64,000 nt of DNA from Hydrogenophaga sp. (GTDB lineage: Bacteria; Pseudomonadota; Gammaproteobacteria; Burkholderiales; Burkholderiaceae_C), in NCBI GenBank assembly GCA_030682835.1, contig JAUXNG010000072.1, positions 1 through 64,000 of the forward strand, read 5' to 3'. How positions within the stretch are numbered: the stretch's first letter is position 1; each line of letters begins with the position of its first letter. The notes under the pieces are model-generated. The model was not told the DNA's origin. It was given only the letters and a program-made list of their open reading frames with translations, and searched no databases. The position numbers and the translations under genes were made by a program. Below, piece by piece: positions 1-64,000 of this stretch.

Positions 1-1
1 G

Positions 2-124
2 GCCATTGCGACAGCATTGCGCATGCCAACCATCACACCCATGGCTGCGGCCAACATCGTGGCCTTGCTCGCTCAAATCCGCGCCGCGATGCCCCGCTGC
101 GCACGCCGTTGGCTACATGCGTGA
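2..124 (+). CDS. C-terminal end of a CDS truncated by the window start (product unknown)
   Basis: Open frame from base 2 (AIATALRMPTITPMAAANIVALLAQIRAAMPRCARRWLHA*), convergent with the next minus-strand ORF. Confidence 0.25.
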   Translation, partial: AIATALRMPTITPMAAANIVALLAQIRAAMPRCARRWLHA

Positions 125-877
125 AATATCCGGGCTAGCCGGTTGAAAATCGCCCTCAGACATGGTTCCGAACTGCCACGCTTCCCACACTCGGCCGCAG
201 ACGTACACACTGGTAAGTGCCTGCGCAAAAGCATCGCGCAATTTCTCCCGCTGTTCATCCGTCAGCGGCTGGCGCTGTGCTGCGGGTGGGGCGGTGTAGA
301 GCGGTTCAAACTTGCAGCTGTTGTCTTTGTATTCTTCGACTGATAGCCAAAAACCAAGATCAGGCTCATCCGGTACAGAAACCCGCCACGCCACCGGCTC
401 GGCTGGCTGTGATGCACTCATGTGCTTGCACACATATGCCGCCCAGTTGCTGGTGCCCGCGATCATGCCGAGTGCACCGGCTTGATGAGCCACGTCGATC
501 AGCTTCCCGGCGTTGCTCCAATCCGGCTCGGCTGGCTGTGATGCGCAGCCCGCGCCAGTGCTTGCCCCCGTGGCCGTTTCCGGTTTCGGATGTGATAGCC
601 CGGCTGGCAGGGCGGCGTAGACCGTGTGGCACTCGGCAGCATTGTCGAGGTATGGTGCGTCTGGGTGTCGGAAGAACTGGTAGGTGTCCCCGCACCCTTC
701 GCGCTTCACCACAGTCACGCAACCAAACGGCTCGGCTTTCTCAGCCTGTACGATGGCTTCACGCAGGGCGCCGATTTCGTCAGCGACATGAATGGTGACG
801 CACTCGGTTTCTGTGTCGAGTCCGTCCAACGCTTCCAGCGCCTCAAGCGCCGCCTTCATCGCTTCAATTTGCGACAT
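113..877 (-). CDS. Hypothetical phage protein with repeated ASQPAEP linkers
   Basis: MSQIEAMKAALEALEAL... start inside the 113-925 ORF; modular CASQPAEP/SASQPAEP and EPLYTAP segments typical of phage accessory proteins. Confidence 0.6.
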   Translation of the reverse strand: MSQIEAMKAALEALEALDGLDTETECVTIHVADEIGALREAIVQAEKAEPFGCVTVVKREGCGDTYQFFRHPDAPYLDNAAECHTVYAALPAGLSHPKPETATGASTGAGCASQPAEPDWSNAGKLIDVAHQAGALGMIAGTSNWAAYVCKHMSASQPAEPVAWRVSVPDEPDLGFWLSVEEYKDNSCKFEPLYTAPPAAQRQPLTDEQREKLRDAFAQALTSVYVCGRVWEAWQFGTMSEGDFQPASPDISRM

Positions 878-888
878 GCTCGTCCTCC

Positions 889-1695
889 TCAAACCGCCAC
901 CGGCGCCAGAATGGCCGGGCAGCACTCATAGTTCTCGAACACCACGTCGCCGATTCGGTAGTCAAAAATCGACGCCGCGCGCTGCAGGTTCAGCGTCGGC
1001 AGCGGGAAGCCCTTGCGACCGATCTGCTCGCGCACCTGGCCGAAGTGGTTGCTGTAGACGTGGCAGTCGCCGCCGGTCCAGATGAACTCGCCCACCTCCA
1101 GGTCGCATTGCTGGGCCACCATATGGGTGAGCAGCGCGTAGCTGGCGATGTTGAACGGCACGCCCAGGAACATGTCCGCGCTGCGCTGATAGAGCTGGCA
1201 GCTCAGGCGGCCGTTGGCCACGTAGAACTGGAACAGGCAGTGGCACGGCGCCAGCGCCATCTCAGGCAGGTCGGCCACGTTCCACGCGCTGACCACGTGG
1301 CGGCGGCTGTCGGGGTTCGTTCGGATGCCCTCGACCAGCTCGGCGATCTGGTCGATGTGGCCACCCTCATGGTTGGGCCAGGCGCGCCACTGCTCGCCGT
1401 AGATCGGCCCGAGCGCGCCGTCTTCACGCGCCCAGGCGTCCCAGATGTGGACGTCCTTGGCGCGCAGCACGTTGTTGTCCGTGCTGCCCGACAGCATCCA
1501 CAGCAACTCTTCGACCATGGGTCGGGTGAACACGCGCTTCGTCGTGACCAGCGGGAAGCCGCGGCGCAAGTCGAACCGCATCTGCAGGCCGAACAAGCTG
1601 CGCGTGCCGGTGCCCGTGCGGTCGCCGCGGTCGACGCCGTGGCGCATGATCTTGGCCAACTGCTTTTCGTAGGTGTAGCCGTATTCCGACGTCAT
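889..1695 (-). CDS. thyA: Thymidylate synthase
   Basis: [68 protein letters not shown]-terminal APVAV; start placed at [13 protein letters not shown]. Confidence 0.95.
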
Positions 1696-1798
1696 AGCAG
1701 CCCCCAGCCGAAGCTCATCAGGCGCCAGGCGACGGCCGCCAGGAAGCCCAGGAGGACGCACGACGACGCCCACAGCGCCAACAGGACGACGGCGCGGG

Positions 1799-2713
1799 TC
1801 ACAGGGCACCGCCCGTCTGCATCACGAACTCGCCGCCCAGCGCGTCGATGAGCGCGTCGATCATCGGCCCCAACTCGCCGGTGGCCAGTGCCACGTCGGC
1901 GTCGAACCCGCTGTCGTCACCGCGGCCGTCAAACACGCCCTCCAGGAACGCCAGTCGCCGCAACTGCAGGCCCTCGGTCAGCGTGAACGCCACGCGTCCC
2001 GCGTAGCTCATGGCCAGTCGCTTCGGCAGCTTGCCCTCGGCCACGTGCTTGCGGATCTCGGGCGTGCACAGGTGGTGGCGGCTGAACTTGACGACTGCCT
2101 TGTCTTCGTCGCCGCTGCGCAGCTCGCATTCGCGCTCCACGCTGAAGTCACCTGGCCAGCCGTCGACGTCCTCGGCCACCAGCCACTGAGCCATCGCCGT
2201 CTGCGGCGCCACGGCGGTCTGCAGCAGGCTCATGCTGATGCCGTCGATGCTGCGCACCAGCGCCGTGACGGCGTCGTCCAGCCGCGCCTGGCTGCTGGCG
2301 TCGATCACCAGCAGATGCCGTCCACGGTCGATCCAGACCAGCGTGCCGACCTGCTTGGCGAACGCCTGCGGCAGCAGGGCCAGCAGGGCGTCCTCGCGCA
2401 GTTCCTTCATCTGCTTCTTGCCGACCTTGCGGCCGGTGGTGGCTTCAATGTGGTCGGCGGCTTCATGCGCCTTGGCACGCACCACGGCGCCGGGCACGGA
2501 CTTCGTCTCGGTCATGAGTTTCAGAATCCACGGGCCGCCCACGGCTTCGACCAGTGCGCCGTTGGCCTCGCCGCGCGGCGGCACCCAGCCCATGGACTTG
2601 TCTTGCGTGGCGCCGCATGGCGCGAACATGTCGGTGGCCAGCGCGTTCTCGACGTCGAATGCGTCGAGGCAGAGGTTGGCGGGCAATCGGTAGAGGTTGA
2701 TGTTTTTGAACAT
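1799..2713 (-). CDS. rdgC: Recombination-associated protein RdgC
   Basis: [11 protein letters not shown]..., [11 protein letters not shown]-like segment, [23 protein letters not shown]; full-length RdgC-like. Confidence 0.9.
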
Positions 2714-2749
2714 GATTTCAGTCTTGGTTTTTGCAGGGAAATTTGGCAG

Positions 2750-3700
2750 TCAGCTCATGTCCTGCGCCAGCCGGTGGCTGACGTAGGTCGGGAAGCGCGG
2801 CAGATCCTTCACGCCGTGCGTCATGTGCTTGAACTTGACGACGTGGCCCACGATCTCGTCCGGGTTGGCGAAGTAGTGCGTGGCCTCGACCACCGTCATC
2901 TCGCCGCTGCCGACCGTGATGGCCAACCCTTTGGGGAACAGCAGCTTGCCGGTGAACGCGTCGCGGAAGTCGGCCAGCAGCGTGCCCTGGATCGAGCCCA
3001 CCTGGCCGTTGGGGACCATGCCGGCTTTGGCGCTGCTGCGTTCCGTATGACCCAGCAAATTCGTCTTGGCCTCGTTGCCGTTCATCTGGCCCTCGGTGAT
3101 GCCGGTGACCAGTATCTCGGCGTCGGCCCAGGGCTTGACGCGCCACAACTCCTGACCCTTCAACGTGGCGCGGCCGGGCTTGTAGACTGCGCCGGGGTTG
3201 CGGATGATCGTGCCCTCGTAGCCCACCTCGGCCCACTCGCTGATGAACCGCCGCAGGTCGACACCGTTGTGCACCTCGTACATCGGCACGACGTGGATGC
3301 GCGGGTGGTTGATTTCGACGAGACGCAGGTTCAGCATCATGTGCCGCTCGCGGTAGCTCAGGCCCACCGTGTCAGGCGTCACCAGGTCGAACACCCACCA
3401 GTGCAGGTCGGGCATCTCGTCGACGCCCTTGAAGCGGCCCATGGCGCCGGTGGTGGCGCTGCACAGGCGCTCCGTGCAGTTGGGATTGGCGCCCAGCGTC
3501 ATCTCGCCGTCCAGGCCGATGAACTCGGGCCGGCTGAAGTAGTCCGTGATGCCGAAGCCCTCGAACGTCTTGAGGCTGCGGCCGGTGAGCGTGCCGCCGA
3601 GGTTCATGGCGCGCACGCCGTCGATCTTTGGCTGCACGAGACACGGGAAGCGCACGGCGTCGAGGTTGGCGTCTTCGGCCAGTTGGGGTTTGATGTTCAC
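2750..3700 (-). CDS. Phage ATP-dependent DNA ligase-like protein
   Basis: Nucleotidyltransferase motif QPKIDGVRA, GLDGEM, YEGTIIRNP, ELWRVKPWADAE; GTG start overlapping the upstream HTH ORF. Confidence 0.85.
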   Translation of the reverse strand: MNIKPQLAEDANLDAVRFPCLVQPKIDGVRAMNLGGTLTGRSLKTFEGFGITDYFSRPEFIGLDGEMTLGANPNCTERLCSATTGAMGRFKGVDEMPDLHWWVFDLVTPDTVGLSYRERHMMLNLRLVEINHPRIHVVPMYEVHNGVDLRRFISEWAEVGYEGTIIRNPGAVYKPGRATLKGQELWRVKPWADAEILVTGITEGQMNGNEAKTNLLGHTERSSAKAGMVPNGQVGSIQGTLLADFRDAFTGKLLFPKGLAITVGSGEMTVVEATHYFANPDEIVGHVVKFKHMTHGVKDLPRFPTYVSHRLAQDMS

Positions 3701-4008
3701 AGTGCCTTCTCCTTCAGCGCGGCGCGGCGCCGGGCCTGCCGCTGGGCGGCAGTGAGCATGGGTTTGACGGCGTCTGCCTCGCCGGGCGCCCAGCAGAACA
3801 GGTCGATGGTCGGGTAGCCGCGGCTGTCGCGCTCCCAGTCGCAGAGCCGCACGAGACCGGCGTGGCGGAACTCGCGCAGCCAGGCTGCCACCGTGGGCTG
3901 GGCCAGGCCCGACGCCTGCGCAAGCCCTTCGCGGCTGTGGCGGCCGGCGATCAGCAGGTTGATGAGCTGCGCCGTGGCGCGAGCTGTGACGCGTCGGCGT
4001 TCGCTCAT
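3697..4008 (-). CDS. Winged-HTH phage protein
   Basis: MSERRRVTARATAQLINLLIAGRHSREGLAQASGLAQPTVAAWLREFRHAGLVRLCDWERD. Confidence 0.6.
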   Translation of the reverse strand: MSERRRVTARATAQLINLLIAGRHSREGLAQASGLAQPTVAAWLREFRHAGLVRLCDWERDSRGYPTIDLFCWAPGEADAVKPMLTAAQRQARRRAALKEKAL

Positions 4009-4304
4009 TGGGCACCGCCTTCCCGTGCCGCCGCCAACATGTCGTCGGCCATTTCGTAGGCGTCGTTGGTGCAAACAATGAAGTTGTTAGCGCCACGGGT
4101 CAGAAATGCTTGCATCGCCTTCGCCGCGAACTCATCGCGCAAGCTCTTGCGGATCATCTCGTCCAGCCACTCGGCACCGCTGTCGGGCACGCGCAGCTTG
4201 ATGGCAGCGTATGCACGCAGGGTCAGGCCGGTGGCGATGACGTGGGTTTTCCCGTCGAAGACGTCGCACGGGAATGCAGGCCCGCCGTTCAGTTTCCCGC
4301 GCAT
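4005..4304 (-). CDS. Hypothetical phage protein
   Basis: MRGKLNGGPAFPCDVFDGKTHVIATGLTLRAYAAIKL...; overlapping-stop/start packing in the minus operon. Confidence 0.55.
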   Translation of the reverse strand: MRGKLNGGPAFPCDVFDGKTHVIATGLTLRAYAAIKLRVPDSGAEWLDEMIRKSLRDEFAAKAMQAFLTRGANNFIVCTNDAYEMADDMLAAAREGGAQ

Positions 4305-4483
4305 TGCGCCACCCCGAGGTCACGGCGCAGGCGCGCCACGCGCTGCTCCTGGTAGCTGACGATCGCCGCGGCGTACTCGCGGGCGCTGCGGGCCGCCAGC
4401 AGTTCGCGCTCCGCGTCTTCCAGTTCCGCCTGTGCGAGCCGCATCGCGCTGGGCTTGCGGAACATGTCGAGCAACTTCTTCAT
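4289..4483 (-). CDS. Small coiled-coil phage protein
   Basis: MKKLLDMFRKPSAMRLAQAELEDAERELLAARSAREYAAAIVSYQEQRVARLRRDLG... Confidence 0.5.
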   Translation of the reverse strand: MKKLLDMFRKPSAMRLAQAELEDAERELLAARSAREYAAAIVSYQEQRVARLRRDLGVAQCAGN

Positions 4484-4580
4484 CTGTTTTCCTTTGCTAA
4501 ATGGTTGTGTGTAAGGCACGGCTGAAATTTAACATACGTTTGGCTCACTTTGCAACAGCAAAATAAAATTTATTCAGCAG

Positions 4581-4610
4581 TTGCGTTTTCTGTAACGCTG
4601 ATGCTAAACT
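4581..4610 (+). promoter_or_regulatory. Putative sigma70 promoter of the rightward early operon
   Basis: TTGCGT-N18-TAAACT in an AT-rich divergent intergenic region; the -10 context ATGCTAAACT recurs at 14970. Confidence 0.45.
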
Positions 4611-4659
4611 GGCGCCGTCGTCATCACCGACACGTCATCAACCAACGGAGAACACGAAC

Positions 4660-5289
4660 GTGAGCCTCGAACAAGCACTGGCGGAAAACACCGCAGCAAT
4701 CAAGCACCTGATCACCGTCATGTCCAGCGTGCAGCATGTCGCACCTGCTACATCTGCAAAGAAGGAAAAGCAGACGGCAACGCCTGCAGCCGAAGTCGCA
4801 GCGCCCGCCGCCGTCGCCGCACCGGCACCGGCACCCACCGCCGACAGCCTCGGCAACCCCGTGGGCACGGTCTACATCCACATCCCGGCGCACAAGACCG
4901 TGGCCGCCGTCAAACCCGGCGACGTCATGCCGTCGTTGCCCAGCCAGGAAACGGTGACGGCCGAGCAATACACGGCACTGCGCCAGCAGTACGCCGCAAA
5001 TTTGCCTGCCGCGGTAGCGACCGCCCCTGCAGCAGCCGCCCCGGCGCCGGCAGCAGCACCTGTCGCTACCGCGCCTTCTGTGGCAGCGCCAGCGGCCACT
5101 GCCTCGGGTTTCCCTGATGTGGTTGCCAAGATCAAGGAACTGCACGCACTCGTCGGCAACGACGGCCTGACGCCGTTCCTGGCCAAGCACGGCGTGTCGC
5201 GCGTGCCCGAACTCGCCGGCAAGGCCAGCAACGACGCGCTCATCGCCGAAGTGCAGGCCCTGATCGACAACGCCAAGCTGGGTCTGTGA
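4660..5289 (+). CDS. Hypothetical phage protein with Ala/Pro-rich linkers
   Basis: MSLEQALAENTAAIKHLITVMSS...; GTG start downstream of the predicted promoter. Confidence 0.65.
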   Translation: MSLEQALAENTAAIKHLITVMSSVQHVAPATSAKKEKQTATPAAEVAAPAAVAAPAPAPTADSLGNPVGTVYIHIPAHKTVAAVKPGDVMPSLPSQETVTAEQYTALRQQYAANLPAAVATAPAAAAPAPAAAPVATAPSVAAPAATASGFPDVVAKIKELHALVGNDGLTPFLAKHGVSRVPELAGKASNDALIAEVQALIDNAKLGL

Positions 5290-5410
5290 TGCGCTTCAAC
5301 CAGTTGCACCTCAGCCTGGCCTACGCCGGTCTCGCCACGCTGCACCGCCGCGCAGGCGTGCACATGAGCGTGCCGGCCTACGTGGGCGCCACGCGCGCCG
5401 CTGGAGGCAA

Positions 5411-6736
5411 GTGATGGCAGCCCATGCCAAGCTCAGCCCCAGCAGCGCGTTCCGCTGGACGACCTGCACGGCCAGCCCGTCGCAGGAAGCCGGCAAGGAC
5501 AGCCCGAACTCGCTGGCGTCCATGCAGGGCACCGCCGAGCATCAGGTGAGCGCCGAGTGTCTGGAGTCGGGCGCCCAGCCCGAGACCTACGTTGGCCGCA
5601 CGCTGCTGTTCTGGCGCGACGGCGATCGCACGGGTGAGGCGTGGGCCGACTCGCTGCCGACGTGGCAGGCCGTCGCCACCGTCTACCACCAGATCGTCAT
5701 CGACGCCGACAGCGCCGCCCGTTGCCGGGCCTACGTGGACTTCGTGCGCGACCTGGTCAACAGCCTCGGCGCCACGCTGTTCGTCGAGCAGCGCCTGCCC
5801 ATCGACCACATCACCGGCGAGGCCGGCGCCAAGGGCACCAGCGACGCCGTGCTGCTGGCCGGCAGCGAGTTGATCATCTGCGACGCCAAGTTTGGCCGCG
5901 GCAAGGTCAACGCCTACGACGTGGTCAAGCCTGCCGTGCGCGACGCCGACGGGAACGAGATCGAGCCTGCCGTGCTGGCGCCGAACAAGCAGTTGGCGAT
6001 GTATGCCGACGGCGCGCGGCGCGAGTTCGAGTGGATGGGCGAGATCACCAGCGTGCGAATGATCATCGTCCAGCCGGCGCTCAACCACGTCAGCGAGTAC
6101 GCCCACAGCATCGAGCGCCACCTGGCGTTTGTCGACACCCTGCGCCAAGCCGCCGAGGCCACGCGCAGCAACCCGGTGTTCGCGCCGAGTGCCGACAACT
6201 GCTTTTTCTGCTGTGGCCGCATGGACTGCCAGTCGCGCAACGCCACGGCGATGGCCTTGGCAGCAGGTGCCTTCGACGACCTCGACGCCACGCCGGCAGC
6301 CGCGGTGGCCCGTGCTCCTGCCGACAAGCAACTCGGCACGCTGTTCTCGAAACTGCCGTTCATCCGCTCCTGGCTGGACGACATCGAGACCCGGGTGCGC
6401 GACACGCTGGCCGCCGGTGGCGAGGTCGTCAGCGACGACGGCCGCTACGAGCTGGTGCCGGGCCGTCAGGGCGCCCGCAAGTGGGTCGACGAGACCGCCG
6501 CCGAACAGGCGCTGAGCAAGATGCGCCTGGGCGACGACATGTACCACCGCAAGTTGATCAGCCCGACCGACGCCGAGAAGCTGTCCAAGGCCGACGCCGA
6601 CGGCAAGTCCCGCCTGGGTCCGCGCCAGTGGAACAAGCTGGCGGCGCTCATCGCACGCGACGACGGCAAACAAAAGATCGTGCTGCGCCCCGCGGCACCG
6701 ACTGCTACCGATTCTTCAACTGACCTCTTTTCCTGA
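5411..6736 (+). CDS. DUF2800 family (RecB-like PD-(D/E)XK nuclease-related) phage protein
   Basis: AHAKLSPSSAFRWTTCTASP, GTAEHQVSAECL, GTSDAVLLAGSELIICDAKFGRGKVNAYD, CxxC-type cluster CFFCCGRMDC. Confidence 0.8.
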   Translation: MMAAHAKLSPSSAFRWTTCTASPSQEAGKDSPNSLASMQGTAEHQVSAECLESGAQPETYVGRTLLFWRDGDRTGEAWADSLPTWQAVATVYHQIVIDADSAARCRAYVDFVRDLVNSLGATLFVEQRLPIDHITGEAGAKGTSDAVLLAGSELIICDAKFGRGKVNAYDVVKPAVRDADGNEIEPAVLAPNKQLAMYADGARREFEWMGEITSVRMIIVQPALNHVSEYAHSIERHLAFVDTLRQAAEATRSNPVFAPSADNCFFCCGRMDCQSRNATAMALAAGAFDDLDATPAAAVARAPADKQLGTLFSKLPFIRSWLDDIETRVRDTLAAGGEVVSDDGRYELVPGRQGARKWVDETAAEQALSKMRLGDDMYHRKLISPTDAEKLSKADADGKSRLGPRQWNKLAALIARDDGKQKIVLRPAAPTATDSSTDLFS

Positions 6737-6748
6737 AAGGAACACATC

Positions 6749-7393
6749 ATGGGTCGCATTGTTCTCAAAAACGTCCGCCTGGCTTTCCCCGACATCTGGA
6801 AGCCCGGTGAGCCTATGCCCGGCTCCACCTCGGGTCCGAAGTACGGCGCTCAGCTCATTTTCGCGCCCGACAGCCCGGCCGCCCAGCTCTGCCAGCAGGA
6901 ACTGCTGCGCGCCGCCACCGAAAAGTGGGCAGGTCAGGCCAGCATGGTTCTGCAGGAACTCGGCAAGGACAAGAAATTCCTGCGCCGCGGCGACGGCAAC
7001 CTGGCCAAAGACGGCACGGTTCGCAACGGCTTCGGCGGCATGCTGTACGCAGCCGCCAAGAACAAGACCAAGCCGGCGATCATCGCCCGCAACTTCTTCA
7101 ACGGCCGCCCGGTGTTCCTGAATGAAGACGGCAGCGGCATGCAGGACAACGCCGTCATCCCCGGCCAGATGTTCAAGGTGCCCTACGGCGGCTGCACGGT
7201 CAACGCCGCCATCGACGTCTACGCCATGGACAAGGTCGGCCAGGGCAAGGGGGTATACGCGACCCTGATCAGCGTGCAGTTCGTCGAGGACGGCCAGGCA
7301 TTCAGCGGCGGCGCCGTTGACGCCAACGGCCTCGAAGACCTGGGCGACGAGCCCGGTGCCGCACCGGCCGCCGCAGCGTCCAACCTGTTCTAA
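6749..7393 (+). CDS. DUF2815 family, putative single-stranded DNA-binding protein
   Basis: MGRIVLKNVRLAFPDIWKP...GQMFKVPYGGCTVNAAIDVYAMD; directly downstream of DUF2800 as in many phages. Confidence 0.8.
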   Translation: MGRIVLKNVRLAFPDIWKPGEPMPGSTSGPKYGAQLIFAPDSPAAQLCQQELLRAATEKWAGQASMVLQELGKDKKFLRRGDGNLAKDGTVRNGFGGMLYAAAKNKTKPAIIARNFFNGRPVFLNEDGSGMQDNAVIPGQMFKVPYGGCTVNAAIDVYAMDKVGQGKGVYATLISVQFVEDGQAFSGGAVDANGLEDLGDEPGAAPAAAASNLF

Positions 7394-7403
7394 GCGAACA
7401 GCG

Positions 7404-7556
7404 GGTCTCGGCACTTCCAAGCTCGGACTGAACCACCGGGCAACAAGCCCTCGATGCCGCCCGCTGGCCGCCCGCCACGGATTTCACGCCAGCGGTAGCG
7501 GTCAACGGGTGCCGAGAGGCAACTGGGAAGCCCGAAATCGAGGGAACGGTTCACCG
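7404..7556 (+). ncRNA. Candidate structured RNA with pseudoknot topology (undescribed as far as I can tell)
   Basis: Perfect complementary pairs in an untranslated gap: TCTCGGCAC 7406-7414/GTGCCGAGA 7509-7517; CCCTCGAT 7448-7455/ATCGAGGG 7537-7544; CCGCTGGC 7461-7468/GCCAGCGG 7488-7495; TGAACC 7429-7434/GGTTCA 7548-7553; first and second helices cross. Confidence 0.5.
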
Positions 7557-7580
7557 ATCAACTCACATCAGCACATCACC

Positions 7581-7877
7581 ATGACCTACGTTCTGCAAGA
7601 CAACATCCCCGCCCCCGAGGCACGCCGCGCCGGTCGCCGGCCGTCAGGCATCAAGTACCCGTTCGCCGACATGAGCGTCGGCCACAGCTTCTTCGAGCCC
7701 TGCGAGGCCACGGCAGAGAAACCCCTGGCCGACGTGCAGACCGCCGCCATCGACCGCCTGCGCAGCGCCTGCGGCCGCTGGAAAAAGGCCACCGGCGCTG
7801 CCGGCGTGCAGTTCCGTGTCGACGTCTACACCGACGGCAGCGGCAACCACTTCGTCGGCTGCTGGCGCATCGCCTAA
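7581..7877 (+). CDS. Hypothetical phage protein
   Basis: MTYVLQDNIPAPEARRAGRRPSGIKYPFADMSVGHSFFEP... Confidence 0.65.
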   Translation: MTYVLQDNIPAPEARRAGRRPSGIKYPFADMSVGHSFFEPCEATAEKPLADVQTAAIDRLRSACGRWKKATGAAGVQFRVDVYTDGSGNHFVGCWRIA

Positions 7878-7911
7878 CCCGTGTCTCCCTGATCGCGTTG
7901 CCGCGATTTTC

Positions 7912-7935
7912 ACCCCGGCTTCGGCCGGGGCTTTT
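7912..7935 (+). terminator. Rho-independent terminator
   Basis: CCCCGGC-TTCG-GCCGGGG-C-TTTTT. Confidence 0.85.
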
Positions 7936-8007
7936 TGATCGAGGGCCTGTCCGCTGGGGTGTCCCGGCGGTGGCCAGCAGGCCCTCGTTCAAAGAGAAGA
8001 ACACCAG

Positions 8008-9990
8008 ATGAAACGCACCCTAGTCCTCGACATCGAGCTTTACAGCAACTACCTGCTTGTGATGTTCAAGAGCATCGACACGCGCCGCGTCATGGCCTTC
8101 GAGGCGTTCCCGAGCGGGACGTTTGCAGATCCGCAGGCGCTCGACGCCGGCAGAGTCTCAGACCCGCAGGCACTCGACGTCGCCGGCATCACGCGCATCC
8201 TGCGCGAGTTCCGCATCGTCACCTTCAACGGCCTGGACTTCGACATGCCGCTGCTGTGGATGGCGCTGAGTGGTCGCACCGTGTCCGAGGTGAAGGCAGC
8301 CGCGAACCACATCATCAAAGGCGGCCTGCGCGGCTGGCAGTTCGAGCAGCACTACCAGATCAAGGTGCCGAAGTGGGTTGACCACATCGACCTCAAGGAG
8401 AGCGTGCCCGGCGTGGCCATCAGCCTGAAGCTCTACGGCGGCAGGTTGCACAGCAAGCGCCTGCAGGATCTGCCCATCGAGCCGAACGCCGTCATCCTGC
8501 CCGAGCGGCGCGCCGGACTGCGCACGTACTGCGAAAACGACCTGGACACGACGATCGACCTGTGGCTCAAGGCCACGGACCCCAAGGGCGACATCATCGC
8601 CACCCGCGAGTTGATGAGCGCCGAGTTCGGCATCGACTTGCGCAGCAAGTCGGACGCGCAGATCGCCGAGGCCGCCATCAAGGCCAGCGTCGTCAAGGCC
8701 AAGGGCGAGCCCGTCTACCGCCAGGACGTGACGCCCGGCACCACGTATCGTTTCAAGCCCATGCCGTGGCTGCAGTTCAACGACCCCGTGCTGCGCGCCA
8801 AGTTCGAGCAGGTGCTGGCCGCCGAGTTCTACGTCAAGGCCGACGGCAAGGTGCAGATGCCGGCCTGTCTGGAAGGCGCCAGCGTGCAGTTGTCCACCGG
8901 CGGCAGCGTCTACCGCATGGGCGTCGGAGGCCTGCACAGCAGCGAGTCAGCGGCGGCACACGTTGCTACGCCCGACGTGCTGCTGCGCGACACCGACGTC
9001 GTGTCCTATTACCCATCGCTGATCCTGCTGTGTGGCCTGTTCCCGCGCAACATGGGCGCACACTTCCAGCGCGTCTACCGCGACTTTTTTGACCGCCGAA
9101 TCCACGCGAAAAAGGTCGGCCACAAATCGACGGCACAGACCCTCAAGATTGTGCTGAACGGCACCTTCGGCAAGCTCGGCAGCCGGTACTCGGTGCTCTA
9201 TAGCCCCGACCTGATGCTGCAGGTCACCGTCACCGGCCAGCTCGCGCTGCTCATGCTCATCGAACGGCTGGAGGCCGCCGGCATTGCCGTCGTCAGCGCC
9301 AACACCGACGGCATCGTGCAGAAGTGCCCGGCCCACCTGGACGACGTGCGCCGCCAGATCATTGCCCGCTGGGAACGCGAGACCTGCCTGGAGACCGAGG
9401 ACGTCGGCTACCGCGGCCTGTTCAGCCGCGACGTCAACAACTACATCGCGCTCAAAGAGGGTGGCGGCGTCAAGACCAAGGGCGTGTTCACGCCGCCCGG
9501 CGTCATGAAGAACCCCGACTTCGACATCATCGCCGAGGCCGTCTGCGCCTGGCTGGACCGCGGCACGCCCATCGGCGAGACCGTCATCGGCTGCCAGGAC
9601 ATCCGCCGGTTCGTCTGCGTGCAGCGCGTCACCGGCGGCGCGCAGATGCCCACCGGCACGCAGGTGCTCGACAACTGGGAATGGAACAAGACCGCCGGCG
9701 CGTGGGAGCAATGGCACGGCCAGCGGCTGCTGAAGGAAAAACGCAAGGGCCGCCCCAAGCCTGCCGTCGTCACCGCCGACGCCGTGTACCTGGGCGAAGT
9801 CGTGCGCTGGTATCGCAGCACGCGCAGCACCCAGCACATCGAGAAAGTGGGCAACGGCAACAAGGTGCCCAGCAGCGACAACGCCATGCCCTGCATGGAA
9901 CTGCCCGACACCATGCCGGCCGACGTCGATTACGACTGGTACATCGGCGAAGCCTGCCGCGCGCTGCGGCTGATTGGAGCCGTGACGTGA
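8008..9990 (+). CDS. Phage DNA polymerase, B-family-like with 3'-5' exonuclease
   Basis: Exo motifs DIE, FNGLDFD, YCENDLD; pol motif A DVVSYYPSLI, motif B LKIVLNGTFGKLGS, motif C-like SANTDGI. Confidence 0.8.
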   Translation: MKRTLVLDIELYSNYLLVMFKSIDTRRVMAFEAFPSGTFADPQALDAGRVSDPQALDVAGITRILREFRIVTFNGLDFDMPLLWMALSGRTVSEVKAAANHIIKGGLRGWQFEQHYQIKVPKWVDHIDLKESVPGVAISLKLYGGRLHSKRLQDLPIEPNAVILPERRAGLRTYCENDLDTTIDLWLKATDPKGDIIATRELMSAEFGIDLRSKSDAQIAEAAIKASVVKAKGEPVYRQDVTPGTTYRFKPMPWLQFNDPVLRAKFEQVLAAEFYVKADGKVQMPACLEGASVQLSTGGSVYRMGVGGLHSSESAAAHVATPDVLLRDTDVVSYYPSLILLCGLFPRNMGAHFQRVYRDFFDRRIHAKKVGHKSTAQTLKIVLNGTFGKLGSRYSVLYSPDLMLQVTVTGQLALLMLIERLEAAGIAVVSANTDGIVQKCPAHLDDVRRQIIARWERETCLETEDVGYRGLFSRDVNNYIALKEGGGVKTKGVFTPPGVMKNPDFDIIAEAVCAWLDRGTPIGETVIGCQDIRRFVCVQRVTGGAQMPTGTQVLDNWEWNKTAGAWEQWHGQRLLKEKRKGRPKPAVVTADAVYLGEVVRWYRSTRSTQHIEKVGNGNKVPSSDNAMPCMELPDTMPADVDYDWYIGEACRALRLIGAVT

Positions 9991-10154
9991 GCGACCCGCC
10001 CGAGGTGACGTGCCACCGCTGCGGCGAGCCGGGCCTGCACTGGTGCCTGAACACCCGCTGGCAACTGCTCGACGCCGACGACAAACCCCACACCTGCGAC
10101 CCGCATCAAACCCTGCTGCATTCAGTGGCTGATTTCGAGGACTTGGACAAATGA
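9987..10154 (+). CDS. Small Cys/His-rich phage protein
   Basis: GTG start overlapping polymerase stop; CHRCGEPGLHWC ... HTCDPH. Confidence 0.5.
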   Translation: MSDPPEVTCHRCGEPGLHWCLNTRWQLLDADDKPHTCDPHQTLLHSVADFEDLDK

Positions 10155-10693
10155 ACAACTTAATGATTGACACCGAAACAATGGGCACCGGCCCCGACGG
10201 CGCGCTCATCGCCATCGGCGCCGTGTTCTTCGACGAGGCCACCGGCCAGATGGGTGACGAGTTCTACCGCGTCATCAACCTGGCCACGGCCGTGCAGGAG
10301 GGCGGGCAGATCGACGCCGCGACCGTCATGTGGTGGCTGGGCCAGGACGACGCCGCACGTCGCGGCGTGCAGTTCGGCGGCGTGCACATCCGCGAGGCGC
10401 TGCAAGAGTTCATGGCGTTCTGCGGTCGCCGCGCCAGCGAGGCAGACCTGGTGGTGTGGGGCTGCTCGCCGACGTTCGACTGTCTCAAGATCGAGCGCGC
10501 CCTGTGGCGACTGGGCATGCAGGCGCCGTGGCGCTACTACAACGAACGCTGCTACCGCACGGTGCGCGAGCGCGCGCCCAGCGTGCCGCAGGCCGAGCGC
10601 ACAGGCATGCACAACGCGCTAGAAGACGCAAAGTACCAGGCGCAGCACCTGCTGGCGATTGCCGCCGCGCGTCGCGCAAGGAGCGTGGCGTGA
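10151..10693 (+). CDS. 3'-5' exonuclease (DEDD superfamily)
   Basis: MIDTETMGTGPDGALIAIGAVFFD, WGCSPTFDCLKIERAL, HNALEDAKYQAQHL. Confidence 0.85.
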   Translation: MNNLMIDTETMGTGPDGALIAIGAVFFDEATGQMGDEFYRVINLATAVQEGGQIDAATVMWWLGQDDAARRGVQFGGVHIREALQEFMAFCGRRASEADLVVWGCSPTFDCLKIERALWRLGMQAPWRYYNERCYRTVRERAPSVPQAERTGMHNALEDAKYQAQHLLAIAAARRARSVA

Positions 10694-11064
10694 GCATCGA
10701 ACTCGGTTTCGACGGCTTCCCGATGCACGCCGAGAACGAGCGTCAGGTTCTGCAGCACATCAAACCCATCCAGCGCAAGCCCCGCGCCGTCCGCGAAAAA
10801 GACGTTGAAGCCGACCACCGCGACGCCGTGAAGGCCGACGGCGGCATCAGCTACAAGTTCGTCAGCCCGGCCCGACGCAGCGTGCCCGACCGACTGGACC
10901 TGCGGCCGGTGCCGCCCGAGCACCGCGAACTGGTGGCGCGCTACGTGCGCTTCACCGAATGCAAACGCCCCGGCGAGAAACCGACGCCGGCCCAGCAGCG
11001 CGAGCACGACATGCTGCGCGGCCTGGGCTTCGTCGTCGACGTCGTCGACCAGCGCACATCCTGA
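10690..11064 (+). CDS. VRR-NUC domain nuclease
   Basis: GTG start; VEADHRDAVKADGGISYKFVSPARRSVPDRLDL...FTECKRPGEKPTPAQQREHDMLRGLGF. Confidence 0.8.
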   Translation: MSIELGFDGFPMHAENERQVLQHIKPIQRKPRAVREKDVEADHRDAVKADGGISYKFVSPARRSVPDRLDLRPVPPEHRELVARYVRFTECKRPGEKPTPAQQREHDMLRGLGFVVDVVDQRTS

Positions 11065-11089
11065 TTTCCTCAACCCCTGAAAGGCAACC

Positions 11090-11770
11090 ATGGCCACCAA
11101 GCCCAAAGCACCCACCCCTGTCATCACCCCGGCACCTGTCGTCGCGCCCGCCAGTCCGGCGTCGGTCCACCCGCAGTCGATCACCGGCGTCAGCATCGCG
11201 CCTGACCGCGCGCTGTTTGACACGCCGCTCGCCGACCTGCGGCCCGGAGAGGTCGTGCTTGTAGAACCCGGCATCATCCGTCCCGAGCACGGCGTACCCA
11301 TGACGTTCGAGCGGCCCAGCGCGGCGCCCATCCCCGGCAACATGGTCGTCAAGATCAAGCTGCTGAGCGAAGCCGCCCGCGTGCCCACCTACGGCTCGGC
11401 CGGCGCCGCGTGCTTCGATCTGTACGCCGCCGACACCGTGGCCATCGCGCCGGGCCGCGCCGCCACGGTCAAGACCGACGTGGCGTTCGAGGTGCCCGAG
11501 GGCTACGCGCTGAACGTCTACAGCCGCAGCGGCCATGGCTACAAGAATGGCCTGCGCCTGGTCAACAGCGTGGGCAAGGTCGACAGCGACTACCGCGGCG
11601 AGGTCGTCGCGCGGCTGCACAACGACAGCACGCAACCATACGTGGTCGCGCTGGGCGAGCGCGTCGCACAAGCCGAAATCGTGCCCGTGCCTCGCATCGA
11701 GTTCGTCGTTGTCGACGAACTGTCGGCCACGGCGCGCGGCACCGGCGGCTTCGGGAGCACGGGCAAATGA
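11090..11770 (+). CDS. dut: dUTP diphosphatase with about 80-aa N-terminal extension
   Basis: YGSAGAACFDLYA, VYSRSGHGYKNGLRLVNSVGKVDSDYRGEV, RVAQAEIVP, GTGGFGSTGK. Confidence 0.92.
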   Translation: MATKPKAPTPVITPAPVVAPASPASVHPQSITGVSIAPDRALFDTPLADLRPGEVVLVEPGIIRPEHGVPMTFERPSAAPIPGNMVVKIKLLSEAARVPTYGSAGAACFDLYAADTVAIAPGRAATVKTDVAFEVPEGYALNVYSRSGHGYKNGLRLVNSVGKVDSDYRGEVVARLHNDSTQPYVVALGERVAQAEIVPVPRIEFVVVDELSATARGTGGFGSTGK

Positions 11771-11946
11771 CGACCGCACCGGCCCGCTACGGCTGCCACA
11801 ACCGCGCACCCTACCGGGGCGTGCCGGCCACGCCCGGCGGGCCGGTGCAGCCGTTCAGGTTCGCGCCAGCCTGCCAGTACACCAAGACCGACCTCGGCCG
11901 CGCCGACCCGCGCTGCACCGACTGCAAGCACAAGGAAATGCCATGA
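11767..11946 (+). CDS. Small Cys-containing phage protein
   Basis: MTTAPARYGCHNRAPYRGV...CTDCKHKEMP; ATGA overlaps on both sides. Confidence 0.5.
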   Translation: MTTAPARYGCHNRAPYRGVPATPGGPVQPFRFAPACQYTKTDLGRADPRCTDCKHKEMP

Positions 11947-12230
11947 GCACCCCAACCAAACCTGGCCAGCGGTGCCGCGTCGTCGGAGGCCGCACGCCGT
12001 TCAACGGTGAAGGCGCGTCGCCGAACCACGGCAAGATCGTCACCACGGTGTTCCTGCACGCCGAGAAGGCCGGCATCGAGCAGGAGAACGTGTGGCGCTG
12101 CCAGTCCAGCGACGTGCTGCAGACATACTACGGCGCCGGCCACGCCGCCGACTTCCTGGAGTGCTGGCTGGAGGTGCAGCCCGAGGACACCGTCGAGCCG
12201 CCGGCCCTGCGACGCGAGGTGGATGCGTGA
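11943..12230 (+). CDS. Hypothetical phage protein
   Basis: MSTPTKPGQRCRVVGGRTPFNGEGASPNHGKIVTTVFLH... Confidence 0.55.
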   Translation: MSTPTKPGQRCRVVGGRTPFNGEGASPNHGKIVTTVFLHAEKAGIEQENVWRCQSSDVLQTYYGAGHAADFLECWLEVQPEDTVEPPALRREVDA

Positions 12231-13651
12231 AGTTCACACCGCGCCCCTACCAGCGCATCATCGGTTCGTTCATTGCCGACCACCCGCGCTGCAACGTGTT
12301 CGCCGGCATGGGCATGGGGAAAACGACCAGCACCATCGCGGCGTTCGACACGCTGCGGCTGTTCGGCGAGGCCCGGCGCCTGCTGGTGATCGCACCCAAG
12401 CGCGTGGCGCGCGGCACCTGGCCCGCCGAGATCCAGAAGTGGCGCGAGTCGTTCGGCCACCTCAAGATCGCCGCCGCCATCGGCACGCAGGAGCAGCGCA
12501 TCGCCGCGCTGAAGTCGGGCGCCGACATCGTCACCATCAACTACGACAACCTCGAATGGCTGGTCGAGATCGTCGGTGACCACTGGCCGTGGGACATGGT
12601 CGCGGCCGACGAGAGCACGCGCCTGAAGGGTCTGCGCATCGCGCTGCAGACCAGCCGCGCCGGCAACGAGTTCACGCGCGGCCAGGGGGCCAGCCGTGCC
12701 AAGTCGCTGTCGCGGGTCGCGTTCAAGCGCGTCAGGCGCTGGGTAAACCTCACCGGATCACCGGCGCCCAACGGCGTCGTCGACCTGTGGGGCCAGAACT
12801 GGTTTGTCGACGGCGGCCAGCGGCTGGGCACCAGCTTCACCTCGTTTCAGGAACGCTGGTTCCGCAGCCGCGCCACGGCCGACGGCTACACGCAGCTCGA
12901 ACCCATGGGCCACGCGCAAGGCGAGATCGAGCGCCTGATGCGCGACGTCTGCATCACCGTGGACCCGCGCGACTGGTTCGACATCAAGGCGCCCATCGAG
13001 AGCATCATCCGCGTGCCGCTGCCGGCCAAGGCCCGCCAGCACTACATGCAGATGGAAAAGGAGCTGTTCACGGAGATCGCCAGCAACCCCGTGCAGGCGT
13101 TCAGCAGCGGCACGCGCAGCATGAAGTGCCTGCAGATCGGCAACGGACGCGTCATACACGACAGCGCCACCGGCGAGGTGGCCCACGTCCACGACGAAAA
13201 GCTCGAAGCCCTGAAGTCCGTGGTGGCCGAGGCCAACGGCGAGTCGATCCTAGTCAGCTACCAGTTCAAGGCCGACCTGGCGGCGATACTCAAGGCGTTC
13301 CCGCGCGCCAGGCCGCTGGGCGACGACCCGCGCACCGAGGACGAGTGGAACCAGGGGCGCATCCCTATGCTCGTCGTGCACCCGCAGAGCGCCGGCCATG
13401 GCCTGAACCTGCAGGACGGTGGTCGCATCCTGTGCGATTACAGCACCGGCTACAACCTCGAATACGACGAACAGGTCATCGAGCGCATCGGCCCCATGCG
13501 GCAGATTCAAAGTGGGCACGACCGCGCCGTCTACCGCTACCGGCTCATCGCCGAGGACACCGTCGAGGACAACGTCGTGCTGCGCAGCATCCGCGACAAG
13601 TGCAGCGTGCAGGAAGCGTTCAAGTCCGCCATGAAGCAGCGCGAAACCTGA
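12227..13651 (+). CDS. SNF2/DEAD-like helicase
   Basis: GTG start; FTPRPYQRIIGSFI, NVFAGMGMGKTTSTI, ADEST, LVVHPQSAGHGLNLQDG, QVIERIGPMRQIQ. Confidence 0.85.
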   Translation: MKFTPRPYQRIIGSFIADHPRCNVFAGMGMGKTTSTIAAFDTLRLFGEARRLLVIAPKRVARGTWPAEIQKWRESFGHLKIAAAIGTQEQRIAALKSGADIVTINYDNLEWLVEIVGDHWPWDMVAADESTRLKGLRIALQTSRAGNEFTRGQGASRAKSLSRVAFKRVRRWVNLTGSPAPNGVVDLWGQNWFVDGGQRLGTSFTSFQERWFRSRATADGYTQLEPMGHAQGEIERLMRDVCITVDPRDWFDIKAPIESIIRVPLPAKARQHYMQMEKELFTEIASNPVQAFSSGTRSMKCLQIGNGRVIHDSATGEVAHVHDEKLEALKSVVAEANGESILVSYQFKADLAAILKAFPRARPLGDDPRTEDEWNQGRIPMLVVHPQSAGHGLNLQDGGRILCDYSTGYNLEYDEQVIERIGPMRQIQSGHDRAVYRYRLIAEDTVEDNVVLRSIRDKCSVQEAFKSAMKQRET

Positions 13652-13722
13652 CCGCTTGTCGCGCGTGTAGCAGGCGCTAATCTCTTGCGCTGGGGTCGCT
13701 TTCGCCGGCCCGAGGACTCCCC

Positions 13723-14934
13723 ATGGCTGGAAAAGCTCACGACCCCGAGACCCTGCGCGCAACCATCGCCGCCGTCCGCGAACACGGCGGCATCGCCGCA
13801 GCGGCCCGCGCACTGGGCATGCCGGTCAACACCCTGCACAACCGCTACCACGCTGCGCTCAGCCGAGTCGACACACCGTCACCGGGCCGTGCCGCACTCG
13901 ACGACAGCCTGCAGGATCAGCTACGCGAACTCAAGGCACGCCTGGCCAGCGCCGAACGCGACAGCCTCACCGACGACTACGTGCGCCGCAAGATCATCGG
14001 CCTGTCCGAGCAGCCCGTCGACCCGCCGCAGTGGCTGGTGCGCAAGCCCGCGGCCAGTGGCGGCCTGGCGGTGCCCACGCTGCTGGCCAGCGACTGGCAC
14101 TGGGGCGAGGTGGTCGACCCCAAGCAGATCAACGGCGTCAACGAGTTCAACCTGGCCGTCGGCCAGCGGCGGGCACGGCGCATGATCGAGCGCACCGTCG
14201 ACCTGCTGACCAACCACATCCGCGGCGGCAAGTACCCCGGCATCGTCTTCGCGCTCGGCGGCGACATGATGAGCGGCGACATCCACGACGAACTCAGCGA
14301 GAGCAACGAGAAGCCCGTCATGCCGGCGCTGCTCGACCTGCTGGGCGTGCTCACGTGGTGCATCGAACAACTGGCCGACGCCTTCGGCAACGTGTTCGTG
14401 CCCTGCGTCACCGGCAACCATGGCCGCAACACCAAGAAGCCCCGCGCCAAGGGCCGCAACTACAGCAACTTCGACTGGTTGCTGTACCAGTTCCTGAGCC
14501 GCCAGTTCCGCGGCGACAAGCGCGTCGTCTTCCACATCCCCGACGGCAGCGACGCCCACTGGTCGGTGTTTGGTCACCGCTACTGTCTCACGCATGGCGA
14601 CCAGTTCCGCGGCGGCGACGGCATGATCGGCGCCCTCGGCCCCATCATCCGCGGCGACCACAAGAAGCGCAGCCGCAACGGTCAGATCGACCTGGGCTAC
14701 GACACCCTGCTGCTTGGCCACTGGCACCAGCTCATCCAGTTGCAGCGCCTCATCGTCAACGGCTCGCTAAAGGGCTACGACGAGTACGCGGCCGCCAACA
14801 ACTTCGGCTACGAAATCCCCCAGCAGGCGCTGTGGCTGACACACGCCAGCCACGGCATCACGCTGTCCATGCCGGTGCACCTGGACGAGCGCCACAAGGT
14901 GGCCGACAAGGAGTGGATCAAGTGGGCTGCATAA
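13723..14934 (+). CDS. HTH domain fused to calcineurin-like metallophosphoesterase
   Basis: N-terminal GGIAAAARALGMPVNTLHNRY; phosphoesterase motifs SDWHWGE, GGDMMSGDIHDE, VTGNHGRNTKK, GHWHQ. Confidence 0.75.
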   Translation: MAGKAHDPETLRATIAAVREHGGIAAAARALGMPVNTLHNRYHAALSRVDTPSPGRAALDDSLQDQLRELKARLASAERDSLTDDYVRRKIIGLSEQPVDPPQWLVRKPAASGGLAVPTLLASDWHWGEVVDPKQINGVNEFNLAVGQRRARRMIERTVDLLTNHIRGGKYPGIVFALGGDMMSGDIHDELSESNEKPVMPALLDLLGVLTWCIEQLADAFGNVFVPCVTGNHGRNTKKPRAKGRNYSNFDWLLYQFLSRQFRGDKRVVFHIPDGSDAHWSVFGHRYCLTHGDQFRGGDGMIGALGPIIRGDHKKRSRNGQIDLGYDTLLLGHWHQLIQLQRLIVNGSLKGYDEYAAANNFGYEIPQQALWLTHASHGITLSMPVHLDERHKVADKEWIKWAA

Positions 14935-14950
14935 ATTTGCGACAACCCGC

Positions 14951-14978
14951 TTGCTTTTTATTTCGCATTTGCTAAACT
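14951..14978 (+). promoter_or_regulatory. Putative sigma70 promoter
   Basis: TTGCTT-N16-TAAACT; the TGCTAAACT context matches the 4581-4610 promoter. Confidence 0.45.
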
Positions 14979-15009
14979 ACGCTCCGCTTGTAAATCAAAC
15001 GGAGTGAAC

Positions 15010-15993
15010 ATGACTGCAGATACCGACGCCGCCAAAGGCGAACCCCAACCCGTCGCCGCTGAACACGCCTGCCAGGTGGTGACCGCCCAGGTCGCCGACG
15101 ACGACTGGCAGGCGTGGCAAGGCGGCGAGTGCCCGGTGGCAGACGGCACCCGCGTGGAAATCGAAACCCAAGGCGGGCAACGCACCATCCGTATCGCGGA
15201 CCTGCTTGACTGGCGGTGGATGTCGCCCGAAACCGATCTGGACTACGGCAACATCGTCGCCTACCGCGTGCTCTCGAAGCCCGCGCCGGCCGTCTACAGC
15301 GTCGGCTGGATAGCACACGACGGCGGCGAGTGCCCGCTGGCATATGGCACGCCCGTCGAGGTGCGACTGCGCGGCGGGTATGAAATCGTGGGCGAGGCAC
15401 AGGTCGATGACGGACGCTGTTGCGGTCCCAAACAGTGGATCGACGAGGGGCCTGGCGACATGCAGGCCATCGTCGCCTACCGCGTGCTCTCGGCACCAGC
15501 GCCGGCCGTCGACAGCGTCGGCGACATCCACAGTGACGCCAAAGGCAGCGGCGCCCGCTACAACGGCGGCAAGCCCGCCTACGACCTGATCCCGGCCAGC
15601 GTCGTGGTGCCGTTCTGGCGCGACGCCGAACTCACGGAAGACCAGCGGCGCGCACTGGACGCACTCGACGCACTCGGCATGTTCCAGGCCCGCGAAGGCA
15701 GCGCCCACGACGTGCTGCGCGCCCTCGGCGACCACTGGGACGACTGCGCCCGCGTCTTCGAGTACGGCCGCCGCAAGTACGCCGCCTGGAACTGGGCAAA
15801 GGGCATGGCCTGGTCGATCCCCATGGCCTGTGCGGCGCGCCACCTCATGGCCATCATCCGCGGCGAGACGCACGACGCCGAGAGCGGCCTGCCGCACGCC
15901 GGCCACGTGTTCTGCAACGTCGTGATGCTGCTCACCTACCAGGGCACGTTCCCTGAAGGTGACGACCGTGCCGCCAAGGGGCTGCTGCTGTGA
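15010..15993 (+). CDS. dATP/dGTP diphosphohydrolase N-terminal-like (DUF5664) phage protein with duplicated N-terminal module
   Basis: RYNGGKPAYDLIP...VFEYGRRKYAAWNWAKGMAWSIPMACAARHLMAIIRGETHDAESGLPHAGHVFCNVVML. Confidence 0.7.
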   Translation: MTADTDAAKGEPQPVAAEHACQVVTAQVADDDWQAWQGGECPVADGTRVEIETQGGQRTIRIADLLDWRWMSPETDLDYGNIVAYRVLSKPAPAVYSVGWIAHDGGECPLAYGTPVEVRLRGGYEIVGEAQVDDGRCCGPKQWIDEGPGDMQAIVAYRVLSAPAPAVDSVGDIHSDAKGSGARYNGGKPAYDLIPASVVVPFWRDAELTEDQRRALDALDALGMFQAREGSAHDVLRALGDHWDDCARVFEYGRRKYAAWNWAKGMAWSIPMACAARHLMAIIRGETHDAESGLPHAGHVFCNVVMLLTYQGTFPEGDDRAAKGLLL

Positions 15994-16247
15994 CGCAGAC
16001 CCGACTCGGCAGTCTGTACGAGGCCCTGATCAACGTGGTCATCGGCTTCGGCATCAACTACGCCGCGAACTTCGTGATCCTGCCGCTGTACGGCTTCCAC
16101 ATCACGGCAGGCCAGAACTTCACCATGGGGCTGCTCTACACCGGCATCTCGATCGCGCGCAGCTACGTGATCCGCCGCTACTTCAACGCCCGCCTGCACG
16201 CTGCCGCGCAGCGCCTGGCTCAACTCACGGGAGAGAAAAATGGCTGA
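15990..16247 (+). CDS. Small two-TM phage membrane protein
   Basis: SLYEALINVVIGFGINYAANFVILPLYGFHITAGQNFTMGLLYTGISIARSYVIRRYFN. Confidence 0.65.
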   Translation: MTQTRLGSLYEALINVVIGFGINYAANFVILPLYGFHITAGQNFTMGLLYTGISIARSYVIRRYFNARLHAAAQRLAQLTGEKNG

Positions 16248-16452
16248 CGTCGCCGACCTGGCCGAAGAACACATTGAGCGCGAGGCGCCCTACCTGCTGG
16301 CGGCCTGCCATCGTCCCGTGCCACGCGTCGCCGCCGGGCAGTGCCTGTACTGCGATGCCGAGGCGCCGGGCCTGCGCTTCTGCGACGCCGACTGCCGCGC
16401 CGACTGGGAGCGCCTGCAGGAGCGGCAACGCGTCAACGGGTGGCAGTCGTGA
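16240..16452 (+). CDS. Small zinc-finger-like phage protein
   Basis: CLYCDAEAPGLRFCDADCRADWE. Confidence 0.55.
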   Translation: MADVADLAEEHIEREAPYLLAACHRPVPRVAAGQCLYCDAEAPGLRFCDADCRADWERLQERQRVNGWQS

Positions 16453-17069
16453 ACGAGCCGAAGCACGTCGTCGGCCTCAGTGGTGGCAAGGACAGCACGG
16501 CCCTCGCGCTGTGGCTTGTCGAGAACGAGCCCCGCAAGTACGAGTTCATCTGCAACGAAACCGGCAACGAACTGCCGGCGATGCGCGCCCATTGGAAGAA
16601 GCTGGAGGACATGCTGGGACAAGCCATTGTCCCGGTGCGGCACACGGTCGACCTGATCGAACTATGCGAGCAGCAGAAGGCGCTGCCCAACTTCCGCATG
16701 CGCTGGTGCACGCGCATCTTGAAGATCGAACCGACCATCGCGTACATGGACGCGCTGCCCGAGGGGTCGGTGCTGTACGTCGGGCTGCGCGCACGACTTG
16801 AGAGCGAGGCCCGTATCGTCGGCGACGAACTGGTAATCAAACTCAAAATCGGCACGCTTGCCCACGCTGCGCGCCACAGCGAGTATTTCTTCCGCTGCAA
16901 GGAGTTCGGCACCCAGTTGGAGATCACAGACGAAACTGCGTTTGCCAATTCTGTTGTCAGCGCGCTCAACCGAGAAGAGGAGGACGGCAGCACCCCGATC
17001 ACGCGCATGCTGGACGACGCGACGGAGCATGTCAGCGAGCAGGGCATGGATGGCATCGAGGAAACCTGA
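16449..17069 (+). CDS. PAPS-reductase-family N-terminal half fused to an unrelated C-terminal segment
   Basis: KHVVGLSGGKDSTALALWL, ICNETGNELPAM, FRMRWCTRILKIEP, YVGLRA; then IGTLAHAARHSEYFFRCKEFGTQLEITDETAFANSVVSALNREEEDGSTPITRML. Confidence 0.65.
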   Translation: MNEPKHVVGLSGGKDSTALALWLVENEPRKYEFICNETGNELPAMRAHWKKLEDMLGQAIVPVRHTVDLIELCEQQKALPNFRMRWCTRILKIEPTIAYMDALPEGSVLYVGLRARLESEARIVGDELVIKLKIGTLAHAARHSEYFFRCKEFGTQLEITDETAFANSVVSALNREEEDGSTPITRMLDDATEHVSEQGMDGIEET

Positions 17070-17073
17070 TGCT

Positions 17074-17127
17074 GCCTAACACCGAAGTTGACCGGGCCAG
17101 CGGGTCCGGTCGGACGCAGAGTTAAAC
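17074..17127 (+). repeat. attC-like structured intergenic repeat, copy 1
   Basis: GCCTAACACCGAAGTTGACCGGGCC-agcg-GGTCCGGTCGGACGCAGAGTTAAAC; 9-bp stem with one G.T pair; shares flanks with copy 2. Confidence 0.55.
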
Positions 17128-17141
17128 AGGAGAACCACACC

Positions 17142-17396
17142 ATGAACGATACGACCGCAACAACTGGCGGCACATCAACCGTAAGCATTGCAGCCATGAC
17201 CAGGGCGATGCAGGAAGTCGACCTGCTGCCGCTGCCTGACCAGTGGGTTGTGATCGATCCGCAAGGGCGGGTCTACAAAGGCAAAGTCGAGGATGTGGCG
17301 CGCGTTCTGTTGGCCGAGCACCCGCTGCTGAAGTTTTCGACCAAACCGCCGCCGTTTTTTAACACCCCAATCAGCGGCGGCACGTCCGCTGCATGA
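17142..17396 (+). CDS. Hypothetical protein (cargo)
   Basis: MNDTTATTGGTSTVSIAAMTRAMQEVDLLPLPDQWVVIDPQGRVYKGKVEDVARVL. Confidence 0.5.
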   Translation: MNDTTATTGGTSTVSIAAMTRAMQEVDLLPLPDQWVVIDPQGRVYKGKVEDVARVLLAEHPLLKFSTKPPPFFNTPISGGTSAA

Positions 17397-17974
17397 CAGA
17401 GTTGGGCTACGGCCCGGAAAGAGAGACCGCTATGTGGCAACGACGACACCCCAATTTCGATGATGGTCAATGGACTGATTGCACAAGGGAAGACGCCAAG
17501 AAATTCGGATCTGGCGGCGCCTACGAAGGGTGGGAGATTCGAGAGATTTCAGAAAAGACTGGAACGACGACAACGATCACGGACGAACAGGCCGAACAGA
17601 TCGCCGCTGAGGTCTATACACGCACACCCGTCGACAGCACAGAAGCAGCTTTTCGGCTTGATTGGGAGTTGGTCCGCGCTGGCATTTCACATGCAAACGC
17701 GCGCAGCACTGAGGAAAGCTGCCCCCATGGGAATGCCCATATCGTGCACGACTGTTTGCGGTGCGGTGCTCCTGTGTGTTGCGGGAAGTGTTGTGCAGAT
17801 GACTCTGTTGCTGAGACGGATGTAGCCGGGGAAATTGCATACCAACTAACAAAAAAACTCGTAATTGATATAACAACAGCACGTTCTGCGGTTGATGCCG
17901 CCATCAATGCGTGCCGCCTGAAGCCGAACACCGGAGTTGTGCGCCCCGAAGGGTGCGAACGGACGCAGAGTTGA
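17393..17974 (+). CDS. Hypothetical protein with Cys cluster (cargo)
   Basis: SCPHGNAHIVHDCLRCGAPVCCGKCC; stop codon lies inside repeat copy 2. Confidence 0.5.
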   Translation: MTELGYGPERETAMWQRRHPNFDDGQWTDCTREDAKKFGSGGAYEGWEIREISEKTGTTTTITDEQAEQIAAEVYTRTPVDSTEAAFRLDWELVRAGISHANARSTEESCPHGNAHIVHDCLRCGAPVCCGKCCADDSVAETDVAGEIAYQLTKKLVIDITTARSAVDAAINACRLKPNTGVVRPEGCERTQS

Positions 17975-17976
17975 AC
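17923..17976 (+). repeat. attC-like structured intergenic repeat, copy 2
   Basis: GCCGAACACCGGAGTTGTGCGCCC-cgaa-GGGTGCGAACGGACGCAGAGTTGAAC. Confidence 0.5.
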
Positions 17977-17997
17977 AACCTACACCGGAGAAAAACT

Positions 17998-18336
17998 ATG
18001 AGCAAACACACACCAGGGCCTTGGATTGGCCAAGACGAAAACGGCAAATTCAACAGCGATCACGATTGGTCGGTAGACCATGAGACCGCCTCCAGTTCGG
18101 AATCTGCACCAGTTTGGGCTGGAGGAAAGGTCATTGCGTTTGCGGTCTATTCATCGGACAGCTTTTCGCTTCGATCACACCCAAGCGTTACGGCAAACGC
18201 CCGCCTGATAGCTGCCGCACCCGAGTTGCTGGAAGCGCTGCGGCACTGCGCGACCGAGGAAGGGCCAGAACAGCAATGGCTCGACAGAGCGCGCACCTTG
18301 ATTGCCAAGGTTGATGGCGAGTTGTTCAACTGTTGA
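17998..18336 (+). CDS. Phage-type hypothetical protein (KHTPGPW / NARLIAAAPELLEAL family)
   Basis: MSKHTPGPWIGQDENG...TANARLIAAAPELLEALRHC. Confidence 0.7.
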   Translation: MSKHTPGPWIGQDENGKFNSDHDWSVDHETASSSESAPVWAGGKVIAFAVYSSDSFSLRSHPSVTANARLIAAAPELLEALRHCATEEGPEQQWLDRARTLIAKVDGELFNC

Positions 18337-18367
18337 TTTACAACACGCTGATTGACGAGGCCGCACG

Positions 18368-18658
18368 ATGAACGACCTGCCCGAACGCCCGCTGCTGGTG
18401 CCCGACACGTCGGCTCTGCTGGGCTGCAGCGACGAGGTCACCGCCGAACTGCTCGACACCGGCGAGCTGCCGGGCCTGAAGTTCGGTCGCAGTTGGATCG
18501 TACCGCCGCGCGCCCTGTGGCACCGCCTGGACGAACTCGCCCTGCAGCGTGCCGCCGAGCGCCGCGAAGCGCGTCACGCGCCGCCCAAGGCCCAGGTGAC
18601 GGCACCGGCTCAGCGTGGCCGCGCCGCCAGGGTGCCGCCTGCTATTCCAAAGCTGTGA
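18368..18658 (+). CDS. Excisionase/AlpA-like HTH protein
   Basis: SALLGCSDEVTAELLDTGELPGLKFGRSWIVPPRALWHRL; next to integrase. Confidence 0.55.
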   Translation: MNDLPERPLLVPDTSALLGCSDEVTAELLDTGELPGLKFGRSWIVPPRALWHRLDELALQRAAERREARHAPPKAQVTAPAQRGRAARVPPAIPKL

Positions 18659-18679
18659 CGCCAGTAGTACGATAGCAGC

Positions 18680-19000
18680 ATGAAAACCGCTGTCACCCTC
18701 GCCCTGCTGATCTCCACCGCTGCCAGCGCGCAGCACGTCGTCACGCCGCCCCAGCGTCTGTGCCTGGCGGCCATCGTCGACCAGTTCCGGTTCAAAGACC
18801 CTGCCAGTGCGCGCATCGAGTCGGCGGCCACGTGGGGCAGCACGACGCACACCAACGCGGCCGGTGCTGCCGTGCCGGCCGCGCGTCACACGCTCATCGT
18901 CAACGCCCGCAACAGCTACGGCGCCTATGCCGGCGCGCAGATATTCGAGTGCCTGCTGACGCTCGACGAGAAGCGCGTCCTCGCCGTCAAGAGCTTCTGA
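18680..19000 (+). CDS. Small exported hypothetical protein
   Basis: Signal-peptide-like MKTAVTLALLISTAASAQ; convergent with integrase. Confidence 0.6.
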   Translation: MKTAVTLALLISTAASAQHVVTPPQRLCLAAIVDQFRFKDPASARIESAATWGSTTHTNAAGAAVPAARHTLIVNARNSYGAYAGAQIFECLLTLDEKRVLAVKSF

Positions 19001-20170
19001 TCACGCCAGCAGGCGCGCCGACAGATCCTCGGCGCGGAAACTCGCGTACCGCTTGCTCATTTCGCTGCCGGGCTCCCAGCCCATGATGCGGTCGATCTCC
19101 GTCTCGCGGAACACCCACTGGCCGCGGCTGTCGCGCAACTCGAACCACTGGCACGTCGCCTCGTGGCGCATGTCGTGCTCCGTCAACTCAGCGTGGCCGG
19201 CGTACTCGAACAGCTTGGCGAACCTGGCCGACAGCCGCCCCGTCGCCTTCTTCAGCGACCGCTCGTCGCGGTCCCCGTCCCAGTAGCTGAACAGCAGGCC
19301 GTCAGCCGGGCGCGTCGGCAGGTAGGTGGACAGCAGCGCGGCCAGTGGCGGCCGGATCGGCACGTTGCGCCACTTCTCGTTGTCGTGCCACTGCTTGCTC
19401 GTCCTCACGCGCAACGTGCTCGACGGCAGCAGCACCTGCGCCGTGGTCAGCGTGTATGCTTCGCGCAGCCGCACGCCGGTGTAGTAGATCAGCCAGAACA
19501 GCATGCGGAACTCGGCGTCGTCGGGCGCCACCACCGGCCGCTGCCGATCGGGACGCTTCACGCCGTCCAGCGCCTGCACCACAGCGGCCAGGCAGTCACC
19601 GGCGAGCCGGTGGTCACGTGGCTTGTCGGTCTTGGCCTGTCCGCCGGCAGCCACCGCGGCAGCCTTGTCGGCGGCCGTGTACGTGGCGGCGCCCCGCGGC
19701 AGCAGCCGAAGCGGGTTGCCCAGGCTCACGTCGGGGTGGCTGCGCAGCCACCAGTCGAGGGCGCGCGACAGGCTGCCGATGCGCTTGCGCACCGTGCTCG
19801 GCGCCAGGTTGGCGTTGCGCTTCATGCCGACCACCCACGCCTCGGCCCAGGCATATGTCACCTGGTCGAGCCTGAGCCCGGCCAGCTCGACGCACAGCCG
19901 TTCCAGCACGTCGTAGTCCGTGCGCGCCGGCTGGCCCGTGCGTATCCACTGCCGCAGCACGGCGGCAACGGCCTCGCGCGGCGCTCCCTGCTGCGGTTCC
20001 GGCGCCAGCCCGGCGGGCACGATGCCGGCGTCCAGCAGCCGCTCGACCTGGTCACCGTATGTGCGGGCCTCGCCCTCGCTGGCGAACGTCAGGTAGACAC
20101 GTTTCGGCAGCAACTTGCTGCGAATCGTCAGTTCCCACTTGCCTGTGGGCGTCTGTCTTACGCTGGCCAT
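19001..20170 (-). CDS. Tyrosine recombinase / phage integrase
   Basis: MASVRQTPTGKWELTIRSK...; GVRLREAYTLTTAQV, HDMRHEATCQWFE, IDRIMGWEPGSEMSKRYASF. Confidence 0.9.
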   Translation of the reverse strand: MASVRQTPTGKWELTIRSKLLPKRVYLTFASEGEARTYGDQVERLLDAGIVPAGLAPEPQQGAPREAVAAVLRQWIRTGQPARTDYDVLERLCVELAGLRLDQVTYAWAEAWVVGMKRNANLAPSTVRKRIGSLSRALDWWLRSHPDVSLGNPLRLLPRGAATYTAADKAAAVAAGGQAKTDKPRDHRLAGDCLAAVVQALDGVKRPDRQRPVVAPDDAEFRMLFWLIYYTGVRLREAYTLTTAQVLLPSSTLRVRTSKQWHDNEKWRNVPIRPPLAALLSTYLPTRPADGLLFSYWDGDRDERSLKKATGRLSARFAKLFEYAGHAELTEHDMRHEATCQWFELRDSRGQWVFRETEIDRIMGWEPGSEMSKRYASFRAEDLSARLLA

Positions 20171-20373
20171 CTGAAGACAGGCCCTGCCGTCCAACCGTGA
20201 CCCCAGCCCTGTGGGGGTATTGTGAAGCCAACAGACACCTTCTCGCCCATACGACCCAACTGCTCCAAGACTGCGCGCTGATGCGGATAAAGCAGGTCGT
20301 AGAAAGACCGTCGCTTTTTGCGCAACAGCCCGTGCTTGTTGCGCCTTGCGTTCACCCTAGATATTGACGCCAT
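20158..20373 (-). CDS. Small basic hypothetical protein upstream of integrase
   Basis: MASISRVNARRNKHGLLRKKRRSFYDLLYPHQRAVLEQLGRMGEKVSVGF. Confidence 0.45.
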   Translation of the reverse strand: MASISRVNARRNKHGLLRKKRRSFYDLLYPHQRAVLEQLGRMGEKVSVGFTIPPQGWGHGWTAGPVFRWPA

Positions 20374-20503
20374 AAAACCTCCGTAGTTTGTGTCGTCATA
20401 TCGTACTCGATTAGACGGCATACATGGAAGTCTAGTGGCGGTTCAACCGCCAAAACGAGGCGGTTTGAGCCGGGCGCGAGTCGATTCGAGGGCTGGAAAG
20501 CAA

Positions 20504-20526
20504 GAAGCCCGGACTGGCCGGGCTTC
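20504..20526 (-). terminator. Hairpin terminator downstream of the tRNA pair
   Basis: GAAGCCCGG-actgg-CCGGGCTTC, T-rich (TTGCTTT) on the minus-strand 3' side. Confidence 0.55.
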
Positions 20527-20553
20527 GTAAGTGCTTGATTTACTTGACTTTTC

Positions 20554-20627
20554 TGGAGGCGCGACCCGGAGTCGAACCGGGCTAGACGGATTTGCAATCC
20601 GTTGCATAACCGATTTGCTATCGCGCC
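20554..20627 (-). tRNA. tRNA-Cys(GCA)
   Basis: Reverse complement GGCGCGATAGCAAATCGGTTATGCAACGGATTGCAAATCCGTCTAGCCCGGTTCGACTCCGGGTCGCGCC+TCCA. Confidence 0.92.
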
Positions 20628-20712
20628 GCATGCAACTGGTGCTGCCACCAATCGCCTCATCAACTTTCACCATCGAAGAAAAAGAGAAGCAGGGCTTCCC
20701 TTTTTCAAATAC

Positions 20713-20788
20713 TGGAGCGGGATAAGAGACTCGAACTCTCGACCTATACCTTGGCAAGGTATCGCTCTACCAACTGAGCTAATCCCGC
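20713..20788 (-). tRNA. tRNA-Gly(GCC)
   Basis: Reverse complement GCGGGATTAGCTCAGTTGGTAGAGCGATACCTTGCCAAGGTATAGGTCGAGAGTTCGAGTCTCTTATCCCGC+TCCA. Confidence 0.95.
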
Positions 20789-20864
20789 ATGTTTCTGATG
20801 TTTGTCAGAAGCTGAAATTCTAGCGCAAAAAATGCCCTGTTTTCAAGCCCCTGAACTTTTTTGA

Positions 20865-23297
20865 TCAGTGTTTTACCGCGTCTGGAGCGGGCGCAGCGGG
20901 GCGCGCCGCGGCTGCCGCCACCTGGGCCGCCACCTCTTCGTCGGTGAGCGGCACAGGCTGGCGCTCCAGCGCAATCGCCAGCACCTTGTCGATCCATTTC
21001 ACCGGCACGATCTCCAGACCTTGCTTCACATTGTCGGGAATATCGGCGAGATCTTTGACGTTCTCTTCGGGAATGATCACGGTCTTGATGCCGCCGCGCA
21101 GAGCCGCCAGAAGCTTTTCCTTGAGGCCGCCGATCGCCGTCACTTCACCGCGCAAGGTGATCTCGCCCGTCATCGCGACATCGGCTCTCACCGGAATGCC
21201 AGTGATGGCCGACACCAGCGCCGTCGTCATGGCGGCACCAGCGCTGGGGCCATCCTTGGGCGTGGCGCCATCGGGCACATGGATGTGGATGTCGTGCTTG
21301 TCGAACTGTTCGTTCTTGATGCCCAGCGTGCGGGCGCGGCTGCGCACCACCGTGCGCGCGGCTTCGACCGATTCCTTCATGACGTCGCCCAGCGAGCCGG
21401 TGCGAGTGATCACGCCCTTGCCCGACATGATGGCCACTTCGATGGTGAGCAGGTCGCCGCCCACTTCCGTCCAGGCCAGACCGACCACCTGTCCGACCTG
21501 GTTCTGCGCCTCGGCGCGGCCGTAGCTGTACTTGCGCACGCCCAGGAAGTCGCTGAGGTTCTCGGCGCTCACCACCACAGTGGGCTCGTATTTCTTCAGC
21601 AACAAGCCCTTGACCACCTTGCGGCAGATCTTCGAGAGTTCGCGCTCCAGCGAACGCACCCCGGCCTCGCGGGTGTAGTAGCGCACGATGTCGCGTACCG
21701 CGTCTTCCTGCACCGACATTTCACCATCGCGGATGCCGTTGTTCTTCAGCTGCTTGGGCAGCAGGTAGCGCATGGCGATGTTGGTTTTCTCGTCCTCGGT
21801 GTAGCCCGACAGGCGGATCACTTCCATCCGGTCCAGCAAAGCCGGCGGGATGTTCATCGAGTTAGAGGTGGCCACGAACATCACGTCGGACAGGTCGAAA
21901 TCGACCTCAACGTAATGGTCGCCAAAGGTGTGGTTCTGCTCCGGGTCCAGCACCTCCAGCAGCGCGCTGGAAGGATCACCGCGGAAATCGGTGCCGAGCT
22001 TGTCGATCTCGTCCAGCAGGAACAGCGGGTTGCGCGTGCCGACCTTGGACAGGCTCTGCAGCACCTTGCCGGGCATGGCACCGATGTAGGTGCGGCGGTG
22101 GCCACGGATCTCGGCCTCATCTCGCATGCCGCCCAGGGCCATGCGCACGTACTTGCGCCCGGTGGCGTTTGCTACCGATTGACCGAGCGATGTCTTGCCG
22201 ACGCCCGGAGGGCCGACCAGGCAGAGAATGGGTGCCTTGACCTTGTCCACGCGCTGCTGCACCGCAAGGTACTCAAGAATCCGGTCCTTGACCTTGTCAA
22301 GGCCGTAGTGGTCCTCGTTGAGCACCTGCTCGGCATGGGCCAGATCGTGCTTGATCTTGGTCTTCTTGGCCCAGGGCAGGGCCACCAGCGCGTCGATGTA
22401 GTTGCGCACCACGGTGGCCTCGGCCGACATGGGCGACATCAGCTTGAGCTTCTTGAACTCGGCGTCGGCCTTCTTGCGGGCTTCGGCGGGCATCTTGGCG
22501 AGCTTGATCTTCTTCTCGATCTCCTCGATGTCGGCGCCCTCTTCGCCTTCGCCCAGTTCCTTCTGGATCGCCTTGACCTGCTCGTTCAGATAGAAGTCGC
22601 GCTGGTTCTTCTCCATCTGGCGCTTGACGCGGCCACGGATCTTCTTGTCGACGTTGAGGATGTCAACCTCGCGTTCGAGCTGCTCGAAGAGGTTTTCCAG
22701 GCGCTTGTTGACCGGGTCCAGATCCAGCACCACCTGCTTGGATTCGAGCTTCAGGGGGAGATGGGCGGCGATGGTGTCGGCCAGGCGTCCGGGGTCGTCG
22801 ATGCTGGAAATCGAGGTCAGGATTTCGGACGGGATCTTCTTGTTGAGCTTGACGTACTGGTCAAACTGCTGCATCACCGCGCGGCGCAGGGCCTCCAGCT
22901 CGTTGGAGCCGAGGTCTGCACGCTCCACCGCGGGATCAACCGGGCTGACGCTGGCCACAAAATGGCTCTCGCCATCGCGGATGGACAGCACTTTCGCCCG
23001 CTGTACACCCTCGACCAGCACCTTCACGGTGCCGTCGGGCAGCTTGAGCATCTGCAGGATGGTGGCGACGCAGCCCATTTCGAACATGTCGTCGGTCGAG
23101 GGCTCGTCCTTGGCGGCGGCTTTCTGAGCCACCAGCATGATGCGACGCTCCGACTCCATGGCGGATTCGAGCGCCTTGATGCTTTTCGGGCGACCCACGA
23201 AGAGCGGAATCACCATGTGCGGAAACACCACCACATCGCGCAAGGGCAAGAGGGGGAGGTCCACCGGTGTGCTGGGCAAGGGGGTTTGTCCGGACAT
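20865..23297 (-). CDS. lon: ATP-dependent protease La (Lon)
   Basis: [49 protein letters not shown]; start at MSGQTPLPS. Confidence 0.97.
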
Positions 23298-23397
23298 TTC
23301 AACCTCGGGAAAATCGGGAAAGGGGCTTGATGCGAGCGGCATGCGCCGGACCCATCAACAACTTCAACCTGTTTCGTCGGCCCGCCGAAGCGAACCG

Positions 23398-24663
23398 TCA
23401 GGCCTGCTTGGCCGCTTCGCGGTACACCAGCAGGGGGGGCTTGTTTTCATCAATGGTGGGCTCATCGACCACCACCTTTTCGACATTGCTCATGCCGGGC
23501 AGATCGAACATGGTGTCGATCAGCGCGTTTTCCAGTATGGAGCGCAGACCGCGGGCACCCGTCTTGCGAGCCAGCGCCTTGCGGGCGATGGCCTTGAGCG
23601 CAGCTGGACGCACCTCCAGCTCGGCGCCTTCCATGGACAACAGCTTGGCGAACTGCTTGACCACGGCGTTCTTGGGCTCAGTCAGGATCTCGACCAGCGC
23701 GTCTTCGCTCAGCTCGGCCAGTGCGGCGATCACGGGCACGCGGCCCACCAGTTCGGGAATCAGGCCGAACTTGATCAGGTCCTCGGGCTCGATTTCCTTG
23801 AACGACTCGGTGATGCTGCGCTGCTTCTTGCTGCGCACCACGGCCCCGAATCCCATGCCGGATGCTTCGGTGCGGTGCTCGATGATCTTTTCCAGACCAG
23901 CGAATGCACCGCCACAGATGAACAGGATGTTGGTGGTGTCGACCTGCAGGAAGTCCTGATTGGGGTGCTTGCGCCCACCCTGCGGTGGCACGGACGCCAT
24001 GGTGCCCTCGACCAGCTTGAGCAGGGCCTGCTGCACGCCCTCGCCCGACACGTCACGCGTGATGGACGGGTTGTCGGACTTGCGGGTGATCTTGTCGATC
24101 TCGTCGATGTAGACGATGCCCTGCTGCGCACGTTCCACGTCGTAGTTGCAGCTCTGCAGCAGCTTGGCCACGATGTTTTCGACATCTTCGCCCACATAGC
24201 CGGCCTCGGTCAGCGTGGTCGCATCCGCCATCACAAATGGCACGTTAAGCATGCGCGCCATGGTCTGAGCCAGCAGGGTCTTGCCCGAACCCGTGGGTCC
24301 GATCAGCAGGATGTTGCTCTTGGCCAGCTCCACATCGTCCTTGCGGGCGCCTGCCTTGTGGCGCAGGCGTTTGTAGTGGTTGTAGACCGCGACCGCCAGG
24401 GCACGCTTGGCGGAGTCCTGGCCGATGACGTAGTTGTCGAGGTTCGACTTCAGCTCGGCCGGAGTGGGCACCTCGTCTCCCGAGGGCTTGACCGACTCAA
24501 GGCCCGGCAGCTCATCGCGGATGATGTCGTTGCAGAGGTCGATGCACTCGTCACAGATGAACACCGAGGGGCCGGCGATCAGCTTCTTGACCTCGTGCTG
24601 ACTCTTGCCGCAGAACGAGCAGTAGAGTGCTTTTTCGCTGGATGCGCCTTTTTTGTCGGCCAT
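23398..24663 (-). CDS. clpX: ATP-dependent Clp protease ATP-binding subunit ClpX
   Basis: Zinc-finger [49 protein letters not shown]. Confidence 0.98.
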
Positions 24664-24729
24664 GGTTCTTTCCGTCGGGTGACGCGAGGTGCAGATTGCA
24701 ACGATGATAGTTCAAGCCCGCCAGGGACC

Positions 24730-24771
24730 AAACCCGGGATTGGGGTGCCGCAGCATCCCAATCCCGGGTTT
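24730..24771 (-). promoter_or_regulatory. Long perfect hairpin between clpP and clpX
   Basis: AAACCCGGGATTGGG / CCCAATCCCGGGTTT, 15-bp perfect stem, 12-nt loop, no strong U tract. Confidence 0.7.
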
Positions 24772-24807
24772 CGGATGGCTCAAACCTGCTGGCGCAGCCG
24801 GGAGGCT

Positions 24808-25425
24808 TCAGGCCACCCCGGGGCGCTTGTCGATCACCTTGTCGATCAGGCCGTAAGCGGCCGATTCTTCAGCGGTGAGGTAGTAGTCGCGCTCGGTGTC
24901 ACGCTCAATGCGCTCCAGCGGCTGTCCGGTGCGCTCGGCCAGGATGCGGTTGAGCTGGGCTCGGGTCTTGAGAATTTCACGCGCGTGGATCTCGATTTCC
25001 GTGGCCTGGCCCTGCGACCCGCCCAGTGGCTGGTGAATCATCACCTTCGAGTTGGGCAGTGCAAAGCGCTTGCCCTTGGCACCAGCCGACAGCAGGAATG
25101 CGCCCATGCTGGCCGCCATGCCAATGCACAGGGTAGACACATCGCACTTGATGAAGTTCATCGTGTCAAAAATCGCCATGCCGGCACTGACCGATCCACC
25201 GGGCGAATTGATGTAAAACGAGATGTCCTTGTCGGGATTCTCGCTCTCCAGAAACAGCAGCTGTGCGACCACCAGGTTGGCCGACTGGTCGTTGACCGGG
25301 CCCACCAGAAAGATCACGCGTTCCTTGAGCAGGCGCGAATAGATGTCGTAAGCCCGCTCGCCGCGGCCCGACTGCTCGATCACCATGGGCACCATGCCCA
25401 GGCCCTGAATATCCATTGCGCTCAT
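24808..25425 (-). CDS. clpP: ATP-dependent Clp protease proteolytic subunit ClpP
   Basis: [33 protein letters not shown]...[35 protein letters not shown]. Confidence 0.97.
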
Positions 25426-25552
25426 GCGATTCTCCATGTATTGAATGTTCACTGTGACGCTACTGTAACCAACCTGAGAGCGCCACATGGTCGGTGCGGC
25501 CTCTCGCCTGATGACATATGGCGCAGAGGCGGCAAAAGGCAAGCGCGGAGCG

Positions 25553-25577
25553 AAAAAAAGGGCGGAAGACCGCCCTT
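25553..25577 (-). terminator. Rho-independent terminator of tig
   Basis: AAGGGCGG-aaga-CCGCCCTT with oligo-A on the plus strand (U tract on the minus transcript). Confidence 0.8.
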
Positions 25578-25636
25578 GCTGGTGCCCAGCGGAACGCGGG
25601 CGGTGACCGAAAGCCGGCCACTCACCCGCGCGCCGC

Positions 25637-26947
25637 TCAGGACTGGCCCATCAGCTCATCAAAAGCGACGGACTTGTCCGTGACCTTGGCCTGGGAGAAC
25701 ACGAACTCGCTCACGTTGTTTTCGATCACGATGGCCTCGACCTCGGCCATGCGGCGGTTGTCACCGGTGTACCAGCGCACCACGTCGGCCGGCTTCTCGT
25801 AGGAAGCAGCCAGCTCTTCGATATGGGCCTTGATCTGCTCGGGCTTGGCGTGGAGTTCGTGGGTGCGAACCAGCTCGGCCACCACCAGACCCAGGCGCAC
25901 GCGGCGCTCGGCTTGCGGGCGGAACAGGTCTTCTGGAATCGGTGCCTTCTCGGCATCTTTCACGCCGCGCTGCTTCAGATCGGCGCGGGCGCCTTCCACC
26001 AGGCGGTCCAGCTCGGCCTGAACGACCGACTTCGGCAGGTCCAGCTCGGCCTTGGCGGCCAGCGCGTCCATCGACGCCTGCTTGTTGCGAGCCAGCACGC
26101 GGAACTTGACTTCGCGCTCCAGATTCTTGCGGATGTCGGCGCGCAGGCCTTCCACCGTGCTGTCGGCAATGCCGAGCGACTTGGCAAAAGCCTCGTCCAC
26201 TTCGGGCAGGTTGGCGGCTTCGATCTTGTTGACGGTCACCAGGAAGTCGGCGGTCTTGCCGGCGACGTCCTTGCCGTGGTAGTCCTCGGGGAAGGCCAGC
26301 GGGAAGGTCTTGGACTCGCCCGACTTCATGCCGCGCACCGCGTCTTCGAACTCCTTGAGCATCTGGCCATCGCCCACGATGAACTGGAAGGCTTCTGCCT
26401 TGCCGCCTTCGAAGGGCTCGCCGTCGATCTTGCCGGCGAAGTCGATGGTGACGCGGTCGCCATCGGTGGCAGCCTGGTCGGCTGCGCGCTGGGCGAAGGT
26501 GCGGCGCTGCTTGCGCAGGATGTCCAGCGTGCGCTCAATGGCGGCGTCGGTCACTTCGGTCGAGACCTTCTCGACCTCGGCGGTGGACAGGTCGCCAATC
26601 TTCACTTCGGGGTACACCTCGAACACGGCGTCAAAGGCCAGCTGGCCCTCAGGCGCTTCTTCCTTCTCGGTGATCTTGGGCTGGCCGGCCACGCGCAGCT
26701 GCGCTTCGTTGGCGGCCGTGGCGAAGGCCTCGCCCACCTTGTCGTTCATGACTTCGTAGTGCACCGAGTAGCCGTAGCGCTGGGCAACGACGTTCATGGG
26801 CACTTTGCCGGGACGGAAACCATCCATCTTCACATCGCGAGCCAGGCGCTTGAGGCGCTTGGACACTTCGCTCTGGATTACCTCTGCCGGGAGCGTCAGG
26901 GTGATCTTGCGCTCAAGCTTCTCCAGGGTTTCAACAGTCACGGTCAT
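25637..26947 (-). CDS. tig: Trigger factor
   Basis: [54 protein letters not shown]. Confidence 0.97.
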
Positions 26948-27015
26948 GGTCTCTCCAAAGATGGGATGGTCATCCAGCCTGCCTGGCTGACCTGGAAAAT
27001 AGTCGTCTGTGTGTG

Positions 27016-27100
27016 GTGCGCGGGGGGGGACTCGAACCCCCACACCATTGCTGGCGTCAGGACCTAAACCTGGTGCGTCTACCAATTTCGCCACCCGCGC
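27016..27100 (-). tRNA. tRNA-Leu(UAG)
   Basis: Reverse complement GCGCGGGTGGCGAAATTGGTAGACGCACCAGGTTTAGGTCCTGACGCC...GTTCGAGTCCCCCCCCGCGC+ACCA; anticodon TAG. Confidence 0.93.
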
Positions 27101-27194
27101 GCCTGTGTCTGGCGTCTGCCCGACCGGGTGCCATGGGCACCGTCTGCCGGGCAACACCGATTTTTGGCAGCCTTCGATTGTAGCCGGTGGCGCC

Positions 27195-27875
27195 CTACCC
27201 TCCGGGCGCCCGGCAGCCCAGGCGGCGGCGCAACAGGCGCACGGCGCTGTCGGGCGTGGTCAGCACGGGCAGGCCCAGCGCCTGCTCGACCGCAACGCGG
27301 GCCCGCGCCAGGCTGAACTGCGCCAGCGCGATGACGGTACAGCCCTGAGCCACCAGCGTGCGCGCCGCCTCCACCGCCCGCTCGTCATGGCCGGCGGTGT
27401 CGCCGCGCTCCAGCGCGGCCAGTGCTCCGTCGGCCAGTGCGGTGCACAGCTCGGTCCCGGGCGGAAACTCGGCCGGCATGGATGCCAGCGTGGGCGCGAA
27501 GCTGGCCACCAGCCCCACGCGCGCACCGGTGGCCACCGCCTCGGCCACCATGGCCTCGTTGGGCTTGAGCACCGGCAGGTGGGGCCGGCGGGCGGCCACC
27601 GCGTCGATGCAAGGCCCGAAGGCCGAGCAGGTGAACAGAATGGCCTGTGCGCCCGTGCCCTCGGCGTAGGCGGCCAACGTCTCGAAGCGCTGGTGCATGG
27701 CCGCGTCCAGGCGATCGGCGCCCGCGGCCGCCGCACGCGCCAGATCGGCCGAGAGGCTGTCGTCCAGCAGGTTCATGCGCAGCGCCTGGGGCCAGTCGCG
27801 GGCCAGCGCCTCGTTGATGGGCGCCACCGACTGCGCCAGGGCATGGATGAGCGCGAGGCGTGGTGCTGCGCTCAT
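27195..27875 (-). CDS. Asp/Glu/hydantoin racemase-family protein
   Basis: MSAAPRLALIHALAQSVAPINEAL...ILFTCSAFGPCID...TVIALAQFSLA. Confidence 0.75.
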   Translation of the reverse strand: MSAAPRLALIHALAQSVAPINEALARDWPQALRMNLLDDSLSADLARAAAAGADRLDAAMHQRFETLAAYAEGTGAQAILFTCSAFGPCIDAVAARRPHLPVLKPNEAMVAEAVATGARVGLVASFAPTLASMPAEFPPGTELCTALADGALAALERGDTAGHDERAVEAARTLVAQGCTVIALAQFSLARARVAVEQALGLPVLTTPDSAVRLLRRRLGCRAPGG

Positions 27876-30463
27876 GGCTTCAAGGCCGGGCCCGCCGGGG
27901 CCCGCCGTGCGCGCTGCAGCAGCACCACGAAGGCCAGCAGCAGCAGCGCAGGAATGTAGAACCACTCCTTGCGGGGCCGCTGCGCCGGGACTTCGAGCGA
28001 GGTGATGCGGAAGCCTTGCTCCACGCCGAGCTTCTCGCCCACGCTGCCGAAACGCACGCCCATCACCATCAGCGAGTCGCCGTCGTTCATCACCGTGAGG
28101 CCAGCGCTGGCCAGGCGGGTGCGGGCATCGCCCGGCGCGCCCAGGGGCACCAGCACGCCCTTGCGGATGTCTTTGCCATCCATGTTCATGCCTTCGACCC
28201 AGACCCGCTTGCCGGTGTTGGGCGGCGCATCGGCGATCACCTGCGCCATGGCTTCGCCGCGCACCTCGTCAAAGGGCGGGTGCACCATGTCCATCCAGAA
28301 CCCGGGGCGGAAGAGGGTGAAGCACACCAGCAGCAGGGCCACCGACTCGTACCAGCGGCTCTTCACCACGAAATAGCCCTGCGTGGCCGCGGCGAAGATG
28401 AGCATGGCCGCGATGGCGATCACAACCGTGAGCACCAGGTGCGGCCAGCCGTCGAGCCCGATCAGCAGCAACTGGGTGTTGAAGATGAACAGGAACGGCA
28501 GGATGGCCGTGCGCATGCTGTAGTAGAAGGCCGTGATGCCGGTCTTGATCGGGTCGTGCTTGGCAATGGCCGCCGCCGCAAACGAGGCGAGGCCCACCGG
28601 CGGTGTCACGTCGGCCAGCAGGCCGAAATAGAACACGAACAGGTGAACGGCGATCAGCGGCACGATCAGCCCGCTCTGCGCGCCCAGCTCCACGATCACC
28701 GGCGCCATCAGCGTGGACACGACGATGTAGTTCGCCGTGGTGGGCAGGCCCATGCCCAGAATGATGCTGATGAGCGCGACCAGCACCAGCATGAGCATCA
28801 GGTTGCCGCCCGACAGAATCTCGACCAGCTCGGTCATGACCAGGCCCACCCCGGTGAGCGACACGGTGCCGACGATGATGCCCGCAGCGGCCGTGGCCAC
28901 GCCGATGCCGATCATGTTGCGGGCGCCGGCCACCAGTCCCTCGATCAGGTCGTTCCAGCCGGCCCGTGCCTGCTCGGCAAAGCGGTGGTCGCCCCGGAAG
29001 AAGCCGGTGATGGGTTTCTGCGTGAGCATCACGAACACCATGAACATGGTGGCCCAGAACGCCGAGAGCGCGGGCGACAGGCGCTCGACCATCAGGCACC
29101 ACACCAGCACCACCACCGCCAGCAGGTAGTGCAGGCCCGACTTGACGGTGGGCCCGGTCTCGGGCAATTCGAACACCGGAGCGTTGGGGTCGTCCAGCTG
29201 CAGGTCGGGCTGGCGCGATCCGAACCACAGCAGGCCCACATAGGCCGCGAGCAACAGGCCACCGATCACGGGTACCGCGGCGTCACCCAGCATGCTCTTG
29301 ATGAAACCGATCACGTAATAGGTGATGCCGGCCAGCACCAGGAATCCGGACACCGTCATCAGGAAAGACACCAGGCGCTGCGAGCCCGTGCTGTTGCCCC
29401 GGCGCGGCAGGCCTTCCATGTTGGCCTTCAGAGCTTCAAGGTGCACGATGTAGAACAGCGCGATGTAGGAAATGATGGCCGGCAGGAAGGCGTGCTTCAT
29501 CACCTCGATGTAGGGAATGCCGACGTACTCGACCATCAGGAAGGCCGCGGCACCCATCACCGGCGGCATGATCTGGCCGTTGACCGAGCTCGACACTTCC
29601 ACCGCGCCCGCCTGGTCGCCGCGGTAACCCACCCGCTTCATGAGCGGGATGGTGAAGGTACCGGTGGTGACCACGTTGGCGATCGACGAGCCGGAGATGA
29701 TGCCGGTGGCCGCCGACGACACGACTGCCGCCTTGGCTGGACCGCCGCGCATGTGCCCGAGCAGCGCAAAGGCCGACTTGATGAAGTAGTTGCCGGCGCC
29801 GGCCTTGTCCAGCAGCGAGCCGAACAGCACGAACAGGAAGATGAAGCCGCTGGACACGCCCAGCGCCACACCGTACACACCCTCGGTGGTGAGCCACTGG
29901 TGCGTCATGGCGCGGTCCAGCGAGGCGCCCTTGTGCGCCATCATGTCGGGCATGTAGGGACCGGCGAAGGTGTAGCCCAGGAAGACCAGGGCCACGATCA
30001 CCATGGGCAGGCCGAGCACGCGGCGCGTGGCTTCCAGCAGCAGCACGACGCCGACCACGGCGGTCCACACGTCCACGGGCAGCGGCTGGCCCGGGCGGGT
30101 CGCGAGCTCGCGGTAGAAGATGAAGATGTAGGCCGCTGCATAGGCACCGGCGAGGGCGAACACCCAGTCCAGCGCGGGCACGTGGTCGCGTGGCGAGCGT
30201 TTGCTGGCGGGGTAGGCCATGAAGGCCAGGAAGACGGCAAAGGCCAGGTGGATGGCGCGCGTCTGCGTGTCGTTGAGCACCGGCAGGATGTTCGACACCA
30301 TGTAGGGCAGCGGCGAGGCGATCCAGAGCTGGAACAGCGACCAGACCAGGGCCACGCCCATCAGCAGCCGGGCCACCGCCGGGCCGGGCTTGCGGCCACC
30401 GGTGTCGTTGTCCTCGACCAGTTTGTTGACATCGATGTCGTCGACGTTTCGTTTTGCACTCAC
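27872..30463 (-). CDS. TRAP transporter fused 4TM/12TM permease
   Basis: Multi-TM; GGPAKAAVVSSAATGIISGSSIANVVTTGTFTIPLMKRVGY...GMGLPTTANYIVVSTLMAPV. Confidence 0.93.
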   Translation of the reverse strand: MSAKRNVDDIDVNKLVEDNDTGGRKPGPAVARLLMGVALVWSLFQLWIASPLPYMVSNILPVLNDTQTRAIHLAFAVFLAFMAYPASKRSPRDHVPALDWVFALAGAYAAAYIFIFYRELATRPGQPLPVDVWTAVVGVVLLLEATRRVLGLPMVIVALVFLGYTFAGPYMPDMMAHKGASLDRAMTHQWLTTEGVYGVALGVSSGFIFLFVLFGSLLDKAGAGNYFIKSAFALLGHMRGGPAKAAVVSSAATGIISGSSIANVVTTGTFTIPLMKRVGYRGDQAGAVEVSSSVNGQIMPPVMGAAAFLMVEYVGIPYIEVMKHAFLPAIISYIALFYIVHLEALKANMEGLPRRGNSTGSQRLVSFLMTVSGFLVLAGITYYVIGFIKSMLGDAAVPVIGGLLLAAYVGLLWFGSRQPDLQLDDPNAPVFELPETGPTVKSGLHYLLAVVVLVWCLMVERLSPALSAFWATMFMVFVMLTQKPITGFFRGDHRFAEQARAGWNDLIEGLVAGARNMIGIGVATAAAGIIVGTVSLTGVGLVMTELVEILSGGNLMLMLVLVALISIILGMGLPTTANYIVVSTLMAPVIVELGAQSGLIVPLIAVHLFVFYFGLLADVTPPVGLASFAAAAIAKHDPIKTGITAFYYSMRTAILPFLFIFNTQLLLIGLDGWPHLVLTVVIAIAAMLIFAAATQGYFVVKSRWYESVALLLVCFTLFRPGFWMDMVHPPFDEVRGEAMAQVIADAPPNTGKRVWVEGMNMDGKDIRKGVLVPLGAPGDARTRLASAGLTVMNDGDSLMVMGVRFGSVGEKLGVEQGFRITSLEVPAQRPRKEWFYIPALLLLAFVVLLQRARRAPAGPALKP

Positions 30464-30572
30464 AGGGGATTTCCTAGAGAGGGAAGAAGGCGCCTGGCGA
30501 ATCCAGGAGCGGAATCAAAATCGCCCCATGTCAGCAGGGCCAACATGGGGCGACAAGCCTGGGCAGGGGGAA

Positions 30573-31547
30573 TTACTTCACCCAGCCTTTTTCCTTGTAG
30601 TACTTCACGGCACCGGGGTGCAGCGGCGCGGCCAGACCGGCCTGGATCATCTTCTCGGGCGTCAGGCCTGCGAACGCAGGGTGCAGCTTCTTGAACTCGT
30701 CCAGGTTGTCAAACACGGCCTTGGTGAACAGGTAGACCTCTTCGTCCGATTTCTTGGCCGAGGTGACCACGGTGGCCAGCACACCGTAGGTCTCGAGTTC
30801 GGTGGCTTGCGACGGATAGGTCTTGGCAGGGATGCGAGCGTCCGAGTAGAAGGCGTTGGCCTTCACCAGGTTCGCGATGGCCGGGCCGGTGACGTTCACC
30901 AGCTGCGCGCCGCAGGTGGTCATCGGATCCTGGATGTTCGCGCTGGGGTGACCCACCACATAGAAGAAGGCATCGATCTTGTTGTCGCACAGGGCGGCAC
31001 CGTGTTCGTCGGCCTTCAGTTCGGACACGGCCGCGAAGTCGCTGCCTTTCATGCCAGTGGCCGCCATCAGCTCGTCCACCGAGGAGCGGGTGCCCGAACC
31101 GGGGTTGCCGATGGCGACGCGCTTGCCCTTCAGATCAGCCAGGCTCTTGATGTTGGCTTCCTTGCGTGCCACCAGCGTCAGCGGCTCGGGGTGCAGCGAC
31201 AGCACGGCGCGCAGGTCTGCCACAGGCTTGCCGTCAAACGCTTTCAGGCCTTTCATGGCGTTGAACTGCTGGTCCGACTGGGCCACGCCGAAATCTAGAT
31301 CGCCACCGTTGATGGTGTTGATGTTGGCCACCGAGCCGCCGGTGGATTCCACCGTGCAGCGGTAGCCGTGCTTGGAACGGTCCTTGTTGACCAGGCGGCA
31401 GATGGCGCCACCAGCGGCGTAGTACACGCCGGTGACACCGCCGGTACCGATGGTCATGAACTTCTGCTGGGCCTGAGCCTGGCCCACGGGGGCCATGAAG
31501 GTGATAGCGGCGGCGACGGCGCTCAGAAAAGCGGTGACTTTCTTCAT
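30573..31547 (-). CDS. TAXI-family TRAP transporter solute-binding protein
   Basis: [14 protein letters not shown] signal; [50 protein letters not shown]. Confidence 0.93.
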
Positions 31548-31686
31548 CTCGAACAACTCCTGCAGCGTACTGCGTGGTGAAGGGAATAAACGGGCTTTTG
31601 GCCCCAGACCGCAGATGGTATCGCAAGCTCCATGTAAGTCAGCGCGACGACCCCACGCGTTTACCCTGAAGTCCTATGCATTATTT

Positions 31687-33066
31687 TCATGGCCTTAGAC
31701 CGGCATCGGCGAGCGATCGGTTCAGCGCGCGCTGCAGGCGCTGCACGATCTGCTCCAGATCGTCCGGCGTGCTGATGAAAGGAGGCGCCAGCAGGATGTG
31801 GTCGCCACAGCGGCCGTCCACCGTGCCGCCCATGGGATAGACCATCAGCCCCTCAGCTATTGCCTGGTTCTTGATTCGGCTGTGCAGCTTCAGGGCGGGG
31901 TCGATCCACTGCTGGCTGGCGCGGTCGGCCACCAGCTCCAGGCCCCAGAACAGGCCGCGGCCGCGGATGTCGCCCACCTGGGGGTGAGCGCCGAACGCGT
32001 CATGCAGCAGCACCTGCAGTTGGCGGCCACGTTCCTGCACCTGTGCCAGCAGGCCGTCGCGCTGGATCACGCGCTGTACCGCGAGCGCCGCAGCGCAGGC
32101 CACCGCATGGCCCAGGTAGGTGTGGCCGTGCTGGAACAGGCCGCTGCCCTGGCGGAACGCATCGACGATGTGCGATTGCGCCAGCACTGCGCCAATGGGC
32201 TGGTAACCGCCGCCCAGCCCCTTGGCAATGGTGAGCAGGTGGGGCACCACGCCCTCCTGCTCACAGGCGTGCAGCGTGCCGGTGCGGCCCATGCCACACA
32301 TCACCTCGTCCAGGATCAGCAGGATGCCGTGGCGGTCGCACAGTTCGCGCACGCCCTTGAAGTAGCCCGGCACGGGGGTGAGCACGCCGGCGGTGGCACC
32401 CCCCACCGTTTCGGCCACGAAGGCCATCACGTTCTCGCCGCCCAGCGTGTCGATGGCGTCGGACAGCTCGGCCACCAGCCGATGGCCGTACTGCTCGGGA
32501 GTTTCGTCGTGGCGGCGGTCGCGGTATTCGTAGCACGGTGCGACGTGCGTGACGTCGATCAGGATGGGCTTGAACTGCTCACGCCGCCAGGCATTGCCGC
32601 CCACGGCCAGCGCGCCCAGGGTGTTGCCGTGGTAGCTCTGGCGCCGGGCGATGAAGTGGCGCCGCTGCGGCTGGCCGATCTCCACAAAGTACTGGCGGGC
32701 CATCTTCAACGCCGCCTCCACCGCTTCCGAGCCCCCGCTGACGAAATAGGCGTGGCTCATGCCCGCGGGTGCGGTGTGGATCAGCAGGTCGGCCAGCTCC
32801 TCTGCCACGGCGGTGGTGAAAAAACTCGTGTGCGCGTAAGCCAGCTGGTCAATCTGCGCGTGCATCGCCGCGATCACGTCCGGGTGGCCGTGGCCCAGGC
32901 AGGACACCGCGGCGCCGCCCGACGCGTCGAGGTACTGGCGGCCGCTGGCGTCGGTGATGGCGATGCCCTTCCCGCTCACGGCCACGGGTAGGTCGTGGCG
33001 CAGCTGGCGGTGGAAAACGCGGGTGGCCGCGGGATGGACCGGCTGGTGGGGGTCAAGAGTGGTCAT
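31687..33066 (-). CDS. Class III PLP-dependent aminotransferase
   Basis: YLDASGGAAVSCLGHGHPDVIAAM, FVSGGSEAVEAALKMARQY, LILDEVMCGMGRTG, TIAKGLGGGYQPIGAV. Confidence 0.92.
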   Translation of the reverse strand: MTTLDPHQPVHPAATRVFHRQLRHDLPVAVSGKGIAITDASGRQYLDASGGAAVSCLGHGHPDVIAAMHAQIDQLAYAHTSFFTTAVAEELADLLIHTAPAGMSHAYFVSGGSEAVEAALKMARQYFVEIGQPQRRHFIARRQSYHGNTLGALAVGGNAWRREQFKPILIDVTHVAPCYEYRDRRHDETPEQYGHRLVAELSDAIDTLGGENVMAFVAETVGGATAGVLTPVPGYFKGVRELCDRHGILLILDEVMCGMGRTGTLHACEQEGVVPHLLTIAKGLGGGYQPIGAVLAQSHIVDAFRQGSGLFQHGHTYLGHAVACAAALAVQRVIQRDGLLAQVQERGRQLQVLLHDAFGAHPQVGDIRGRGLFWGLELVADRASQQWIDPALKLHSRIKNQAIAEGLMVYPMGGTVDGRCGDHILLAPPFISTPDDLEQIVQRLQRALNRSLADAGLRP

Positions 33067-33104
33067 GGCGTGTCGTCGAAGAATGAGGAGATCAAGTGCA
33101 CGGG

Positions 33105-33971
33105 TCAGCGGGCGCCGCCGGTTGCACGGCGCGAAGCGGGACGGTCCCAGTACGCGCGGGACTGCTGCATCTGCTGCTGGCGCCTTCTGAGGCGCTCCAG
33201 AACAGGTTCACCCCCCTGCTCGGCCACCGCCTGCATGAGCGCTTCCGCGAGTGCCTGGGCGCCGGTCATGGAATGGAAGAACGCGGGCGATGCCGTGTCG
33301 AACACCAGGGACTGCGTGGCCAGGCGCGCCAGCGGCGACAGCGGGCTGTCGGTCAGTGCCAGCACCGGTACCTTGCGGGCGGACGCGAGCTGAGCTGCTT
33401 CCACCGTCTGGACCGCATAGGGCGCCTGACTCACCGTCACGAACAGATCAGGCGGCTCCAGAGCAGCGACCTGGTCTGTCCAGGCGCCCGCTGGATCGGT
33501 CGCCAGCCGGGTGGACGGTCGCAGCCAGTCGCAGCTGTACTGCAGATGGTGGGCAATCCCGAAACTCGCGCGCAAGCCCAGAAACAGCACGTGGCGCGCC
33601 TCCAGCAGGCGCTGGGCTGCGGCTGCCAGCGCGGTGGGGTCGTTGCGGCTGTCCACCGACGCCACGTTGGACGCCTGCGCACGGGCCAGGGGTGATACAT
33701 GGGCGGTATCTGGCGCCGGGCGGCCCACCGCCGAACGCGCCATCTGGGTGCGGACCGGCCGGCGCATGGCCTCGTACCCGTCGAGTCCGAGCGCCTGGGC
33801 CAGACGCGTCATGGTGGCCGGCGACACTCCCGCGGCCTGCGCCGACTGGCGCATCGACTGCAGGCCGACCTCGGCGGGGTGGTCGCGCACCCAGCGCGCG
33901 GCGCGCTGGAGTTCGGGGCTCAGCGTGTGGAAGTACGCATCCAGACGCTCGATGAGGGGGCGGTACGGCAT
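33105..33971 (-). CDS. MurR/RpiR-family transcriptional regulator
   Basis: N-terminal HTH SMRQSAQAAGVSPATMTRLAQALGLDGYEAMR, C-terminal SIS domain. Confidence 0.88.
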   Translation of the reverse strand: MPYRPLIERLDAYFHTLSPELQRAARWVRDHPAEVGLQSMRQSAQAAGVSPATMTRLAQALGLDGYEAMRRPVRTQMARSAVGRPAPDTAHVSPLARAQASNVASVDSRNDPTALAAAAQRLLEARHVLFLGLRASFGIAHHLQYSCDWLRPSTRLATDPAGAWTDQVAALEPPDLFVTVSQAPYAVQTVEAAQLASARKVPVLALTDSPLSPLARLATQSLVFDTASPAFFHSMTGAQALAEALMQAVAEQGGEPVLERLRRRQQQMQQSRAYWDRPASRRATGGAR

Positions 33972-34067
33972 GGGGCTCGAAGATAAATCAATTGGATCAT
34001 TGTGAATTTTAATGATCCAAATGTTTCATGTCCATCCCGCATCCGCTTGCCTCCTTGGGATCCCCGA

Positions 34068-37000
34068 TCAGGCGGTTGTTTCCGGCCGCCGCACGCGGAA
34101 CCAGGCGGCGTACATCGCCGGCAAGGCCAGCAGCGTGAGCACGGTGGCCACGACCAGCCCGCCCATGATGGCCACGGCCATCGGCCCCCAGAACACGCTG
34201 CGCGAGAGCGGGATCATGGCCAGCACGGCGGCCGCGGCGGTGAGCACGATGGGGCGCATGCGGCGCACCGCGGCTTCCACGATGGCGTCCCACGCCGGCA
34301 CGCCCCGGGCGCGGTCCTGCTCGATCTGGTCGATCAGGATCACCGAGTTGCGCTGGATCATCCCCATCAGCGCGATCACGCCGAGCAGCGCCACGAAGCC
34401 GAATGGGCGGCCCAGCAGCAGCAGGGCGCCGGCCACGCCGGCCAGCCCCAGCGGGCCGGTGAGGAACACCAGCATCGAGCGGCTGAAGCTCTGCAGCTGC
34501 AGCATGAGCAGGGTGAAGGTGATGAACAGCATGATCGGAATACCCGCCGCAATCGACGAGGAACCCTTGCTGCTCTCTTCCACCGCACCGGCGACTTCCA
34601 CGCGGTAGGCGCTCAGTCCGCGCCCGGCCCAGCCGGCTTCGATGGTGCGTAGCGCCGGCAGCAGCTCGGCCGTCACGGTGGCGCCCTGCAGCCCTTCAAC
34701 CACGTCGCCCTGCACGGTGATGGCGTAGTCGCGGTTCTCGCGCCACATCACGCCGGGCTCCCAGTCGAACACCGGCCGCGCGATCTGCAGCAGCGGAATG
34801 CTGCGGCCGCTGGCGGTGGGCAGGTTGGCGTTGGCCAGGCTGCTGATGGCGTCGCGCTCGTTCAGCGGCTGGCGCAACACGATGTCGATCAGCTTGTCGC
34901 CGTCGCGGTACTGGCCGACCGTGCTGCCGCTGAGCAGCGTGCGCGCCGCCTGCGCGATGGACTGGCTGGAGACGCCCAGCGCCCGCGCCTTGGCCTGGTC
35001 CACTTCCAGGCGCAGCGTTTTCACCGACTCGTTCCAGTTGTCGTTCACACCGCGCATCCTGGGGTTGTCGCGCACCACCGCCTTCACCTCGTCGGCCAGG
35101 CCGCGCAAGGTGTCGGGGTCAGAGCCGACCACGCGGAACATCACCGGGTAGGGCACCGGCGGGCCGTTGGGCAGCAGCTTGACGCGCCCGCGCACCTCGG
35201 GAAACTCGGTGGCCAGCAGCGCCGGCAGGGCCTTGCGCAGGCGCTCGCGCGCCACCAGGTCTTCGGAGAGCACGATCATCTGCGACACGTTGGTCTGCGG
35301 GAAGATCTGGTCCAGCGGCAGGTAAAAACGCGGCACGCCCGAGCCGACCCAGGTGCTCACGCTCTGCACGCCGGGCTCGGCCGCCAGGCGCACTTCCACG
35401 CGGCGCGTCACCTCGTCATTGGCGGCGATGCTGCTGCCCTCGGGCAGCCACACGTCCACCATGATCTCGGGGCGGCTGGAGTCGGGGAAGAACTGCTGCT
35501 GCACCTGGCCCATCCCGACCATGCCGAGCACAAAGGTGCCGATGGTCAGGCCGATGGTGATCCAGCGGTGCTGCACGCACCAGTCCACAGTGGCACGGAA
35601 GCGGTCGTAGAACGGGCCGTCAAACACCTCGTCGGCCGCGCCCACATGGGCCTTCACCTTGAGCAGCTTCACGCCCAGGTAGGGCACGAAGAACACCGCC
35701 ACGATCCACGACAGCACCAGCGCGATCACGGTCACGGCGAAGATGGCGAAGGTGTACTCGCCAACGGTGGACCGCGCCATGCCGATGGGCAGAAAACCGG
35801 CGGCGGTGATGAGCGTGCCGGTGAGCATGGGCATGGCCGTGGCCTCCCAGGTGAAGGTGGCTGCGCGCATCATGGTGTAGCCCTCTTCCAGCTTGCGCAC
35901 CATCATCTCCACCGCAATGATGGCGTCGTCCACCAGCAGGCCCAGCGCAATGATGAGCGAGCCCAGCGAGATCTTGTGCAGGCCGATGCCCCAGTACTGC
36001 ATGGCCAGGAAGGTGATCGCCAGCACCAGCGGGATGGTGATGAACACCACCAGGCCTGGGCGCATGTCCAGCGTGTAGCGCTTCAGCCCGCGCCCGCCCT
36101 CGCGCCTGTGCAGGCCCAGCGCCAGGAAGCTCACCGCCAGCACGATCACCACCGCCTCGATCAGCACCTTCACGAACTCGTTGACCGAGCGCGTCACGGC
36201 GCTGGGCTGGTCCTGCACCTGCACCAGTTCCATGCCGGCCGGCAGCGTGGCCCGGATATCGGCCACCGTGGTTTTCAGGGCTTTGCCCAGCGCGATGATG
36301 TCGCCGCCCCTGGCCATGGAAATGCCCAGGGCAATGCTGTCCTTGCCGTTGTGCCGCACCATCACCTGCGCCGGGTCCACGTAGCCCAGGCCGATCTGGG
36401 CGATGTCGCCCAGCCGCAACTGGGTGCCGTTGGCCGCGCGAATGGGCATGGCGCGCAGCTGCTCCACCGAGTTGAACGCCCCGCCCACGCGCACCTGCAC
36501 CACGTCCTGCGGCGCCTGCACCGCACCGGCCGAGGCCACGGCGTTCTGCTGGCCCAGCGAGGACATCACCTGCGACAGGTCCAGCCCCAGCGTGGCCAGG
36601 CGCTGCTGCGAGATCTCGATGTAGAGCTTCTCGTCCTGCACGCCGAACAGCTCGACCTTGTTCACGTCTTTCACGCGCAGCAGGCGCTGGCGCGCGGCGT
36701 CCGCCACTGCTTTCTTGTCGGCGGGCGAGAAGCCTTCGCCCTGCAGCGCATAGATGATGCCGAACACATCGCCGAACTCGTCGTTGTAGAACGGCCCCAC
36801 CACCCCCTGCGGCAGGCTGCCCTGCATGTCGCCGATCTTCTTGCGCGTGGTGTACCAGAGCTGCGGCACCTCGGTCGCCGGCGAATTGTCCTTGAGCTGG
36901 AAGATCACCAGCGTCTCGCCCGGCTTGGAATAGCTGCGGATCTTGTCGGCGTAGGGCACTTCCTGCAGCGTCTTCTCGACCCGGTCGGCCACCTGTTCGG

Positions 37001-37229
37001 CCATCTGCTGCGCCGTGGCACCCGGCCAGTAGGCGCGCACCACCATGGCGCGGAAGGTGAACGGCGGGTCTTCGTCCTGACCGAGCTGGAAGTAGGCGGC
37101 CACGCCCAGCAGCATCAGCACGATCATGAGGTAGCGCGTGAAGGCCTGGTGGTCCAGTGCCCATTGCGAGAGGTTGAAGCGGGACACCCAGGAGGTGCCG
37201 GCGGCGCTGGCGGGGTTCGGGCTGCTCAT
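34068..37229 (-). CDS. RND efflux transporter permease (AcrB/MMPL-like)
   Basis: About 1050 aa; PGATAQQMAEQVADRVEKTLQEVPY, GLLVDDAIIAVEMM, repeated TM blocks. Confidence 0.92.
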   Translation of the reverse strand: MSSPNPASAAGTSWVSRFNLSQWALDHQAFTRYLMIVLMLLGVAAYFQLGQDEDPPFTFRAMVVRAYWPGATAQQMAEQVADRVEKTLQEVPYADKIRSYSKPGETLVIFQLKDNSPATEVPQLWYTTRKKIGDMQGSLPQGVVGPFYNDEFGDVFGIIYALQGEGFSPADKKAVADAARQRLLRVKDVNKVELFGVQDEKLYIEISQQRLATLGLDLSQVMSSLGQQNAVASAGAVQAPQDVVQVRVGGAFNSVEQLRAMPIRAANGTQLRLGDIAQIGLGYVDPAQVMVRHNGKDSIALGISMARGGDIIALGKALKTTVADIRATLPAGMELVQVQDQPSAVTRSVNEFVKVLIEAVVIVLAVSFLALGLHRREGGRGLKRYTLDMRPGLVVFITIPLVLAITFLAMQYWGIGLHKISLGSLIIALGLLVDDAIIAVEMMVRKLEEGYTMMRAATFTWEATAMPMLTGTLITAAGFLPIGMARSTVGEYTFAIFAVTVIALVLSWIVAVFFVPYLGVKLLKVKAHVGAADEVFDGPFYDRFRATVDWCVQHRWITIGLTIGTFVLGMVGMGQVQQQFFPDSSRPEIMVDVWLPEGSSIAANDEVTRRVEVRLAAEPGVQSVSTWVGSGVPRFYLPLDQIFPQTNVSQMIVLSEDLVARERLRKALPALLATEFPEVRGRVKLLPNGPPVPYPVMFRVVGSDPDTLRGLADEVKAVVRDNPRMRGVNDNWNESVKTLRLEVDQAKARALGVSSQSIAQAARTLLSGSTVGQYRDGDKLIDIVLRQPLNERDAISSLANANLPTASGRSIPLLQIARPVFDWEPGVMWRENRDYAITVQGDVVEGLQGATVTAELLPALRTIEAGWAGRGLSAYRVEVAGAVEESSKGSSSIAAGIPIMLFITFTLLMLQLQSFSRSMLVFLTGPLGLAGVAGALLLLGRPFGFVALLGVIALMGMIQRNSVILIDQIEQDRARGVPAWDAIVEAAVRRMRPIVLTAAAAVLAMIPLSRSVFWGPMAVAIMGGLVVATVLTLLALPAMYAAWFRVRRPETTA

Positions 37230-37237
37230 GCCGGGGC

Positions 37238-38344
37238 TCACTGGATGGCTGCCGCGGCGAAGCGCGTCACCTTCTGGCCGGGTGCGAGCACATGCACGCC
37301 CGCGGCCACCACCTCTTCGCCGGGCTGCAGCCCGCCAGTGATCACCACTTCATTGCCGTCCGCGCCGGCCACGCTCACCGGACGCGCCTGCACGGTGCTG
37401 CTGGCGGCATCGAACACCCAGACCGAGGTGCTCTGGGGCGCACCCGCTTCCGAGCGCATGAGCGCGCTGGTCGGCAGCTTGATGACCGCCGGTGCGGCGC
37501 CGGCCGCGGGCGCGAGCGTCACGTAGGCCGTGGCACCGAGCGACACCGGCGTGCCCTCGGGCAGCGCCAGCTTCACCTGGTAGGTGCGCGTGACCGGGTC
37601 GGCACTGGCCGCCACCTCGCGCACCACCGCGCTCAGCGCGGTCGCCGGGGAGTCAGCGGCAGCAGCCCACAGGCGCACTTGCGCCGGCAGGCCGGGGCGC
37701 AGCTGGGCCACCCGGTCTTCCGGCACGGCGATCACCACGTCACGCGCGCCGTCGCGCGCCAGGCGCACCACCGGCGTGCCCGCGGCCACGACCTGGCCCA
37801 CGTCGGCCTCCACCGCGAGGATCACGCCCGGCCCGTCGGCCAGCAGCCGCGCGTACGTTGCCTGGTTGCCCTGCACCGAGCCCTGGGCGCGCGCCTGGCG
37901 CAGGCTCGCCTCGGCGGCCTGCAGGCTGGCCTGGCGGCGCTCGATCTCGGCGCCGCTCACGAAACCCTGGGCCTTGAGGTCTTCAAAACGCTTCAGGTCG
38001 GCCGCGGCCAGATCGCGCTGCGTCTGCGCCGCGCTCACCTGTGCCTGCGCCGCCTGGCTGGAGAGGGCCAGGTCCTGCGGGTCCAGCTGGGCCAGCAGGT
38101 CGCCGGCCTTCACGCGCTGACCCACCTCTGCCGGGCGCTGCAGCAGCTTGCCGCCCACCCGGAACCCCAGCCGCGACTCACTGCGGGCACGCACTTCACC
38201 GGCAAATTCGGTGCTGCTCACCAGTCCGCCCGCGGCCACGGTCAGCAGCTTCACCGAGCGCACAGGCTCTTCGGGCGCCGGCTTGGGAGAACAGGCCGCC
38301 ATCAGGGCGGCGCTCAGCAATAGGGCAAGGGTCGGTGTTTTCAT
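37238..38344 (-). CDS. RND efflux periplasmic adaptor (lipoprotein)
   Basis: MKTPTLALLLSAALMAAC lipobox; GEVRARSESRLGFRVGGKLLQRPAEVGQRVKAGDLLAQLDPQDL. Confidence 0.92.
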   Translation of the reverse strand: MKTPTLALLLSAALMAACSPKPAPEEPVRSVKLLTVAAGGLVSSTEFAGEVRARSESRLGFRVGGKLLQRPAEVGQRVKAGDLLAQLDPQDLALSSQAAQAQVSAAQTQRDLAAADLKRFEDLKAQGFVSGAEIERRQASLQAAEASLRQARAQGSVQGNQATYARLLADGPGVILAVEADVGQVVAAGTPVVRLARDGARDVVIAVPEDRVAQLRPGLPAQVRLWAAAADSPATALSAVVREVAASADPVTRTYQVKLALPEGTPVSLGATAYVTLAPAAGAAPAVIKLPTSALMRSEAGAPQSTSVWVFDAASSTVQARPVSVAGADGNEVVITGGLQPGEEVVAAGVHVLAPGQKVTRFAAAAIQ

Positions 38345-38534
38345 GGACGCAAGGGGCATGGCAGGGGTTGGGGCGCAATCCAGTCAAATTAATGACCGAT
38401 TGGTTAGTAAGCAAAATTGTAGTGCAAAGAGGTGCTTCTCGTCGTGCGTGCGCGGCAAGTGCTGCAAGGCACGCGGGCGCAGGGCTGTCAGACTACGGGC
38501 CTCCAGACGAGCACCACGCCCGCCCTTGCGCCCC

Positions 38535-39458
38535 ATGCCTGAATCCTCTTCACCCGACGCTGCGCCGCGCCCGCCCACCACGGGCGTGGGGCATTACGAA
38601 AACTTCCCGGTTGCCTCGCTGCTGTGCCCGCCGGCGCTCCGCCCGGCGGTGATGGCGATCTACCATTTCGCCCGCACGGCCGACGACATCGCCGACGAAG
38701 GAGACGCCCCGGCGAGCGAGCGCCTGGCCGAGCTGGCGGCCTACCGCGGCGCACTGCAGGCCAGCCTGGCGGGCACCGGGGACGGGCCGGCGGCGTGGGC
38801 ACCCTTCTTCACGCCCTTGCGTGCCGCGGTCCGGCGCCACGACCTGCCGCCCCAGCTGCTGCACGACCTGCTGAGCGCCTTCGAGCAGGACGTGCGCCAC
38901 ACCGCCAGCGGCCACCGCTATGCGGATATGGACGAGCTGCTGGCCTACTGCCGGCTGTCGGCCAACCCGGTCGGGCGGCTGCTGCTGCACCTGTACGGCG
39001 TGCACGACGAGCGCTCGCTGCGCCAGAGCGACCAGATCTGCAGCGCCCTGCAGCTCATCAATTTCTGGCAGGACATCTCGGTCGACCATGCCCGCGGGCG
39101 CCACTACCTGCCGGCCGACAGCCTGGCGCGGCGTGGCCTGCAGCTCGGCGACTTTTCGCCCACCGCCCCACGCGCCATCGACACGACCCTGCGCTGTCAG
39201 GCACTGGTGCGCGAGCTGTGCGAAGACGCCCGCTGCCGCATGCTCGACGGGGCGCCGCTGGCCCGTCGCGTCCCGGGGCGCGCCGGCTGGGAGTTGCGGC
39301 TGGTGGTGCAGGGTGGCCTGCGGATCCTGGACAAGATCGAAGCCTTGCAGTGGCAAAGCTGGCTGCAGCGGCCCAAGCTCGGCAAAGCCGATATGGGGGT
39401 GCTGCTGTGGCGCTCGCTGCTGGGTACAGGCTTGGGGAGCCGTTCCTCTCTTGCCTGA
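38535..39458 (+). CDS. hpnC: HpnC-like squalene/phytoene synthase family protein
   Basis: HYENFPVASLLCPPALRPAVMAIYHFARTADDIADEGD; NFWQDISVDHARGRHYLP. Confidence 0.8.
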   Translation: MPESSSPDAAPRPPTTGVGHYENFPVASLLCPPALRPAVMAIYHFARTADDIADEGDAPASERLAELAAYRGALQASLAGTGDGPAAWAPFFTPLRAAVRRHDLPPQLLHDLLSAFEQDVRHTASGHRYADMDELLAYCRLSANPVGRLLLHLYGVHDERSLRQSDQICSALQLINFWQDISVDHARGRHYLPADSLARRGLQLGDFSPTAPRAIDTTLRCQALVRELCEDARCRMLDGAPLARRVPGRAGWELRLVVQGGLRILDKIEALQWQSWLQRPKLGKADMGVLLWRSLLGTGLGSRSSLA

Positions 39459-39474
39459 CGCGGGGCGTGTTCAT

Positions 39475-39497
39475 ATGCACCGCAAAGGTGCATTTTG
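39475..39497 (+). terminator. Hairpin terminator downstream of hpnC-like gene
   Basis: ATGCACC-gcaaa-GGTGCAT-TTTG. Confidence 0.5.
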
Positions 39498-39547
39498 CTG
39501 AAAGATTCGGGTTTTCCCTTAAGTTTCACGCACCACCGACATACGAG

Positions 39548-39565
39548 TGTCAATTTATTTGTACA
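39548..39565 (+). promoter_or_regulatory. Putative PpsR/CrtJ operator upstream of bchI
   Basis: TGTcaatttatttgtACA = TGT-N12-ACA, about 55 bp upstream of the bchI ATG. Confidence 0.6.
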
Positions 39566-39618
39566 TATACAGTCGTCACATCGGTGGACTCTGGTGTCGC
39601 TGTGCCATACTGAAATGC

Positions 39619-40644
39619 ATGGCACAAGCGTTTCCTTTCACCGCGATCGTCGGGCAGGACGAGATGAAAACGGCGATCCTGATCGCCGCCATCGACCCGA
39701 GCATCGGCGGCGTGCTGGTGCTGGGCGACCGGGGCACCGGCAAGACCACGGCGGTGCGGGCGCTGGCCGCCCTGCTGCCCCGGATCAAGGCCGTGACCGG
39801 TTGCCGCTACGGCTGCGACCCGGCAGCAGGCGCAGCCCGCTGTGCCGAATGCGCGGCCCTGCGGCCCGGGGGAGCCTTGCCGAAATCCCACCTCATTTCT
39901 GTGCCCGTGGTGGACCTGCCCCTGGGCGCCACCGAAGACCGCGTGGTCGGGGCGCTCGACCTGGAGCGGGCGCTGTCGCAAGGCATCAAGGCCTTCGAGC
40001 CCGGCCTGCTGGCCCAGGCGAATCGCGGCTTTCTTTATATAGACGAGGTAAACCTGCTGGAAGACCACCTGGTGGACCTGCTGATCGACGTGGCCGCTTC
40101 GGGCGAAAACGTGGTCGAGCGCGAGGGCCTCTCGGTGCGCCACCCCGCGCGCTTCGTGCTGGTGGGCAGCGGCAACCCGGAAGAAGGTGAGCTGCGGCCC
40201 CAGCTGCTGGACCGCTTTGGCCTCTCCGTCGAGGTGAAAACGCCAGAACAGCTGAGCGAACGGGTCGAAGTGGTGCGCCGACGCGACGCCTACGAGCAGG
40301 ACCGCGAGGCCTTCGTGGCCCGCTGGAAGCCGGAAGACGAGCGCATCCGCCGCCAGCTGGTGGCCGCCCGCAAGCGCCTGCCGCAGGTGACCATTCCCGA
40401 CGCCGCGCGGGAACAGGCCGCCGCCCTGTGCATGGCCCTGGGCACCGACGGCCTGCGTGGCGACCTCACCCTCATCCGCGCCGCACGCGCCCTGGCCGCG
40501 CTGCAGGGCGACGCCACCGTGGGCGCCCCCCACTTCCGGCGCGTGGCCGGCCCTGCCCTGCGCCACCGGCTGCGCCGCAACCCGCTGGACAACGCAGGCT
40601 CCACGGTGCGCGTGGAACGCGCGGTGGAAGAAATCATGGGGTGA
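39619..40644 (+). CDS. bchI: Magnesium chelatase ATPase subunit I
   Basis: FPFTAIVGQDEMKTAILIAAIDPSIGGVLVLGDRGTGKTTAVRALA...STVRVERAVEEIMG. Confidence 0.97.
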   Translation: MAQAFPFTAIVGQDEMKTAILIAAIDPSIGGVLVLGDRGTGKTTAVRALAALLPRIKAVTGCRYGCDPAAGAARCAECAALRPGGALPKSHLISVPVVDLPLGATEDRVVGALDLERALSQGIKAFEPGLLAQANRGFLYIDEVNLLEDHLVDLLIDVAASGENVVEREGLSVRHPARFVLVGSGNPEEGELRPQLLDRFGLSVEVKTPEQLSERVEVVRRRDAYEQDREAFVARWKPEDERIRRQLVAARKRLPQVTIPDAAREQAAALCMALGTDGLRGDLTLIRAARALAALQGDATVGAPHFRRVAGPALRHRLRRNPLDNAGSTVRVERAVEEIMG

Positions 40645-40645
40645 A

Positions 40646-40722
40646 CACCCCCCGCGCCGCTTCGCGTCACCCCCCTCCAGGGGGGCGGCACTGGCCGTCT
40701 GGCGAAGCCAGCCCGGCGGTGC
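40646..40722 (+). repeat. Dispersed intergenic palindromic repeat, copy A
   Basis: ccccccgcgccgcttcgcgtcacccccctccaggggggcggcactggccgtctggcgaagccagcccggcggtgcc; near-identical to copy B at 60619. Confidence 0.85.
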
Positions 40723-40777
40723 CTCTGGATGAACACCCTCCGCGCGGTACGCATCACCCTTCAGCAAAGCACTTCCG

Positions 40778-42613
40778 ATGAATCCCATGCAACCGCCCGG
40801 ACTCAGTTCGCGCGCAGCGTTGGCTGCGGCGCTGCTGGCGGTCGATCCGGTCGGGCTCGGTGGCGCCGCTTTGCGGGCATCGCCCGGTCCGCAGCGCGAC
40901 CAGTGGCTGGCCTTGTTGCGCTCGCTGGTGCCGGACGAAACCCCTTTTCTGCGTGTGCCGCTGAGCGCCAGCGACACCGCCTTGCTCGGCGGCCTGGACC
41001 TCTCGGCCACGCTGCACGCCGGACGTCCGGTGGCCCAGCGCGGCCTGCTGGCGCGGGCCGATGGCGGCTTCCTGCTGCTGGCCATGGCCGAGCGGGTGGG
41101 GCCGGGCGCGGCATCGCACCTGGCCGCCGCGCTCGACACGCAGCAGGTGGCGCTGGAGCGCGAAGGCCTGAACGGGCGCAGCCCGGCGCGGCTGGCGGTG
41201 ATCGCGCTGGACGAAGGCGCCAGCGACGAGGAGCGCATGCCCGCCGCCTTGCTGGATCGGCTCGCCTTTCATCTGTTGTTATCGCCCGCTGCTGAAGACG
41301 ATGAGGCTGTGCACTGGTCAGCCGAAGCGATTGACGCCGCGCGCGCCCGCCTGCCTGATGTGACGGTGCCCGACGCCGTGCTGGAAGCCTTGTGCGCCGC
41401 CTCGCAAGCCTGGGGCGTGGACTCGCTGCGCGCGCCTTTGATGGCCCTGCGCGCCGCGAGGGCCGTGGCTGCACTGGCCGGGCTGGACGCGGTGGACGAG
41501 AGCCACGCCACGCTGGCCGCCAGCCTGGTGCTCGCGCCGCGCGCGACGCGCATGCCCAGCGCCGAGCCTGCTGCCGATACACCGCCAGAAGAAGCCCCAC
41601 CGACAGAGGCCGCCGACGCGCCGCCGCCCGGCGAACCGCCACCGGCCGAGCCGAAGGCGCCAGAGCAGGCGTCCGAAGACTCAGCTGAACACCCACCCGA
41701 GCCGCCACCTGATCAGGAGGGCAACGCCCAAGCGATGGAAGACCGCGTGGTCGAAGCCGTGCGTGCCGCCATCTCGCCGGGCCTGCTGGCCGCCTTGCAG
41801 CTGGGCCAGGCCCGGCAGGCGCGCGCGACAACGGCCGGCCGTTCTGGCGCGGCCATGAAGCACCAGAACCGCGGCCGCCCGGTGGGTACCCGGCGCGGCG
41901 AGCCGCGCTCGGGCGCGCGCCTGCATGTGCTGGACACCCTGCGCGCCGCCGCTCCCTGGCAGCGGCTGCGCCAGCAAGTGGCCGGAGGCGCCGCGCGCCT
42001 GCAGGTGCGCCGGGAAGACTTTCACATCGTCCGCTACCGCCAGCACCGCCCCACCACCACCGTCTTCGTGGTGGACGCGTCGGGCTCGGCCGCGCTGCAC
42101 CGGCTCGCCGAAGCCAAGGGCGCGGTCGAGCTGCTTCTGGCCGAGTGCTACGTGCGGCGCGACCGCGTGGCCGTGCTGGCCTTTCGTGGCCCGGGTACCG
42201 AACTGCTGCTGCCGCCCACGCGCTCACTGGCGCGGGCCAAGCGCAGCCTGAGCGCCCTGCCCGGCGGCGGCGGCACACCCCTGGCCTCGGGCATCGAAGC
42301 CGCCGCCGAGCTGGCGGCACAGCTCACTCGCCAGGGCGACACCCCCATCGTGGTGCTGCTGACCGACGGCCGCGCCAACATCGCCCGCAGTGGCGCACCC
42401 GGTCGCGCCGCGGCCACCGAAGACGCGCTGAGTGCTGCCCAGGGCTTTGCCCGGCAAGGCCTCAGTGCCCTGCTGATCGACACCTCGCCCCACCCCAGCG
42501 AGGCCGCGCAAACCCTGGCACAGGCCATGGGTGCCGCCTATGTGCCGCTGCCGCACGCCGGGGCCGAAGGGCTCTCGCGGGCGGTGCAGCTAGTGGCTAT
42601 TCCGGCGCGCTGA
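40778..42613 (+). CDS. bchD: Magnesium chelatase subunit D
   Basis: AAA-like N-terminus, acidic/Pro-rich linker, C-terminal vWA TTTVFVVDASGSAALHRLAEAKGAVELLLAECYVRRDRVAVLAFRG. Confidence 0.96.
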   Translation: MNPMQPPGLSSRAALAAALLAVDPVGLGGAALRASPGPQRDQWLALLRSLVPDETPFLRVPLSASDTALLGGLDLSATLHAGRPVAQRGLLARADGGFLLLAMAERVGPGAASHLAAALDTQQVALEREGLNGRSPARLAVIALDEGASDEERMPAALLDRLAFHLLLSPAAEDDEAVHWSAEAIDAARARLPDVTVPDAVLEALCAASQAWGVDSLRAPLMALRAARAVAALAGLDAVDESHATLAASLVLAPRATRMPSAEPAADTPPEEAPPTEAADAPPPGEPPPAEPKAPEQASEDSAEHPPEPPPDQEGNAQAMEDRVVEAVRAAISPGLLAALQLGQARQARATTAGRSGAAMKHQNRGRPVGTRRGEPRSGARLHVLDTLRAAAPWQRLRQQVAGGAARLQVRREDFHIVRYRQHRPTTTVFVVDASGSAALHRLAEAKGAVELLLAECYVRRDRVAVLAFRGPGTELLLPPTRSLARAKRSLSALPGGGGTPLASGIEAAAELAAQLTRQGDTPIVVLLTDGRANIARSGAPGRAAATEDALSAAQGFARQGLSALLIDTSPHPSEAAQTLAQAMGAAYVPLPHAGAEGLSRAVQLVAIPAR

Positions 42614-42618
42614 AAACC

Positions 42619-43539
42619 ATGGCCGGCCCGCTCGACTGGCAGCGCGACGGCCCCCACTGGCCGCATCACGAGCGCAGCCACTTCGTGCAGGCCGGTGGCC
42701 TGCGCTGGCACGTGCAACAGTTCGATGGCCCCCGGGACGACGCAGCCTGCGTGGTTCTGTTGCACGGCACCGGCGCGTCCACCCATTCCTGGCGGAGCCT
42801 CGCGCCCCTGCTCGCCCAACAATTCAACGTGCTCGCCATGGACCTGCCCGGACACGCCTTCACCGGGCTTCCCCCCGGTGGGGCCGGCGCGCCACAGCTC
42901 TCGCTGCCCGGCATGGCGCGGGCGGTGCACGATCTGTTGAAAACGCTGCGCTGCAGTCCTGTGCTGGTGGTCGGGCATTCGGCCGGAGCGGCGGTGGCGA
43001 TCCGCATGGCCATCAGCGGGCTGATCCAGCCGCGGCTGCTGGTGGGCCTGAACGCCGCCCTGCTGCCGCTGGGTGGTCTGGCCGGCCAGCTATTCGCCCC
43101 AGCGGCCAAGCTCATGGCCTCTGCACCCTTTGTGCCGCGCCTGTTCGCCTGGCACGCGCAGACACCGACGGCGCTGCAGCGCCTGCTGGACAGCACCGGC
43201 TCCACCCTGGACGCGCAAGGCGCCGAGCTGTACCGGCGCCTGGTGAGCAGCCCGGCGCACGCGGCCGGCGCGCTGGGCATGATGGCCAACTGGGACCTGC
43301 ACGCCTTCGCGCGCGACCTGCCCCTGCTGGCCACGCCGCTCTTGCTCTTGGTGGGCGAAAAGGACCGCACCGTGCCGCCCGCCCAAGGCGCGCAGGTGCT
43401 CCAGCGGCTTGCCTCCTCCGCCCACGGCCGCTGCATCAGCCTGCCCGGGCTCGGGCATCTGGCGCACGAGGAACAACCCGCGCTGGTAGCCGGGCACATC
43501 CTGGCGGCCTTCAACGCCGGCCAGGCGGAGCGTGCATGA
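42619..43539 (+). CDS. bchO: Mg-chelatase-associated alpha/beta hydrolase
   Basis: VVLLHGTGASTHSWRSLAPLLAQQFNVLAMDLPGHAFT, GHSAGAAVAIRMA; downstream of bchD. Confidence 0.92.
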   Translation: MAGPLDWQRDGPHWPHHERSHFVQAGGLRWHVQQFDGPRDDAACVVLLHGTGASTHSWRSLAPLLAQQFNVLAMDLPGHAFTGLPPGGAGAPQLSLPGMARAVHDLLKTLRCSPVLVVGHSAGAAVAIRMAISGLIQPRLLVGLNAALLPLGGLAGQLFAPAAKLMASAPFVPRLFAWHAQTPTALQRLLDSTGSTLDAQGAELYRRLVSSPAHAAGALGMMANWDLHAFARDLPLLATPLLLLVGEKDRTVPPAQGAQVLQRLASSAHGRCISLPGLGHLAHEEQPALVAGHILAAFNAGQAERA

Positions 43540-44783
43540 GCCAAGTGCTGCCACCTGTCTGGACGCCCGAGCTTCCCGACGCACCCGAGCGCCATTTCTG
43601 CACCGATTGCGGCCTTTCGCGCACCGCCAAGCCCAAACGCTGCGGCCAGGCCTGCCAGTTCATCCAGCCCGACTACCCGGCGCTGGAAGCCCGCGTGCAC
43701 GGCCGCGCCCGGCGCCTGCCCGCACCGGGAGAACCCGGCGACGATGAACTCTTCTTTGGCCCGCACCGCCAGATGCTGCAGGCCAGCCTGAAGGAGCCAC
43801 TGGCCGGCGCGCAGTGGACCGGCATCACCACCCGCATCGCGCAAAAATTGCTCGAAACCGGCGAGGTGGACGCGGTGATCGCCATGGCGCCCCACCCCGA
43901 CGATCCGTGGCGCCCGCTGCCGGTGCTGGTGACGCGGCCAGAAGACATGGCGCGATGCCGGGGCATGCGCATGGGTTACGCCCCCCTGATCGCTCTGGTC
44001 GAGCCTGCGCTGGCCATGGGCCACAAGCGCCTGGCCGTGATCGGCATTCCTTGCCAGATCTACGCGCTGCGCGCCATCCAGCCAGAGCTGGAGCGCGAGC
44101 AGGGGCTGGAAAAGCTGGTGGTGATCGGCACACCCTGTTCCGACAACACCACCACCGAGCGTTTCCACCAGTTCCTGGCGCTGGTCTCGCCCCGGCCGCA
44201 GGACGTGACCTACCTCGAGTTCCGGGCCGACTACCACGTCGAGATCCGCATGAAAGGCGGCGCGGTGCGCACCATTCCGTTTCTGCAACTGCCGCTGTCC
44301 ACCCTGCCGCCCGACTTTTTCCCCATGACCTGCCGCACCTGCGTGGACTACACCAATGTGCTGTCGGACATCACCGTGGGCTACATGGGCGGCCAGGGCG
44401 AGCAGTGGCTGCTGGTGCGCAATGCCCAGGGCCAGGCTTTGCTGGAATTGCTGGGCGACGAGGTGAAGACCCGGGCACCGGGCAGTGCCGGCGCGCGCGC
44501 GGGTGCGGTGCGAGGCTTCCTGAAGAATGTGGAGCGGGCCGCCGGCGGGCTGCCGCTGCGCAAGATGCCGAACTGGCTGCGGCCCATCGTGGGCTGGCTC
44601 ATGCCGCGTGTGGGGCCGCGCGGGCTGGAGTTTGCGCGGGCGCGGGTCGAGATGAAGGCCGTCGAAACCGTGGTGCACCTGCGGCGCGAAGCCCCCGCGC
44701 GCGTGAAGACCATGGTTCCGGAGCATGTGGTGCATCTGGTGCGGCCTTATGGTCTGCCGCGTTCTTCTTCCGAGCCCTCCTGA
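43536..44783 (+). CDS. bciB: 8-vinyl reductase, F420-hydrogenase beta-subunit-like family
   Basis: FCTDCGLSRTAKPKRCGQACQFIQPDYP, GIPCQIYALRAIQPEL, GTPCSDNTTTERFHQFL, MTCRTCVDYTNVLSDITVGYMGG. Confidence 0.9.
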   Translation: MSQVLPPVWTPELPDAPERHFCTDCGLSRTAKPKRCGQACQFIQPDYPALEARVHGRARRLPAPGEPGDDELFFGPHRQMLQASLKEPLAGAQWTGITTRIAQKLLETGEVDAVIAMAPHPDDPWRPLPVLVTRPEDMARCRGMRMGYAPLIALVEPALAMGHKRLAVIGIPCQIYALRAIQPELEREQGLEKLVVIGTPCSDNTTTERFHQFLALVSPRPQDVTYLEFRADYHVEIRMKGGAVRTIPFLQLPLSTLPPDFFPMTCRTCVDYTNVLSDITVGYMGGQGEQWLLVRNAQGQALLELLGDEVKTRAPGSAGARAGAVRGFLKNVERAAGGLPLRKMPNWLRPIVGWLMPRVGPRGLEFARARVEMKAVETVVHLRREAPARVKTMVPEHVVHLVRPYGLPRSSSEPS

Positions 44784-44927
44784 CGTTTTAGGTTGACGGA
44801 GATTCGCGTTCATCGACCTCGCGCAGGCCGGTGGCGGCATCCCCGTTCTTCGGCCCACGCTCGCCGTTGGATTTGTGGGCAGGCACAGGCTGCTGCGTCA
44901 ACGCCGGGTAAGGGGCGCAGGCTCTAT

Positions 44928-45167
44928 GGCAACGGCGAATGGGGCCTGCGCCCGGGGACGACCACCACCGGCCTCGACAGCGCGTGGGCGGGCCCAAACA
45001 GAAGACGCCGAAGGTACCGTTCGCACCGAGCGTGTCGAAGTGCTCCACAAAAACAGCATCTGCACGCACGCTCTCCGCATGGGGTGGTTTTGCTTTTCAC
45101 GGCAGCCCAAACCTTCCCAAGGGCTGGGGGGCCGGGCGTGCGGGCGCAGTTCCCATTCGCGGTTGCC
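44928..45167. repeat. Imperfect 27-bp inverted-repeat pair bounding about 186 bp, no convincing gene (possible MITE-like remnant)
   Basis: Arm 44928-44954 and arm 45141-45167 are reverse complements at 24/27 positions by manual comparison. Confidence 0.5.
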
Positions 45168-45380
45168 CACGCGTCAGCGGGCCACAAACAGGCTTCGCGC
45201 AGCAACAGCGGCGAACCCGGGCAGACGCCCGCGAGGTAGAACGGAAAACGCATCCCCGGACCCCCAGCCCCCGCGAAAACCCCCGAGTGCCGAAGGAAAT
45301 CTGCCTACAGGCGACCCGAATACCAAGGGTATACCCTCGACTGACGCCTCTAACCGTCAATCTTTGTTGACAAACATTGG

Positions 45381-45398
45381 TGTCATGTTAAATTGACA
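45381..45398 (+). promoter_or_regulatory. Putative PpsR/CrtJ operator upstream of crtE
   Basis: TGTcatgttaaattgACA = TGT-N12-ACA, with a third TGACA half-site immediately upstream. Confidence 0.65.
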
Positions 45399-45418
45399 CT
45401 CGTGAACGTTGCATGTTG

Positions 45419-46387
45419 ATGACGGTCACCGCACCCGGCGAGGCGCCCATGGACATGAAGTCAAGGATTGACCAGGCAATGGAACAAGCCATTGCCCGGG
45501 CGCAAAGCCTCAGCGCACCGCCCCGCCTCATGGCCGCCATGCGCCACGCCGTGTTCCCCGGCGGCGCCCGCATCCGTCCGCAACTCTGCCTGGCCGTGGC
45601 TCGGGCCTGTGGCGACGATGCCCCCGAGCTCACCGACGCGGTGGCCGTGGCCATCGAAATGCTGCACTGCGCCTCGCTGGTGCACGACGACATGCCCTGC
45701 TTCGACGACGCCGACACCCGGCGCGGCCAGCCCACGGTGCACCGCCTGCATGGGGAGCCGCTGGCCCTGCTCTCGGGCGACGCGCTGATCGTCATGGCCT
45801 TTGAAACCCTGGCCCGCGCCGCCCACCGCCACCCGCAGCGCCTGGGCGGGCTGCTCGCGACCTTGTGCGCGGCCACCGGCGCGCCCGACGGCATCGTGGC
45901 CGGCCAGGCCTGGGAGTGCGAAACACACGCCTCGCTCAGCCGCTACCAGCGCGCCAAGACCGGTGCCCTGTTCGTGGCCTCTACCTGCGCGGGGGCACAG
46001 GCCGCCGGCGCACCGCACGAAGCCTGGCGCGCACTGGGCGAATGCCTGGGTGAGGCCTACCAGGTGGCCGACGACATCCGCGACGTGATGCTGCACAGCG
46101 ACGAACTCGGCAAGCCCGCCGGGCAGGACGCGCAGCACCACCGGCCCAGCGCCGCGGCCGACCTCGGCCTGCTCGGCGCGGTCGAGCACTTTCACCACCT
46201 GATGCAGGCCGCCGTGTCCTCGGTGCCCGACTGCAGCAGCCGCCACGACCTGCGCAGGCTGGTGCTGAGCGAGGCCGACCGCCTGATTCCGCAAAGCACC
46301 TGCGACCGCATCGCACGCCAGCAGACCACCGCCGCGTCATGCGCCCTGGCTGCACGGGCCGTCCCCCTGCGCGGCGCCCTGGCCTGA
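45419..46387 (+). CDS. crtE: Geranylgeranyl diphosphate synthase
   Basis: HAVFPGGARIRPQL, SLVHDDMPCFDDADTRRGQPTVH; polyprenyl synthase DD motifs. Confidence 0.93.
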   Translation: MTVTAPGEAPMDMKSRIDQAMEQAIARAQSLSAPPRLMAAMRHAVFPGGARIRPQLCLAVARACGDDAPELTDAVAVAIEMLHCASLVHDDMPCFDDADTRRGQPTVHRLHGEPLALLSGDALIVMAFETLARAAHRHPQRLGGLLATLCAATGAPDGIVAGQAWECETHASLSRYQRAKTGALFVASTCAGAQAAGAPHEAWRALGECLGEAYQVADDIRDVMLHSDELGKPAGQDAQHHRPSAAADLGLLGAVEHFHHLMQAAVSSVPDCSSRHDLRRLVLSEADRLIPQSTCDRIARQQTTAASCALAARAVPLRGALA

Positions 46388-46405
46388 ACTCCGGGAGACC
46401 ACCCC

Positions 46406-47584
46406 ATGCACACCGCCCACCCCGCCGCCGCCCTCAGGGCGTATGAACAGCCCACCAGCTGGCGCGAGCGGCTGGCCGCCCGGGTGGACCGCTGGAGCAC
46501 CAGCCCCGCGCTGTACCGCTGGGCCATGTCGTCCCTGCTGACCCGCTGGGTGGTGCGCCGCCGCTCGGCCCAGCTGTTCGGTTGCATGGCCGGCTTCGTG
46601 CACAGCCAGGTGCTGCTGGCCTGTGTGCGCCTGCGCCTGCTGGAAACCCTGCTCGAATCCCCCCGCACGCTGGCCGAGCTGGCGGCGCAGACCGGCATGC
46701 CCGCCTCCAGCCTGCAGCGCCTCCTCGATTCCGCCGTGTCGCTGCGGCTGGTGAACCGCCGCGGCGGTGGCCGCTACGGCCTGGGCGCACTGGGTGCGCC
46801 GGTGGCCGCACACGCCGGCATCCGCGACATGGTGGAACACAACGCAACCCTGTACGAAGACCTGCGCGACCCGCTGGCCCTGCTGCGCGAGCCCAACCAG
46901 ACGCAGATGCACACCTACTGGCCCTACACGCCCGGCCAGGCTGCGCCCACACCCACCGGGAGCAGCAGCTTCAGCCGCTACTCGTCGCTCATGGCCACCT
47001 CGCAGCGCTTCGTGATCGACGAACTGCTGGCCGCCTACCCGTATGCCGACCACCAGCGCGTGCTCGACGTGGGCGGCGGCATGGGCGGCTGGATCAGCGC
47101 ACTGGCCCAGCAACACCCCCACCTGCAATGCGCCCTGTTCGACCTGCCCCCGGTGGCCGCGCTGGCCGCCGAGCAACTCCGGCAGAAAGGCCTGAGCGAG
47201 CGCGTCAGCACCCACGGCGGCAGCTTCACCACCGACGCCCTGCCCACCGGTGCCGACCTGGTGACGCTGGTGCGCGTGGCCCACGACCACGCCGACGCCA
47301 CCGTGCTCACCGTGCTGCGCGCCATCTTTGCGAGCCTGCCTCTGGGCGGCACCCTGCTGCTGGCCGAGCCCATGGCCAACGAGGAGGGCCTCAGCCCCAC
47401 CGACCCGTATTTCCACTTCTACCTGATGGCCATGGGTGCCGGCCAGCTGCGCACGCCGCAGGCCCTGTCCGCGCTGATGGAAACCGCCGGTTTCACCCAC
47501 ATCGAACTGGCACCCAGCCCGATGCCGCTGCACGCGCAGATCCTGGTCGGCCGCAAGTCCCGCCACCGGGCCACGGCTTCCTGA
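46406..47584 (+). CDS. crtF: Hydroxyneurosporene O-methyltransferase
   Basis: SAM-dependent methyltransferase HQRVLDVGGGMGGWISALAQQHP; between crtE and bchC. Confidence 0.92.
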   Translation: MHTAHPAAALRAYEQPTSWRERLAARVDRWSTSPALYRWAMSSLLTRWVVRRRSAQLFGCMAGFVHSQVLLACVRLRLLETLLESPRTLAELAAQTGMPASSLQRLLDSAVSLRLVNRRGGGRYGLGALGAPVAAHAGIRDMVEHNATLYEDLRDPLALLREPNQTQMHTYWPYTPGQAAPTPTGSSSFSRYSSLMATSQRFVIDELLAAYPYADHQRVLDVGGGMGGWISALAQQHPHLQCALFDLPPVAALAAEQLRQKGLSERVSTHGGSFTTDALPTGADLVTLVRVAHDHADATVLTVLRAIFASLPLGGTLLLAEPMANEEGLSPTDPYFHFYLMAMGAGQLRTPQALSALMETAGFTHIELAPSPMPLHAQILVGRKSRHRATAS

Positions 47585-47605
47585 ACCCGCTGAATCGAGA
47601 ACATC

Positions 47606-48550
47606 ATGAAAGCCTCGGCCATCGTCTTCCAGAGTCCCTGCGAACTGAACGTGCGCTCGCTGGACCTGCGCGCCATGGCCGATGGCGACCTGGAAGTCGA
47701 GGTCGACTACAGCGGCATCAGCACCGGCACCGAGCGCCTGCTCTGGGACGGCAGCATGCCGCCCTTCCCCGGCATGGGCTACCCGCTGGTGCCCGGCTAT
47801 GAAACGGTGGGCCGCGTGGTGCGCACCCAGGGCGCCTGCCAGCTGGCCGTTGGCGAGCGGGTGTTTGTGCCTGGCTCTTACAGCTTCGAGGGCGTGCACA
47901 ACCTGTTCGGCGGCGCCGGCTCGCGCCTGGTGGTGCCCGAAAGCCGCGTGGTGAAAGTGCAGACCGAAAGCCCCGACGCAGTGCTGCTGGCCCTGGCCGC
48001 CACCGCGTACCACACCGTCACCTTTGGCGGCACGCGCGACCCCGGCACACCGCCCGACCTGATCGTGGGCCACGGCGTCATGGGCCGCCTGCTCGCCCGT
48101 CTGACCGTGGCCGCCGGTGGCCCAGCCCCGGTGGTCTGGGAAACCCAGGCACAGCGCCAGGGCGGCGCGCGCGGCTACGAGGTGCTGCACCCCGACGACG
48201 ACGAGCGCAAGAACTACCGCGCCATCTACGACGTGAGCGGCGACGCCAAGATTTTGCACAAGGTCATTCCCCGGCTCGACAAGGGCGGCGAGGTCGTGCT
48301 GGCCGGCTTCTACCACCAGGACATTTCGTTCGCCTATGCGCCCGCCTTCATGCGTGAAGCCAGCATCCGCGTGGCCGCCGAATGGAAGCGCGCCGACCTG
48401 CTGGCCGTCACCGAACTGGTGGACACCGGCCGCCTGTCGCTCGACGGCCTGATCACCCACACCCACACGCCGGCGCAAGCGCGGGATGCCTACGAGGTTG
48501 CTTTTGGCGACCCCCACTGTCTGAAGATGGTCCTGGACTGGAGAAGCTGA
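47606..48550 (+). CDS. bchC: Bacteriochlorophyllide a dehydrogenase
   Basis: YSGISTGTERLLWDGSMPPFPGMGYPLVPGYETVGRV; crtF-bchC-bchX context. Confidence 0.96.
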   Translation: MKASAIVFQSPCELNVRSLDLRAMADGDLEVEVDYSGISTGTERLLWDGSMPPFPGMGYPLVPGYETVGRVVRTQGACQLAVGERVFVPGSYSFEGVHNLFGGAGSRLVVPESRVVKVQTESPDAVLLALAATAYHTVTFGGTRDPGTPPDLIVGHGVMGRLLARLTVAAGGPAPVVWETQAQRQGGARGYEVLHPDDDERKNYRAIYDVSGDAKILHKVIPRLDKGGEVVLAGFYHQDISFAYAPAFMREASIRVAAEWKRADLLAVTELVDTGRLSLDGLITHTHTPAQARDAYEVAFGDPHCLKMVLDWRS

Positions 48551-49558
48551 ATGAACGCACCCGACATCAAGAGCCACCCGGTCCACTTCCAGGCCCAGCT
48601 GCGCCAGGAAGCCGCCATCGAGCCCGATCCGGTGCACACCGGCGAGGTCAAGAAAGAGACCCAGATCATCGCGATCTACGGCAAGGGCGGCATCGGCAAG
48701 AGCTTCACGCTGGCCAACCTGAGCTACATGATGGCGCAGCAGGGCAAAAAGGTGCTGCTGATCGGCTGCGACCCGAAGAGCGACACCACCAGCCTGCTGT
48801 TCGGCGGGCGGGCCTGCCCGACCATCATCGAGACCTCGTCGAAGAAGAAGCTGGCCGGCGAGCCGGTGAAGATCGGCGATGTCTGCTTCAAGCGCGACGG
48901 CGTCTACGCCATGGAACTCGGCGGCCCTGAAGTGGGCCGCGGCTGCGGCGGGCGCGGCATCATCCACGGCTTCGAGCTGCTGGAAAAGCTGGGCTTTCAC
49001 GAGTGGGGCTTCGACTACGTGCTGCTCGACTTTCTGGGCGACGTGGTGTGCGGCGGCTTCGGCCTGCCGATCGCCCGCGACATGTGCCAGAAGGTCATCG
49101 TCGTCGCCAGCAACGACCTGCAGTCGCTGTATGTGGCCAACAACGTGTGCAGCGCGGTGGAGTATTTCCGCAAGCTCGGCGGCAACGTGGGTGTGGCTGG
49201 CATGGTGATCAACCGCGACGACGGCACCGGCGAGGCTGTGGCCTTTGCCTCGGCCGTCGGCATACCGGTGCTGTCGGTGATACCGGCCGACGACGACATC
49301 CGCCGCAAAAGCGCCAGCTACGAAATCATCGGCCGCCCCGACTCGGTCTGGGGCCCCATGTTTGCCGAGCTGGCCGCCAATGTGCACACCTCCACGCCCG
49401 TGCGGCCGTCGCCGCTGACGCAGGACGCCCTGCTGGGCCTGTTCTCGGCCTCGTCCGTGGGGCGCGACGTGGTGCTGGAGCCCGCCACCGAGTTCGACAT
49501 GTGCGGCAAGACCGAAACGGTGAAGCCCACGCTCGAAGTGGTCTACGACGAAGTCTGA
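48551..49558 (+). CDS. bchX: Chlorophyllide reductase iron protein subunit X
   Basis: IIAIYGKGGIGKSFTLANLSYMMAQQGKKVLLIGCDPKSDTTSLLFGG. Confidence 0.98.
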   Translation: MNAPDIKSHPVHFQAQLRQEAAIEPDPVHTGEVKKETQIIAIYGKGGIGKSFTLANLSYMMAQQGKKVLLIGCDPKSDTTSLLFGGRACPTIIETSSKKKLAGEPVKIGDVCFKRDGVYAMELGGPEVGRGCGGRGIIHGFELLEKLGFHEWGFDYVLLDFLGDVVCGGFGLPIARDMCQKVIVVASNDLQSLYVANNVCSAVEYFRKLGGNVGVAGMVINRDDGTGEAVAFASAVGIPVLSVIPADDDIRRKSASYEIIGRPDSVWGPMFAELAANVHTSTPVRPSPLTQDALLGLFSASSVGRDVVLEPATEFDMCGKTETVKPTLEVVYDEV

Positions 49559-49577
49559 GCCCCACGAGCCGCCCGCC

Positions 49578-51125
49578 ATGAACGCCACCATCCCGATCAT
49601 TCCTGTGACCGCTGGCACCACCGCCATCGAAGGCGACGGCATGGGCTGCCACGCCGGTGGCGAAACGCTGCTGGCCGCCGCCAAGGCCGCCGGCAAGAGC
49701 GAGGTGCTGGCCCAGTACGCGCAGGACTACCCCCGGGGCGAACACACCGGCCCGCACGACCAGCCGCAGAGCATGTGCCCGGCCTTCGGCTCGCTGCGCG
49801 TGGGCCTGCGCATGCGCCGCACCGCCACCATCCTCAGCGGCTCGGCCTGCTGCGTGTATGGCCTCACCTTCACCTCGCACTTCTACGGCGCGCGCCGCAG
49901 CGTCGGCTACGTGCCCTTCAACAGCGAATCGCTGGTGACCGGCAAGCTGTTCGAAGACATCCGCGAGGCGGTGCACGCACAGGCTGACCCGGCACAACTC
50001 GACGCCATCGTCATCATCAACCTGTGCGTGCCCACGGCCAGCGGCGTGCCACTGCAGCTGCTGCCCCCGTCCATCAACGGCGTGCGCATCATCGGCATCG
50101 ACGTGCCCGGCTTTGGCGTGCCCACCCACGCGGAGGCCAAGGACGTGCTCACGGCTGCGATGCTGAAGTACGCCCGCCAGGAAGTGCTGGCCGGCCCGGT
50201 GCCCGCACCGCGCCAGGCCAGAGGCGACAAGCCCACCATCACCCTGCTGGGCGAGATGTTCCCGGCCGACCCGATGCTGATCGCACAGATGATCGCGCCC
50301 ATGGGCCTGGCGGTGGGCACCACCGCACCCACCCGCGAGTGGCGCGAGCTGTACGCCGCGCTCGACGGCAGCGCGGTCGCCGCCATCCACCCCTTCTACA
50401 CCGCCAGCATCCGTGAGTTCCAGCTGGCGGGCCGGCCCATCGTCGGCTCGGCACCGGTCGGCGTGGACGGCACGCACGACTGGCTGGGCGCCATCGGCGA
50501 AGCCACCGGCGTGTCGCAGGCGCTGATCGACACCGCACGCAACGCCACGCTGGGCGCCATACGCGGCGTGTTGTCGCAACAGAAGATCAAAGGCCGCATC
50601 ACGCTCAGCGGCTACGAAGGCTCCGAGCTGCTGGTGGGCCGCCTGCTGGTGGAATGCGGCGCCGATCTGCGCTACGTGGGCTCGGCCTGCCCGGCCACGC
50701 CCTGGAACGCCCATGACGCTGAATGGCTGCGCAGCAAGGGTGTGCAGGTGCAGTTCCGCGCCTCGCTGGAAAACGACCTCGACGCGCTGCACGAATACCA
50801 GCCGCAGCTGGCCATCGGCACCACGCCGGTGGTGCAGGCCGCCAAGGAAGCGTGCGTGCCTTCGCTGTATTTCACCAACCTCATTTCCGCCCGCCCGCTC
50901 ATGGGCGTGGCCGGTGCCGGCTCGCTGGTGCAGGTGATCAACGCGGCCATGGGCAACCAGCACCGCTTTGATGCCATGAGCGCCTTTTTCGGCAGCGTGG
51001 GCCAGGGCGACGAGGCCGGCGTGTGGGAAGACGTGCCCAGGCCCTTCCCCAACTTCCGCAAAGAGATGCGCCGGCTCAACGAAAAGGCGGCCAAGAAGCG
51101 CGCGGCACAGGAGATGGGTTCATGA
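49578..51125 (+). CDS. bchY: Chlorophyllide reductase subunit Y
   Basis: [55 protein letters not shown]. Confidence 0.98.
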
Positions 51126-51138
51126 CAGCTTGGACCAC

Positions 51139-51220
51139 CCCCGCGTCGACCTTCGGTCGCCACCCCCTCAAGGGGGCCACGCCAGCGGCCTGGCAAAGCC
51201 AGTTCCGCGGCGTGTGCTGT
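51139..51220 (+). repeat. Diverged copy C of the palindromic repeat, bchY-bchZ junction
   Basis: ccttcggtcgccaccccctcaagggggccacgccagcggcctggcaaagccagttccgcggcgtg; same architecture as copies A/B. Confidence 0.5.
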
Positions 51221-51252
51221 GTGACTCCCCTTCCATTCACGGAGGTCTCGGC

Positions 51253-52746
51253 ATGCTAGTTCTCGACCACGACCGTGCCGGCGGCTACTGGGGTGCCGTG
51301 TATGTGTTCACCGCCATCAAGGGCCTGCAGGTGGTGATCGACGGCCCGGTGGGCTGCGAGAACCTGCCGGTCACCTCGGTGCTGCACTACACCGACGCGC
51401 TGCCGCCGCACGAACTGCCCATCGTCGTCACCGGCCTGGCCGAAGAGCAGCTGGGCCGTGAAGGCACGGAAGGTTCGATGAAGCGGGCGCATGCGGTGCT
51501 CGACCCCGAGCTGCCGGCGGTCGTCGTCACCGGCTCGATCGCCGAAATGATCGGCGGCGGCGTGACGCCCGAGGGCACGAACCTGATGCGCTTTCTGCCG
51601 CGCACCATCGACGAAGACCAGTGGCAGTGCGCCGACCGCGCCATGTTCTGGCTCTGGAGCGAGTACGGCATGAAACACGTGCCCCAGCGCAAGCCGTTGA
51701 ACGAGCGCCCCGCCGGCGAGAAACCGCGCGTCAACATCATCGGCCCGAGCTACGGCGTGTTCAACAGCGCCAGCGACCTGGCCGAAATCCGCCGCCTGGT
51801 GCAGGGCATCGGCGCCGAGATCAACCTGGTGTTCCCGCTGGGCACCCACCTGTCTGAGGTGTCTCGTCTGGTCGAGGCCGATGTGAACATCTGCATGTAC
51901 CGCGAGTTCGGCCGCATGTTTTGCGAGGCGCTGGAGCGGCCTTACCTGCAGGCCCCCATTGGCCTGCACAGCACCACGAAATTTCTGCGCAAGCTCGGCG
52001 AGCTGCTGGGCCTGGACCCGGAGCCCTTCATCCAGCGCGAGAAGCACACCACCATCAAGCCGGTGTGGGACCTGTGGCGCTCGGTGACGCAGGACTTCTT
52101 TGCCACGGCGAGTTTTGCGGTGGTGGCCAATGGCACCTACACACGCGGCCTGCAGCACTTCCTGGAAACTGAAATGGGGCTGCCCTGCCGCTTCGCGGTC
52201 TCGCGCATGGCCGGTGAAAAGACCGACAACGCCGCGGTGCGCGAACTGGTGAAAACGCAGACGCCGCTGATCCTGTTCGGCAGCTTCAACGAGCGCATGT
52301 ACCTGGCCGAAGCGGGAAGCACCGGCCCCATGCGCGCCGCCTTCATCCCGGCCTCTTTCCCCGGCGCCATCATCCGCCGCCACACCGGCACACCCTTCAT
52401 GGGCTACAGCGGCGCCACCTACCTGATCCAGGAGGTGTGCAACGCGCTGTTTGACGCGCTGTTCCACATCCTGCCGCTGGGCGCCGAGATGGACAAGGTC
52501 GACGCCACACTGGCCCGCCACAGCGCGCCCACCGCGGCCACGCCCTGGGACGACGACGCCCAGATCCGCCTGCATGCGCTGGTGGCGCAGCAGCCGGTGC
52601 TGGTGCAGATCTCCAGCGCGAAGCGCCTGCGCGACGCGGCCGAGCAGGGCGCGCGCGACGTGGGCGCCAGTACCGTGGCCGTGCCGCATGTCGACCGTGC
52701 CGCCCAGGCCCAGGGCATGGCCATTCCACACGGAGAGCCGGCATGA
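51253..52746 (+). CDS. bchZ: Chlorophyllide reductase subunit Z
   Basis: [62 protein letters not shown]. Confidence 0.98.
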
Positions 52747-52887
52747 ACCTCCGCCCTCTCCCCACCCATCTGATGGCGGCCCGCCGGCCGCATCACCCCC
52801 ATGTCATGGCATCTCGCCGTGGCTGCCCAGGTTGCGCGGGTTGGGCGCAGCACAGGCCTCACGGCCTTATTGAAAAGGAGCATTCGT

Positions 52888-53031
52888 ATGGCAACACGGA
52901 CATCGATTTCCGGCCTGACCGACGAGGAAGCTCAGGAGTTCCACCAGTACTACCTCCAGGGGTTCATCGGGTTCACGGCGATTGCCGTGGTCGCGCATGC
53001 CCTGGTGTGGTTCTGGCGGCCCTGGCTCTGA
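52888..53031 (+). CDS. pufB: LH1 antenna beta polypeptide
   Basis: [47 protein letters not shown]. Confidence 0.96.
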
Positions 53032-53070
53032 GTCAAGACCGGCTTAACTTTTCTTGATTGGAGAACCGCC

Positions 53071-53295
53071 ATGAACGTCGTGACTTACAAAAACGATAAG
53101 CCCACTCACCGGGATGACAAGCTCTCGTTTGTCCTGGTCTTCGCCCCGTGCTTTCTGTTGTTGCTGTGCGCTGCACTGGCTGGCCAGCTGGTCGGTCTGC
53201 ACTGGCAGGAATGGCTGCCAGGCGCCGAGCACAAGACCAGCATCTTCTCGGGCGTCCATGCCGCGGTTTACACGGTCATGTCCCAACTGATTTAA
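53071..53295 (+). CDS. Uncharacterised 74-aa single-TM protein encoded between pufB and pufA (PufQ-like topology)
   Basis: SD-like TTGGAGAACCGCC before ATG; MNVVTYKNDKPTHRDDKLSFVLVFAPCFLLLLCAALAGQLVGLHWQEWLPGAEHKTSIFSGVHAAVYTVMSQLI. Confidence 0.8.
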   Translation: MNVVTYKNDKPTHRDDKLSFVLVFAPCFLLLLCAALAGQLVGLHWQEWLPGAEHKTSIFSGVHAAVYTVMSQLI

Positions 53296-53307
53296 GGAGT
53301 ACGCATC

Positions 53308-53511
53308 ATGTGGAGAATCTGGCGTCTTTTCGACCCCCTTCGCACCATGGTTGCACAAGCAGTTTTTCTGTTTGCGCTGGCAGCCATGATCCACCTCATC
53401 CTGTTGAGCACCAACAAGTTCAACTGGCTCGACGGCCCGAGAACGGCCCCGGCAGCAGCGGCGGCGCAACTCGCCCCGATGCCCGCTGCAACGCCTTCGG
53501 CGACGTCCTGA
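53308..53511 (+). CDS. pufA: LH1 antenna alpha polypeptide with Ala/Pro-rich C-terminal tail
   Basis: [44 protein letters not shown]... Confidence 0.96.
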
Positions 53512-53532
53512 ACGTCGCACGAGGTGTGCAGA

Positions 53533-53564
53533 TGCTGCGACTGCGCCTGGCGCGCAGCGCAGCA
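53533..53564 (+). promoter_or_regulatory. Intercistronic hairpin between pufA and pufL (mRNA stability element-like)
   Basis: TGCTGCG-a-CTGCGC-ctggc-GCGCAG-CGCAGCA, 13 bp with single A bulge. Confidence 0.75.
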
Positions 53565-53627
53565 CCTGGGCCCCTCCCCCATTTTGCTTTGACGTCCTAA
53601 CACCACCTGAGTCAGGAGGGCCGCACC

Positions 53628-54467
53628 ATGGCCATGCTCAATTTCGAAAAAAAATACAGGGTTCGAGGCGGAACCCTGCTTGGCGGTGACCTGTTTGACT
53701 TCTGGGTGGGTCCGTTCTACGTCGGCTTCTTCGGTGTCACCACCCTGTTCTTCTCGTTTCTTGGCACCGCCATGATCCTCTGGGGCGCGGCCCTGGGACC
53801 GACCTGGAACCTCTGGCAGATCAGCATCGCCCCGCCCGACCTGTCCTACGGCCTGCGCTTCGCGCCGCTGATGGAAGGCGGCCTGTGGCAGCTCATCACG
53901 GTCTGCGCCATTGGCGCATTTGTCTCGTGGATGATGCGAGAGGTGGAAATCTGCCGAAAGCTCGGCATGGGCTACCACGTGCCCGCCGCGTTCGGCGTGG
54001 CCATCCTGGCCTATGTGACGCTGGTGGTGATCCGCCCCGTGCTGCTGGGCGCCTGGGGCCATGGCTTTCCCTACGGCATCTTCAGCCACCTCGACTGGGT
54101 GTCCAACGTGGGCTACCAGTACCTGCACTTCCACTACAACCCCGCGCACATGATCGCGGTGAGTTTCTTCTTCGCCACCACCTTCGCACTCTCGCTGCAC
54201 GGTGCGCTGGTGCTTTCGGCCACCAACCCGGCACCGGGCGAAACGGTGAAGACGCCCGAGCACGAAGACACTTTCTTCCGCGACATCATCGGCTACTCGG
54301 TGGGCACGCTGGGCATCCACCGCCTGGGCCTGTTCCTGGCGCTGGCCGCCGTGCTGTTCAGCGCGCTGTGCATCGTCATCAGCGGCCCGTTCTGGAGCCG
54401 CGGCTGGCCCGAGTGGTGGGGCTGGTGGCTGAACATGCCCATCTGGGCACAGTGGCCCCTGAAATAA
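53628..54467 (+). CDS. pufL: Photosynthetic reaction centre L subunit
   Basis: [39 protein letters not shown]... Confidence 0.99.
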
Positions 54468-54482
54468 ACCGAGGAGAACACC

Positions 54483-55463
54483 ATGGCGCAATACCAGAAC
54501 CTCTTCACGACCGTGCAGGCCATCGGCCCGGTGCACCACGGCGTGCCGCTGCCACCCGGCGACGACGCCCGCATCGGCGACACGCCGGCCATCGTTCACC
54601 TGTTCGGCCGCCTGGGCAATGCCCAGCTGGGCCCCATCTACCTCGGCGGCCTGGGGGTGGCCTCGCTGGTGTTCGGCACCCTGGCCTTCAACATCATCGG
54701 CTTCAACATGCTGGCCTCGGTGAACTGGGACCCGATCCAGTTCATCCGCCAGCTGTTCTGGCTGGCGCTGGAGCCGCCTGCGGCCAGCAACGGCCTGAGC
54801 CTGGCACCCCTGAACCAGGGCGGCTGGTGGCAGATCACCGGCCTGTTCCTCACCATCTCCGTGCTGCTGTGGTGGGCTCGAACGTACCGGCGGGCGCGGG
54901 CGCTCGGCATGGGCACGCATGTGGCCTGGGCCTTTGCGGCGGCCATCTGGCTGTTCCTGGTGCTGGGCTTCTTCCGCCCGGTGCTCATGGGCTCGTGGAG
55001 CGAGGCGGTGCCCTTCGGCATCTTCCCGCACCTGGACTGGACGGCCGCCTTCTCGCTGCGCTACGGCAACCTGTTCTACAACCCGTTCCATGCGCTGTCC
55101 ATCGCCTTCCTCTACGGCGCCACGCTGCTGTTTGCCATGCACGGCGCCACCATCCTGGCGGTGAGCCGCTTCGGGGGTGAACGCGAGATCGAACAGATCG
55201 TGGACCGCGGCACCGCCAGCGAACGCGCCGCGCTGTTCTGGCGCTGGACCATGGGCTTCAACGCCACCATGGAATCCATCCACCGCTGGGCCTGGTGGTT
55301 CGCCGTGCTCTGCCCGCTGGTGGGCGGCATCGGCATCCTGCTCACCGGCACCGTGGTGGACAACTGGTACCTCTGGGCCGTCAAGCATGGCGTGGCCCCG
55401 CCGTATCCCGACGTGTTCCCCGCCGTGATGGATCCGGCCCTGACCCCTGGAGGCGCGAAATGA
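54483..55463 (+). CDS. pufM: Photosynthetic reaction centre M subunit
   Basis: [15 protein letters not shown]...[16 protein letters not shown]...[20 protein letters not shown]. Confidence 0.99.
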
Positions 55464-56557
55464 ACCACAAGCACAACGCACGAACCGCCTGGCTGAAGCT
55501 GCTGGCCCTGGGCTCCCTGGTGCTGCTGAGCGCCTGCGAACGCCCGCCCATGGACACGGTCCAGCACGGCTACCGCGGCACCGGCATGGTCCAGGTCTAC
55601 AACCCGCGCATCATGGAAGGCGTGATCGAGGCCAACCAGCCGCCCGCCCCGCCGCCGCCGGCCTCCCCCGACGGCCCCCGCGCCAGCGAGGTGTACCAGA
55701 ACGTCCCGGCGCTCGGTCACCTCAGCGTGGGCGACTTCACCAACCTCATGGTGTCCATGACGGCCTGGGTGGCGCCCGAGAAGGGCTGTGTGTACTGCCA
55801 CAACCCGGCCAACTTTGCCGACGACAGCCTCTACACCAAGCTGGTGGCGCGCGACATGGTGAAGATGACCCAGACCATCAACAGCGACTGGAAGAACCAC
55901 GTGGCCGCCACCGGGGTCACCTGCTTCACCTGCCACCGCGGTGAACCGGTGCCCAAGTTCGTCTGGTTCAAGCCCGAGGGGCAGACCGCCGGCGCCGATT
56001 TCATCGGCAACAAGATGGGCCAGAACACCCCCGCGCCCAGCGTGAAACTGGCCTCGCTGCCCTACGACCCTTTCACGCCCTACCTCTCCGGCAACGAGCC
56101 GATCCGGGTGAACTCGACCAAGGCACTGCCCACCGACCACGTGGCCAGCATCGCCCAGACCGAGAAGACCTACTCGCTCATGACGCACATGTCGGCCTCG
56201 CTGGGCGTGAACTGCACCTTCTGCCACAACACACAGGCCTTCGGCAAATGGGAAGGCGGCCCGCCGCAGCGCGTCACCGCGTACCACGGCATCAACATGG
56301 TGCGCGCGCTCAACAACGAGCACATGGAGCCACTGACGGACACCTTCCCCGCCAACCGCAAGGGCGAACTGGGCGATGTGGCCAAGCTCAACTGCGCCAC
56401 CTGCCACCAGGGGGCGTACAAGCCCGTGTTCGGCGCGCCCATGCTGCAGGACTCGCCGGGCCTGGCCACGCTGCGCACCGCCTTCGAGAAGATGGCGACC
56501 GCGCCCGACGCCAGCACCGCTGCTGCCACCGATGCAGCAGCACCCAAAACCCAGTGA
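55460..56557 (+). CDS. pufC: Reaction-centre tetraheme cytochrome c subunit
   Basis: Lipobox LLSAC; four CXXCH motifs CVYCH, CFTCH, CTFCH, CATCH; ATGA overlap with pufM. Confidence 0.98.
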
Positions 56558-56579
56558 GCTGAACAGCATGTGCACCCAC

Positions 56580-56620
56580 CCGGCCCAGCCCCTGCGGCAA
56601 CGGAGACCGGGCTGGGCCGG
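56580..56620 (+). promoter_or_regulatory. 12-bp perfect hairpin after pufC
   Basis: CCGGCCCAGCCC-N17-GGGCTGGGCCGG, no U tract. Confidence 0.75.
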
Positions 56621-56665
56621 CACGCGGCGGGATGTCGACACGAGCGCAGCACGGAGGGCCGGCTG

Positions 56666-57475
56666 ATGCTCGCCCCTGCCGACAACCTCATCAAGCTCTC
56701 CGGCGTGGTGGCGGTGGTGCTGGTCAACGTGCGCCGGCCCCACCAGTCGTGGGCATGGATGCGCCTGGCGCAGGGCACCGGCCCGCTGAAGGAAACGCCC
56801 GGGCTGATCTTTGGCAAGGTCATGGGCAGCGGGGCCGGAGGTGGCTTCGGGCTGCGGCCCAGCCCCAGCCACCAGGGCCTGGTCACGCTGTTCGACCACG
56901 CCGATCAGGCCCGCGCCTTCCTCGCAGGCCCGGTGGTCGACGCCTACCGCGAGCGGGCTGCCGAATGCTGGTGCGGCCTGCTGGAGGTGGTGTCGGCCCG
57001 CGGGCAGTGGGACGGCGAGGCCTGGGGCGTGACGCCCGCCACACAGCTCGGCGCCCACGGCATTGCCGCCAACGACGACGCCATGCTGGCCGACCCCCGG
57101 CCCCTGGCCGCACTGACCCGCGCCAGCATCCGCCCGGCCAAGGCGGTGGCCTTCTGGCGCAACGCACCGGCCACGCACGCGGCCATGCAGCAGGCACGCG
57201 GCTGCACCCTCGCCATGGGCCTGGGCGAGGTGCCGCTGATCCGCCAGTGCACCTTCAGCCTGTGGAAAGACACGCCGTCCATGCTGGCCTACGCGCACCA
57301 GGGCGCCCACCAGCAGGCCATCGAAGCGGCCTACAAGAACCAGTATTTTTCCGAGTCGATGTTTGTGCGCATGCGCCTGCTGGAGCAGCAGGGCCACTGG
57401 CCCGCACCCAACAGCCTGGGTGACAGCACCGCCGACAACGGCAACGTGTACCACCTGCCCGGCCACACGCCATGA
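56666..57475 (+). CDS. crtA: Spheroidene monooxygenase
   Basis: KLSGVVAVVLVNVRRPHQSWAWMRLAQGTGPLKETPGLIFGKVMGSGAGGGFGLRPSPSHQGLVTLF. Confidence 0.93.
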   Translation: MLAPADNLIKLSGVVAVVLVNVRRPHQSWAWMRLAQGTGPLKETPGLIFGKVMGSGAGGGFGLRPSPSHQGLVTLFDHADQARAFLAGPVVDAYRERAAECWCGLLEVVSARGQWDGEAWGVTPATQLGAHGIAANDDAMLADPRPLAALTRASIRPAKAVAFWRNAPATHAAMQQARGCTLAMGLGEVPLIRQCTFSLWKDTPSMLAYAHQGAHQQAIEAAYKNQYFSESMFVRMRLLEQQGHWPAPNSLGDSTADNGNVYHLPGHTP

Positions 57476-57485
57476 AAGCAGCGCC

Positions 57486-59066
57486 ATGAGCGAACACCGC
57501 GTGGTCGTCATCGGCGCCGGCATGGGCGGCCTGGCCTGCGCCCTGCGGCTGGCGCAACAGGGCCTGGACGTGACCGTGGTCGAGGCCGCGCCCGCGCCCG
57601 GCGGCAAGCTGCGCCAGCCGCTGGTGGGCGGCGTGCCGATCGACAGCGGCCCCACCGTGTTCACCATGCGCTGGGTCTTCGACCAGCTCTTCGCCGCCGT
57701 GGGCACCACGCTGGAGGCCGAGCTGCGCATCCAGCGGCTGCCCGTGCTGGCCCGCCACTGGTGGGACGACGGCAGCCAGCTCGACCTGTTCGCCGACCCG
57801 GCCGCCTCCCTCGACGCCGTGGCCCGCTTCGCCGGTGCGGCCGAAGCGCGTCGCTTCGCGGCCTTCTGCGAGCGTGCCCGGGCCGTGTACCAGACACTGG
57901 AAGGCCCCTACATACGCCAGCCCCGTCCCAACCCCCTGGGCCTGACGCGGGACATCGGCCTCAAGGGTCTGGCCACGCTCACCGGGCTGGGTCCGCTCAG
58001 CAGCCTCTGGAGCAGCCTGGGGCGCCAGTTCACCGACCCCCGCCTGCGCCAGCTGTTCGCCCGCTACGCCACCTACACCGGCTCCTCGCCCTGGCAGGCA
58101 CCCGCCACGCTGATGCTGATTGCCCAGGTGGAAATGGACGGCGTGTGGTCCATCGACGGGGGCATGCACGCGCTGGCGCGCTGCCTGGAGCGCCTGGCCC
58201 GCGCGCGCGGTGCCGTGTTTCACTACGGCCTCGCCTGCGAGCGCATCGAGCTGCAGAACGGCCGCGTGCGCGGCGTGCGCCTGGCCAACGGCGACAGCCT
58301 GCGCGCCGACAGCGTGGTTTTCAATGGCGACGCCGCCGCGCTGCGTGCCGGCCTGCTGGGCGAGCCTCTGCAGCGCGCGGTGCCCGCACGGGCGCCGCAG
58401 CGCTCGCTGTCCGCCCTCACCTGGAGCCTGCACGCACCCGCTGGGCTGCTGCCGCTCGACCGACACAACGTGTTCTTCCAGCACCCCGGCACGGCGCCTT
58501 ACGCCAGCGAATTCAGCGACATCTTCGCGCGCGGGCGCCTGCCCGCCGCGCCCACGGTGTACGTCTGCGCGCAGGACCGCGGCACCGGACCCGCACCGCC
58601 CCCGGGCTCGCCAGAACGCCTGCTCGCCCTGGTCAATGCGCCCGCCAGCGGCGATCGCCATACCATCACACCCGAGGAGCTCGATCAATGCGAGACCCAA
58701 GCCTTTCAGCTGCTGAGCCGCTCTGGCCTGCAGCTCTCGCCCCGCGGACCGGCCAGCCTGCGCACCACGCCAGCGGACTTCCACCGCCTCTTCCCGGCCA
58801 CGGGTGGAGCGCTGTACGGCCAGGCGAGCCACGGCTGGGGATCGGCCTTCTCCCGCCCGGTGGCGGGCACACCGGTGCCGGGCCTTTATCTGGCTGGGGG
58901 CAGCGTGCACCCGGGTCCGGGGGTGCCCATGGCCACTCTGTCGGGACAGTTCGCGGCCGAGGCCCTGCTGGCCAGCCCCGCTTTGACCAGGCGGTACCAC
59001 CCGGCGGCTACCTCTGGTGGTACCTCGACGCCCTCAGCGACGACGGCCAGCACGGCCTCTCCCTGA
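57486..59066 (+). CDS. crtD: Hydroxyneurosporene/methoxyneurosporene desaturase
   Basis: VVVIGAGMGGLACALRLAQQGLDVTVVEAAPAPGGKLR...LYLAGGSVHPGPGVPMATLSGQFAAEALLAS; last about 26 codons overlap crtC out of frame. Confidence 0.93.
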   Translation: MSEHRVVVIGAGMGGLACALRLAQQGLDVTVVEAAPAPGGKLRQPLVGGVPIDSGPTVFTMRWVFDQLFAAVGTTLEAELRIQRLPVLARHWWDDGSQLDLFADPAASLDAVARFAGAAEARRFAAFCERARAVYQTLEGPYIRQPRPNPLGLTRDIGLKGLATLTGLGPLSSLWSSLGRQFTDPRLRQLFARYATYTGSSPWQAPATLMLIAQVEMDGVWSIDGGMHALARCLERLARARGAVFHYGLACERIELQNGRVRGVRLANGDSLRADSVVFNGDAAALRAGLLGEPLQRAVPARAPQRSLSALTWSLHAPAGLLPLDRHNVFFQHPGTAPYASEFSDIFARGRLPAAPTVYVCAQDRGTGPAPPPGSPERLLALVNAPASGDRHTITPEELDQCETQAFQLLSRSGLQLSPRGPASLRTTPADFHRLFPATGGALYGQASHGWGSAFSRPVAGTPVPGLYLAGGSVHPGPGVPMATLSGQFAAEALLASPALTRRYHPAATSGGTSTPSATTASTASP

Positions 59067-59896
59067 TCGCCTTCGTCGGCAGCGTCTTCTCGCCCTACTA
59101 CGCCTGTGCCCGCCGCAAAGGCCCCGGCAACCCAGACGACCACAACGCGCTGAACGTCGCGATCTACAGCCCGGGCGCAAAGCGCTGGAGCATGACGGAG
59201 CGCGGCGCCGCCCACTGCCACCGTGAGCCCGACCACTTCACCATCGGCCCGAGCCAGCTGCACTGGGACGGCACGGCGCTGACCATCGCCATCGACGAAG
59301 TGGGCGTGCCGTTGCCACGCCGCATCCGGGGCACGGTGCGCGTCATCCCCGAGCAGCTCTTCACCTTCAGCACCGCACTCGACGCCGGCCAGAGGCACCA
59401 CTGGGGGCCGATTGCGCCACGCGCCCGGGTAGAGGTCGATCTGCAATGCCCGGCACTGCGCTGGAGCGGCCACGCTTACCTGGACAGCAACGAAGGCAGC
59501 GAGCCGGTGGACCGCGCATTCAGGGAGTGGGACTGGTCGCGCAGCATGCTCGCCGATGGCAGCACCGCCGTGATCTACGACGTGGAACCCGGCACGCCAG
59601 CGAGCCGCCTGCTGGCGCTGCGCTTTCACCCCGACGGACGCGTGACCGGGTTCGACGCCCCGCCCCTGCAGACCCTGCCCCCGACCGCCTGGCGCATTCC
59701 CCGGCGCATGCGCAGCGACGGGCCGGTCGGCATCGCGCAGCAGCTCGAAGACACCCCGTTCTACCAGCGCGCCATGCTGCACAGCCAGCTGCTGGGTGAA
59801 ACCGTGACCAGCTTCCACGAGACCCTGAACGTGCCGCGCCTGGTCTCACCCGTGGTACAGGCCATGCTGCCGTGGCGCATGCCCAGGCGGGGGTGA
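58982..59896 (+). CDS. crtC: Carotenoid 1,2-hydratase (conserved region starts about here; no canonical start codon in frame)
   Basis: FDQAVPPGGYLWWYLDALSDDGQHGLSLIAFVGSVFSPYYACARRKG...; no in-frame ATG/GTG/TTG between 58688 and about 59190. Confidence 0.85.
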   Translation, partial: FDQAVPPGGYLWWYLDALSDDGQHGLSLIAFVGSVFSPYYACARRKGPGNPDDHNALNVAIYSPGAKRWSMTERGAAHCHREPDHFTIGPSQLHWDGTALTIAIDEVGVPLPRRIRGTVRVIPEQLFTFSTALDAGQRHHWGPIAPRARVEVDLQCPALRWSGHAYLDSNEGSEPVDRAFREWDWSRSMLADGSTAVIYDVEPGTPASRLLALRFHPDGRVTGFDAPPLQTLPPTAWRIPRRMRSDGPVGIAQQLEDTPFYQRAMLHSQLLGETVTSFHETLNVPRLVSPVVQAMLPWRMPRRG

Positions 59897-59930
59897 AGCA
59901 AGGCTGTTCTGCGTTGAGCACAATCTGCCC

Positions 59931-60620
59931 ATGCCCCACGCACCGAACACCCCCGTCCAGCCCGACATCCAGCTCAACGCCGACTGGTCGCAACGCTGCG
60001 CGATCCAGAGCCACGAGCTTCCCTGGCTGCCCTCGCCGTCCCCGCTGGTCGAGCGCCGCCTGCTGGAACGCAACGGCGGTGAAGTGGCCCGGGCTACCTC
60101 CATCGTGCGCTACTTACCGGGCGCACGCTTCAGCGCCCACCACCACGAGCGGGGTGAAGAGATTCTGGTGCTGGAGGGCACCTTCAGCGACGACAGCGGC
60201 CACCACGGTCCCGGCACCTACCTCAGGAACCCGCCGGGCTCCAGCCACGCACCGTATTCCGAAGAAGGCTGCACGATCTTCGTCAAGCTGCGCTACCACG
60301 ACCCCGCTGACAGCGAACGGGTCGTGATCGACAGCCGCAGGGGCGACTGGCGCCCGGGGCTGGTACCGGGCCTGAAGGTGCTGCCGCTGCACAGCTTTGG
60401 CACCCAGCACACCGCGCTGGTGCGATGGGCACCCGAGACTTTTTTCCAGCCGCACACCCACTTCGGGGGCGAAGAAATCTTCGTGGTCGAAGGCGTGTTC
60501 TCCGACGAACACGGCGACTATCCCGAAGGCAGCTGGCTGCGCAGCCCGCACCTGAGCCGCCACCAGCCCTTCAGCCGCCCCGGTTGCCTGATTCTGGTCA
60601 AGGTTGGGTGCATGGGGTGA
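59931..60620 (+). CDS. Double ChrR-like cupin protein
   Basis: Two cupin repeats: FSAHHHERGEEILVLEGTFSDDSGHHGPGTYLRNPPGSSHAP and FFQPHTHFGGEEIFVVEGVFSDEHGDYPEGSWLRSPHLSRHQP. Confidence 0.85.
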   Translation: MPHAPNTPVQPDIQLNADWSQRCAIQSHELPWLPSPSPLVERRLLERNGGEVARATSIVRYLPGARFSAHHHERGEEILVLEGTFSDDSGHHGPGTYLRNPPGSSHAPYSEEGCTIFVKLRYHDPADSERVVIDSRRGDWRPGLVPGLKVLPLHSFGTQHTALVRWAPETFFQPHTHFGGEEIFVVEGVFSDEHGDYPEGSWLRSPHLSRHQPFSRPGCLILVKVGCMG

Positions 60621-60692
60621 CCCCCCGCGCCGCTTCGCGTCACCCCCCGGGGGGCGGCACTGGCCGTCTGGCAAAGCCAGCCCGGCGGTGCC
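60619..60692 (+). repeat. Dispersed intergenic palindromic repeat, copy B
   Basis: ccccccgcgccgcttcgcgtcaccccccggggggcggcactggccgtctggcaaagccagcccggcggtgcc. Confidence 0.85.
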
Positions 60693-60800
60693 CCCGCTTG
60701 GCGCTGGTTCGTTCGGTGCGGTGGCGCTCCGGTGCCCTGAACAACCAACGTAAATGCGCTGGTAGGCTGAACACCCCGCACCCCACCAGCGTCCCACATC

Positions 60801-61421
60801 ATGCAACGTCAACGCATCAGCTCCGGCTCCAGCTTCGAGGCCGACATCGGCTACAGCCGCGCCATCGTCGCGGGCCCCTGGGTCTTTGTTTCCGGCACCA
60901 CCGGTTTTGACTACACCACCATGACCATCGCCGAAGGCGTGGTCGAGCAGGCCGAGCAGTGTCTGAAGAACATCGAGGCCGCACTGGTCCAGGCCGGCTC
61001 TGGCCTTGCCGACGTGGTCCGCGTCACCTACGTGCTGCCCGACGCGAGCGCGTTCGAGGCCTGCTGGCCGGTGCTGCGCCGCTGGTTTGGCGAGGTGCGG
61101 CCGGCGGCGATGATGATCTCGGCCGGGCTGGCCGATCCGCGCATGAAGATCGAGATCGAGGTCACGGCCCTCAAGGGCAGAGGCTCAGTGCGCCCCGCGC
61201 TCCCGGGCCCGTTGCTCGATGCGCTGTTGCTCCAGGCGCTCCATCAGGTCCAGCATCCAGCCCACGCGGCCGATCTCGCTGCGCGGTGCCGAGATGGCCG
61301 ACGGTTCCTGGCCCAGATGGCCGCAGCCGCAGTGCTCCACCAGGTAAGCAATGGCCGCCAGTGGCGGCGCTGGCACGCCCGGCCGGGCCACCCAGCCGGA
61401 CTGCACGCCCGCACAGGCTAG
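60801..61421 (+). CDS. RidA/YjgF-family protein with C-terminal readthrough extension antisense to crtB
   Basis: Core ISSGSSFEADIGYSRAIVAGPWVFVSGTTGFD...EIEVTALKG; stop only inside the crtB antisense region. Confidence 0.85.
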   Translation: MQRQRISSGSSFEADIGYSRAIVAGPWVFVSGTTGFDYTTMTIAEGVVEQAEQCLKNIEAALVQAGSGLADVVRVTYVLPDASAFEACWPVLRRWFGEVRPAAMMISAGLADPRMKIEIEVTALKGRGSVRPALPGPLLDALLLQALHQVQHPAHAADLAARCRDGRRFLAQMAAAAVLHQVSNGRQWRRWHARPGHPAGLHARTG

Positions 61422-62426
61422 CAGCACCAGCTTGCGCGCCGTGGGCACCACCGCGCGCCGGTTCACCGGGTCGAGTCCGTCGCGGCGCAGCTGTTGCCCG
61501 ATTTCGGCGTAGATGAAGCGTGCCGCCAGGATGGCCGAACGGCAGTCGCGCGGCAGCAGGGCCACGCCGGCGGTGGATTGCGCATACAGGCGGTCGGCTT
61601 CCTGCAGCAGGCGCTCGATCACGCCTTGCAGCGCGGGTGTGCAGACCGGGTCGTGCAGCCACGCATCGGCGTCGATACCGGCCTGCAGCAGCCACCGGCG
61701 TGGCAGGTAGAGCCGGCCGTTTCTGGCGTCTTCGCCCACGTCGCGGGCGATGTTGGTGAGCTGCATGGCCACGCCCAGTTCGCAGGCACGGGCCAGCGCC
61801 TGCGGGGCTCGCACACCCATGATCCAGCACATCATGGCGCCCACGCTGCCGGCCACACGGGCGCCGTAATCGTGCACATCTTCCAGTGTTTCGTAGCGGC
61901 GGCCTTCGGCATCCCAGGCGAAGCCGTCCAGCAGCGCGTCGAGCAAGGGCCGGGGCAATTCGTGGCGCTGCACGACGGTGGCCAGTGCGCGGTCTTCCAC
62001 ATGGTCTTGCGGGTGGCCGGCGTAGATGGCGTCGAGCCGCCGGGTCAACAGGCCCATGGCCTCGCTCAGGCTGTGCTCGCCGCCGTCGACCATGTCGTCG
62101 GCCACGCGGCAGAAGGCATAGAGCGCGATCGACGAGGCGCGCACCCGGGCAGGCAGCAGGCGGCTGGCCGCGAAGAAGGTTCGGGAGCCCGTGCGCATGA
62201 GCGCCACGCAGGCCTGCAGGTCGGCTTCACTGCCCACGCCGTGGGTGTTCGTCTGCACCGACTCCGTTTGCACGGAGCTTGTTGAAGTGCTCGCACCACG
62301 CAAGGCTTCGACAGGGCCTGTCCTGAGCTTGTCGAAGGGCTCAGCCCGAACCGCAGGGGCAGGCTGAGCCCGGACCACTCGGGACCGGTGGGCAGCCAAA
62401 ACTGTGTCAGCGCGATGTGCTTGCAT
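61185..62426 (-). CDS. crtB: Phytoene synthase (start uncertain; alternative GTG at 62237)
   Basis: RTGSRTFFAASRLLPARVRASSIALYAFCRVADDMVDGG; NIARDVGEDARNGRLYLPRRWL. Confidence 0.94.
   Translation of the reverse strand: MQAHRADTVLAAHRSRVVRAQPAPAVRAEPFDKLRTGPVEALRGASTSTSSVQTESVQTNTHGVGSEADLQACVALMRTGSRTFFAASRLLPARVRASSIALYAFCRVADDMVDGGEHSLSEAMGLLTRRLDAIYAGHPQDHVEDRALATVVQRHELPRPLLDALLDGFAWDAEGRRYETLEDVHDYGARVAGSVGAMMCWIMGVRAPQALARACELGVAMQLTNIARDVGEDARNGRLYLPRRWLLQAGIDADAWLHDPVCTPALQGVIERLLQEADRLYAQSTAGVALLPRDCRSAILAARFIYAEIGQQLRRDGLDPVNRRAVVPTARKLVLLACAGVQSGWVARPGVPAPPLAAIAYLVEHCGCGHLGQEPSAISAPRSEIGRVGWMLDLMERLEQQRIEQRARERGAH
62304..62339. repeat. CTTCGACA...TGTCGAAG palindromic repeat (translates as FDKLRTG)
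   Basis: ggcttcgacagggcctgtcctgagcttgtcgaaggg. Confidence 0.8.
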
Positions 62427-64000
62427 GGCTGTTGCGGGCGAGGTAGGTGGCGGCGGCGGGCACCACGGAATCGAGCGCCTTGGCCGACATCAGCACGCCC
62501 GGCACACCGGCGCCGGGGTGGGTGCTGGCGCCGACCATGTAGAGGCCGTCCACGTCTTCGCTGCGGTTGTGCGGGCGGAACCATGCGCTTTGCATCAGCA
62601 GTGGCTCCAGGCCAAAGGCGGCGCCCTTGAAGCTGAGCAGGCGGTCGTGAAAGTCTTGTGGCGTGCTGACGAATGAGGCGCTGAGGTGCTGCTCGAAGCC
62701 GGGCAGCACGGTGCGGTTGAGCACCTCGGCCACGGCGCGGCGCATGGGCTCGGCCTGGGTGGCCCAGTCGGTGCCGCTGTCCAGATGGGTCACGGGTGCC
62801 AGCGCATAAAACGTGTCGTGCCCGGCGGGGGCCATGGATGCGTCGCTGGCGGTGGGGCGGTGCAGGTACAGGCTGAAATCGTCGGCCAGCTTGTGGCGGC
62901 GGAAGATGTCGGTCAGCAGCTCCTTGTAGCGCGGGCCGAGCAGCATCATGTGGTGCGGGACGTCGGTGTACTGTTTGCTGGTGCCGAAGTACCAGACGAA
63001 CAGGCTCATCGAGTAGCGGCCCTTGTCGATGCGGTGGTTGGTCCAGTGCCGGCGGTGCTGCGGCTCCACCAGGTGGCGGTAGGTCCACGCGGTGTCGGCG
63101 TTGGAGATCACGATGTCGGCCGCGATGCGTTCGCCGCTGGCCAGGGTGACGCCAGTCGCGCGGCCCCGGTCCACCTCGATGCGGCTCACCTCGGCGTTGC
63201 AGCGCAGCGTGCCACCCTGCCCTTGCAGCAGGCTCGCCAGGCCCTGCACCAGCTTGCCCGTGCCGCCCACCGCCCAGTGCACGCCCCACTGCCGTTCCAG
63301 CGCGTTGATGAGGCTGTAGATGCAGGTCACGGCAAAGGGGTTGCCGCCGATCAGCAGGCTCTGCAGGCTCATGGCCATGCGCAGCTTGGGGTGCTTCAGA
63401 TGGCTGGCCACCATGGCATGCAGGCTGCGCCAGCCCCGCATGCGGAAGATGGCCGGGCTGGCCTTGATGAGGTCGCCCACGGTGTCAAATGCCTTCGCGC
63501 CCAGCGCCTCGAAACCCAGGCGGTAGCAGTGGTCGGCCTCGGCCATGAAACGCTCGTAACCCGCCGCATCTGAAGGGCTGATGCGGCGCACCTCGGCGCG
63601 CATCTTGTCGGGGTCGCCGCTGTAGTGAAACACGTCGCCATCGTCAAAACGGATCTGGTAGAACGGGTCGAGCGAACGCAGCTCCACGTCGTCGCTCAGC
63701 TTCTTGCCGGCCAGCGCCCACAGCTCGTCGAACAGGAAGGGCACGGTAATGATGGTCGGGCCGGCGTCAAAGATGTGGCCGTTCTGCTCGTGCACATAGG
63801 CGCGGCCGCCGGGTGCATCGAGCTTTTCCAGCACGGTGACGCGCCAGCCCTTGGCCGACAGGCGAACGGCCGAAGCGAGGCCACCGAAGCCGCTGCCGAT
63901 GACGATGGCGTGCGGCGCGTCGGCGACGGTGTGGGATGCCGCCCCGGGTGACGGAGAGCCGCCCGGGGTGTGCGGCGGCCAGAACTCGTCGGAGGTGCGC
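62407..64000 (-). CDS. crtI: Phytoene desaturase (5' end truncated by window edge)
   Basis: APHAIVIGSGFGGLASAVRLSAKGWRVTVLEKLDAPGGRAYVHEQNGHIFDAGPTIITVP...HPGAGVPGVLMSAKALDSVVP. Confidence 0.96.
   Translation of the reverse strand, partial: RTSDEFWPPHTPGGSPSPGAASHTVADAPHAIVIGSGFGGLASAVRLSAKGWRVTVLEKLDAPGGRAYVHEQNGHIFDAGPTIITVPFLFDELWALAGKKLSDDVELRSLDPFYQIRFDDGDVFHYSGDPDKMRAEVRRISPSDAAGYERFMAEADHCYRLGFEALGAKAFDTVGDLIKASPAIFRMRGWRSLHAMVASHLKHPKLRMAMSLQSLLIGGNPFAVTCIYSLINALERQWGVHWAVGGTGKLVQGLASLLQGQGGTLRCNAEVSRIEVDRGRATGVTLASGERIAADIVISNADTAWTYRHLVEPQHRRHWTNHRIDKGRYSMSLFVWYFGTSKQYTDVPHHMMLLGPRYKELLTDIFRRHKLADDFSLYLHRPTASDASMAPAGHDTFYALAPVTHLDSGTDWATQAEPMRRAVAEVLNRTVLPGFEQHLSASFVSTPQDFHDRLLSFKGAAFGLEPLLMQSAWFRPHNRSEDVDGLYMVGASTHPGAGVPGVLMSAKALDSVVPAAATYLARNSHASTSR

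Follow-up and report, generated by a model that had tools for sequence, protein, structure and literature searches.

The window, a 64,000-nt stretch of a Hydrogenophaga sp. contig, contains an early operon in which a DUF2800 exonuclease gene, a gene for a Gp2.5/Enc34-type ssDNA-binding and annealing protein (SSB), a gap, a DUF7303-like gene and a DNA polymerase gene follow each other in this order (Table 1). The gap comprises 187 nt between the SSB stop codon (7391-7393) and the ATG at 7581. The closest phage, Curvibacter phage PCA1, shares these genes (60% identity for the polymerase, 55% for the SSB and 51% for the DUF7303-like protein) but has only 8 nt at this place, its downstream gene beginning at the same Met 8 nt past the SSB stop. 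The element found in the gap is also missing from the IMG/VR contig L060. We conclude from PCA1 and L060 that it is an optional insert and not a decayed coding sequence. Furthermore, the length differences between its homologues are not multiples of three; the decay of a reading frame, which would have refuted the original prediction of a structured RNA, was thus not seen.

Other features of the locus were also noted. An intrinsic terminator (7913-7930, CCCCGGC-TTCG-GCCGGGG-CTTTTT) lies within 7878-8007, just 5' of the DNA polymerase gene, and is directly followed by a long hairpin able to pair with its T-run (TTTGATCGAGGGCC.../...GGCCCTCGTTCAAA). Comparable hairpins are present at the same place in PCA1 and L060, and in L037-L054 a terminator and a long hairpin lie immediately 5' of the RNA element. 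Elsewhere in the window, inspection by eye revealed a minus-strand ORF (19001-20194, within 19001-20788) that looks like a tyrosine integrase and is adjoined by two tRNA genes, at 20557-20627 and 20716-20788. As judged by eye, 19001-20788 is probably the prophage attachment end.

Four helices (A to D) had been predicted in the gap, with helix A crossing B and D in a pseudoknot. All four are perfect and lie where they were placed, and the crossing holds. Comparison of homologues corrected and extended this fold by adding helices E, F and G and a three-way junction. The junction is closed by stem D+B and carries two hairpins, E/C and F. Of the 5' strand, the first part pairs with the C loop (helix G, CGGG/CCCG) and the part after it with the hairpin F loop (helix A), A' being enclosed by helix F. 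Since G and A are contiguous on a single leader strand, the leader acts as a clamp on both hairpin loops of the junction.

Table 1. Genes and RNA parts at the locus (window coordinates; primes mark 3' strands)
Feature	Position	Strand	Evidence or remark
Gp2.5/Enc34-type ssDNA-binding and annealing protein gene (upstream)	6749..7393	+	PF10991 1.9e-18, phrog_112 1.7e-30
Whole element	7402..7553	+	full-length covariance model R1 match, 105 bits (window in training set); 0 Rfam matches
Helix G (CGGG)	7402..7405	+	pairs with C loop 7471-7474 (CCCG); motif at same place in most members; compensatory variants
Helix A (TCTCGGCAC), pseudoknot	7406..7414	+	pairs with 7509-7517
Helix D (TGAACC)	7429..7434	+	pairs with 7548-7553
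Conserved internal loop ACCGGGCAACAAG (family ACNNGGCAACNAG)	7435..7447	+	faces AAC 7545-7547
Helix B (CCCTCGAT)	7448..7455	+	pairs with 7537-7544
Helix E (GCCGC), base of hairpin C	7456..7460	+	pairs with 7498-7502
Helix C (CCGCTGGC)	7461..7468	+	pairs with 7488-7495
C loop (CCCG)	7471..7474	+	helix G partner
Helix C' (GCCAGCGG)	7488..7495	+	
Helix E'	7498..7502	+	
Helix F (CGGG)	7506..7509	+	7506-7508(9)/(7531)7532-7534; 7509 common to A'
Helix A' (GTGCCGAGA)	7509..7517	+	within loop of hairpin F
Helix F' (CCCG)	7531..7534	+	
Helix B' (ATCGAGGG)	7537..7544	+	
Helix D' (GGTTCA)	7548..7553	+	
DUF7303-like gene, 98 aa (downstream)	7581..7877	+	51% identity to PCA1 counterpart
DNA polymerase gene, same early operon	8008..9990	+	phrog_1252 2e-171

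Shuffling confirmed that chance is an improbable source of these pairings. The 2000 dinucleotide shuffles made from 7394-7580 contained on average 0.22 perfect helices of >=8 bp, as compared to 3 observed, and 0.15% of the shuffles reached 3. A crossing pair was present in 0.25%, and perfect 8-bp crossing helices in the order A-B-C in 0/2000. Nested-only folding of the gap gave a weak z of -1.88, and the case was therefore settled by homologues, not by energy. The pseudoknot strands contribute about -16 and -5 kcal/mol, before loop costs, on top of a nested fold of -40 to -48 kcal/mol, while the nested minimum is -64 kcal/mol; energy alone is thus neutral. As a guide to structure, the nested minimum-energy fold was uninformative and was set aside, as it misses helix A.

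In total, 14 distinct copies of the element from about ten lineages were collected; they come from contigs of environmental phages, from five further genomes within the same bacterial order and from ACPWH, a cultured phage. BLASTN with the element gave nothing useful against phages and plasmids and only short chance matches in 148 related genomes. A single-query SSB search of IMG/VR and GTDB found no relatives, but DNA polymerase and SSB alignments did work. Polymerase-based searches led to L037-L041 and L054, in which a gap after the SSB gene has the same architecture with different helix sequences. Searching with patterns made from the conserved unpaired stretches gave L063, which follows a portal-like gene, and the weaker L072, which has RecT-like and exonuclease-like genes nearby (neighbors of both assigned by eye from ORFs). 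Further pattern hits (L069-L071, L073-L085 and L086-L089) were rejected as chance, being coding-looking sequence or missing the rest of the element.

From seven copies, a covariance model (R1) was built using nested helices only. When genomes from the same family and order were searched blindly with it, five additional copies came up (152, 78, 73, 56 and 48 bits); across 369 genomes spread over the class, it matched only the window's own genome. Copies are thus rare, with one per genome in which there was a match. With the refined model R2, a further copy was detected in ACPWH, a cultured phage of Acidovorax citrulli (78 bits and, for the complete record, 2.7e-17; L102 3974-4129, which is MH727593.1 5260-5415). 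This copy occupies an annotated gap and ends 30 nt 5' of the DNA polymerase gene, and Acidovorax phage ACF1 (MZ547449.1) shares the gene layout and the gap. The whole records of PCA1, BPP-1, AchV4, DSL-LC05 and YB23 contained no match, and three other records only insignificant ones. A full-length R1 or R2 match, together with retention of the unmodelled helices A and G, was found for the window, L037-L040, L054, L063, L091-L095 and L102; L072 was weaker.

For comparison of the copies, a model-based alignment was used, since MAFFT alone misplaced helices C and F in both the window and L037. The covariation check proposed with the original prediction came out in its favor: the homologues keep all four helices via compensatory changes, which supports the reading that a structured RNA with a pseudoknot lies within the prophage replication operon. 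In the set of 13 distinct copies, pairing is kept in 92% of cells, and both-side changes occur in 19 of the 26 modelled pairs (57 such cells versus 15 in shuffles). The covariation score was 0.46, as compared to 0.13 in shuffles and 0.03-0.09 when partners were slid. The alignment behind these changes and scores was fitted to the modelled helices, and helix A, which is in no model, is therefore the fairer test. Indeed, pairing of a leader is far better with the F loop of its own copy than with the F loops of other members. With 7 lineage representatives, 2 of 5040 leader/F-loop pairings scored as well as the true one, which is itself included, and with 10 representatives, 0 of 100,000 arrangements did.

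Helix B is fully paired in 13/13 copies, and its sequence varies by lineage (CCCTCGAT, GCCGAGAT, TCTCGGAT, CCCGCGAT and GCCGGGAT); the ACPWH helix B has two central mismatches. Compensatory variants of helix G are GAGGG/CCCTC (L095), GTGGG/CCCAC (L102) and GGTGGC/GCCACC (L072). Furthermore, G-U pairs appear in B, A and C when these are read on the + strand; at the level of sequence, they point to an RNA of the operon's sense. That the pairings are chance complementarity or the remains of a coding sequence, as the GC richness and an open frame running through the element might have suggested, is already refuted by the homologues; the shuffles, the covariation, the blindly found copies and the absence of the gap in PCA1 all speak against it.

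The Rfam scan suggested at the outset was run, and the element matches no known family. With Rfam 15 (4227 models), no match at gathering score was obtained for the members tested, and in or around the element there were only weak ones far below gathering; over the window, the scan returned three tRNAs only and nothing credible in the gap region. A hint that the locus might correspond to a published motif near DUF2800/DUF2815 genes was not borne out, since there was no Rfam match, no such paper was found and several members lie beside other genes. The element is undescribed in the open literature searched (subscription papers and preprints were outside this scope). Like the RNA motifs from comparative screens (e.g., PMC2864571), it is a conserved structured RNA in phage intergenic regions, but it matches no Rfam 15 family. 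We conclude that 7402-7553 belongs to an undescribed family of RNAs that are conserved, contain a double pseudoknot and are encoded in sense orientation in phage early recombination/replication operons.

The topology raises the question of catalysis. In HDV-like ribozymes, as here, a 5' helix crosses a later helix with a hairpin in between (P1 x P2 with P3 between, corresponding to A x B/D with C). HDV-like ribozymes are known in phages, where theta ribozymes are tied to tRNA-based recoding (PMC10879173). A new self-cleaving ribozyme cutting the early mRNA, perhaps at the 5' boundary, would also suit the compact double pseudoknot with conserved unpaired bases, the coincidence of the element's 5' edge with its first helix, and the diverse genomic contexts. 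However, no Rfam ribozyme family matched at E<=1 to 10, the HDV covariance model included. The spacing is not that of HDV either: the A-D joiner is long, and instead of a tight P3-P1 junction, A' lies inside hairpin F, several bases from E', and C' and A' are not directly joined. The element also has the extra helices F and G. The crossing topology alone does not make it an HDV-like ribozyme, and we consider self-cleavage, which is itself conjectural, unlikely though conceivable.

The genomic context was compared across the family. In every lineage with clear neighbors, the element is in sense orientation to them. It follows Gp2.5-type SSB genes in the window, L037-L040, L054, L092 and L095, and elsewhere lies near RecT plus exonuclease (L094), Erf (L093) or SSB plus exonuclease (L091) genes. 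The ssDNA-annealing and exonuclease modules with which it clusters thus come from distinct families (Gp2.5 type, RecT, Erf and RecE-like). L063 follows a portal gene in a head-gene cluster, outside the recombination context. The position beside SSB, annealing and polymerase genes could indicate a phage replication origin or a primer-RNA element of the R-loop type. This is very improbable given the L063 location and the existence of PCA1-like phages that have the same replication genes without the element.

The element of L091 (also L091/L096) is nearly the same as that of L038-L054 (152 bits), yet the flanking genes are quite different, which suggests transfer as a discrete cassette. Such movement among unrelated phages, the sharp edges of the unit and its own downstream terminator in L093 and L063 could be expected of a trans-acting small RNA processed from the operon, e.g., a decoy, an antisense regulator or an anti-defence RNA. 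We regard this as quite unlikely, since no promoter pattern was found in 7200-8100, a conserved free seed region is absent and many copies sit tightly between genes.

The distance from the end of the element to the next start codon is about 16-40 nt in most members and thus fairly constant, although the next genes are unrelated. Upstream, the element starts only 6-10 nt past the stop codon in the window, L092, L093 and L094, and a 3'-UTR role fits these equally. Stop-codon readthrough, which the short distances had brought to mind, was rejected because other members are >=80 nt from the stop.

The best explanation, which we hold with slightly less than even confidence, is that this undescribed double-pseudoknot RNA family acts in cis on early mRNA; the cis role is inferred, and its function has not been shown. 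Within the polycistronic early mRNA, the folded element would set how strongly the downstream gene(s) are translated or how stable their transcript is, probably by binding, at the conserved internal loop (ACNNGGCAACNAG/AAC), a small ligand or a protein of the phage or the host. That the element is cis-regulatory rather than a self-cleaving ribozyme or a trans-acting RNA, the two main alternatives, is likewise an inference made without expression or reporter data. Against this reading, the fold contains no Shine-Dalgarno sequence, and a strand that could serve as a mutually exclusive switch was not seen. Also counting against it are the terminator-like hairpins between the element and that gene in L063, L093 and L094, and the location of L063 after a portal gene.

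The working principle may resemble that of T4, whose SSB represses its own synthesis through an mRNA pseudoknot (T4/RB69 gene 32 operator, PMC535899). Both are pseudoknotted phage mRNAs tied to an ssDNA-binding protein gene. However, the T4 SSB acts on its own mRNA, while the window element is 3' of the SSB gene and not in its 5' leader; it is also about 150 nt long, includes a three-way junction and is found next to RecT, Erf and portal genes as well. By this analogy, the gene 32 pseudoknot may serve as a precedent for the working principle only, and the element is no relative of it.

New pseudoknotted RNA families with covariation support are uncommon and have often turned out to be riboswitches, ribozymes or protein operators. 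It is possible, albeit doubtful, that the family represents a new catalytic or ligand-sensing RNA class in which the leader clamps both loops, a movable cassette of unrelated phages that controls or processes annealing/replication mRNA. Because the element is a small defined unit with a consensus, a natural negative control (PCA1) and a cultured carrier phage (ACPWH), self-cleavage, ligand or protein binding and a regulatory effect are directly testable. Its recurrence beside nonhomologous annealing proteins (Gp2.5, RecT and Erf) suggests that it is connected with recombination in phages or with the control of early genes.
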